Shown: in pieces, positions 1-46,053 of the stretch
How the letters are laid out: every line of letters starts with the position of its first letter
Numbering within the stretch: the first letter of the stretch is position 1
Source of the DNA: Acidimicrobiia bacterium
GTDB lineage: Bacteria > Actinomycetota > Acidimicrobiia > IMCC26256 > JAGNEX01
DNA length: 46,053 bases
Assembly (NCBI GenBank): GCA_018003035.1
Contig: JAGNEX010000019.1
Location: forward strand, 1-46,053
Direction of reading: 5' to 3'
Notes under the pieces: model-generated
Told to the model about the DNA's origin: nothing
What the model saw: the letters and a program-made list of their open reading frames with translations, nothing else
The model's database searches: none
Translations under genes and position numbers: made by a program

Positions 1-974
1 CCCGCGCTCCCGCCGGCGGCGACGTCGCTCAAGTCGACCTCAAAGGCTTGGTATCGCTTGAGTTCACCCGATTTACCCGGGATGTGGGTGGGATCGGGAT
101 CGACCAGTTCACGAATTCCGACGAGCGGCAACGCCTCGGGCGTCTCCATCTCGGCGAGCACCGCGTTCAGTTCGCGCTCCATGGCGGCGGCCGCGGGGTA
201 GCGATCTTGAGGGCGAGGGTGGCCGGCACGTTCCAGGATCGGGCCGAGGATGCCCATGGCAGGCACTGCGTGAATGCCCTTATCCGAACGAATCGCCAGC
301 GTGCCCAAAAGAGTCTCCGCAGCATGCGGCACGCGGCCCGTCACCATCTCTGCCATCACCAGAGCGAGGCTGTACAAGTCGGCGCGAGCGTCGAGAGGAA
401 CGCCCATCGCCTGTTCCGGCGCTGCGTAGCGCACCGTGCCCAGCACCGTTCCTGTCGGTTCTGTCCAGCTGGCTTCAGCGAGCGCGCGAGCCAAACCGAA
501 ATCGGCGACACGAACTTCGCCATCCTCATCGAAGAGCAGGTTGGCCGGTTTGATGTCCCGGTGGACGAGGCCGCGGGCATGCGCATAACGAAGCGCCCGC
601 GAAACTCCCCGACCAATGGCTGCCGCCTGTGGAACCGAAAGCTTTTCTTGTTGGTCAAGCAGCGCCCGCAGCGAACCACCGAGCAACAGTTCAAGGACCA
701 TGAACGGAACGCCGTCCTCACCCCAGTCGTGAACGGTCATGATGTTGGGATGGTTCAGGGATGCGGCGACCTGCGCTTCTGCGCGGAATCGGCGCAAGAA
801 GCCTTGATCCTCGGCCAGCGCGGCGTGAAGAACCTTGACGGCCACACGGCGTTTCAAGCGCACGTCGTCGGCCATGTACACACGACCTGAGGCTCCGGTA
901 CCGATGGGTGCTGTCAGTCGATATCGCCCCGCAAGTACTTTGCCGGTGAGATCTGTGACGCCGCTTGAGTACAT
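1..974 (-). CDS. Serine/threonine protein kinase (3' end outside window)
   Basis: The reading frame is open from an ATG at 974 to the window edge, giving 324 visible residues. It is a eukaryotic-type (Hanks) kinase that transfers phosphate from ATP to Ser/Thr of proteins. Visible motifs are a glycine-rich loop GTGASGRVY (25-33), the ATP-anchoring Lys47 in VAVK, the catalytic HRDIKPAN loop with Asp140, ADFG with Asp158, and the APEQ motif (185-188). The kinase domain ends near residue 275; a linker follows, and any membrane helix or extracellular sensor would lie beyond the edge. GAGGAAG just before the ATG is a good ribosome binding site. It is divergent from the membrane-anchored protein at 1195. 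The family call is certain; the substrate and any sensor domain cannot be seen. Confidence 0.93.
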   Translation of the reverse strand, partial: MYSSGVTDLTGKVLAGRYRLTAPIGTGASGRVYMADDVRLKRRVAVKVLHAALAEDQGFLRRFRAEAQVAASLNHPNIMTVHDWGEDGVPFMVLELLLGGSLRALLDQQEKLSVPQAAAIGRGVSRALRYAHARGLVHRDIKPANLLFDEDGEVRVADFGLARALAEASWTEPTGTVLGTVRYAAPEQAMGVPLDARADLYSLALVMAEMVTGRVPHAAETLLGTLAIRSDKGIHAVPAMGILGPILERAGHPRPQDRYPAAAAMERELNAVLAEMETPEALPLVGIRELVDPDPTHIPGKSGELKRYQAFEVDLSDVAAGGSA

Positions 975-1194
975 CGCGCTTCCTCGGATTGCTGGCAGCT
1001 GAGCGGGTAATCCCCCGAGAGGGTTCTCTCTGGGTGGCCACTTGGGGGGTTGTTGACCACAAAGCGCAAGAGCATTGAGAACTTCCGCCCCAGGTTTCAC
1101 AACTGCCACAACTTTATCAACTGCAACGAGTGGTGGTGAGGGATTTGATCGCGAATACTCTCCCAAGTGCCCGTCCCTCGGCAGAGGAGCAGCC

Positions 1195-1743
1195 ATGACG
1201 GCCAAACCACCTGCGACCAGATCGGCTCGCTCGACCACCCCGGCAACCTCCGGTGACGTTGCGGTCGAGAAGCGGCGCGCCACCCAGAAAAAGCGACGAC
1301 CACGTCGGCGAACCTTCAAGGACCACCTGCGCGCCGGCTTGATGACGGCGGGCGTTGTCCTCGGACTCGGCCTGATTGTGGCGGCGGTCATGGAGGCGAC
1401 CGAGGCCCAAGACCAGATGACCCTACCCGAAGGCCTCGAACGGACGATTCCACCCCTCGGCTCACAGATCCAACGAACCGATGACGTCGGTTTCGTCCTG
1501 GAGCCGGGTTACATGGGAATGCTACTCATCGACGGTGAGGTCATCCCCGATGACCAGCTGGTACGAGTGACCTCGCTCGGACAAGTGATCTTTCGGCCGG
1601 GACCCGACAAAGAATTCGAGTCCTTCGAACCGGGTGCCACCGTCGTTCTCACGGCACAGTTCTGGGACGAGAGTCTCCAACTAGAACAGGCCAAAGCGCA
1701 GTCAGCCCTCCGCAACTACACCTGGACAATCCGCGTTCAATAG
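1195..1743 (+). CDS. Membrane-anchored protein of unknown function
   Basis: Encodes 182 residues. I chose ATG 1195 because GAGGAG lies just upstream (1185-1190); an upstream in-frame start at 1075 would add an uncharacteristic leader. Residues 1-45 are very basic (KKRRPRRR), followed by one hydrophobic helix near 47-67 (LMTAGVVLGLGLIVAAV) and a roughly 110-residue domain expected outside the membrane. That domain contains GYMGMLLIDGEVIPDD and FRPGPDKEFESF, and looks beta-rich with a C-terminal amphipathic stretch. Basic N-terminus, single helix and exported tail suggest a type II membrane protein. It is divergent from the kinase gene and could be functionally linked to it, which is inference only. 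I do not recognise the family. Confidence 0.75.
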   Translation: MTAKPPATRSARSTTPATSGDVAVEKRRATQKKRRPRRRTFKDHLRAGLMTAGVVLGLGLIVAAVMEATEAQDQMTLPEGLERTIPPLGSQIQRTDDVGFVLEPGYMGMLLIDGEVIPDDQLVRVTSLGQVIFRPGPDKEFESFEPGATVVLTAQFWDESLQLEQAKAQSALRNYTWTIRVQ

Positions 1744-1848
1744 ACACCAGAGCACACCAGAGCTGTCGGCCAACCGTCGCACCGCTGCCAACTAACGCTG
1801 TTCGCAAATTTTTTAATCCCGAGTGTTCGCGGGAGTTGCCACCGGCGG

Positions 1849-1860
1849 TAGTCTCCGACG
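1849..1860 (+). promoter_or_regulatory. Candidate -10 element, leaderless start of the ABC operon
   Basis: TAGTCT (1849-1854) fits the actinobacterial TAnnnT -10 hexamer and lies six bases before the ATG at 1861. There is no purine-rich ribosome binding site in between, as expected for a leaderless mRNA. No convincing -35 hexamer is visible. Confidence 0.35.
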
Positions 1861-2820
1861 ATGCGCGCGATACAGGTCGAGAACCTGGCCAAAAGTTACG
1901 GCGGCGTCGACGCACTCCAGGGACTTTCCTTTAGCTGCCCAGAGGCTTCAACTCTCGCGGTATTGGGCCCCAACGGTGCAGGTAAGACAACCGCCGTCAA
2001 GATCTTGGCCACCTTGCTCAAAGCAGACAGCGGGACGGCATACATCGATGGAATCGACGTTGCCGCTCACCCTCGTGAGGTCCGGGCCAGGATCGGCTTG
2101 ACAGGGCAATACGCCGCTGTCGACGAACGACTCACCGGCCGAGAGAACCTGCAGCTCGTTGGACAGTTGCTGCGGATGTCCAAAAGCGATTCCGCGGCGC
2201 GAGCGACGGAACTACTTGCCGAACTGCGCCTCGAAGACGCAGGAGACCGGGTCGCCAAGGGCTATTCGGGCGGTATGCGACGACGACTCGATATCGCCAT
2301 GTCGTTGATCGGGCGCCCCCGGGTCCTCTTCCTCGATGAACCGACGACGGGGCTCGATCCCCGGAGCCGCCTGGAAATGTGGGACCTCATCGACTCCCTC
2401 GTGCGAGGTGGCACCACGATGCTGCTGACCACGCAGTACCTCGACGAGGCGGACCGACTCGCGGACTCGATCGTCGTGATCGACCACGGTCACGCGATAG
2501 CAACGGGGACCGCCGACGAACTCAAGACCAGCGTCGGCGGCGACCGCGTCGTGCTTCGCCTGCCCGACCCGTCACTATGCGATCGAGCAAACACCGCCCT
2601 GGCGCCGTTCGCCGTCGCCCCTCCGCGAGATGGCGAGACCGACGGCGAACTGATCGTTCCCATCACACGTACGACAACTTTGGTCGCGATCGTGCGGGCA
2701 CTCGACGCCGAGAGAGTAGACGTGGTCGATCTTGAGATCCGGCGACCTACCCTCGACGACGTGTTCTTCCGCTTGACCGGCTCCACCACGACTCAGGAAT
2801 CCCAAGACGATGAGCGCTGA
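1861..2820 (+). CDS. DrrA-like ABC transporter ATP-binding protein
   Basis: A 319-residue ATPase subunit of an ABC-2 type exporter, powering export of a lipid or drug-like compound at the cytoplasmic face. Walker A GPNGAGKTT is at residues 36-44, the signature YSGGMRRRLDIAMSL near 138-152, and Walker B LFLDEPTTGLDP follows. After the ATPase core there is the roughly 80-residue C-terminal extension typical of the daunorubicin-resistance (DrrA) subgroup. The stop overlaps the permease start by 11 bases, so the two are translationally coupled. There is no obvious Shine-Dalgarno sequence; a TAGTCT hexamer six bases upstream suggests a leaderless message. Substrate unknown. Confidence 0.93.
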   Translation: MRAIQVENLAKSYGGVDALQGLSFSCPEASTLAVLGPNGAGKTTAVKILATLLKADSGTAYIDGIDVAAHPREVRARIGLTGQYAAVDERLTGRENLQLVGQLLRMSKSDSAARATELLAELRLEDAGDRVAKGYSGGMRRRLDIAMSLIGRPRVLFLDEPTTGLDPRSRLEMWDLIDSLVRGGTTMLLTTQYLDEADRLADSIVVIDHGHAIATGTADELKTSVGGDRVVLRLPDPSLCDRANTALAPFAVAPPRDGETDGELIVPITRTTTLVAIVRALDAERVDVVDLEIRRPTLDDVFFRLTGSTTTQESQDDER

Positions 2821-3628
2821 GACCGCCACGACGGACTCTTACAACCCGAACGTCGGCAGGGGGCTGGCCTGGACCCTTCGGGACAGTTGGACCGAGGCGA
2901 AACGCCACATCACGCCGATCCCGCGCGACCCCGAACTGCTGGTGTATGCAATCGTCCAGCCCATCATGTTCATCCTGCTGTTCAACTACGTCTTTGGCGG
3001 GTCGATCGCAGCTGAGGGCTACGACAGCTACACCCAGTTCCTCATTCCCGGAATCCTTGCCCAGACCGTCGTTTTCGGTTCGGCGTATACCAGCGTGGGC
3101 ATCGCCGAAGACATGCAAAAAGGATTCATGGATCGTCTCCGGTCGCTGCCGATCAGCCAGCCGGCGGTGCTGATTGGACGCACGTTCTCTGACATGCTCC
3201 GCAACCTTGTCTCGGTGGTATCGATGGTCGCGGTATCGCTCGCGATCGGGTTCCGCTTCAACGGGGGCATCGCCAATGCGGCCCTGGCCATTGGCATCCT
3301 GCTCCTTTTCAGCTACGCCCTGAGCTGGATCAACGCTCTCATCGGTCTCTCCGTCAAGTCGGTCGAGGCTGCGAACTCAGCCGGGTTCACGTGGATGTTC
3401 CCGCTGACCTTTGTGTCGTCGGCGTTCGTGCCGACTCAGAACATGACGCCCTGGCTCCGGCGTATCGCCGAAGCCAACCCCTTCACGATCCTCACCAACG
3501 CTTGTCGGGCCCTGACCAACGGCCTGCCGGTCGACGACACGCTCTGGCAATCCCTCGCATGGTCGGTCGGCATCATCGCGATCTTTGGCTTCCTGTCGAT
3601 TCGGAAGTTCACCAACACAAACAGCTGA
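2810..3628 (+). CDS. DrrB-like ABC-2 transporter permease
   Basis: A 272-residue membrane subunit with about six hydrophobic segments (for example VYAIVQPIMFILLFNYVFGG, then clusters near residues 75-95, 120-140, 150-175, 190-205 and 240-260). The N-terminal cytoplasmic stretch containing RDPELLVYAIVQP and the NPFTILTNACRAL segment near the C-terminus match ABC-2/DrrB permeases. It starts inside the ATPase gene (ATGAGCGCTGA overlap) and should form the export complex with it. The MMPL-family gene follows after 42 bases in the same direction. Confidence 0.92.
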   Translation: MSAETATTDSYNPNVGRGLAWTLRDSWTEAKRHITPIPRDPELLVYAIVQPIMFILLFNYVFGGSIAAEGYDSYTQFLIPGILAQTVVFGSAYTSVGIAEDMQKGFMDRLRSLPISQPAVLIGRTFSDMLRNLVSVVSMVAVSLAIGFRFNGGIANAALAIGILLLFSYALSWINALIGLSVKSVEAANSAGFTWMFPLTFVSSAFVPTQNMTPWLRRIAEANPFTILTNACRALTNGLPVDDTLWQSLAWSVGIIAIFGFLSIRKFTNTNS

Positions 3629-3670
3629 CTCCCCCAACCCAGACGCTTTGTCTCTTTCGTAGGAGCAACA

Positions 3671-5989
3671 ATGTTCAAGCGATTCGCGGCCTTTTGCTAC
3701 GACAAACGCAAGCTCGTTCTCGCACTTTGGGTTGTCGGAATTGCCGCGGTCATGGTGTTGTCCAGCGTGTGGCCCCCCGACTACAAGAACCAACTCGAAG
3801 TGCCCGATTCGGAATCGGGTCGCGGAATTGAGTTGTTGGAGGACCACTTCTCTGACCGGCCAACCGGCACCGGCGGGCGCATCGTCTTTAGCGCCGAACA
3901 GGGAGTCGATGACCCTGAGGTGAAGGCGGCGATGGAGGAGCTCTTTGCTGAGGCCGCCCGGCCGTCCTGGTCGAGCGTCATTTCGCCGTACAGCCCCGAA
4001 GGTTTCATCCAGATTGCTCCGGGCGGCAAGGTTGCCTACGCCGAAGTCAACGTCGACTTCGCTGCCGATGCGGCGGCCGTCGGTGAACTCGGCGCCAAGT
4101 TGTACGAGGACCGCCCTCGGCTTGAGGGTCTCGACGTCGAGATTGGTGGCGAGGGCTTTGCGAAGTTCGAGCCGCCCGAATCTGAGATGATCGGTTTGGC
4201 GTTTGCCATCATCATCTTGATCATCAGCTTCGGGTCCGTGTTGGCGATGGGTCTGCCGATCGGTGTCGCCGTTTCGGGTGTCGCTGTTGGCCTGACCCTC
4301 GGCGGGATTTTGTCAAACCTGCTGACCGTCCCCGACTTTGCGACCACGATCGGCGCCATGATCGGTCTCGGCGTCGGGATCGACTACGCGCTGTTTATCG
4401 TCACGAGACATCGCGAAGGGTTGCACGCAGACCTCGGACCGCGAACCTCGGCGATCATGGCGATCGACACCGCTGGCCGCGCTGTGCTCTTCGCTGGAAG
4501 CACCGTCGTCGTCTCGCTGATGGGCATGCTGCTGATCGGCCTGTCGTTTGTCAGCGGTCTCGGCATCTCGGCTGCATTGACTGTCTCGGTGACGATGCTT
4601 GCATCGGTCACGTTGCTTCCCGCGCTCCTCGGTTTCGCAGGTGAGCGCCTTGAGGTCACCAAATGGCGTGGCCTGCTCATGGCCGGCTCGGCCGCGATTG
4701 GACTGCTCGGGGTCGGCATCAAAGTGGTACCGCTTGCACTCCTGGGAGCGGTCGGATTTGTCGGCGTCTTCTTGGCGAGCTTCGCAGTGCCAAAACTGCG
4801 CGAGGCGGTACCCCGCAAGACCCCTAAGCCACTTCGAGAAACCGTTTGGTACAAGTGGAGCCGAATCGTTCAGCACCGTCCGTGGCGTGCGGCGATCGGC
4901 GGCATCCTGATCCTCCTGGTGTTGTCCGCGCCCGTCCTATCGCTTCGCCTCGCGTTCCCCGACGAAGGCAACTACAGCACTGAAACAACCACACGACGTG
5001 CCTACGACATGATCGCCGACGCGTTCGGCGACGGATTCAACGGTCCGATCCTGATCGTCCTGCAAGGGTCCTCGGCAGAGGACATCGCTGCGGGATCTCA
5101 GCCGCTCTATGACGCGCTCTTGACCGTCGAAGGCATCGCAACGGTCACACCTGCCATCCCCAGTACGGACGACCCTGAGGTCGCTCTCATGGCGATCGTG
5201 CCCGAGACGTCACCTCAAGACGTCAAGACCGAAAAGCTTGTCGACAAGATCAGGGACGACATCGTGCCTCAGGCGCTTGAGGGGACCGATCTGACCTCGT
5301 CGGTCAGCGGCCGGGTTGCGCTGCAGAATGACTTTTCGGACTACATGGCTGAACGGATGATCCTGTTCTTTGCCGTCGTGTTGGGCCTTTCGTTCTTGCT
5401 GTTGATGATGGTGTTCCGTTCGCTGCTGGTCCCGGTCAAGGCAGTCATCATGAACATGCTGTCGATCGCTGCCGCCTATGGCATCGTCGTAGCGGTGTTC
5501 CAGTGGGGTTGGGGCAAGTCGCTGCTCAACCTGTCGCAGTCGGGTCCGATCGAACCGTTCATCCCCATGATGCTGTTCGCGATCTTGTTCGGGCTCTCGA
5601 TGGACTACGAGGTCTTCCTTCTCTCCCGTATGAAGGAGGAGTACGACCGGACTGGCGATTCCACCAACTCCGTTGCTGACGGACTGGCCGCGACGGCACG
5701 GGTCATTACCGCCGCAGCGCTGATCATGGTCGTCGTCTTTGGCAGCTTCATGCTGGAAGATCTTCGGACCGTCAAGCTGTTCGGCCTGGGCCTGGCGAGC
5801 GCGATCCTGATCGACGCCACGCTCGTCCGCATGCTGCTCGTTCCCGCGACGATGCAGCTGCTCGGCGACAAGAACTGGTGGATTCCGAAATGGCTGGACA
5901 AGATCCTGCCCAACCTGAACGTCGAAGGCGACCACGCAGCGGTCGCAGCTCTCGAAGCCCAAGAACTCAAAGGCGACGAAGTCCAGTAG
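3671..5989 (+). CDS. MMPL/RND family transporter
   Basis: A 772-residue proton-driven exporter of the MMPL class (RND superfamily). It has the duplicated plan: an N-terminal helix (about 14-32), an extracytoplasmic domain, a helix bundle near 170-370, a second extracytoplasmic domain near 410-555, and a second bundle near 560-735. Family-typical segments include GLGVGIDYALFIVTRHREG in the first half and FGLSMDYEVFLLSRMKEEYDRTGD in the second, each carrying the Asp-Tyr pair linked to proton relay in this family. AGGAG precedes the ATG. Being cotranscribed with DrrA/DrrB-like genes suggests the two exporters serve one lipid or secondary-metabolite route; that link is inferred from order only. 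Confidence 0.93.
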   Translation: MFKRFAAFCYDKRKLVLALWVVGIAAVMVLSSVWPPDYKNQLEVPDSESGRGIELLEDHFSDRPTGTGGRIVFSAEQGVDDPEVKAAMEELFAEAARPSWSSVISPYSPEGFIQIAPGGKVAYAEVNVDFAADAAAVGELGAKLYEDRPRLEGLDVEIGGEGFAKFEPPESEMIGLAFAIIILIISFGSVLAMGLPIGVAVSGVAVGLTLGGILSNLLTVPDFATTIGAMIGLGVGIDYALFIVTRHREGLHADLGPRTSAIMAIDTAGRAVLFAGSTVVVSLMGMLLIGLSFVSGLGISAALTVSVTMLASVTLLPALLGFAGERLEVTKWRGLLMAGSAAIGLLGVGIKVVPLALLGAVGFVGVFLASFAVPKLREAVPRKTPKPLRETVWYKWSRIVQHRPWRAAIGGILILLVLSAPVLSLRLAFPDEGNYSTETTTRRAYDMIADAFGDGFNGPILIVLQGSSAEDIAAGSQPLYDALLTVEGIATVTPAIPSTDDPEVALMAIVPETSPQDVKTEKLVDKIRDDIVPQALEGTDLTSSVSGRVALQNDFSDYMAERMILFFAVVLGLSFLLLMMVFRSLLVPVKAVIMNMLSIAAAYGIVVAVFQWGWGKSLLNLSQSGPIEPFIPMMLFAILFGLSMDYEVFLLSRMKEEYDRTGDSTNSVADGLAATARVITAAALIMVVVFGSFMLEDLRTVKLFGLGLASAILIDATLVRMLLVPATMQLLGDKNWWIPKWLDKILPNLNVEGDHAAVAALEAQELKGDEVQ

Positions 5990-6017
5990 TCGCCGGACCT
6001 CGTCCGCCTACGGCGGC

Positions 6018-9126
<3,109 letters not shown>

Positions 9127-9251
9127 GCACTCGTAGTATACGGACGGCCATGCTGGCCATCTCGATCGTATCGACGACCCCTTTTTGGCATTCAAGTTCC
9201 CGGGTTGTGGTGGATCGTCCCGACAGCATCTGCTAGGCGGAAAGGGCTTTG

Positions 9252-10136
9252 ATGGCTGCGATTTGGGTGTTGCGGATTTGCTGGGCGTTGCTGCCCGTCA
9301 CCCTTGGAAGCGCCGTTGCAGAGCGGAGCGCCGGTTGGGACAACGCTGCGCAGATCATCGCCCAAGCAGAGTTTTGGCTGCCGTGGGCGGTCGGCCTGTT
9401 CGCGCTGTTGGTTCCCCGTTCGTCGGGCATCGTCATTACTCGGTTGGGCGCGGCCACCGGTCTGCTCGCAGCGGCTCTGATCGCGCCAGGCATCGACGCC
9501 CCCCTGGCGTTCCTCACGATTCTCCACACCGGCCTGGTGTTGGGTGTCGCGCTCATGCCGGCGGTGTCGATGGCATTCGTCAACGTCTCGGCCTACGGCG
9601 ACGAGATCCGGATCATGATGAGGACGCCAATCCCCGTAGCGGTGTTCCCACTTCCGGTCGCGACCGTGCTCGCTGCCGTCGGCTTCTTCGCGGGCCCCCT
9701 TCTGATCGCCCACGGCAACGTCATCGTCGGAATCGTCGTCACGATCACGGGGTGGGCAATCATGTACGTCGCGGCCAAAGCGATGTACGCCCTCACGCAG
9801 CGGTGGCTGGTCATGGTGCCCGCCGGGGTGTTGTACCGCGACCTTTGGACGGTGACAGACCCAGTCCTTTTGGAACGACCCAAGATCGTCGCCGCCGGAC
9901 TCTGGAAGCCGGACCCCGCATCCCTCGAACTCACGCGCCCGCAAACCTTCGATGCTCGCGGAGGCCACGCTGGTGGCGTGCTCCTCCTCGAACTGGCGTC
10001 ACCGCATCCGTTCATGAAACGAGGGCGCGGCGACGCCCAACGCATCGACGCCGACCGGGTCCTGGTCGCGGTGAGCCAACCCGGCGAAACCCTCCGGATC
10101 CTCCAACACGGAAAGATCACCATCCGACCAAGTTGA
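9252..10136 (+). CDS. Polytopic membrane protein, unknown function
   Basis: 294 residues. An ATG at 9252 follows AAAGGG (9241-9246); a TTG one codon earlier is also possible. The first about 180 residues hold five or six hydrophobic segments (near 3-20, 42-55, 65-82, 85-108, 128-150 and 153-178). The C-terminal about 110 residues are soluble, with LYRDLWTVTDPVLLERPKI and a final stretch (RVLVAVSQPGETLRILQHGK) that looks beta-rich and probably cytoplasmic, somewhat like a bacterial PH-type domain. Transcribed divergently from the MetE-like gene and alone on its strand here. I do not recognise the family. Confidence 0.75.
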   Translation: MAAIWVLRICWALLPVTLGSAVAERSAGWDNAAQIIAQAEFWLPWAVGLFALLVPRSSGIVITRLGAATGLLAAALIAPGIDAPLAFLTILHTGLVLGVALMPAVSMAFVNVSAYGDEIRIMMRTPIPVAVFPLPVATVLAAVGFFAGPLLIAHGNVIVGIVVTITGWAIMYVAAKAMYALTQRWLVMVPAGVLYRDLWTVTDPVLLERPKIVAAGLWKPDPASLELTRPQTFDARGGHAGGVLLLELASPHPFMKRGRGDAQRIDADRVLVAVSQPGETLRILQHGKITIRPS

Positions 10137-10209
10137 ACGTTGTCCACCCATTCCGCCCCGCCGGGAACCCTTCACGTCAGAGCCGAGACCGAGCCTGACA
10201 TGACCCGAT

Positions 10210-11127
10210 CTACGGACGGTACAAACACGCCCCGACGGTGATGCCGCTCCCCGCGGCGAGCACCAAGACGGTGTCCGCCTTCAGCAGGCGCCCCTTGGAG
10301 ACCGCCGTTTCAAGAGCGATAAGCGGTGCAGCCGTGTGAGCGCCGTGACTGGCTTCGTCGAGGTGATTGACACGGTCCCACGGCAAACCCAACCGTTCAC
10401 CGACCACATCGGCGAGTCTGGAGTTGGGGTGCGCGGCGACCAGCAAATCGACATCGCCGGGCGTGAGCCCTTGTTCGCGCAGGTAGTCGACCGCTGTCTC
10501 GTACGCGCATTCAACAGACTGTTCGAAGTATCCCGGGATCTCGGTGACTGTGATCACGTTCTTGCCACTCGGGACGAGCGGTGGGGTGGGCACCTTGTGC
10601 TTTGCCCACTCAAGAGTTACTTCGTAGTGCGGCTCGAACTCGGTAAAGGTGCGGAAGCGAAACGGCCCGAAACCAGAATCGGAATCGTCCCAGCTGAGCA
10701 CCGCCGCCCCCGCCATGTTGACGAAGTCGATGTTCTTGTTGAACATCGGATCGGGATCTGAGTCACCTGCGACGACCAGCCCGACGTCGATCGAACCGGT
10801 CTCTAGAAAGCCACTGACCACCGCGATTGCATTGAGCGCTCCGACCGCGCCGTTCGCCAGGTCAAACGAGAACGCTCCAGCACCACCGATCGGTGGCTCA
10901 CCCAACGAGATGCCAAGGTCTTCCTGAATCAGCGCCGACATCGCCGGCTCACCCAAGTTGCCGTCACGGTACAAGCCAGCATTTACAAGAAGACCGACCT
11001 CATCGGGCCGACGGCCGGCGCGCTCCATCGCCGCTTCGCCCGCTTTGACCGACAGCTTGAGCGCGCCCTCAGGCCGGGGGCGTCGCTTTCCTCTGACGCT
11101 GGCCACACCCTCAAGAATCGTTGCCAT
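10210..11127 (-). CDS. KAS III-like protein without catalytic Cys (thiolase-fold partner subunit)
   Basis: 305 residues with the FabH/thiolase fold. I chose ATG 11127 (MATILEGV), which overlaps the end of the intact ketosynthase gene by 17 bases and implies translational coupling. At the nucleophile site the segment FDLANGAVG (88-96) has Ala94 where active relatives have Cys (compare FDVQNACAG in the neighbour). His233 is kept (AAHPNSR), but the usual Asn of the GNTS motif is replaced (SHGAHTAAP). It therefore cannot form the normal acyl-enzyme. A coupled intact/inactive pair is what lipstatin- and nocardiolactone-type heterodimeric thiolases show, where the inactive subunit lends a Glu to the active site; Glu60 (NLGEP) is a candidate. 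Complex formation is inferred. Confidence 0.8.
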   Translation of the reverse strand: MATILEGVASVRGKRRPRPEGALKLSVKAGEAAMERAGRRPDEVGLLVNAGLYRDGNLGEPAMSALIQEDLGISLGEPPIGGAGAFSFDLANGAVGALNAIAVVSGFLETGSIDVGLVVAGDSDPDPMFNKNIDFVNMAGAAVLSWDDSDSGFGPFRFRTFTEFEPHYEVTLEWAKHKVPTPPLVPSGKNVITVTEIPGYFEQSVECAYETAVDYLREQGLTPGDVDLLVAAHPNSRLADVVGERLGLPWDRVNHLDEASHGAHTAAPLIALETAVSKGRLLKADTVLVLAAGSGITVGACLYRP

Positions 11128-12250
11128 AGCAATCCACCAACTCGTCGACACGGAATACGAAGTAACCAAGCTCAAAACCAGAAGCCTGAGCGATCATCAT
11201 GACCGCCTCGCCCTCTTTGAAACGCCGCTCCGATAAGAGCTTGTGCAACGCCACAAAATGCGAGGTGGAGGAGGTATTGCCGAACTCGGCAAGGTTGTCG
11301 ACGTACTGGCCCGGCTCCTGGCCGAACTCTTTGACGACCTTCAGATAGCCGCCGCGCAGCGCCCTGCTCGAGGTCTGGTGCGGAATGACCCAATCCAGGT
11401 CTGACAGTTCCAACTGAGCATCTGCCAATGCTTCCCGCAACAGGGTGGCGGTGGCAGCGATACCGTGTTTGTGCAGTTGGCGGGCTTTGGTGAACATGCG
11501 GTGCCCCGGACCCCATTTGTTCGGATACGCGAGACACAGGCGAGAGTGCGCTGCCAGCGTGGTGATCCCAGCGCTAAACAACCCCTGTTGATCGGCCGAC
11601 CGTTCCAAGATCACTGCCGCACCCGAATCGCCGATCGTGAGGGAGGCGAGTTCGCGGCTCATGATGTGACGCACATGTTCGGACGCGTTGTCGGCGAGAC
11701 CGCTGATGTGCTCCCCGCTGACGACCAACCCACGACGGACCACGCCGCGTCGGATCATGTTGTTCATCAAAAAGACGCCGGTCAGCATGCCTGCACAGGC
11801 GTTCTGAACATCGAAGTTGAGCGCAGCGTTGGCCCCGATCGCCTGCTTGAGGCTGAGGCTGAGCGCTGGTTCGAAACGCTGAGAAAAGCGTCGGCCCTTG
11901 TACCGCGTGATCGAACAGTTGATCACGCAGTCGATCTCGTGGCCTTCAAGGCCTGCCCGTTTGATGGCGTCCCGGGCGGCCTTGACCGACAGAACAAAGC
12001 TGTCTTCGCCGGGGCTGACGACACGGCGTTCGTGAATGCCGGTCAGCTTGGTCAGTTTGACACCGGTGCGGTAGCGGGTGCCTTCCATCACCTCGTCGGT
12101 GGTGCGGCGCGTTTCGGGTAACGCGACCCCCGTACTTCTAAGTCGAACACCGAACAGATCGTCACCCCTGCGATCCGCCCGGCGGGAGGCATCCGACGTG
12201 AGCCACGTCGGGGAAGCGGCTGATGAAAGCATGTCTGAGTCCCCTGACAT
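11111..12250 (-). CDS. 3-oxoacyl-ACP synthase III-like / OleA-type ketosynthase, intact triad
   Basis: 379 residues from ATG 12250 (a TTG one codon upstream is possible; ATG 12232 would give a slightly shorter form). Thiolase-fold enzyme condensing acyl-CoA or acyl-ACP. The full triad is visible: Cys152 (QNACAG), His291 (VIPHQTS) and Asn325 (FGNTSS). About 35 residues precede the conserved start VRLRSTGVALPE, longer than FabH. It is the upstream member of a coupled pair with a Cys-less paralogue. Neighbours are an SDR and a hydrolase rather than fatty-acid synthesis genes, which argues against housekeeping FabH and for a specialised Claisen condensation (OleA/LstA-like). No clear ribosome binding site is visible. 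Confidence 0.85.
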   Translation of the reverse strand: MSGDSDMLSSAASPTWLTSDASRRADRRGDDLFGVRLRSTGVALPETRRTTDEVMEGTRYRTGVKLTKLTGIHERRVVSPGEDSFVLSVKAARDAIKRAGLEGHEIDCVINCSITRYKGRRFSQRFEPALSLSLKQAIGANAALNFDVQNACAGMLTGVFLMNNMIRRGVVRRGLVVSGEHISGLADNASEHVRHIMSRELASLTIGDSGAAVILERSADQQGLFSAGITTLAAHSRLCLAYPNKWGPGHRMFTKARQLHKHGIAATATLLREALADAQLELSDLDWVIPHQTSSRALRGGYLKVVKEFGQEPGQYVDNLAEFGNTSSTSHFVALHKLLSERRFKEGEAVMMIAQASGFELGYFVFRVDELVDCYGNDS

Positions 12251-12253
12251 CAA

Positions 12254-12566
12254 CGATGCAGCAATAGTTAGATTCGCCGTGGCCCACCACCAGGGCTAGC
12301 TGTGATCTTGCGGGGGAGATACCGGGTTGTATCGGGTTACACGGAAGCGAAGTGGGAGCATGCTACCGGTCATTGGCGCTATCGCGCACGAAGCAGATCG
12401 GGCCAAGTTGGCGACGAGGAAAATTCGTTCGCTCCCAACCGGGTAGCTCGCAGCGCGCGAAAGCGCCTTCACTGAGCGTTCGGGCACAGGCTCCGATCAC
12501 ACAACCGGCCAACAACACCAGGTCAACAGGCTGAACCGCCGTGGGCGACGGCCGCCCATCGAAGCG
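12254..12566. other. 313-base gap between ketosynthase and hydrolase genes
   Basis: I see no convincing gene here; short frames on both strands lack ribosome binding sites and domain-like composition. On the minus strand TAACTAT lies about 14 bases upstream of the ketosynthase start and could be its -10 element. The only other structure is the GATAC...GTATC inverted repeat listed separately. Confidence 0.5.
12318..12333. promoter_or_regulatory. Candidate operator upstream of the ketosynthase pair
   Basis: GATAC (12318-12322) and GTATC (12329-12333) form an inverted repeat with a 6-base spacer. It overlaps a 10-base direct repeat (CGGGTTGTAT then CGGGTTACAC from 12323). Position about 70-85 bases upstream of the ketosynthase start fits a repressor or activator site. 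The arms are short, so chance is possible. Confidence 0.25.
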
Positions 12567-13403
12567 TTATCCCGCGCTGGCTCCCGCGAGCCGTTGGATC
12601 ATCGTGAGCACTTCAGGCGCGAACGCGTCTGGACGCTCGATCGGCGGGTAGTGCCCACAGTCATCGATGACACGCAGCGTCGCGCCCGGGATACAGGCCA
12701 TCATGCGCGCCGCGTCTTCGGGCGGCGTCGCTGTGTCCTGGCGACCCCAAACGATGTGGGTTGGGGCGGCGATCTCACCCAGGCGGGCTTCAGAAATACC
12801 CCAGTCGATCTGGTTCGCCTGACGCCACATCGTCCAGTAGCTGTCGGGGCTCGAGAACTCGCCGTACAGGTGATCGATGCGCGAGGGAGGACAGCGATCG
12901 GGTTGCGCGTACTGCTCCCTATACGAACGAGCGAGAAGCGTCCGGGTGACCGCGGGCCTCAAGAAGCGCCCTGCCTTCGACGCTAACAGCCTCGCCGCAG
13001 GAGGCAATTTGAACCCTCCGAATGCGTTGGTTCCCGTCGGCATCAGGCCCGCCACACGGTCGGGAAAGTGAATGGCCGCATAGATCGACAAGATGCCACC
13101 GTACGAGCAGCCCAGCCACACCGCTTTCTCGATGCTTAGCGAATCGAGTACCCGCACCACCGCTTCGGTTTGGGTGGGTACCGAATAGTCACCACGGGGC
13201 TTCCCGGACCGGCCATGCCCGCGGAGATCGGGAACGATGCATCGCACCTCTGGCGCAATTCGGCTCACCAGCCCCTCAAACAGGCGGCCGTCACCGGGCT
13301 CTGGATGCAGCGCCAATACCACCGTGCCGTCATCGGGGCCGACGTCGCGAACAAAGACGCGAGCATCCCCGACGTTCGGCATATATGTGAGGTCTCGGAT
13401 CAT
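12567..13403 (-). CDS. Alpha/beta hydrolase
   Basis: 278 residues from ATG 13403 (MIRDLTYMPN). Canonical fold with nucleophile Ser100 in GCSYGG, acid Asp223 (GRQDTATPP) and His251 (CGHYPPIERPDAF). The usual oxyanion HG-x-PG segment reads LHPEPGDG (32-39), so the region is recognisable but altered. This is a serine hydrolase, likely an esterase, lactonase or thioesterase; the substrate is unknown. It lies upstream of, and points the same way as, the ketosynthase pair but 313 bases away, so common transcription is uncertain. Ser rather than Asp as nucleophile rules out an OleB/haloalkane-dehalogenase-type role. Confidence 0.85.
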   Translation of the reverse strand: MIRDLTYMPNVGDARVFVRDVGPDDGTVVLALHPEPGDGRLFEGLVSRIAPEVRCIVPDLRGHGRSGKPRGDYSVPTQTEAVVRVLDSLSIEKAVWLGCSYGGILSIYAAIHFPDRVAGLMPTGTNAFGGFKLPPAARLLASKAGRFLRPAVTRTLLARSYREQYAQPDRCPPSRIDHLYGEFSSPDSYWTMWRQANQIDWGISEARLGEIAAPTHIVWGRQDTATPPEDAARMMACIPGATLRVIDDCGHYPPIERPDAFAPEVLTMIQRLAGASAG

Positions 13404-13642
13404 CTGCACCCCGATGCATTTCGAACCGTGACGGCCGGGCTTGTCGACTCCCCGCCAGCGGACGACATTCCCGCCTAGACTCCCCAACGCTTATCGCGTC
13501 AAACACGACAGCAAAGAATTCGGGGCAGGCATACAACCCTGCCAAAACCAAGTCGTCGGACTCGCCGAGCGCACGCCAACAGGGCGGTTGAGCGGACGGT
13601 GAGCGATCAGCGGCTCGCCAAACTGGGAAGAGGCGGATTGAT

Positions 13643-14512
13643 ATGCCAGTAGCACTCATCACCGGAGCCTCGACTGGCATCGGACGCGATGCCGCACTTC
13701 GACTCTCGAGCGTCGGGTTCAAAGTGTTTGCGGGGGTACGCAACGACCGCGATGCAGCGTCGGTGGAGGACGACGGACTCTCACCCGTCATCGTCGACGT
13801 CACCAATGGCGAACAGGTCGCCGCCGCTGTTCTCTTGGTCGCAGAAGCGGGCGAGGGCAAGATCGACCTCGTGGTCAACAACGCCGGCGTGGCCATCCCC
13901 CACCCGATCGAAACGCTGACCGTCGAAGATCTCTCTCATCAGTTAGACGTCAACGTCCTCGGAACGCACCGCGTCACCCGGGCCGCCCTTCCCTACGTGA
14001 TCGAAGCGAAGGGCAGGATCATCATGGTCGGGTCCGCATCCGGGCGTGTTGCTCCACCATTCATGGGCGCCTACGTGACCAGCAAGTTCGCGCTCGAGGG
14101 TTACGCCGACACCCTTCGCCGCGAGGTCGAGGACTTCGGCGTCAAGGTCTGCCTCGTCGAACCTGGGCAGGTCAAAACCCCGATATGGGACAAGTCGACG
14201 ATCAATGCAGACACGATCCCCGACCTGCCCGAGCGCTATCAGGAGCGAGCCAAAAAAATGCTCGTCGCTAGCCGTATCGCAGCGAAGAAAGGCATCGACC
14301 CCTCCCAGGTGTCCGACGCCATCGAACACGCAGCGACCTCGAGCAATCCCAACGCCCGCTACGGCATGCCGTTTCAGGCACGGGTTGTCTCTCGGTTCTT
14401 CCCGGTGCTCCCCGAGTGGATCGCGGACAAGCTCGTCCTCCGAGAAATCGATCGCCTGCGCACCGACAAGGTCGACGACGAACTCGCCCAGAACGCTGCA
14501 GTCGAGAGCTAA
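13643..14512 (+). CDS. Short-chain dehydrogenase/reductase (SDR)
   Basis: 289-residue NAD(P)-dependent oxidoreductase with the classical SDR plan: cofactor motif TGASTGIG (7-14), NNAG (79-82), Ser in VGSASG (around 131), and Tyr144/Lys148 in YVTSK. The C-terminal about 80 residues (from the KTPIWDK segment on) form a substrate cap longer than in minimal SDRs, resembling the retinol/17-beta-hydroxysteroid-type subgroup. GAAGAGG is placed well before the ATG. Divergent from the hydrolase and near the ketosynthase pair, it could reduce a beta-keto product of that pair, but this rests only on proximity. Confidence 0.88.
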   Translation: MPVALITGASTGIGRDAALRLSSVGFKVFAGVRNDRDAASVEDDGLSPVIVDVTNGEQVAAAVLLVAEAGEGKIDLVVNNAGVAIPHPIETLTVEDLSHQLDVNVLGTHRVTRAALPYVIEAKGRIIMVGSASGRVAPPFMGAYVTSKFALEGYADTLRREVEDFGVKVCLVEPGQVKTPIWDKSTINADTIPDLPERYQERAKKMLVASRIAAKKGIDPSQVSDAIEHAATSSNPNARYGMPFQARVVSRFFPVLPEWIADKLVLREIDRLRTDKVDDELAQNAAVES

Positions 14513-14545
14513 TCCGCAACCATCCGAACGGCCCGGAGCCACGCT

Positions 14546-15568
14546 CTAACGGGCGACGATTCCCCCGCCGAGACATTCGTCACCGTCGTAGAACGCGACT
14601 ATTTGTCCCGGAGCAACCCGTTGGCGGGGCTCCTCAAACCGCACCGTGGAGCCGTCCAAGATTGCAGGATGGGCATCGCCATGGGCCTGACACTGCGCCA
14701 AAATGCGGGCGTCGCCAGGCTGGTCGCAGGTAAAGGTCAGGTCACGCAGTTCCACCGAGTCGACCAGCAGGTCTGATTGTGTGCCGAGGATCACCCTGGC
14801 CTCATGTGGTCTGACGTCGACGACATAGCGCCGCGCGTCAGCTGCGATCCCCAAGCCCCGCCGCTGCCCAATGGTCACCATCTCAACGGCCTCGTGGCTA
14901 CCGAGTCGCTCCCCATCAACGCTTTCGATGACACCGGGGGTGAACGACATCCGCTCGCTCAAAAAGTCCCCGCGCCGGCCACGCTGGATAAAACACACAT
15001 CCATGCTCTCGGGCTTTGATGCCGTTCGCAGACCGAGCCGTGTCGCTTCTTGGTAGACCTCCGGTTTGGTCATGCCTTCCATCGGAAGCCACGTCTTGGC
15101 GAGCTCCTTTTGGGTGAGCATGTACAGCACATAGCTCTGGTCTTTTGCAGGATCGGTCCCGCGCAACAGCCGTACTCGATCGTCGTCGCGCCTCACCCGC
15201 GCATGATGTCCGGTCGCAATACGATCAAAACCCATGGCTTGAGCCCTGTCGAACAGTCGGGCGAACTTGATGTGGCGATTGCATTCGACGCATGGGTTGG
15301 GCGTTTCGCCGATCTGGTGCGCTGCGACGTAGGGCTGGACGACGTGCTGGTCGAAGTCGTCTCCGAAGTTGAAGACGTAGTGGGGAATGCCAAGCTGCGC
15401 GGCGACACGACGGGCATCTTCGACATCGCTGACGGAACAGCACCCCGAATCGGAATCACCACCCCACAGCTTGAGCGTGACCCCGGTGACGTCGTGCCCC
15501 TGCGAAACGAGCAGCGCGGCAGCAACAGAACTGTCGACGCCTCCGCTCATTGCGACCATCACCTTCAC
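14546..15568 (-). CDS. mnmA: tRNA-specific 2-thiouridylase MnmA
   Basis: 340 residues. Adds sulfur to U34 of tRNA (Lys, Glu, Gln anticodons), using ATP to adenylate the base and persulfide sulfur from a cysteine desulfurase. The PP-loop SGGVDSS is at residues 8-14, and the two catalytic Cys are Cys93 (TPNPCVECN) and Cys192 (DVCFI). The GTG start overlaps the iscS stop by four bases (GTGA), so sulfur donor and user are made together. The C-terminal beta-barrel domain is complete. Order iscS then mnmA matches mycobacteria as I recall. Confidence 0.97.
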   Translation of the reverse strand: MKVMVAMSGGVDSSVAAALLVSQGHDVTGVTLKLWGGDSDSGCCSVSDVEDARRVAAQLGIPHYVFNFGDDFDQHVVQPYVAAHQIGETPNPCVECNRHIKFARLFDRAQAMGFDRIATGHHARVRRDDDRVRLLRGTDPAKDQSYVLYMLTQKELAKTWLPMEGMTKPEVYQEATRLGLRTASKPESMDVCFIQRGRRGDFLSERMSFTPGVIESVDGERLGSHEAVEMVTIGQRRGLGIAADARRYVVDVRPHEARVILGTQSDLLVDSVELRDLTFTCDQPGDARILAQCQAHGDAHPAILDGSTVRFEEPRQRVAPGQIVAFYDGDECLGGGIVAR

Positions 15569-16842
15569 GTGCGTCCCCGTTCCACGTCGCTGGCGGCTTG
15601 CGCGGTCAGCCCGCCAAGGCGAGCGATCACCGAGTCCAGAGCGGCGACACCTCCGTCGATGTCGGCCTGGGTGGTAGTCCAGCCGAGCGAAAGGCGGATC
15701 GACGAGTTGGCCTCGTGGTCGCTCATCCCCATGGCCAACAACACGTGCGATGGTTCAATCGCTCCGGATTGGCATGAACTCCCGGCCGCAGCGCAAACAC
15801 CAGCTTCATCGAGCATGGCGAGCACCGTTTCCGATTCCAGCCCGGGCAACCTTAAGTGGATAATCCCCGGGACGGTGGTCGCGGGGTCGGTATTCCAGAT
15901 GGCGTTCGGCTGACGGGCGCGCAGCTGCTCACGGAAACTGTCGGCGAGCTGAATGACGCGAGCCGATTCTTCTCGGCGAGCAGCGGTCGTCTCGATCAGT
16001 GCAGCCACCATCGCTTCGATTCCTGCGACGTTGTGGGTCCCGGACCGGGCACCCCATTCCTGGCCCCCTCCGACCACCAGCGGCCGTAGCCGACGCGGGT
16101 CGTTGGCGATAAGGGCACCGACCCCTTGAGGACCTCCGAACTTGTGGGCGCTCACCGCCACCAGATCAGCCACCGCCGCGATCGGGCCTAGGTCGAGCCA
16201 TGGGCCCGCCTGCACCGCGTCGACGAATAGGACGGCATCGGGCCATTGCCCACCGAGCATCTGGCCAACGGCTTGAAGCGGCTGGATGACCCCGGTTTCG
16301 TTGTTGACCGCCATGACCGCCACGAGCCCCACCGGATCGGCGGGCGCCACGGACCCGAGAAGGGTTCTCAAGGCGTCCAGATCGACTGCGCCTGCGCTGG
16401 TCAGGGGGATCCGCTCGGCCTTGGGTGCGGAAGCTGTCTCCACTGGCCTTGCCGCGCTGACTGCGACACCCTTGCCTGAAGGAAGCGGGTCCAGGTCGGC
16501 ACGACGGTGCAGTTCGGCGATCGCAAGGTCAGCACTGCTCAAAACAGCCTTGTGCTCACCGGCTGATACGAGCACGCGCTTGCGCTCGGTCCAGCCTCTC
16601 GTTGTGCCGAGGATGGCCAGGTTGTCAGCTTCGCTTCCGCCACCGGTGAAGATGACCTGGTTGGGGCGGACCCCGATCAGATCAGCGAACTGTTCGCGCA
16701 CCTCTTCCAATGCGTACTTGGCTGACCGCGCCGCTGCATGCTGCCCCGACGGGTTGCCCGGCGGGCCGGCAAATGCATCGACCATGACCGAGCGGGCGCT
16801 TTCGCGCAGCGACGTCGTAGCGGCATGGTCGAGGTAAATCAC
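15565..16842 (-). CDS. iscS: Cysteine desulfurase (IscS/NifS family)
   Basis: 425-residue PLP enzyme that removes sulfur from L-cysteine and carries it as a persulfide for Fe-S clusters and tRNA thiolation. Lys234 (SAHKFGGPQG) is the PLP lysine, His97 stacks on PLP, and Cys357 (AGSSCQSG) is the sulfur-carrying Cys. It starts at GTG 16842, four bases after the PaaK-like gene. Compared with usual IscS (about 390-400 residues) there is an Ala/Pro/charged insertion near residues 113-148, between the PLP-binding half and VDLDALRTLL. Downstream mnmA overlaps by four bases. Confidence 0.95.
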   Translation of the reverse strand: MIYLDHAATTSLRESARSVMVDAFAGPPGNPSGQHAAARSAKYALEEVREQFADLIGVRPNQVIFTGGGSEADNLAILGTTRGWTERKRVLVSAGEHKAVLSSADLAIAELHRRADLDPLPSGKGVAVSAARPVETASAPKAERIPLTSAGAVDLDALRTLLGSVAPADPVGLVAVMAVNNETGVIQPLQAVGQMLGGQWPDAVLFVDAVQAGPWLDLGPIAAVADLVAVSAHKFGGPQGVGALIANDPRRLRPLVVGGGQEWGARSGTHNVAGIEAMVAALIETTAARREESARVIQLADSFREQLRARQPNAIWNTDPATTVPGIIHLRLPGLESETVLAMLDEAGVCAAAGSSCQSGAIEPSHVLLAMGMSDHEANSSIRLSLGWTTTQADIDGGVAALDSVIARLGGLTAQAASDVERGRT

Positions 16843-16846
16843 CCGT

Positions 16847-17938
16847 TTAGCCTCGCGGCAACTCCCCTTGGGATGCCAACGCGTTGGTCTTGAGCGGGGT
16901 AGCTGACGGGAACACGCGGGGAACGCTTCGACCGCAGTTGGGGCAATCCTGCTCCTCGATGTGGGCGTACAGCCCCGTTTCGAGCCACATCAGCGCGGTG
17001 CCGTGCCAGGCGAGCGAGGTCCACATGAGTGCCGATGCCTTCGGCCCGCCAGGTAGCGAAGCCACCCATTCCAGATCTGGGTAGGTGTGAAAGCCCGAAC
17101 GCGCGTCGCACTCTGCCCAGAGTGCGCGGGCACCCTTTGGAGACCACATCGCCAGTACCTCGACCTGGTTATGCGACACCGAGTAGGCGAGGTTGGCCAA
17201 TGTGGAACGAGCGTCGTTGCCGAGCACGGTACCGAGCACAATCACCCGGCGGAGTTCTGGCAAAGGTCGACGCGCAGCGGCCATCTGGCTGAGCACTTCG
17301 TAGACGACTCGAGCCGGACCGGCGACGACCGACGGCGCCGCCGCGCTGATCAGGTCCGGGTTGAACTCGGTCGACAAGCTGAGCGAAGAGATTCCCGAGT
17401 GAAGCGCTCCGCAGCTGATCTGGACATACGCCAGATTCGGATCCGGGGTCGTGAGGTTAAGCAGAACGTCATCGCGGGTGAGGCCTGCGACGGCGAGCGC
17501 TCGTTCGCCGGTATCGGCAAGGCGATCGACGTCTTGTTGAGACGAGCCGATCGGCAATCCACCGGCAAGCACCCACTGCACTGGCTTGTAGGACGGATCG
17601 ATCACTTCCCGGTTGAACTCGCCCCCCTTGCCCCGGACGCGCGCCCACACGGCCTGCCGGAGCAGACGGCGGTCGCCGAACTGGGCAATGGTGTCCTCGT
17701 CGGGCCGCAGCACGAACTTCCAAGGCTGGCTTTGAACGGTGGCCAGAGTCGTTGGCGGTAGTTGGGCAAAATCGGCGACTTCGCGGACGGTAAGGGGGTC
17801 TATCCCGGCGTTGTCAATGAGCTCTCGGTAGTACTGGGAATAGGGGTACACGTCGTGGTTCAAATAGTCACGCAGCAGGGTCCGCTTGAGGCGCGAACGT
17901 GCCTTGACGTTGTAGCTATCCCAGTGCACAAGGTTCAT
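16847..17938 (-). CDS. PaaK-like (phenylacetate-CoA ligase superfamily) protein, apparently degenerate
   Basis: 363 residues from ATG 17938 (MNLVHWDSYN); the frame stays open to 18298 but the extra 120 residues look non-coding. The body resembles the N-terminal domain of PaaK-type adenylate-formers: AGLTRDDVLLNLTTPD, a Gly/Ala-rich core, a YPDLEWV segment where PaaK has its HFYPEI stretch, and a CPNCGRSVPRV metal-binding-like piece near the end (Cys332, Cys335). I cannot find the SSGTTG phosphate loop or the RYRTRD motif, and the mobile C-terminal domain with the catalytic Lys is absent. It is the first gene of the operon with iscS and mnmA. It probably does not make acyl-CoA; a structural or binding role in sulfur transfer is speculation. 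Confidence 0.65.
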   Translation of the reverse strand: MNLVHWDSYNVKARSRLKRTLLRDYLNHDVYPYSQYYRELIDNAGIDPLTVREVADFAQLPPTTLATVQSQPWKFVLRPDEDTIAQFGDRRLLRQAVWARVRGKGGEFNREVIDPSYKPVQWVLAGGLPIGSSQQDVDRLADTGERALAVAGLTRDDVLLNLTTPDPNLAYVQISCGALHSGISSLSLSTEFNPDLISAAAPSVVAGPARVVYEVLSQMAAARRPLPELRRVIVLGTVLGNDARSTLANLAYSVSHNQVEVLAMWSPKGARALWAECDARSGFHTYPDLEWVASLPGGPKASALMWTSLAWHGTALMWLETGLYAHIEEQDCPNCGRSVPRVFPSATPLKTNALASQGELPRG

Positions 17939-18148
17939 GTTATTGATCTTCGGCACTCGGACCCGTCTGGTTGACAGGTGTTTTCTCACCGTAGAACTTG
18001 AGGGCCGTTCGAGAAGACATGCCCAGAACGCCTCAGGTGTACATCGGCCGCCGACCGGCCGGCCTGTACCGCTTGACTGCTTGACGCTTGGGTTGCCTGG
18101 AGCCCCCGGGCGGGTTTCGCTGTCACACCCTGTCGCCATGATGTGTTC

Positions 18149-18565
18149 ATGGAAACGCAGCTCCAACTCATCCTCGGTGAAAGCGACCAGAACGACAGGC
18201 CCGACGCTCCCCCGGCGTTGGTACGCCCACCGGCTACCGGTCGCACGGACTCGGCCGGTGCCGCTGACGGCCGCGTTCGCAGCGGCCGTTCCGCACACCG
18301 GACCCGTTCAGGCAAGACAGCAAGCACAACGGGTCGACGCACCCCGCGAGCCGCCGCGCAGACCCGCCTGTCGCTGGTTCAAGACGTCCGTTCTCAGGAC
18401 CGGTCACCGGCACAACCGCTGAGTGGGGCTGTTACCCAGCGCGCACAGGACGACGCCACAAGTTCGGCGGACATCGCAGAAGCTCGGCGGCAGTTCGCAC
18501 TGCTTCGGGCGACACTCGCAGCCGCCCGCGGCCCACAGCCACTCGAAATCCCCCGCGCCGGCTAA
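18149..18565 (+). CDS. Hypothetical protein, possible small gene
   Basis: 138 residues from ATG 18149 (METQLQLILGESD), with a GTG two codons upstream. The middle is Arg/Thr/Ala/Pro rich and low complexity; the last 40 residues (SADIAEARRQFALLRATLAAARG) look like an amphipathic helix. No ribosome binding site is visible. Codon third positions are GC-rich, as in real neighbours. It is divergent from the PaaK-like gene and precedes the mutase by 130 bases. I do not recognise it, and it could be a chance open frame. Confidence 0.4.
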   Translation: METQLQLILGESDQNDRPDAPPALVRPPATGRTDSAGAADGRVRSGRSAHRTRSGKTASTTGRRTPRAAAQTRLSLVQDVRSQDRSPAQPLSGAVTQRAQDDATSSADIAEARRQFALLRATLAAARGPQPLEIPRAG

Positions 18566-18695
18566 TGCGCTCAGGCCGCGCTGCGCGGTCCCTGTTTCCC
18601 TGCCCGGTTTGTTGAGTCACGTACCCTTTGCGCGAACGCGTTCTAATCCGCCCTTTGATGAAGGCGGCGCAAGTGGCGTCGCTTGAGGAGCCAAC

Positions 18696-20828
<2,133 letters not shown>

Positions 20829-20848
20829 GCCCAGGACTGGTTCTGCCC

Positions 20849-21841
20849 ATGGACAGCGATCGGTTTATCGACGATCTCGCCGAAGGTATCGCTGCGGGTC
20901 AAAGGCGGGCGCTCGCCCGCGGGATCACCCTGGTCGAGTCATCGCGCCCATCTGACCGTCCTCTCTCCGACGCGCTGGTCGAGCGTCTCTCGAGCAGGCG
21001 CCCTACCGCGCTTCGGATCGGAATCTCGGGCACGCCCGGCGTTGGTAAGTCGACCTTCATCGAAGCCTTTGGCCTCGATCGCATCGGCTCTGGTCAGACG
21101 GTGGCGGTGCTGGCGGTCGATCCGTCGAGCCAGATTTCGGGCGGCTCCATCCTGGGGGACAAAACCAGAATGGAGCAGCTGTCTCGCCAGACCGCTGCGT
21201 TCATTCGGCCATCGCCGTCTCGAGGAAATCTCGGAGGGGTCGCCCGACGCACTCGAGAAGCAATCACCCTGTGCGAGGCTGCTGGCTTTCAGACGATCAT
21301 CGTTGAGACCGTTGGTGTTGGTCAGTCCGAAGTGGCGGTCGAAGCCATGGTCGACCTGTTTTTGTTGTTGCTTGCGCCAGGGGGCGGCGACGATCTTCAG
21401 GGCATCAAACGGGGTGTCATGGAGCTCGCGGACGTCATCGTGGTCAACAAGGCTGACGGCGACATGCGGCGTCAGGCCGAGACGACCGCAGCCGACTACC
21501 GCCACGCGTTGTCGCTACTCCGACCGAAGCGTCCCGGCTGGGCACCTCAAGTCGTCACATGCTCGGCCCGGGACGGATCGATCGGCTCAGTTACCGAGTT
21601 GGTAGATCGATTTCGGTCGGATGGCTTGGCAAGCGGCTCGTTGGAGAAATGGCGAAGCTCCCAGGCTCGCCAGTGGTTCCAGAGCGAGATCGCGCTTGGT
21701 TGGCAAGACCTCATCGCCTCGAATACTGCGTTGTCGGCGGCCGTCGCGCGTTTGGAAGTCCAGGTCGCCGACGGAACTAGGACGCCAAGTTCGGCTGCAT
21801 CGGAGGTCATCGGCGGTCTGACAGGTGGGCACCTCGCCTAA
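20849..21841 (+). CDS. meaB: MeaB/ArgK-family GTPase, methylmalonyl-CoA mutase chaperone
   Basis: 330 residues. G3E P-loop GTPase that protects and reloads cobalamin on methylmalonyl-CoA mutase. Walker A GTPGVGKST is at residues 61-69, followed by VDPSSQISGGSILGDKTRM, ETVGVGQSE (Walker B/switch region) and the guanine-specifying NKADG. Placement 20 bases after the mutase gene confirms the role as a mutase partner rather than the older arginine-kinase naming. Confidence 0.95.
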   Translation: MDSDRFIDDLAEGIAAGQRRALARGITLVESSRPSDRPLSDALVERLSSRRPTALRIGISGTPGVGKSTFIEAFGLDRIGSGQTVAVLAVDPSSQISGGSILGDKTRMEQLSRQTAAFIRPSPSRGNLGGVARRTREAITLCEAAGFQTIIVETVGVGQSEVAVEAMVDLFLLLLAPGGGDDLQGIKRGVMELADVIVVNKADGDMRRQAETTAADYRHALSLLRPKRPGWAPQVVTCSARDGSIGSVTELVDRFRSDGLASGSLEKWRSSQARQWFQSEIALGWQDLIASNTALSAAVARLEVQVADGTRTPSSAASEVIGGLTGGHLA

Positions 21842-21962
21842 AAGCAATCCACCGACTATTGCTCTTCAATGCATTTCATGTTATGTTGCTGCATCGCACC
21901 ACCCAGTGCCACCGCAGATCGGCGTTGCACCCACGGCGCGCCGTCACCTCTCTGGAGGCAAC

Positions 21963-22766
21963 ATGCCAGCCGCCCTGACCGTTCGTGTTTGGGATGACCC
22001 AGTCATCACCCAACACGGCTATGACCCACGTTCCACCTATGCCGAGCAGTTCTGGCTTCCCACATTGGGCCCCAGTTCACTGCTCCTCCTTCGGCACCTA
22101 GCAGCGCAGTTCGATGCAACCCGAGGAGCCGACATCACCGTCCCCGTGGCGGTAACTGCTCAAGCCCTTGGGCTCGGACCACGCGAAGGCAAGAACTCTC
22201 CGTTGATGAGGAGCTTCGCCCGGCTGGCCCAGTTTGATCTCGCCCACAATCAGCTCGACTCCGATATCTGGTCGGTTCGCCCAAAGGTTCCACCGGTGAC
22301 GCAACGGCACATTCGGCGCCTCCCCGAAACGTCCCTCTCCGCTCTGGAAGCGTGGAACGCCCAGCCAATCCGGCCCGACGCAGGCGACGAGCGCCTACGG
22401 CGAGCCCGCCGTACGGCGTTCATCTTGATCGAGAACGGTGAACTCGCAGACCACGTCGAGCGGATCCTGCTCGGTCAGGGCTTTCCCCCAAGCGCCTGCC
22501 GCCCGGCCGTCGAATGGGCGGCACAGCGGCACAGCCTGGCCCTCGAGGCAGAACTCCACGCTGACAGGCAACCCGCCCTCACCGGCCTACCCCAGCCCGC
22601 GACGGATCGCGTCGACGACCCCGGTGCTGCGACCGAAATTGGGATGCGGAAGGTGATGATCGCTGACCGAGGGCAAACCCCCTCCGCAAGAGGCCAGCGC
22701 GACCGCACTCGCCCCCACCGGATCCCGCCACCACCGAGCCCACGTCTGACGGTGAGCGAGGTCTGA
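21963..22766 (+). CDS. Hypothetical protein, possible winged-helix-like N-terminus
   Basis: 267 residues from ATG 21963, chosen because GGAGG lies 6 bases upstream; the frame is open further back to 21825 but overlaps meaB. Residues 20-110 (TYAEQFWLPTLGPSSLLLLRHLA, then TVPVAVTAQALGLG, then LMRSFARLAQFDLA) read as helices with a helix-turn-helix-like pattern. The second half is Arg/Pro rich and likely disordered. No trans-membrane segment or known motif. I believe similar proteins occur in related actinobacteria, but I cannot name a family. A DNA-binding or regulatory role is possible. Confidence 0.7.
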   Translation: MPAALTVRVWDDPVITQHGYDPRSTYAEQFWLPTLGPSSLLLLRHLAAQFDATRGADITVPVAVTAQALGLGPREGKNSPLMRSFARLAQFDLAHNQLDSDIWSVRPKVPPVTQRHIRRLPETSLSALEAWNAQPIRPDAGDERLRRARRTAFILIENGELADHVERILLGQGFPPSACRPAVEWAAQRHSLALEAELHADRQPALTGLPQPATDRVDDPGAATEIGMRKVMIADRGQTPSARGQRDRTRPHRIPPPPSPRLTVSEV

Positions 22767-23050
22767 GCACCCGATCCACGCAATCTGTCACGACACATTC
22801 GCGGTCAGCCCAAGGGGTGAGCCCTCCGCGCAGGGTGGTTTCGCAGTCCACGCACCGCCCGGTAAAGAGGGTTCACCCTCCAACATCGCAACGTCGATCG
22901 TTGGCCGACAGGTGTCGGCCCTGGCGACTCCGGGCTCGTGCCGTTCGGGCCGACACTGGGGCGGCCACCCCTCGGCGCGACGAGCGGCCTCGAGTGATGT
23001 CGCGTTTGGGGCGGTTCTTTCCAACTGGGGCGCACGCATACCCTGTGTCG

Positions 23051-23851
23051 ATGCAACAGCACCCTTCTACAGATCCACAAACGGGCGACCGCTTCGTCGA
23101 ACAGGTCGCGTCCCTCATTCGGAACGCTCGCAACGTCATGGTCTTGACCGGTGCGGGCATCTCGACAGAGTCGGGTATCCCCGACTTTCGCGGACCAGAA
23201 GGGGTATGGACCAAGGACCCCGACGCCGAGAAGTACTCAGATATCCGGTATTACGCAACCGATCCCGAGATCCGCAAGAAGGCGTGGCGCCATCGCTACG
23301 ACGGCACCTTCGGGAGAGCGCTCCCCAATACCGGACACCGGGCGCTAGCCGACCTCGCGACCGCCGGGTACCTCGGCACCCTGGTTACCCAGAACATCGA
23401 CGGACTCCACCACGCCAGCGGTTTCCCACCGGAGCAGATCGTCGAGATACATGGCACTGTCCAGCGCTTCACCTGTCTGAGCTGCGGGCAAGGTGGACCC
23501 ATCGAAGAGGTCATCGCTCGCCTCGATGCCGGCGAAGACGACCCCCCGTGTCTGATCTGTGGGGGCATCTTGAAATCGGCCACCATCTCGTTCGGACAAT
23601 CATTGATCGCCGAGGATCTCGAACGATCGCACCGCTCTGCGCAGGAGTGCGACCTCTTCCTTGCGTTGGGTACGTCCTTGACGGTCTATCCCGTCGCTGC
23701 TTTGCCGGAAATAGCGCGGCGGGCGGGGGCCAAACTGGTGATCGCCAACGGCGAACCAACCGAATACGACGCCCTCGCCGATGCGGTCAGCCACGACCGC
23801 CTCGGTCCGTTGCTCGAAGCGGTCGCTACTGCGGTAATCGGAAAGTTCTAG
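23051..23851 (+). CDS. Sir2-family NAD-dependent protein deacylase
   Basis: 266 residues. Removes acyl groups from lysines using NAD+. Motifs: GAGISTESGIPDFRG (34-48), TQNIDGLH (113-120), catalytic His134 (IHGT), and a zinc site from Cys142/Cys145 and Cys167/Cys170. I chose ATG 23051, the usual sirtuin start; an in-frame start at 22817 adds about 78 Arg/Pro-rich residues. No Shine-Dalgarno is seen; TACCCT at 23039-23044, six bases before the ATG, suggests a leaderless mRNA. With acyl-CoA and propionyl-CoA enzymes nearby, control of acyl-CoA synthetases is plausible but not shown. Confidence 0.93.
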   Translation: MQQHPSTDPQTGDRFVEQVASLIRNARNVMVLTGAGISTESGIPDFRGPEGVWTKDPDAEKYSDIRYYATDPEIRKKAWRHRYDGTFGRALPNTGHRALADLATAGYLGTLVTQNIDGLHHASGFPPEQIVEIHGTVQRFTCLSCGQGGPIEEVIARLDAGEDDPPCLICGGILKSATISFGQSLIAEDLERSHRSAQECDLFLALGTSLTVYPVAALPEIARRAGAKLVIANGEPTEYDALADAVSHDRLGPLLEAVATAVIGKF

Positions 23852-23953
23852 AAAGCGGGGGAAGAAATGTCCGGACCCCCGGGTTCATGAAATCCGACCA
23901 AATCGGTAAGATTTTGCACGTACGTCAAGTCCGACGCAGAAGAGGACAGCCTG

Positions 23954-25135
23954 ATGCCTTCGTTTCGTGACCTGCTGAAGGAAACAAAGAGCCAAATCGT
24001 CGAGATCAGCCCCGATGACGCACAGGGGCGTCTCGGTTCCGCTTTGTTCTTAGACGTCCGCGAACCGGACGAGTATGAGCAAGGCGCCATTCCCGGCGCT
24101 CTCCACATCGCACGTGGCGTGCTCGAAACCCAAGTCGAGAACAAGGTCCCGAACAAGACCGAACCGATCGTGGTGTACTGCGCGGGCGGTGCACGGTCCG
24201 CGTTCGCAGCCCAGTCGCTACAGCTGCTCGGCTACGAAGACGTCACCTCGATGGAGGGCGGGTTCGGCAAATGGAAGAACGAGGGTCGCCCTTGGAAGAT
24301 TCCACAGACCCTTTCTGCTGAGCAGCGCAACCGGTATCACCGACACCTGCTCTTGCCAGAGGTCGGCGAGAAGGGCCAACTCAAGCTGCTCGACTCCAAG
24401 GTCTTGTTGCTCGGAGCGGGAGGCCTCGGATCACCCGCTGGTCTCTACTTGGCTGCGGCCGGTGTGGGCACCATCGGGATCGTCGACATGGACGTCGTTG
24501 ACGAATCCAACCTGCAGCGCCAGGTCCTGCACAACGTCGACCGCGTCGGCATGCGCAAGGTCGACTCAGCCAAGTTGACTCTGCAAGGCCTCAATCCCGA
24601 CCTGGTTGTCGAGACCTACGACACCCGACTGGGAGCCGACAACGTCCTTGAGATCATCGACGGCTACGACATCATCGTGGACGGTACTGACAACTTCCCG
24701 ACCCGTTACCTGCTCAACGACGCCACCCTGCTCAAGCAGATCCCCGTCGTTCACGGCTCAATCTTCCGCTTTGAAGGCCAGGTCACCGTTTTTGATCCGT
24801 ACAACGGCCCTTGCTACCGATGCATGATCCCCGAACCGCCTCCGCCAGAACTCGCACCATCGTGTGCGGAGGCAGGGGTTTTGGGAGTGCTCCCCGGCAT
24901 TATCGGTTCGATTCAGGCATTGGAAACCATCAAGGTTCTCCTCGGCCTGGGCGACCCGCTGATCGGTCGACTCTTGGCGGTCGACACCCTGGAGCAGCGC
25001 TACCAGGTGTTCAACGTGCACCGGGACCCGAACTGCCCGGCATGCTCTGAGGGTTCAGAGATCGTCATCGCCGAATACGACGAACTCTGCATGCCGCACG
25101 CCAAAGAGCCGCCTATCCCGCAACCGGTCGGCTAA
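23954..25135 (+). CDS. moeB: Rhodanese-MoeB/ThiF fusion (adenylyltransferase/sulfurtransferase)
   Basis: 393 residues. The N-terminal rhodanese domain (about 10-110) has Cys76 in the active loop YCAGGARS. The ThiF/MoeB domain follows: nucleotide motif GAGGLGS (154-160), NLQRQ with the Arg finger (186-190), DGTDNFPTR (243-251), Cys304 (PSCAEAG) and a zinc site from Cys287/Cys290 and Cys361/Cys364. It would adenylate the C-terminus of a ubiquitin-like sulfur carrier (MoaD, ThiS or CysO type) and deliver sulfur. In MoeZ the rhodanese domain is C-terminal; here it is N-terminal. AGAGGA lies before the ATG. The carrier protein is not in this window, so molybdopterin, thiamine and cysteine routes remain open. 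Confidence 0.9.
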   Translation: MPSFRDLLKETKSQIVEISPDDAQGRLGSALFLDVREPDEYEQGAIPGALHIARGVLETQVENKVPNKTEPIVVYCAGGARSAFAAQSLQLLGYEDVTSMEGGFGKWKNEGRPWKIPQTLSAEQRNRYHRHLLLPEVGEKGQLKLLDSKVLLLGAGGLGSPAGLYLAAAGVGTIGIVDMDVVDESNLQRQVLHNVDRVGMRKVDSAKLTLQGLNPDLVVETYDTRLGADNVLEIIDGYDIIVDGTDNFPTRYLLNDATLLKQIPVVHGSIFRFEGQVTVFDPYNGPCYRCMIPEPPPPELAPSCAEAGVLGVLPGIIGSIQALETIKVLLGLGDPLIGRLLAVDTLEQRYQVFNVHRDPNCPACSEGSEIVIAEYDELCMPHAKEPPIPQPVG

Positions 25136-25161
25136 CAGCGCTGACAATCAGCACAACGAAA

Positions 25162-25193
25162 AGAAGCTGCGGGCCATTCGGCCCGCAGCTTCT
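25162..25193 (+). terminator. Strong hairpin after the rhodanese-MoeB gene
   Basis: A perfect 14-bp stem (AGAAGCTGCGGGCC, 25162-25175, with its complement 25180-25193) closes an ATTC tetraloop 26 bases after the stop. The T-run afterwards is weak (TCTGTCGTT), so it may act as a factor-assisted or bidirectional terminator. Confidence 0.75.
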
Positions 25194-25299
25194 GTCGTTC
25201 AACGTGTGGGTGGTTCCCTGTTTGATTGACGCCCGCCCTAGACCGCGTCAAGTGAGCGCCGTTGCCCGTTCGGCTGGGGTCGGGCCCGGGAACCGCCGC

Positions 25300-25473
25300 C
25301 TAACGCCGGTCTTCAAACCAGCGTGGCACAGGAATCGAATCGGTCATCTCTAAGGCGCCGCTGTCGTCCTCTGAATCCGCGGTGCGGTGATCTAACAACC
25401 ACAGCACGGCTCCAAGCACGACGACGACCCCCAAGGCGATGACCAGGTTTGTGACCGAAAGCGCCGCCAACAT
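25300..25473 (-). CDS. Small single-pass membrane protein (57 residues)
   Basis: ATG 25473 to TAG 25300-25302. The protein starts MLAALSVTNLVIALGVVVVL, with one hydrophobic helix over residues 5-27, then an acidic cytoplasmic-type stretch (TADSEDDSG) and a C-terminus ending PRWFEDRR. A strong ribosome binding site, GAGAGGA, lies about 6 bases upstream. The clean helix plus the ribosome binding site make a real small gene likely. It lies downstream of pepA on the same strand with a 158-base gap. Function unknown. Confidence 0.65.
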   Translation of the reverse strand: MLAALSVTNLVIALGVVVVLGAVLWLLDHRTADSEDDSGALEMTDSIPVPRWFEDRR

Positions 25474-25631
25474 CGCAAGGTCCTCTCAAGTGTTGGTTCT
25501 CCACGGGTTCTCAACTCAACGACAAGGGTATCGGCAGTCCAGGGGTCATGTTGAGCGCGATACGGACGTTTCCCGACTTTTCCGCGGGAAGTCAACAAAA
25601 CGTGGTCGGCGGCTCCCGGAACCGCTGCCGC

Positions 25632-27125
25632 TCAACCGACGTCCGCTGGAAGCGAGCCCTGCGAAGACCAGTCGCTGAGCGCTCGGGCCAAGGTTCGGAC
25701 GCCGAAGCCCGTACCACCTGCGGCGAGATAGCCGCTTCCCTTCTCGACGAAGGCAGGTCCGGCGATGTCGATGTGAGTCCAAGGACGGTCCCCAACAAAG
25801 TTGGAAAGGAACAGGCCTGCGGTCAGTGTGCCGCCGTTCCGGTTGGTGCCGATATTTCTTAGATCGGCGACCGAAGACTCTAAGAACTTCTTGTACGGGG
25901 CTGGGAGAGGCAGCTGCCATAGGCCTTCGCCCGTCTCCTCACCAATCCGCAGCAGATCCCTTGCCGCGGCGGGCCGCGTCTCCATCACACCGGCGATGTC
26001 AGGACCGAGAGCAACCACGCAGGCACCGGTCAAGGTCGCCAAGTCGATGATCAGATCGGGATTTGCCTCCGACGCGACGGTCAGCGCGTCCGCAAGGATC
26101 AGCCGGCCCTCAGCGTCGGTGTTGAGCACCTCGACGGTCACGCCGGAACGCATGGTCAGAACGTCGCCAGGGCGGATCGCTGTTCCGCCCGGCAGGTTCT
26201 CTGCCATCGGGACAACCGCGCGGACCGACAGCCGGGGAGCGACAAGGGGAACTACCGACAACGCCGCGATGACCGCCGCCGCACCGCCCATATCGCACTT
26301 CATCGTCATCATGCCGTCGCCGGATTTGAGCGACAGGCCTCCACTGTCGAACGTCACGCCTTTACCGACGAGAGTGACCGAACCAACGGCGTCGTCAGGT
26401 TCGTACGACGCGATCAAGAGCCGCGGCGGCCGACTTGACCCTTGGCCGACACCCAAGATTCCGCCGCACTTCTCGACCCTGAGACGGTCTTCATCCCACA
26501 CCTCAACGGTGATACCTGCGTCTTCTAAGAGCGCAGTCGCCTGAGTGGCGAATACCTCAGGAGACAACGTTGCTCCATCGGTGTTGACCCAATCTCTGGC
26601 CTTCATCGCGGCACCACAAGCGGCCGTCGCCTTCGCGACCGTCCACGTCGCGGCGCCATCGGTTGGGTTGGGCACGAGAGTCTCGATGGCGGTCAGGGCG
26701 GGCGCGGGCTGAGTAAACAGCGAGCCCTTGAAGTCGACGAATCGGTACGAGCCAAGGAGCGCTCCTTCGACAGCTGCCACCATCTCCGCCGACGTCGCAC
26801 CCAGGGCAAGGGCAAGGCCCGTGCGGTTGTGACAGCGGCTTACCGCCGCCGCCCCTGCCTTGCGGATGTCGTCCAACGCGAACGCGCCACTGTCGGGCAT
26901 TCCAATGAGCAACAGCACCGGGCCATCTGAGATCCCGTCGACGAACCGCGCGGCTCCCGGCTTAGGTTGCCATTCGACGTTGGCGACAAACGCGCCGATT
27001 CGTTCTTTCCACGCTTCAGGGATTTGGTCGACCGGGCCGATGAGCTGACCGGTCTTGTCGACGCCCAGCGCCACCACCGGCGAGACCGCCTGTGAAAGGT
27101 CTTCAATTTCGTTGACGGTCAGCAT
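25632..27125 (-). CDS. pepA: Leucyl aminopeptidase PepA (M17)
   Basis: 497-residue zinc/manganese exopeptidase that trims N-terminal residues from peptides in the cytosol, normally a hexamer. The C-terminal catalytic domain has the metal/catalytic segment GVTFDSGGLSLK and the signature NTDAEGRLILAD (335-346), with MKCDMGGAAAV between. The N-terminal domain (about 1-160) is divergent, as usual in the family. AGGAGG precedes the ATG at 27125. Confidence 0.95.
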   Translation of the reverse strand: MLTVNEIEDLSQAVSPVVALGVDKTGQLIGPVDQIPEAWKERIGAFVANVEWQPKPGAARFVDGISDGPVLLLIGMPDSGAFALDDIRKAGAAAVSRCHNRTGLALALGATSAEMVAAVEGALLGSYRFVDFKGSLFTQPAPALTAIETLVPNPTDGAATWTVAKATAACGAAMKARDWVNTDGATLSPEVFATQATALLEDAGITVEVWDEDRLRVEKCGGILGVGQGSSRPPRLLIASYEPDDAVGSVTLVGKGVTFDSGGLSLKSGDGMMTMKCDMGGAAAVIAALSVVPLVAPRLSVRAVVPMAENLPGGTAIRPGDVLTMRSGVTVEVLNTDAEGRLILADALTVASEANPDLIIDLATLTGACVVALGPDIAGVMETRPAAARDLLRIGEETGEGLWQLPLPAPYKKFLESSVADLRNIGTNRNGGTLTAGLFLSNFVGDRPWTHIDIAGPAFVEKGSGYLAAGGTGFGVRTLARALSDWSSQGSLPADVG

Positions 27126-27413
27126 GGCGTCCTCCTGGTCGGTCCCGGCGTGATAGGCGGATCACCGTAGCGGCACGCCGGCGCCGAGTGCACGCACCAT
27201 TCTCACGGCTGGAAGGGGCCAATGCCCCCACTCCGACGCGACGACGCCGACGACCCCAAAAGCCTCAAAATGGGTTCCCGGCGCCGAACGCCGTACCATT
27301 AGCCCCGCAGATTTGGCTGAAGCCGGTCCCTTAGCTGCCGCCCTCGACGCTTCGACGGCGACCTTGACCCCTCACCAAGGACACCGGTGGTCGGCCCTTT
27401 CGAGGAGTTCCGC

Positions 27414-30278
27414 TTGAACGCATGCACCATCGTCGCTCGCAACTATCTCGCTCACGCAAGAGTTCTCGCCCGCTCATTCATGCAGCATCATCCAGACGGG
27501 ACGTTCTGGACGCTCGTGTTGGACCCCGATGACGAACTGCGCAATCGGTGGGAGCCGTTCGTCCTGATCGAACCGGACGATATCGGCATCGCACCCGACG
27601 AACTTCGGGTCATGCGCACGATCTACGACGTCATGGAGCTCGCCACCGCGGTGAAACCGTGGCTGCTGGAACGCTTGCTGCAAGAGGGCGACGCAATCTC
27701 CTACATCGACCCGGACATCCAGGTCTTTGCACCGCTCGAAGAACTCGATGACTACGCACGCGAATCCGGCATTGTTTTGACGCCGCATTGCGTCCGCCCG
27801 ATGCCGAGGGACGGGTTGCAGCCCGACGAAACCGACATCATGTTCTCGGGGATCTACAACCTTGGTTACTGCACCGTCGGGCAAAAAGGCCTCGACATGC
27901 TGCGGTTCTGGCAGGAACGACTCGCTCGCGAATGCATCGTCGACCTGCCCCGCGCCCGGTTCGTCGACCAACGGTGGATGGACTGGGTTCCGGGCATTTG
28001 GCCGACCCACATCGTTCACGACCCCCAGTACAACGTCGCCTACTGGAACGCCGACAGCCGCAAAGTCGACTGGCACCTAGACAGCTACACCGTCGACGGC
28101 GAACCACTGAAGTTCTTCCACTTCTCTGGGTATTCACCGGACAAACCTGCGACCTACTCCAAACACTCTGGGACACGGCCGAGAGTTCTGTTCGAAGACA
28201 GTCCGAGCATCGCCCGGCTCTGCCATGAGTACGGCCAGCTCCTGCTGGAGAACGGTTACGACACCGTCAAGAAGCATGCCTACCCGTACAACACGGCTGC
28301 CGCGGGCTTAACGATCGATCGGCCTGCACGGCGCGCCTACCTTGCTGCCGCTACTCACCGAGACGACGGCGGCCTTGGCCTGGCCGATCCCTGGGACCAG
28401 CACAACCCGGAGGCATTTGTCTCGTTCCTCAACGAGACCGAACCGGGAGCGCCGGTTCCCGAACTCACCCGCTACCTGGCGTCGCTCTACCGAACACGTG
28501 CCGACATCGAGGCTCATATCCCCTACGGCCTCGGCGGAGGTGTGTCGGACTTCCTCAGGTGGGTGACGGTCGACGGCCCAGAAGGAGCTGGCGTGCCACC
28601 GGTCTTGATGCCGGCGCTCAGCCCATCCTCCGTGCCGACGTATCCGACCGAAGCGCTGAAACCCGGCGTTAACTTCACCGGCTATGTGTTGGCTGAAAGC
28701 GGCACCGGCGAACATGCCCGACTGTTGATCAAGGCGCTGAAGACGACCGACGTCCCGTACTCGGTCCTGCCATACCGGAAGATCCTGAGCCGCCAACAGG
28801 TACCGCTGTCCGATCGGGGCCACAAAGAACCGATCTTTGACATCAACCTGATTTCGGTCAACGCGGATCAGACCCCGACCTTCTTCGACGATGTACCGCC
28901 AGGCCTGACCAAGGACCACTACAACATCGGGTTTTGGGCGTGGGAAGTCAATGAGTTTCCCGACGAGATGGCTCACGCCGCCGACCTGCTCGATGAGGTC
29001 TGGGCAAACTCGACGTTCTCGGCGCGGGCAATCGCCGACAAGGTAAACGTCCCGGTGTTTGCGTTGCCGCTCCCGATCGAAGCGCCACAAGCCCCTGCCT
29101 ACACCCGTGAACAGGTCGGCTTTGGCGATGAGTTCACCGTCCTGTTTTGCTTTGACTACTACTCGGTGTTCGAGCGCAAGAACCCGATCGGCCTGGTCAA
29201 CGCCTTCGTCTCGGCCTTCCCCGAGAGCTCCGAAAACGCCAAGTTGGTCATCAAGACCATCAACTCAGACGTGGACCCCGCCAACCATGCGCTGCTCGTC
29301 GAGGCGTGCGCGGGTCGATCGGACATCGAGATCCGGGACGGGTACGTCGAACACGCTTTTCAGCAGGCCCTCATCGCCCACTGCGACTGCTACGTCTCGC
29401 TCCATCGGGCTGAAGGATTCGGTCTGACCCTTGCAGAGGCTATGGCCCGCGCCGTACCGGTGATCGCGACGGGTTACTCCGGCAACTTGGACTTCATGGA
29501 CGACGCCAACAGTTTGTTGGTGCCCTACACCCTCGCTCCGGTTCCGTTCGGGGCCGGGCCCTACCCCATTACCGCCGACTGGGCCGAACCCGATTCGGCC
29601 GTTGCAGGTGCCTTGATCCGGCGCGTTTTCGACGACCCGGTTCGGGCCAAGGAACGAGCGGTCTCGGCACGATCACAGATTCTGGCGGAACATGGCATTC
29701 CCGCCCGAGCAGCCTTTATGTCACGACGCCTCAGGGAGATTCGCAGCACGATGAACACCACTCCGGGAGCTCCGCAACCGCAAGCCGCTCCGCAAGCAGC
29801 AAAAACTGCGGGAGAGCTGGTTGCCGAGGCAGGCGCCCTCATCAGCCGGGGACCCGGCGGCGAAGGCGCCGTGCGGTTCGGTCAAGTCGGCACGGTGATG
29901 AAGTCGGTGTCCGGGCGGACGATTCTTCACGAACGGCATCATCAGAACGATGTCGACATGATGCTCGCTCAGGCAGTGCTCGCCAATGAACGACAAGTCG
30001 CCGAAGTCAAGGGCGAGATTTCTCGCCTCGAGGACCGCATTGAGCACCTCACCGATTGGATTCGGACCCTGCATGCGCGTCTTGACGACGCGGCGGGTCG
30101 TACAGATCTGCCGACGCGCTTGGACGAGATCGAACGCTCTGCGGCGATGCAGCAGCAATGGCTTCGCAGCACCGAACAAGACCTGGGCGCGGCGGTGCGG
30201 CAGGTGCGTGACCGGGTCGATTCCATCAGCGACCAGCAACTAAAGATCTTGAGCGACCTGGTTAAGGACAGCGACTAA
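27414..30278 (+). CDS. Large double glycosyltransferase with coiled-coil tail
   Basis: 954 residues from TTG 27414, preferred because GAGGAG (27402-27407) sits six bases upstream and the protein then begins NACTIVARNYLAHARVLARSF; a GTG at 27387 is also open. N-terminal half: GT-A-like domain with a DPD metal motif (YIDPDIQVF, near 97-105). Second half: GT-B/GT4-like domain with the HRAEGFGLTLAEAMARA donor-binding segment (near 663-680, the E-x7-E signature). Residues about 760-820 are an Ala/Pro/Gly linker, and about 850-950 form a predicted coiled coil (EISRLEDRIEHLTDWIRTL). No membrane helix. Probably builds a surface polysaccharide or glycan; acceptor unknown. It stands alone, divergent from pepA. 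Confidence 0.85.
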   Translation: MNACTIVARNYLAHARVLARSFMQHHPDGTFWTLVLDPDDELRNRWEPFVLIEPDDIGIAPDELRVMRTIYDVMELATAVKPWLLERLLQEGDAISYIDPDIQVFAPLEELDDYARESGIVLTPHCVRPMPRDGLQPDETDIMFSGIYNLGYCTVGQKGLDMLRFWQERLARECIVDLPRARFVDQRWMDWVPGIWPTHIVHDPQYNVAYWNADSRKVDWHLDSYTVDGEPLKFFHFSGYSPDKPATYSKHSGTRPRVLFEDSPSIARLCHEYGQLLLENGYDTVKKHAYPYNTAAAGLTIDRPARRAYLAAATHRDDGGLGLADPWDQHNPEAFVSFLNETEPGAPVPELTRYLASLYRTRADIEAHIPYGLGGGVSDFLRWVTVDGPEGAGVPPVLMPALSPSSVPTYPTEALKPGVNFTGYVLAESGTGEHARLLIKALKTTDVPYSVLPYRKILSRQQVPLSDRGHKEPIFDINLISVNADQTPTFFDDVPPGLTKDHYNIGFWAWEVNEFPDEMAHAADLLDEVWANSTFSARAIADKVNVPVFALPLPIEAPQAPAYTREQVGFGDEFTVLFCFDYYSVFERKNPIGLVNAFVSAFPESSENAKLVIKTINSDVDPANHALLVEACAGRSDIEIRDGYVEHAFQQALIAHCDCYVSLHRAEGFGLTLAEAMARAVPVIATGYSGNLDFMDDANSLLVPYTLAPVPFGAGPYPITADWAEPDSAVAGALIRRVFDDPVRAKERAVSARSQILAEHGIPARAAFMSRRLREIRSTMNTTPGAPQPQAAPQAAKTAGELVAEAGALISRGPGGEGAVRFGQVGTVMKSVSGRTILHERHHQNDVDMMLAQAVLANERQVAEVKGEISRLEDRIEHLTDWIRTLHARLDDAAGRTDLPTRLDEIERSAAMQQQWLRSTEQDLGAAVRQVRDRVDSISDQQLKILSDLVKDSD

Positions 30279-30508
30279 CGAGCGAGCAGGTCGGCCGCCG
30301 ACCCTCGACCTAGGACAGTCGGCCAAGCGGCTGGACAGCGCGCGAACAGACGTTGGTGCGCGGTTCGGAGCTTTCGGCCGTTCATGATTGCTATGGTCAA
30401 CGCACTTGGCGCGCCCGACGTCGCGGATAGGCACCTTCACAGGACGACACCCGCATACCCGGCCACCAGGAACAACATTCGCTCCGTCCACTCTTGAAGG
30501 GAATCTCG

Positions 30509-31402
30509 ATGAAGCGCCTGATACTTCTGCTTGCTCTTGCGCTGGCGGCAACCGCTTGCGGCTCTGACAGCGACGACACAAACGCCGATGGCGACACCAC
30601 AACCACTGAAGCATCCGACGCTGAGGCCTCCGAAACGACTGAGGCAGGCGACGAGACAACGACAACCGCCGCCCTAGACGACGCTAAATCCGAAGGGACG
30701 TCTAAGAGCGGTAAAAGCCGTTCCGACAGCAAGGACGACGAGGTCGAAATCGCCGGATTTGAAGACATCGAAACGTGCGCCGGTATGAGCGAGTACCTGG
30801 TCGATCTGGTCGACGAGAACGTCACCCGCCTGAACGACATCCCGATCGATGAGGCCGAGAACCTGGACGAAGAAGAACTCCTCGGAACCTTTAACGACTT
30901 CGACGACCAGGCATTTGATCAGCAGACCGACGACTTGGGTTGCGACCAGGCGGACCTGTTTGAAGACGTCTGTGCCGGGTTCGAAGAGATCGAAGCCGAA
31001 ACCCGCACCGCTGAGATCATGATCGACTCGATCGTTGAATCGACCTGCAGTTCGCCCGGAGGCACCACCTCTGACACCACGGGGGACGCGACCGAGGAAG
31101 CCTCCGTCGAGCTACCCGATCCTGCAGACGTTGAGGTCAGCACCGAGTTCTGCGACGTTGTCCGTACGCTCGACGTTGAACTCGACCCGGACGACCCGTC
31201 ATCTGTGGCCACGGCTTTCCGAGACATCGCCGAAGTCGCCCCCGATGAGGTTTACGACCAGTTTGACGTCGTGGCCACGACTGCGGAAGCGGTCAGCTCA
31301 GGAGCATCTGGACCTCCCGCCGGTATCACGCAAAGTCAGTTTGCTGAAGCGCTCGACTTCACCTCCGCGGTGATGGAAGAACAGTGCGGCATCCAGATGT
31401 GA
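30509..31402 (+). CDS. Acidic secreted lipoprotein, unknown function
   Basis: 297 residues from ATG 30509 (GAAGGGA 7 bases upstream). Signal peptide MKRLILLLALALAATAC with lipobox LAATAC, so Cys17 would be lipidated after cleavage. Then a Thr/Glu/Asp-rich linker (about 20-80) and two small acidic alpha-helical domains: one with Cys in ETCAGM, GCDQ, VCAGF and STC (about 85-180), the other with Cys in EFCDVV and EEQCGIQ (about 205-297). The paired Cys suggest disulfides outside the membrane. Net charge is strongly negative. No family recognised. Confidence 0.85.
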   Translation: MKRLILLLALALAATACGSDSDDTNADGDTTTTEASDAEASETTEAGDETTTTAALDDAKSEGTSKSGKSRSDSKDDEVEIAGFEDIETCAGMSEYLVDLVDENVTRLNDIPIDEAENLDEEELLGTFNDFDDQAFDQQTDDLGCDQADLFEDVCAGFEEIEAETRTAEIMIDSIVESTCSSPGGTTSDTTGDATEEASVELPDPADVEVSTEFCDVVRTLDVELDPDDPSSVATAFRDIAEVAPDEVYDQFDVVATTAEAVSSGASGPPAGITQSQFAEALDFTSAVMEEQCGIQM

Positions 31403-31485
31403 CGTACCGGGACGTCCTCTGACGTCGCCCTGCCATCGGGAGGTGGTGGTGCGCTCATCTGCCGTCCCCATCCAACGACAGACAA

Positions 31486-31522
31486 CGGTCGGGGTTCTTT
31501 GAACCCCGACCGATTGTTTTTC
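31486..31522 (+). terminator. Rho-independent terminator after the lipoprotein gene
   Basis: CGGTCGGGGTTC (31486-31497) pairs perfectly with GAACCCCGACCG (31501-31512) around a TTT loop, followed by ATTGTTTTTC. A classic intrinsic terminator 83 bases after the stop. Confidence 0.88.
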
Positions 31523-31591
31523 AGGCCACTTGGTGCGGGCGCATCCCGACCCGAAGCAGAACCTGCTTCATTCGAGCCGTGACTCACTGCG

Positions 31592-31605
31592 TAGGCTGGC
31601 CGGCA
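31592..31605 (+). promoter_or_regulatory. Candidate -10 element, leaderless metH start
   Basis: TAGGCT (31592-31597) fits TAnnnT and lies 8 bases before ATG 31606, with no good ribosome binding site between. No clear -35 hexamer and no B12-riboswitch-like structure is seen between the upstream terminator and the start. Confidence 0.35.
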
Positions 31606-34600
31606 ATGAGCGACTTTTTAGAGGCCCTGAACCAGCGCGTCCTGATCTTTGACGGGGCGGCCGGGACCAACTTGCAGAACGAGAATCTGACCGCCGACGA
31701 CTTTGGCGGCCCAGACCTCGAAGGGTGCAACGAGATCCTGGTCGAGACCCGGCCCGATGTGATCGAGCGCCTCCACCGATCCTTTTTCGAAGTGGGCTGC
31801 GACGCCGTCGAGACCAACACCTTTGGCAGCTTCGCCAGCGTGTTGGCCGAGTACGGAATCGCCGAGAAGGCCTATGACCTGTCGGCAACGGCAGCGCAGC
31901 TGGCCCGGGGGGTGGCCGACGAGTTCACCACACCTGAGCGTCGCCGCTTCGTCATCGGCTCGATCGGCCCGGGCACGAAGATGCCGTCGCTCGGTCACAC
32001 CGCGTTCGCCAGCCTCCGGGACGACTACACCACCCAAATCCGCGGGTTGTTAGACGGCGGCGTGGACGTCCTACTTGTCGAAACCGTGTACGACCTGCTG
32101 CAAGCAAAAGCCGCACTTATCGCGGCGCGTCAAGCGATGCGCGACGTCGGACGCGACGTACCGCTCATGGTCCAGGTGACAATCGAAACCACGGGCCGCA
32201 TGCTGATGGGGACCGAGATCGGCGCGGCGTTGACCGCTCTGGAGCCGATGAAACCGGACGTCATCGGCATGAACTGCGCGACCGGGCCAGATGAGATGGC
32301 CGAACATCTCCGCCACCTGTCCCAGCAATCGCGCACCTTCCTCTCTGCTCTTCCGAACGCGGGTATGCCTTCGATCGTGGACGGCCATACGCACTACGAC
32401 CTCACGCCGTCCGCCCTCGCCGACGCGCACGAACGCTTCGTTACCGAGTTCGGGCTAAACATCGTCGGAGGCTGCTGCGGCACGACCCCCGAGCATCTGA
32501 AGGCGGTCGTTGAACGGATTGGCGTGCGCGCGCCGGTCGAGCGTCACCCCGTCCACGAGCCGTCGGTGGCGTCGATCTACTCCCCCGTCACCCTTCAACA
32601 GGACACGAGCTTCCTCGTCATCGGTGAGCGCTCAAACACAAACGGCTCCCGCGATTTTCGCGAGGCACTACTGGCCGACGACCTCGACACGTGCCTGCAG
32701 ATTGCGAAGGACCAGGTCAAAGAGTCTGCCCACGTGCTCGACGTCTGTGTTGACTACGTCGGACGTGACGGTACGGTCGACATGGCCAACATCATCGAAC
32801 GGTTCGCAACCCAGATCCCGATCCCCCTCGTGCTCGACTCGACCGAGCCCGAGGTCATGGAAGCGGGCCTGCAGCTGATCGGCGGACGTCCCATTCTCAA
32901 CTCGGCCAACCTTGAGGAAGGCGAAGAACCCGGGACGCGGTTTGATCGTGTGATGAATCTGGCCCGCCAGTACGGCACGGCAGTCATCTGCTTGGCGATT
33001 GACGAAGAAGGCCAGGCCCGTGACGTCGACTGGAAGTTGCGCACCTGCCGCCGCATGTACGACCTGGCCCAGGAACGATATGGCCTCGAGCCGGGCGATC
33101 TGATCTTCGACGCGTTGACTTTTCCGCTCGGTGCGGGCACCGAGGACCTCCGCGGCGACGCGAAAGCGACCATTGAGGCTATCCAACGCATTAAGACCGA
33201 ACTTCCGGGCAGCTTTACAACCCTCGGCGTGTCGAACGTCAGCTTCGGACTCAAGCCCGCCGCCCGAACCGTGCTCAACAGCGTGTTCCTCAACGAGTGC
33301 GTCAAAGCAGGGCTCGACTCGGCGATCGTTCACGCCGGACGCGTCTTGCCAACCCACAAGATCCCCGAGGAGCAACTCAACGTCTGCCTCGACCTCATCT
33401 ATGACCGACGCAGACCCGGCTACGACCCGCTGACGACCTTGCTCGATCTCTTTGAAGACGTCAATCTGAGCGAGGCGGTCAAAGAAGACCGCTCCGGATG
33501 GACCGTCGAACAACGTCTGGAAGCGCGGATCGTCGACGGCGATCGGGATGGGATCGAAGACGACCTCGACCTGGCGCTCCAAACCCACGACGCACTGTCG
33601 ATCATCAACGATGTGCTGTTGGCCGGGATGAAGACGGTCGGCCAACTGTTCGCGTCCGGAGATATGCAACTGCCGTTCGTGTTGCAGTCGGCCGAGACTA
33701 TGAAGGCGTCCGTGCGCCACCTGGAACCACATATGGAGCAGGCGGACGCGGGCGGCAAAGGTGTCGTCGTGCTCGGCACCGTGAAGGGCGACGTCCACGA
33801 CATTGGTAAGAACCTCGTCGACATCATCTTGACCAACAACGGTTACACCGTCCACAACCTGGGCATCAAGGTGCCGGTCGGCGACTTCATCGCAAAGACC
33901 CGCGAACTCGACGCGGACGCTGTCGGCATGTCGGGGCTGTTGGTGAAGTCGACGCTGATCATGCGCGACAACCTTGAAGAGTTCAACCGGCAAGGGATGA
34001 GCGATGTCGCGGTGCTGTTGGGCGGCGCCGCGCTGAACCGGACCTATGTCGAAGTCGATATGCGAAAGGTCTATGAAGGACGCGTCTTTTACGGCAAGGA
34101 CGCCTTTGAAGGCCTTTCTGTGATGGAAACGCTCCGTTCGGGTGACTTCGGCGACGAGTACGGCCGCGAACTGGGTGGACGAAAGCTGCCACAGCGCAAA
34201 TCCGAGCGGGCCGGCGACACGGCCCCCGTCGAAGTCCCGGCACGCTCCGATGTAGCGACGGACAACGAGATTTTTGTACCGCCTTTCCTCGGATCCCGCG
34301 TGGTGAAGGGCATCGCCCTGGATGAGATTGCTGGCTACGTCAACGAGACAGCGTTGTTCCGCAACCAGTGGCAGTACCGGCCGGAAGGCGGCGAGAGCGA
34401 CGCCGAGTTCAAGGACCGGATCCGCGGCACGTTTCGCGAGGTCCTGGCCGAGGCGCAGCGACAACACGTCCTTGCCCCGGCGGTCGCGTACGGCTACTTC
34501 CCCGCTAACTCAGACGGCGATGACTTGGTCATCTGGTCCGATGGCGACCGGCGGACGGAACGGATGCGCTTCCGCTTTCCACGCCAGCAAAAGGGCCGAT

Positions 34601-35055
34601 TCCTGTGCATCGCCGACTTCTTCAGGCCGGTCGATTCTGGTGAAGCCGACTACGCCGCGTTTCACGTTGTCACACAAGGCCAGAACATCACGCCATACGA
34701 GCAGGCCCTCTTCGCAGGTGACGAGTACGCCCGCTATCTGTTGTTCCACGGACTTGGCGTCGAGATGGCCGAGGCACTGGCCGAGTATTGGCATCGGCGG
34801 ATCCGCGAGGAATGGGGTTTCGCCGACCAGGACGGACCATCCCTGTCTGGCCTGTTTAAGCAGCAGTACCGAGGCGGACGCTATTCGTGGGGGTACCCGG
34901 CCTGCCCCGACCTCGACGACCAGGTCAAGGTCGCTGACCTGCTCGATATCGAACGGATCGGCGTGAAGGTGTCTGAGGAGTTCGAACTACACCCCGAACA
35001 GTCGACCAGCGCTCTGATCTGCCACCACCCCGAAGCCAAGTACTTCATCGCCTAA
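31606..35055 (+). CDS. metH: Cobalamin-dependent methionine synthase MetH
   Basis: 1149 residues; full four-module MetH. It moves a methyl group from 5-methyltetrahydrofolate to homocysteine through cobalamin. The N-terminal homocysteine domain has zinc Cys224 (MNCATG) and Cys290/Cys291 (GGCCGTTP). The pterin domain begins near VIGERSNTNGSRDF (about 340). The B12 module has the DVHDIG motif with cobalt-binding His731. The C-terminal SAM-binding reactivation domain (about 900-1149) contains RYSWGYPACPDL. I start at ATG 31606 (MSDFLEAL); a GTG nine codons earlier is open but lacks support. Confidence 0.97.
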   Translation: MSDFLEALNQRVLIFDGAAGTNLQNENLTADDFGGPDLEGCNEILVETRPDVIERLHRSFFEVGCDAVETNTFGSFASVLAEYGIAEKAYDLSATAAQLARGVADEFTTPERRRFVIGSIGPGTKMPSLGHTAFASLRDDYTTQIRGLLDGGVDVLLVETVYDLLQAKAALIAARQAMRDVGRDVPLMVQVTIETTGRMLMGTEIGAALTALEPMKPDVIGMNCATGPDEMAEHLRHLSQQSRTFLSALPNAGMPSIVDGHTHYDLTPSALADAHERFVTEFGLNIVGGCCGTTPEHLKAVVERIGVRAPVERHPVHEPSVASIYSPVTLQQDTSFLVIGERSNTNGSRDFREALLADDLDTCLQIAKDQVKESAHVLDVCVDYVGRDGTVDMANIIERFATQIPIPLVLDSTEPEVMEAGLQLIGGRPILNSANLEEGEEPGTRFDRVMNLARQYGTAVICLAIDEEGQARDVDWKLRTCRRMYDLAQERYGLEPGDLIFDALTFPLGAGTEDLRGDAKATIEAIQRIKTELPGSFTTLGVSNVSFGLKPAARTVLNSVFLNECVKAGLDSAIVHAGRVLPTHKIPEEQLNVCLDLIYDRRRPGYDPLTTLLDLFEDVNLSEAVKEDRSGWTVEQRLEARIVDGDRDGIEDDLDLALQTHDALSIINDVLLAGMKTVGQLFASGDMQLPFVLQSAETMKASVRHLEPHMEQADAGGKGVVVLGTVKGDVHDIGKNLVDIILTNNGYTVHNLGIKVPVGDFIAKTRELDADAVGMSGLLVKSTLIMRDNLEEFNRQGMSDVAVLLGGAALNRTYVEVDMRKVYEGRVFYGKDAFEGLSVMETLRSGDFGDEYGRELGGRKLPQRKSERAGDTAPVEVPARSDVATDNEIFVPPFLGSRVVKGIALDEIAGYVNETALFRNQWQYRPEGGESDAEFKDRIRGTFREVLAEAQRQHVLAPAVAYGYFPANSDGDDLVIWSDGDRRTERMRFRFPRQQKGRFLCIADFFRPVDSGEADYAAFHVVTQGQNITPYEQALFAGDEYARYLLFHGLGVEMAEALAEYWHRRIREEWGFADQDGPSLSGLFKQQYRGGRYSWGYPACPDLDDQVKVADLLDIERIGVKVSEEFELHPEQSTSALICHHPEAKYFIA

Positions 35056-35246
35056 TTGACTAAATGGGATGTGGCGTCGAACCTCCGGCGCTACATCTCG
35101 GTCGCACCCATGCCGTCGGGCCAGCTCAGGGCATGCGGTCCGCGGTGTTTTTGTCGGGGGCTACCTGGCTGACACACCCGTTCCCTAGAGTGTCGTCGCG
35201 CCTCCGAACGCGGGGCGATCACGCCTCGTCCAAGGAGCCCAAAGTA

Positions 35247-35807
35247 ATGAACCCACAGACCCTCGAACGCGCCCAGGTCGTTGCCGCTCAAGTCTTAGCA
35301 AACGTTCAAGCCGACCAGTTGGACAACGCCACCCCTTGTGACGCCTGGAAGGTCAACCAACTCATCGATCACATGGTCGGCGCCCAGCACTGGGGGCGGA
35401 CCGCGCTGCAAGGCGTCGAGATGACCGAGACGGGCGAAGGCGCTTCGGGCGCCGACTTCAATGCAGCATTCGCTCAAGCCGCTTCGGACTGCCTGGCGGC
35501 CTACAGCGAAGATGGTGCGCTTGGTAAGACCGTGAATCCCGGTTTCGGCGATATGCCGGCCATGGCGATGCTCGGCTTGGTCTCCACCGACACATTCACC
35601 CATGCTTGGGACTTGGCCGTCGCCACCGGTCAGGACTCAAACCTGGACCCGGAACTGGCAGCCATGCTCTTGGCGGGGGCGCGCATGTCGATCCAAGACT
35701 CGTTCCGCAGCGAAGAGGGCTCAATCTTTGGTTTTGAGCAGGTCGCTCCAGAGGGCGCCCCGGCCGCAGACCAATTGGCAGCCTTCCTCGGCCGGACCGT
35801 CAAGTAA
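35247..35807 (+). CDS. DinB-like / TIGR03086-type metal-binding protein
   Basis: 186 residues from ATG 35247 with AAGGAG upstream. Four-helix-bundle protein of the DinB/mycothiol-dependent maleylpyruvate isomerase superfamily: opening helix LERAQVVAAQVLANVQ, TPCDAWKVNQLIDHMVG (candidate metal ligand His42) and FTHAWDLAVATG (His119, Asp122), then a C-terminal helix. Members bind a divalent metal, and some use a low-molecular-weight thiol such as mycothiol. Specific reaction unknown. The VOC protein follows after 30 bases, probably the same operon. Confidence 0.82.
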   Translation: MNPQTLERAQVVAAQVLANVQADQLDNATPCDAWKVNQLIDHMVGAQHWGRTALQGVEMTETGEGASGADFNAAFAQAASDCLAAYSEDGALGKTVNPGFGDMPAMAMLGLVSTDTFTHAWDLAVATGQDSNLDPELAAMLLAGARMSIQDSFRSEEGSIFGFEQVAPEGAPAADQLAAFLGRTVK

Positions 35808-35837
35808 GCAACCCCCACTACAGAAGGAGGGGCTGCC

Positions 35838-36635
35838 ATGCCCATCTTCGAATCGCATGTTCCCGGGTCGCCGTGCTGGGTGGACTTTCAGTCGACCGAC
35901 GTGGAGGCGGCTACAAAGTTCTACCAGGCGGTGTTCTACTGGCAGGTCGAGCCGCAGTTCGACGACCAGGGCAATCAGGTCTACACGATGTTCAAGCTCA
36001 ACGGAGCCAACGTCTGCGGGGGCGGCGCAATGCCTCCCGGGGCGCAAGGACGACCGTCCACCTGGAATACCTACATTCGGGTCCTCGACGTCGGCAAGGC
36101 GGCGCAGGACGTCATCGAAGCAGGTGGCACCGTCGCCATGCCTCCGATGGAGGTCATGGACTCGGGCAAGATGGCCGTGTTCCTCGACCCGACCGGTGCC
36201 GCGTTTTGCGCCTGGGAGCCTCACAAGCACCAGGGCGCCCAGATCTGCAACGAGCCCAACACCTGGTCCTGGAGCGAGCACCTGTCCGACGATCCCGAGA
36301 CGGCGACCGCGTTTTATGGGCGACTCTTCGGATGGACCTATGACGAGCAGGATATGGGCCCGATCGGCACCTACCGGGTGATCGAAGGTGGCGAGAACGG
36401 CGGCTGGGGCGGCTTCATGAATATGCCTCCAGAGGTTTGCGGGTTGGCGCCCAACCACTGGATGGTCTATTTCACCGTCAGCAACACCGACGAGACCATC
36501 GCCCTCGTCAAAGACAACGGCGGCACGGTTCTGGAAGACCCTATGGTGGTCCCGGGCGTTGGCACCATTGCGGTGCTCGCCGACCCGACCGGTGCTGCGT
36601 TCTCAACGTTGCAACCCGAACTGCCAGCAGACTGA
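35838..36635 (+). CDS. Tandem VOC (glyoxalase/dioxygenase-fold) protein
   Basis: 265 residues, GAAGGAGG just before the ATG. Two vicinal-oxygen-chelate domains in tandem (about 5-125 and 133-262). The first opens PCWVDFQSTDVEAATKFYQA and the second WSWSEHLSDDPETATAFYGR; each ends with FLDPTGAAF-like (AVFLDPTGAAF, AVLADPTGAAF). This matches the CFP32-like group of actinobacteria. Substrate and metal unknown; lyase, isomerase and dioxygenase activities exist in the superfamily, and some members bind small ligands only. Confidence 0.88.
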   Translation: MPIFESHVPGSPCWVDFQSTDVEAATKFYQAVFYWQVEPQFDDQGNQVYTMFKLNGANVCGGGAMPPGAQGRPSTWNTYIRVLDVGKAAQDVIEAGGTVAMPPMEVMDSGKMAVFLDPTGAAFCAWEPHKHQGAQICNEPNTWSWSEHLSDDPETATAFYGRLFGWTYDEQDMGPIGTYRVIEGGENGGWGGFMNMPPEVCGLAPNHWMVYFTVSNTDETIALVKDNGGTVLEDPMVVPGVGTIAVLADPTGAAFSTLQPELPAD

Positions 36636-36962
36636 ACAAATCGATCCCTCGGCTGAGGGATCCCTAACGCAACACAGATGGTCCGGCACCCACCGCGGTG
36701 CCGGACCATCTGTGTGTACTGCCAACCACTTTCTCCCTCGGCAAGGTCCTTGCGGTCGATCTCAATTTTCCTCGGTCAGGCGTCGCGCCAAAAAACAGCG
36801 CGATACGTTCCGGCGATAGTTCTGGACCGAAAACCCCTTCTCAGTGGCTTATTTTTTGTGGCGCCCGCTGGCCCCCGGGAAGGCGCCCGTTGCGATGCCA
36901 TCGAGCGTCAGCGCTCCGGTCCCGTCATCGTGATTCGCCTCGAGGCACGAAGGTAGGCAGAC
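36636..36962. other. 327-base gap between VOC and SulP genes
   Basis: Holds the strong terminator at 36673-36714 followed by about 250 bases of likely promoter and leader for the SulP gene. The short open frames here lack ribosome binding sites and domain-like composition. I see no further defined element. Confidence 0.5.
36673..36714. terminator. Long perfect hairpin after the VOC gene
   Basis: An 18-bp perfect stem (CACAGATGGTCCGGCACC, 36673-36690, with its complement 36697-36714) and a CACCGC loop, 38 bases after the VOC stop. There is no T-run directly after, but stem length makes termination or mRNA 3' protection likely. Confidence 0.72.
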
Positions 36963-38876
36963 GTGGATTGGCCCAAGCTCGGCAACTTTGTTCACCTCGA
37001 TCGCCACAAGGTGACGGCTGACGCCTTCAAGAAGGACGCTGTGTCGGGCGCTGTTCTCGGAGCCCAGGTGGTCCCCGACGCCCTGACGGCTGGTCTGATC
37101 GCCAACATCAATCCCACCTACGCCCTCTACGGGAACATGATGGGCATGGCCGGAGGCGCGCTGTTCACCGCGTCGCCGACGATGACAATCGGCGTCACGA
37201 GCGCAATGGCGGCGATCATTACCGATGTCCCAGGCGTGCAGAACGCCGACGACCCCGGCAAGGCATTGTTCATGCTGTCGATCCTGGTTGGGATCGTGAT
37301 GATCGCCATGGGACTGGCCCGGGCCGGCACAGCGCTGAGATTCGTCTCTCGCGCTGTCCTCGTTGGCTTTGTGACCGGCGTGGGGCTGAGCATCATGGTC
37401 GGCCAGTTGCCCGATATCACCGGTTACGCGGCCAAAGGCGATACCCACCTCGCACGCCTCTTTGATCTGACCATCCATTTTTGGGAGATCAAGCTACCCA
37501 CGCTGCTTGTGGGAGTTGGCTGTATTGCGCTGATCGGTTTGATGGTCCGGATGAAGCTCGGGGCCATGAGCTTGGTGTTACCAATCATCATCATGTCGGT
37601 CATCAGCACGGTGTTGGACTTAGACGTCCAATACTTGCGGGACGTTGCGAAGGTTCCGTCAAAGCTTCCCCTCCCTATGCTCCCCGACTTTGGAGCGATC
37701 CCGAACCTGATCGTCCCCTCCATCTCGCTGGCCTTCGTCGGGGTGATTCAGGGTGCTGCTGTGAGCGCGAGCGCGCCCAACCCCGATGGGACAATTCCAG
37801 ACGCGTCGGGCGATTTTTTTGGGCAAGGTGTCGCCAACATCGTTGCGGGGATCTTTCGAGGCATGCCTGTGGGCGGCTCGATGTCGTCGACGGCGATCCT
37901 CCAGGCGGGGCATGCGGCGACGAGGTGGGCCAAGATCTACTCGTCGGTTGTTATCGGGGTGATCATCGTGTCGCTCGGCCGATACGTGAACAATTCCGCC
38001 ATGCCAGCGCTTTCGGGCTTGTTGGTCGTGATTGGTTATCAGACGATCAATCAGAAAGATGTGCGCGCCGTTTGGCGATCGGGCCAGACCCAGCGGGTGA
38101 CGATGGGCTCCACGATCGCCCTGAGCCTTTTGCTCCCTTTGCAGTACACGGTGCTCGTCGGGGTTGTGCTGTCCGTCTTGTTGTTTGTGATGCAGCAATC
38201 ACAACATCTGACCGTTCGGCAGTTGGTCGACGACGGCGACGAAACACTCGAACTCGAACCTCCCGACACGTTGCCCGGGGGCCAGGTGGTGGTGCTGCAG
38301 CCGTACGGGAGCTTGTTCTTTGCGACGGCTCCGCTCTTAGATCAGGCACTGCCTCAGATCGACGCATCTTCTGGGGGCTCGGTCGTCATTCTTCGCCTAA
38401 GAGGTCACGACAACATCGGCAGCACACTGTCCAACGCCCTGCACAGATATGCCCACCGATTGGACACCGTCGGCTCGCGACTCATGCTGGTGACGGACTC
38501 AGAGCCGATCAAGGTCGAACTGGCGGCCAGCAGCGTCGGCTCGCTCATCGACGACGACCACATCTTCTTCGGTGACGAACACGTGGGGCGCGCTACCGGC
38601 AAGGCAATGGACCTTGCTCAGGAGTGGGTGGAGCAACAACGATCCCATCCGGACGGCGACGACCTCGACGACGACGCGAAGTCGACCTCCGAACACGCCG
38701 GTGACACAGACACCCCGACCGATAGCAACAAAGACACCAAGGACTCCCACAACCCCGACGGCACAGAGGCCGGGGAGAACTCCCAGAATCGGGACCGGGA
38801 CCACTCTGGAAGGCCTGACGACCCCGAAGGCTCAGGCGAACCAGGCGAGCGGGCCAACGGTTCTAACGAGAACTAG
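36963..38876 (+). CDS. SulP-family anion transporter with STAS domain and charged tail
   Basis: 637 residues from GTG 36963. Inner-membrane anion (sulfate, bicarbonate or dicarboxylate) transporter. The membrane domain of about 12-14 segments covers residues 20-420, with the SulP start KKDAVSGAVLGAQVVPDALTAGLIANINPTYALYG split over 23-57 and the core segment GMPVGGSMSSTA. A cytoplasmic STAS domain follows (about 430-550, VVVLQPYGSLFFATAP). Residues about 560-637 are an Asp/Glu/Asn/Thr/Ser-rich low-complexity tail ending GERANGSNEN, unusual for the family. Its stop codon shares CTAG with the convergent small gene. The anion is not predictable here. Confidence 0.93.
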   Translation: MDWPKLGNFVHLDRHKVTADAFKKDAVSGAVLGAQVVPDALTAGLIANINPTYALYGNMMGMAGGALFTASPTMTIGVTSAMAAIITDVPGVQNADDPGKALFMLSILVGIVMIAMGLARAGTALRFVSRAVLVGFVTGVGLSIMVGQLPDITGYAAKGDTHLARLFDLTIHFWEIKLPTLLVGVGCIALIGLMVRMKLGAMSLVLPIIIMSVISTVLDLDVQYLRDVAKVPSKLPLPMLPDFGAIPNLIVPSISLAFVGVIQGAAVSASAPNPDGTIPDASGDFFGQGVANIVAGIFRGMPVGGSMSSTAILQAGHAATRWAKIYSSVVIGVIIVSLGRYVNNSAMPALSGLLVVIGYQTINQKDVRAVWRSGQTQRVTMGSTIALSLLLPLQYTVLVGVVLSVLLFVMQQSQHLTVRQLVDDGDETLELEPPDTLPGGQVVVLQPYGSLFFATAPLLDQALPQIDASSGGSVVILRLRGHDNIGSTLSNALHRYAHRLDTVGSRLMLVTDSEPIKVELAASSVGSLIDDDHIFFGDEHVGRATGKAMDLAQEWVEQQRSHPDGDDLDDDAKSTSEHAGDTDTPTDSNKDTKDSHNPDGTEAGENSQNRDRDHSGRPDDPEGSGEPGERANGSNEN

Positions 38877-39055
38877 CGGACAAGGTCGACGGCGGACAAG
38901 AGCACGATAACGGCCACCACCGCGACCATGAGCAAGGCCGCTCGAAGCGGGGGATGCTGCGGGCTGTCGTCATTCTCTCGGCGAGCGTCTTGTCTCGTCT
39001 CGGCGATCGATCGGGGTTTCGAGGCACCCTCTGGTTTACCGGACTCCGCTTCCAT
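38873..39055 (-). CDS. Small tail-anchored membrane protein (60 residues)
   Basis: ATG 39055, with GAGGAG about 8 bases upstream, to TAG 38873-38875. The first 38 residues are polar and charged (RSIAETRQDARRENDD), followed by one hydrophobic helix (LRAALLMVAVVAVIVLLSAV, 37-56) at the very C-terminus, as in tail-anchored proteins. The stop overlaps the SulP stop on the other strand by three bases. Function unknown; the ribosome binding site and clear helix support a real gene. Confidence 0.6.
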   Translation of the reverse strand: MEAESGKPEGASKPRSIAETRQDARRENDDSPQHPPLRAALLMVAVVAVIVLLSAVDLVR

Positions 39056-39162
39056 GGGGCTCCGCTCCTCGCCGACGTCTCGTCATGGTAGGCCCGATGC
39101 CGGGCGGACGCCGCTCTCAGCGCGTCCTTGGCACTGTTCGGGCACAAGCGACGAGCTACTCG

Positions 39163-39672
39163 TTACGAGTCGCGGTCGGGGGCTTCTGGCGCTCGGCGGA
39201 CGGCTTCGATCGCTTCGACAGCCTTGCGGAGCTCGGACAGCCAGTTGCCGTGATCGCTCAAGATCCGATCCACGCACCAGGCGAGCGCCTCAGAACGACT
39301 GTTGGCCACCCCTCCGCTCACCAAGATATCGAGCACCGCACGCTGTTCGAAGGTGAGGCGTGTCATCACAGGTAGCGCCACCTGGGTCACGTGATGTTGC
39401 CCGTCCGCGATGCGCAGCGTCCAAGACACCGTCCGAGACCACCGCTGCTTGGCCTCTCTCTCGATCTCCCGACGTTGATCTTGAGTGTCGTCCCGGAAAC
39501 AACGGACTTCGTCCTGCAACCCTCCGCTTGCGTCCTTCGACGGGGTGCCTACGACCAAGATCTCGTCCTTGTCGACCTCGACCTCCGGCGGCCTTTTAAA
39601 CCATCCGTCGGGGATCGCCCGAGAGATCCATTGTTTTGCCTCGCCACCTGGCGGTACGTCGCGCTTTGTCAT
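39163..39672 (-). CDS. Hypothetical protein, possible helical DNA-binding-like C-terminus
   Basis: 169 residues from ATG 39672 with GGAAGG upstream. The N-terminal half is polar with Trp-rich spots (KQWISRAIPDGWFKRPPEVE). The C-terminal part, MTRLTFEQRAVLDILVSGG then VANSRSEALAWCVDRIL, has a pattern like small bacterial helical regulators (ribbon-helix-helix-type NRSEAL motif). No signal or membrane segment. It is divergent from lon, sharing a 153-base intergenic region, and followed by the 60-residue membrane protein. Family not recognised. Confidence 0.72.
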   Translation of the reverse strand: MTKRDVPPGGEAKQWISRAIPDGWFKRPPEVEVDKDEILVVGTPSKDASGGLQDEVRCFRDDTQDQRREIEREAKQRWSRTVSWTLRIADGQHHVTQVALPVMTRLTFEQRAVLDILVSGGVANSRSEALAWCVDRILSDHGNWLSELRKAVEAIEAVRRAPEAPDRDS

Positions 39673-39755
39673 ATCCGTCCGACCTTCCAGGTTGGTGGTT
39701 TCGACAACGTTTGGAATACGGGCTCAGGACGTCGGGTTGGAGACTGCGATTCACA

Positions 39756-39769
39756 AATTACCCGTAATT
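39756..39769. promoter_or_regulatory. Candidate operator in the lon intergenic region
   Basis: AATTAC-CC-GTAATT is a perfect palindrome with 6-bp arms, and another ATTAC lies at 39773-39777 (15-16 bases on), giving a spaced repeat. It is AT-rich against a GC-rich background and sits 57-70 bases before lon, between two divergent genes. A regulator site is plausible; no known heat-shock motif (CIRCE, HAIR) is recognised. Confidence 0.4.
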
Positions 39770-39825
39770 CAGATTACGTACACCCGCCCCGTCGAACCGA
39801 GTCGGGGTAGCAAAACGGAGTCAAC

Positions 39826-42255
39826 ATGACCACAACTTCTGTAAACAGCCTCCCGGTTGTCCCCCTTCCCGACGGGGTGATCTTCCCGGACATGGTCGTT
39901 ACGGTGTCTGTCGGTTCCCGCGAAGCCACTCGGGCACTCGATGAAGCGGTAGATGGACGCGTCCTTCTGGTTCCCCAGACTTCCGGACGGTTCGCGCAGG
40001 TTGGAGTGATCGCCGTCATCGTCGACGACGACCGAGACATGTCGCCTGATGAACAGCGCGTCGTGACCATTCGCGCAGAGGCCCGCGCCCGCATCGGGGC
40101 TGGCCACACCTCGTTGGGTGACGTGCTCTGGGTGAACGCGGAACCGATTCCGGAAGCAACACCCACGCCCGAACTGACCGCACAGGCCGAGCAGTACCGG
40201 GCTGCCGCAACCGCTCTCCTCGAACGAATCGGTGGCCGCCGCCTGGCTTCGGCCTTGCGCCCTGTCTCCGAAATGGACGCGTTGGCCGACTCGGTTGCCT
40301 ACTGGCCCGAGCTGTCCCAGGAACGGCGCGTGCAGCTGCTTGAGACGGTCGACCTGTCAGAACGCTTCGCGCTCGCCACCGAATGGGTCCGTGAAGCGCT
40401 CGCCGAGTACGAGATCAAAGAGAAGATCACCCGCGACGTGTCTGAGGAACTCTCCAAGGGCCAGCGAGAGGCGATACTTCGGCGGCAACTAGCGGCGATC
40501 AAGTCAGAGCTCGGCGAGCTCGATGGTACAGACGAAAACTCTTACGCCGAGCGGCTCGAAGCGCTCAGAGCCCACGCGGAACACCCGATCCCCGAAGGCG
40601 TCGACAAGGCCATCCAAAAAGAGATCGACCGGCTGGAACGCATGGGTAGCGAATCCATGGAGTCGAGCTGGATCCGCACCTGGTTGGACACCGTCCTCGA
40701 CATGCCGTGGAACCAGTACAACGAAGAGCGGTTGAACCTGGGTGAGGCGCGCGAGATTTTGGATGCTGACCACACCGGCCTCGAAGACGTCAAGGATCGC
40801 TTGATCGAACACCTGGCGGTCCGCAAGCTTCGAGCCGACCGTGGCGTTCAACAGGGTGAGCGCCGCGGCGCGATCCTGGCACTGGTTGGCCCACCAGGCG
40901 TTGGAAAGACGTCACTTGGCGAGTCGATCGCTCAGGCTTTGGGCCGTTCGTTCGTTCGCCTGGCGCTCGGAGGTCTCCGCGACGAGGCCGAGATTCGAGG
41001 CCACCGTCGGACCTACGTCGGAGCCCGTCCCGGTCGTGTCGTTCGGGCACTGCTCGAAGCTGGCTCGATGAACCCGGTCATCATGCTCGACGAGATCGAC
41101 AAGGTCTCGGGAGGCTGGCAGGGCGACCCGTCCGCAGCACTGCTCGAGGTGCTCGACCCGGCTCAGAACCACTCGTTCCGCGACAACTACTTCGAGTTCG
41201 AACTCGACCTGTCCGATGTCTTCTTCATCGCGACGGCCAACGTCCTTGACTCGATCCCCGGCCCGTTGCTGGACCGGCTCGAAGTGATCGTGGTCGACGG
41301 CTACACCGACTTCGAAAAGACCGAGATCGCCACGCAACACCTCCTTCCCAAGTTGACGGTCCGAAACGGCCTCCAACCTGGCGAGGTGGTCATCACCCCC
41401 GAGGCTGTCGCGACTATCGCTGCCGATTACACCCGAGAGGCGGGCGTTAGGCGACTTGAGCGCATGTTGGACAAAGCCCTTCGGCGAGCAGCCAAGGACA
41501 TCGCCACCGCCGATGAGACGCCAGTGAGCGACCCTGCCGATGGTGACCCCGCCGGCGGCACCACCAACAGCGTTCCCGATGCCAGTGATCCGTCGGTCGC
41601 TGAAGAAGGCGGCGAGTCGTTGGAAGCTCGAGTCACCATCGATGTCGAGAATCTCCTCGACATGCTCGGCAAACCCATTCCCAGGGAAGAGACCCAGGAT
41701 CGGATCGACCGTCCGGGTATCGCCACGGGTTTGGCGGTGACCGGTGCCGGCGGTGACGTGCTGTTCGTCGAGACAGCGCTGATCGACGGCGAGGGCGAAG
41801 CGGTCCTGACCGGGCAGCTTGGTGACGTTATGAAGGAGTCAGCGACGATCGTTCGATCATTGGTGTCCTCACAAGCGGAGCGCCTCGGTGTTTCGCTCCC
41901 GGCCGGTAAGCGGATTCACGTCCACTTCCCTGCAGGTGCGATTCCCAAGGATGGCCCGTCGGCTGGAGTCACCATGACGACCGCTCTGGTCAGCCTTCTG
42001 TCGGGACGCAAAGTGCGCTCTGACGTGGCGATGACCGGCGAAGTTGCCCTTGGCGGCAAGGTCCTACCGATCGGCGGCGTCAAGCAAAAGGTGCTTGCTG
42101 CGCACCGGGCCGGTATCACCACCGTCCTCCTACCCGAAGCCAACGGGAGAGACGTTGACGACATCCCCGAAGATGTCCGCAACGAGGTCGAGATTCACCT
42201 GGTCTCAGACGTCTCCCAGGCACTCGATCTGGCACTTGAGCCGGCGGCGGCTTAA
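39826..42255 (+). CDS. lon: ATP-dependent Lon protease
   Basis: 809 residues. Cytoplasmic ring protease for damaged and regulatory proteins. N-terminal LON substrate domain (about 1-200, opens VVPLPDGVIFPDMVVTVSVG), AAA+ domain with Walker A GPPGVGKTS (near 354-362) and Walker B VIMLDEIDKV, and the C-terminal protease domain with catalytic Ser712 (PKDGPSAGVTM) and Lys753 (GGVKQK). Between them, residues about 560-600 are an Asp/Pro/Gly/Ser-rich insertion not expected in Lon. ACGGAG lies 5 bases before the ATG. Confidence 0.96.
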   Translation: MTTTSVNSLPVVPLPDGVIFPDMVVTVSVGSREATRALDEAVDGRVLLVPQTSGRFAQVGVIAVIVDDDRDMSPDEQRVVTIRAEARARIGAGHTSLGDVLWVNAEPIPEATPTPELTAQAEQYRAAATALLERIGGRRLASALRPVSEMDALADSVAYWPELSQERRVQLLETVDLSERFALATEWVREALAEYEIKEKITRDVSEELSKGQREAILRRQLAAIKSELGELDGTDENSYAERLEALRAHAEHPIPEGVDKAIQKEIDRLERMGSESMESSWIRTWLDTVLDMPWNQYNEERLNLGEAREILDADHTGLEDVKDRLIEHLAVRKLRADRGVQQGERRGAILALVGPPGVGKTSLGESIAQALGRSFVRLALGGLRDEAEIRGHRRTYVGARPGRVVRALLEAGSMNPVIMLDEIDKVSGGWQGDPSAALLEVLDPAQNHSFRDNYFEFELDLSDVFFIATANVLDSIPGPLLDRLEVIVVDGYTDFEKTEIATQHLLPKLTVRNGLQPGEVVITPEAVATIAADYTREAGVRRLERMLDKALRRAAKDIATADETPVSDPADGDPAGGTTNSVPDASDPSVAEEGGESLEARVTIDVENLLDMLGKPIPREETQDRIDRPGIATGLAVTGAGGDVLFVETALIDGEGEAVLTGQLGDVMKESATIVRSLVSSQAERLGVSLPAGKRIHVHFPAGAIPKDGPSAGVTMTTALVSLLSGRKVRSDVAMTGEVALGGKVLPIGGVKQKVLAAHRAGITTVLLPEANGRDVDDIPEDVRNEVEIHLVSDVSQALDLALEPAAA

Positions 42256-42319
42256 GCAGCTGGCCCTACTGCGACAGCGCAGGTCGCTGGGGTGGTCTCC
42301 GCTGCCGCTAGGGACAACG

Positions 42320-42352
42320 AAGCCGGGGTGACAGCGAGTGTCGCCCCGGCTT
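42320..42352. terminator. First of two tandem hairpins after lon
   Basis: AAGCCGGGGTGACA (42320-42333) pairs with TGTCGCCCCGGCTT (42339-42352), 14 bp with one G-T wobble, around a GCGAG loop. It sits between convergent genes, so it can stop transcription from both sides. Confidence 0.65.
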
Positions 42353-42360
42353 CGCCACGT

Positions 42361-42407
42361 CAGGATGGGTTGGTCTGAACGCTCGGCGTTCGGACCAACC
42401 CATCCTG
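42361..42407. terminator. Second, longer hairpin between lon and the convergent gene
   Basis: A 22-bp stem (42361-42382 with 42386-42407) with one wobble pair and a TCG loop, 8 bases after the first hairpin. It is followed by TTTACTG on the plus strand. Likely bidirectional terminator for lon and the secreted repeat protein gene ending at 42415. Confidence 0.75.
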
Positions 42408-42414
42408 TTTACTG

Positions 42415-44070
42415 CTAGTTGGCTACGACAAAGGTTCTGGTCACCCAGGCGCTGGCGTTTCCGGCAGCATCGAGGGAACGGACCTGAAGCCTGTAACGCC
42501 CGTTGGGCAGCGACATGGTCGCCGACTGCCAAACGTCGCCCGTGATCGTCGTGGTCAGGACCGACCATGCCCCTTGGGTTAGGTCGGATCGCACCCATTG
42601 GCCGGTGTCCCGGTTTCGGACTGCGAGTTCGACCTTGCCGAGGGCCCGGTCATCGCCTGCGCGACCACTGATCTGGAACGACCCTTTCACGGTGGCGTCG
42701 ACCGCCGGAGCTTCGACCGTCACCGTCGGCGGAACGGTGTCGGGCGGCGGTGGCGGCGCTCCGAGGTCGTGAAACGAGAAACGGCCGGTGTTGATCCAAG
42801 CGACCTTGTCACCGTCCATTCCGTGCAACAGACCTCGACTTGTCACCTCAAGGTCGTACGAACCAATGCGAGACGTCGTCTTTGGGTTCCACGGCAGTGC
42901 CGCGCCGGTTGCCGGGTCGAGCGCAGCGATCTGGTAGCGAGCGGCAACCCCGGCGGTGTCGACATTGTCGTTCGCGCACCTGACAGGCTTGTCTGGCCAC
43001 TGGATCGTTGCTGCTTGACTGGTCGGAATCGGCCCCATCGGTCGTACGAAACAGAAGTGACCACCGACGTAGAAGGCGGCGGCGCTCGCCCCTACCGACA
43101 ACACGGAATCATGCATCTGGTCAACCCAAAGGTTTTCTTCGAAGCCTGGTCCGTCAGCGGTCGGGAACGCGATTGCCTTGTCGCAGTTGTATCCGCCCTT
43201 CTCTACGACGACGAAACGGCTCCCATCGGGGCTGAATTCGGCGTCGCGGATCTGGAGGGAAGCAACCGTGCAGCGCTTGTAGGCAACCTCGTACCACTTG
43301 GTCTGCCAGGGCAACAGCGAGTTGGTCGAGATGTCGACCAGCCCAACCGCTGCTCGGGGCTGCCCAGCGATATAGAGCGAGTTGTGCGCAACCAACAGAG
43401 TCTTGCCATCGGGGTGTAGGTCGAGTGACTTGACCGCGCCGCTCGTTCCGCGGGGGCCGACGGCACCCGTTACCGGAAGATCGAACGCCGTATCGACCGC
43501 TCCGGTCTTGGCGTTCAGCGCTGCCAACATCGAACGGGGAGTCCCGCTAACCGACGTGAACGAACCGCCAATGAACAAGCGACCTGCATGTTCTTGGATG
43601 GCGAGAACCTTCGCCGATGGCGATGCCTTGAATCGTGTGTTGACCGAGCCGTCAGGGTTGAGCTTCGCGATTCGAACGGCCCATTGACCATCGATCTTGT
43701 TGAAGCTGCCACCGATAAAGACAGCGGAGCCGTCTTCGGAGGTCCTCACTACTTCCACGTCACCGTTGACCGCGTGCGTGAACCCGGGGATGATCTGACC
43801 TGAGTCCAGGTCAAATGCCACCAGGTTCGCTTGAGGCACGACGGTTCCATCACGGAGCGTGAGACTCGTGAAGTTGCCACCGAGTACAGCTATATTGCCT
43901 ATTTGAGCGACCGAGTTCACACGTCCATCATTGATAATTGGCAGGTCGTTGCGGGGGACCTCGGGCACAAGCCCGCCTTGAGTGGCGGCCTCAGCCGAGC
44001 GAAAACCTGCGGTCAGAAGCCCGAAAGCTACCAAAAGCGTCAAAAGCACCAGGGCGCTCCGACGCCACAT
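42415..44070 (-). CDS. Secreted repeat (beta-propeller-like) protein with C-terminal Ig-like domain
   Basis: 551 residues from ATG 44070 (MWRRSALVLL), chosen because AGGAA lies 4 bases upstream and a standard signal peptide follows (cleavage near SAEA-ATQ); upstream ATGs at 44091 and 44139 are also open. The mature part has recurring blades with V-L/F-IGG-x-F motifs (AVLGGNF, AVFIGGSF, LFIGGSF, FYVGGHF) spaced about 40-130 residues, as in delta-60/propeller repeat proteins. A Pro-rich linker (APPPPPDTVPP) leads to a roughly 100-residue Ig/Big-like domain (ISGRAGDDRALGKVELAVRN) ending TRTFVVAN. No sorting signal. Probably an extracellular or wall-associated binding protein. Confidence 0.85.
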   Translation of the reverse strand: MWRRSALVLLTLLVAFGLLTAGFRSAEAATQGGLVPEVPRNDLPIINDGRVNSVAQIGNIAVLGGNFTSLTLRDGTVVPQANLVAFDLDSGQIIPGFTHAVNGDVEVVRTSEDGSAVFIGGSFNKIDGQWAVRIAKLNPDGSVNTRFKASPSAKVLAIQEHAGRLFIGGSFTSVSGTPRSMLAALNAKTGAVDTAFDLPVTGAVGPRGTSGAVKSLDLHPDGKTLLVAHNSLYIAGQPRAAVGLVDISTNSLLPWQTKWYEVAYKRCTVASLQIRDAEFSPDGSRFVVVEKGGYNCDKAIAFPTADGPGFEENLWVDQMHDSVLSVGASAAAFYVGGHFCFVRPMGPIPTSQAATIQWPDKPVRCANDNVDTAGVAARYQIAALDPATGAALPWNPKTTSRIGSYDLEVTSRGLLHGMDGDKVAWINTGRFSFHDLGAPPPPPDTVPPTVTVEAPAVDATVKGSFQISGRAGDDRALGKVELAVRNRDTGQWVRSDLTQGAWSVLTTTITGDVWQSATMSLPNGRYRLQVRSLDAAGNASAWVTRTFVVAN

Positions 44071-44148
44071 TACGTTCCTAACAACAAGCATGTATATGTC
44101 CCAATATCGTCGGATCACCGGGATGACCCGAGCCCGCAATTAACCAAA

Positions 44149-44176
44149 CAGTTACGCTACTTAGAGTGATGTTCAA
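44149..44176 (-). promoter_or_regulatory. Candidate promoter of the secreted repeat protein gene
   Basis: On the minus strand TTGAAC (44176-44171) and TAACTG (44154-44149) are separated by 16 bases, resembling -35/-10 hexamers, in an AT-rich patch about 80 bases before the start codon. Not verified. Confidence 0.3.
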
Positions 44177-44255
44177 TAGCGAAATCAATATTTGCTTGCA
44201 TCACTCGAGCCCCAACCGTTTCGCTGTGGCCTCAATCAGTTGACACACTGAACCA

Positions 44256-45158
44256 ATGCAGCCCGCGGCAGAAGCTCCGCTCAAGATCGCCGACGCCGAA
44301 CGACTCCTACGAGCGCAACATCCAGATCTTGCGGGTCGGCCACTTCGCCCAGCTGGGGAAGGTTGGGACAACTTCGTGTTCCGCCTGGGTGACGACTTGG
44401 CGATCAAGTTCCCCCGGACATCTGCCGTTGCCGAACACCTCAAAGTGGAGTGGCGCTGGCTTCCCCAGATCTCGGCTGGCCTTCCCGTCGAAGCACCGTT
44501 GACGATCCGCCGTGGACGACCGGACCTGGGGTACCCATTTCGCTGGTCCGTGGTCAGGTGGATCCCAGGCACAGCGGTCTGGGACCTGTCGGAAGCCGAG
44601 ATCGAGAGCCTCGCTCGTTCAGACGCCTGCGCCGTGATACTCGCCGACCTTCTTACCGGCCTCGGCGAAGTGGCCCCGTTGGCAGTGCCGAGCAACCCCT
44701 ACCGGGGCTGCACGCTTCGGGAGCGACGGCAGCGCACCGCCGGTGACTTCACCAGGGCACAACAAGCGCTCCCCGACCCGACGGGCTGGTCCTGGGCTGA
44801 GCTTCATCGGCTGTGGCAGATCGCCCTGGCCACACGGCCGGCACAGCGGTGCCGGTGGTGTCACGGTGACCTACATCCCGGCAACGTCATTGCGTCGCAA
44901 GGCGCCTACACAGGACTGGTCGACTGGGTAGACCTTGCAGCGGGAGACCCGGCGGTCGATCTGGCGGCGGCATGGTCCATGTGCGACGCCGACCGCCGAC
45001 GTATCGTGGCTGAACGAACCGGCTTCTCTGAACGACGCTGGCAACGCGCCCGCGGCTGGGCAATCGCGCTTGGTCTCGCCTATCTGGTGAATAGTCGCCC
45101 TGAGACTCCGCTCAGGACGACCGGCATCCGTCTACTCAGCAATGTCTCCGCCGATTAA
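44256..45158 (+). CDS. Aminoglycoside phosphotransferase (APH)-family kinase
   Basis: 300 residues with the protein-kinase-like APH fold. Candidate ATP Lys51 (LAIKFPR), catalytic loop HGDLHPGN (203-210, Asp205) and metal-binding Asp223 (LVDWVDLAAGDP). N-terminal segment GEGWDNFVFRLGDDLAIKFP is typical for chromosomal APH-like small-molecule kinases. It need not be a resistance enzyme; choline, homoserine, macrolide or other hydroxyl substrates are possible. The 3' end overlaps the convergent exosortase-like gene by 27 bases. Confidence 0.85.
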   Translation: MQPAAEAPLKIADAERLLRAQHPDLAGRPLRPAGEGWDNFVFRLGDDLAIKFPRTSAVAEHLKVEWRWLPQISAGLPVEAPLTIRRGRPDLGYPFRWSVVRWIPGTAVWDLSEAEIESLARSDACAVILADLLTGLGEVAPLAVPSNPYRGCTLRERRQRTAGDFTRAQQALPDPTGWSWAELHRLWQIALATRPAQRCRWCHGDLHPGNVIASQGAYTGLVDWVDLAAGDPAVDLAAAWSMCDADRRRIVAERTGFSERRWQRARGWAIALGLAYLVNSRPETPLRTTGIRLLSNVSAD

Positions 45159-45734
45159 CGCAGGCTGCGGGTCCGATGCCGCACCGGGGCGCCCTTTGAG
45201 CAGGATTCGGGTGGCAACACCGCAGGCGAGACCGACCGACAGCATCGACAGCGGCACACCGCCGACATCGTGGAACGCTGCCATGGAGTCAAGGCCCCGA
45301 TAGACGCCAACCAAAATGGTGGCGGTCATTCTGGCGAGGTTGACAAAAAAGAGGACCGCCGAGCCGACCAGCAACGCTGTCAGAATCCGACGGCTAGAAC
45401 CCCTACCCAACCGAGAAACGGCCAGACCCAGAGCGACCGCCAAAGGCGCCGCGGCCGAACACGACAGGGTGATGATCGCCCTGAACGGCGCACCGTCAGC
45501 AGGCAGGATCGCCACCGTTTTGGTCGTGGGGTTTATGTAAAGGTGGGCGTCGGTCAGCGCCTGGACGATGCCGCCAGCCAGACGAGTTTCGACTTCACGG
45601 TCCAGGTCGGCGAGTAAGTAGAACGCTCCAACACCGACCACCAGACCGAACAGTGCGGAAAGAACCGTCACCACCACGGGGCTCATGCGGCTGCGGGCAG
45701 GACGTACACCCTCGCCAACCAGGACCGAAGCCAT
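45132..45734 (-). CDS. Exosortase/archaeosortase-like membrane cysteine protease
   Basis: 200 residues with about five or six hydrophobic segments (near 20-41, 85-107, 117-143, 160-178). The family's three catalytic positions are visible in order: Cys92 (LSCSAAAP) at the periplasmic end of a helix, Arg135 (NLARMTATI) and His155 (FHDVGG). These enzymes cut proteins at a C-terminal motif-helix-basic tail signal and transfer them, often to a glycan or lipid anchor. It lies 4 bases after a gene whose product has such a tail, a dedicated pair. The subfamily is not assigned. An inner ATG (residue 17) is an alternative start. Confidence 0.82.
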   Translation of the reverse strand: MASVLVGEGVRPARSRMSPVVVTVLSALFGLVVGVGAFYLLADLDREVETRLAGGIVQALTDAHLYINPTTKTVAILPADGAPFRAIITLSCSAAAPLAVALGLAVSRLGRGSSRRILTALLVGSAVLFFVNLARMTATILVGVYRGLDSMAAFHDVGGVPLSMLSVGLACGVATRILLKGRPGAASDPQPALIGGDIAE

Positions 45735-45738
45735 GTGA

Positions 45739-46053
45739 CTACACCTCGCTTACAGAGCGACGCTTCGCCACGGCCACCGCGCCTGCTCCGGCGACTGCGA
45801 CAGCCGCGATGCCAGCAACCGGCGATGCTGATCCCAGCATGTTGGCTGGCTTGGTGATGCAGGTCTCTTTGGTCGCGGCGGTGATTTTCTCTTTGCCGAT
45901 AAACCAAGTAACCGCCGGGTCGGTCGCCGTGACGACGAACTGCCCAGAACCAGTAAACGTAGTGGGCTGACCCATGTCACCCATTCCGTCGCCACCCGGC
46001 GACATCGCATTTTCCGCGGGGATGGGATACGTCTCTGTTCCGGTCGCGGTGTA
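45739..46053 (-). CDS. Putative exosortase substrate, C-terminal part (5' end outside window)
   Basis: The frame runs from the window edge (46053) to TAG 45739-45741; 104 residues are visible. A beta-rich extracellular part (TTFTGSGQFVVTATDPAVTWF) with one Cys (TCITKP) is followed by MLGSASP, an 18-residue Ala/Val helix (about 79-96), and KRRSVSEV. This motif, helix, basic tail layout is the C-terminal sorting signal of exosortase targets. Only the C-terminus is seen, so size, signal peptide and role are unknown. It immediately precedes the exosortase-like gene in one operon. Confidence 0.78.
   Translation of the reverse strand, partial: YTATGTETYPIPAENAMSPGGDGMGDMGQPTTFTGSGQFVVTATDPAVTWFIGKEKITAATKETCITKPANMLGSASPVAGIAAVAVAGAGAVAVAKRRSVSEV

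Follow-up and report, generated by a model that had tools for sequence, protein, structure and literature searches.

Sorting signals at protein C-termini usually reveal themselves through varied protein bodies that share one type of tail and lie near one type of enzyme. In the PEP-CTERM/EpsH system (XrtA type), the enzyme carries a Cys together with the motifs Asn-Xaa-Xaa-Arg and His-Xaa-Xaa-Xaa-Gly (PMC1569441), and archaeosortase A (ArtA) of Haloferax volcanii processes the motif-helix-basic tail of PGF-CTERM proteins, which become lipid-attached (PMC9263693). The genes of single-target sorting enzymes, as in the rhombosortase/GlyGly-CTERM system, tend to lie next to that of the target (PMC3237569).

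The gene pair described here lies at the end of a 46,053-nucleotide contig of an Acidimicrobiia bacterium (hereafter the window, meaning this whole stretch of DNA). It has in common with PEP-CTERM/EpsH the Cys, Asn-x-x-Arg and His-x-x-x-Gly residues, a tripartite substrate tail and a link to polysaccharide genes; however, EpsH has eight or more membrane helices whereas the window enzyme is only 200 residues long, and Cys-x-Gly and a PEP motif on the one side contrast with Cys-Ser-Ala and no PEP motif on the other. The superfamily signature and the motif-helix-basic tail are likewise common to archaeosortase A, but there the third catalytic residue is Arg253 rather than His155, the motif is different, and the window has one adjacent substrate. 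The side-by-side arrangement recalls rhombosortase and its target, although rhombosortase belongs to an unrelated serine protease family.

We also compared the pair with the models for exosortase P, the XrtP-associated glycosyltransferase and the choice-of-anchor P proteins (NF012139, NF053846, NF040603), as well as for exosortases R and S (NF012138, NF033767). Like the branch to which the window enzyme belongs, these are short exosortases of similar length with an adjoining GT2 gene, and a choice-of-anchor P substrate also occurs in one locus of the window branch (G567, 130 bits). In contrast, the window protein and the relatives checked fall far under the subfamily cut-offs, the window-branch clusters add ATP-grasp, WecB and often PIG-L genes, and their tails fail the known CTERM models. 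A further cluster, in G144 (L028:2003-5239), is of the XrtP/R/S-like kind: it comprises a small LAATG protein, an exosortase, an XrtP-type GT2 (514 bits, the cut-off being 520) and a choice-of-anchor P protein whose tail reads MEGLPIVGG. It is a sister system that narrowly misses the NCBIfam cut-offs, and its P-[VI]-x-G tail motif is similar to that of the window branch.

The exosortase and its neighbour in the window

On sequence grounds, the two genes form a dedicated pair of exosortase and substrate, with a non-PEP signal, that belongs to an unnamed actinobacterial exosortase subfamily; cleavage of the substrate is predicted. The 200-residue protein matches TIGR04178, the NCBIfam exosortase/archaeosortase signature, with a score of 35.7 bits (cut-off 23; E = 7.9e-9), which places it in the family. 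It scores just under the gathering threshold of Pfam Exosortase_EpsH (PF09721; 22.2 against 25.7), gives no match to TIGR02602, and stays below the cut-offs of XrtP, XrtR and XrtS (24.3, 24.9 and 17.3 bits against 200, 150 and 145), such that no named exosortase subfamily among the NCBIfam models fits it. An alignment of nine exosortases with 23-28% identity to the window protein (A1), all of them matched by TIGR04178 at E <= 0.01, shows that S91, C92, S93, N132, R135, H155, D156 and G159 are invariant. Thus, both the exosortase-like order of Cys92, Arg135 and His155 noticed in the initial annotation and the family assignment made there hold for the protein and its homologues. The AlphaFold model is helical and of membrane type (helices 19-60, 95-109, 114-146 and 148-180; mean pLDDT 76); Foldseek found no similar solved structure in the PDB, and a sequence search for one returned a single poor match. 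In the exosortase tree the enzyme forms a long, weakly placed branch.

The upstream protein ends four bases before the exosortase ATG (45735-45738), as had been annotated. Its C-terminus reads ETCITKPANM-LGSASP-VAGIAAVAVAGAGAVAVA (18 residues)-KRRSVSEV, in agreement with the short motif, helix and basic tail described initially (Table 1). Since the window spans an entire contig (G000:C63), this gene is cut and only 104 C-terminal residues are left; the contig end overlaps no other contig of the assembly, and the 5' end of the gene was therefore not recovered. No substrate sequence was found at the end of contig C70, which carries a GT2 gene. Related substrates start with sequences that, by eye, resemble signal peptides; the N-terminus of the window substrate lies beyond the contig end.

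Two other genes lie nearby. An aminoglycoside phosphotransferase-family (APH) gene (44256-45158, plus strand) is convergent with the exosortase gene, the 3' ends overlapping by 27 bases, and the gene at 42415-44139 (minus strand) encodes a secreted protein that combines DUF5122 beta-propeller repeats with a bacterial Ig domain and has no C-terminal sorting tail.

Table 1. Coordinates of the exosortase gene, the candidate substrate gene and their features within the window
Feature	Position	Strand	Basis
Candidate substrate, 3' part of gene (104 aa)	45739..46053	-	Reading frame open at contig end
Most of substrate ectodomain (GQP-x-x-F ... W domain, to conserved Cys65)	45859..46053	-	Alignments A4, A5
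LGSASP, motif of the initial annotation; final Pro is the only conserved residue	45820..45837	-	Tail alignment
SPVAG, window form of the P-[VIL]-small-small motif	45811..45825	-	Tail alignment A3 and background count
18-residue Ala/Val/Gly hydrophobic helix	45766..45819	-	Sequence
Basic tail KRRSVSEV	45742..45765	-	Sequence
Exosortase-family gene, 200 aa, ATG start	45132..45734	-	TIGR04178 match; AlphaFold helices
Cys92 codon (SCS), proposed nucleophile	45459..45461	-	Invariant in alignment A1
Arg135 codon, within N132-x-x-R135	45330..45332	-	Invariant in A1; EpsH Asn-Xaa-Xaa-Arg motif (PMC1569441)
His155 codon, within H155-x-x-x-G159	45270..45272	-	Invariant in A1; EpsH His-Xaa-Xaa-Xaa-Gly motif (PMC1569441)

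Gene clusters and tail proteins in related genomes

Exosortase homologues were present in nine of the 395 genomes sampled from the same class, the window's own counted, and one more was found elsewhere in the phylum (G567). A contig scan with the window protein alone as query gave no matches, and with alignment A2 the contig of G012 (L027) was the sole match; alignment A1 contained no stretch of sufficient conservation for such a scan. The nine other loci of the branch have the order GT2 - exosortase - ATP-grasp - WecB-type epimerase (the available contig stretch of G567 stops before any WecB gene could show), with the GT2 and exosortase genes overlapping or abutting. A PIG-L deacetylase gene lies upstream in six loci (G012, G009, G049, G106, G226, G567), and a HEAT-like protein, recognised by eye, is often encoded between the exosortase and the ATP-grasp gene. 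Pfam confirmed PIG-L and ATP-grasp in one locus apiece and NCBIfam confirmed GT2, the remaining assignments having been made by motif or by eye.

A protein with a motif, helix and basic tail is encoded near the exosortase in all nine other readable loci, that of G106, which is transcribed away from the cluster, being less certain; the linkage between enzyme and tail protein is therefore conserved. Six of these proteins (G012, G024, G049, G106, G226, G567) came from a scan for a C-terminal helix followed by a basic tail, that of G009 from reading the locus, and those of G035 and G039 as weak substrate matches (E 7e-5 and 1e-3 in the 395 genomes) directly upstream of the cluster GT2. Other weak matches, in ribosomal protein L7/L12, glutamyl-tRNA synthetase and further proteins, were read and rejected as chance. 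In the relatives a GT2 gene, and sometimes also PIG-L, separates substrate and exosortase, whereas in the window the exosortase follows the substrate directly. The adjacency expected of such a pair is thus direct in the window and recurs elsewhere as linkage, usually with genes in between. Because the pairing recurs within the sugar-polymer cluster of distant relatives, we regard it as a branch, real though without a name, of an already known protein-sorting family.

The window enzyme is the only clear exosortase match in its own genome, in a search blind to more divergent exosortases. No second protein with the tail or the ectodomain was found in this assembly, which is 93% complete, so the system looks single-target; further tail matches outside the window were rejected, as they are not C-terminal signals. 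The ATP-grasp protein of the relatives was not found in the same 93% complete assembly. On contig C11 of this genome (L080:5544-7065), which carries no exosortase gene, the gene for a 73-residue LAHTG protein lies 7 bases before a GT2 gene that scores 290 bits with the model for the XrtP-associated glycosyltransferase (cut-off 520).

A conserved motif at the start of the tail helix

The proteins that carry the tail differ in their bodies. One small ectodomain, marked by GQP, is common to the window substrate and its homologues in the clusters of G035, G039, G024 and G009; G012 and G049 share a second, G226 and G106 have others, and the substrate of G567 is the choice-of-anchor P protein already mentioned. 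Such unlike ectodomains, with a common type of tail and a single type of enzyme nearby, constitute the usual signature of a sorting signal. Furthermore, the GQP ectodomain was found in five of the 395 class genomes, all five exosortase-positive (hypergeometric p 1.6e-9, an optimistic value because these genomes also trained the ectodomain model, four of the five, besides the window's own, having been used in building it).

Across eight aligned tails (A3), only one Cys and one Pro are invariant. The Cys, upstream of the motif, is present in nine of ten tails and absent in G106, and the Pro opens a short motif, P-[VIL]-[GASP]-[GAST], at the start of the helix. This pattern occurs in 9/9 tails (G106 included) and in 8/296 helices of other proteins in the examined loci, and P[VI] alone in 8/9 and 36/296, respectively, a contrast inflated by the fact that the pattern was set on the very tails counted. 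The motif reads PVAG in the window, PVGG in G035 and G226, PIAA in G039, PVSG in G024, PVGT in G012, G049 and G567, and PLAG in G106. The tail of G009, left out when the pattern was set, has PITG (within MPITG) and matches only on condition that the third position admits Thr. LGSASP, initially put forward alongside the residues before it as a possible recognition motif, is consequently conserved only in its final Pro, with LGSA varying freely; what is conserved is the P-[VIL]-small-small motif bordering the membrane, together with the upstream Cys. None of the tails contains a PEP motif, the LGSASPVAG of the window included, in line with the earlier expectation of a non-PEP signal.

Extra copies of the ectodomain lie away from the cluster in G035 and G039 (L070, L071, L072). 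In two of them Cys-x-x-Asn-Pro-Val-Pro-Ile precedes a helix at the end of the protein, and the third (L072) has a further extracellular region in place of such a tail. As far as these sequences indicate, the tail acts like a suffix that can be removed.

Proposed sorting reaction and alternative explanations

The tail of the neighbouring protein is probably cut off by the membrane enzyme of the window. By analogy with known systems, the exosortase would recognise the P-[VIL]-small-small motif at the outer end of the substrate helix (PVAG here), Cys92 would cleave at or near it with the participation of Arg135 and His155, and the new C-terminus would be handed to an acceptor. Taken as a whole, a dedicated sorting pair with PVAG recognition, Cys92 cleavage and transfer is very probably the best explanation, and the dedicated actinobacterial pair proposed at the outset is borne out by the signature match, the conserved residues, the recurring tail neighbour and the single tail protein in the genome.

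The neighbour could instead be a plain C-terminally membrane-anchored surface protein, or the substrate of a classical class E sortase, with the exosortase acting on another target. The tail does match sortase-signal models weakly (best 15-16 bits, LAETG 15 and GVDTG 16, under cut-offs of 29-30), and the small LAHTG protein elsewhere in this genome passes the LPXTG model; but the window tail has no LPXTG-type motif, tail proteins recur beside the exosortase branch on differing ectodomains, and the GQP ectodomain is restricted to exosortase-positive genomes in the sample, all of which makes this explanation improbable. More doubtful still is a role of the exosortase-derived protein in glycan export or assembly with the GT2, the secreted protein being merely a linked partner. 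The fixed GT2-exosortase order of the relatives would suit such a role, and EpsH was once proposed to be a flippase or polymerase; however, EpsH disruption in Methylobacillus left the polysaccharide unaffected (PMC1569441), the catalytic residues are invariant, and the window exosortase has a tail protein yet no GT2. It is least likely of all that the pair is a decaying relic, no longer functional after losing its ATP-grasp and GT2 neighbours: while the lack of an ATP-grasp match in the 93% complete assembly and the long exosortase branch fit decay, the intact reading frames and catalytic residues, the tight 4-base spacing and the presence of an XrtP-associated-type GT2 on contig C11 argue against it.

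To our knowledge, the acceptor of bacterial exosortases has not been established. Under the sorting-pair explanation, a sugar polymer or glycolipid is the acceptor towards which the cluster of the relatives (GT2, WecB-type epimerase, ATP-grasp and often PIG-L) points. PIG-L adjoins GT2 and exosortase at L050, L052, L053, L054, L055 and L056, an arrangement that invites a hypothesis of GPI-like anchoring. As a speculation, the presence of PIG-L next to a GT2 and a putative transpeptidase hints at a glycan that bears an amine: PIG-L would expose the amine, and the cysteine transpeptidase would attach the protein after removing its C-terminal hydrophobic signal. We regard it as unlikely that the GT2 indeed makes a glycolipid or glycan which, once de-N-acetylated by PIG-L, bears the amine to which the exosortase joins the substrate, as a bacterial, non-homologous counterpart of GPI anchoring.

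Systems of this kind are already known; in the resources searched, this branch and its signal seem not to have been described, and our literature search returned no paper joining 'exosortase' and 'Acidimicrobi-'. With relatives that lie among GT2, WecB-type, ATP-grasp and, in many cases, PIG-L genes, a small single-target exosortase makes enzyme, substrate and a likely acceptor pathway accessible together in one compact system, and the pair adds a non-PEP signal to the list of actinobacterial sorting signals.
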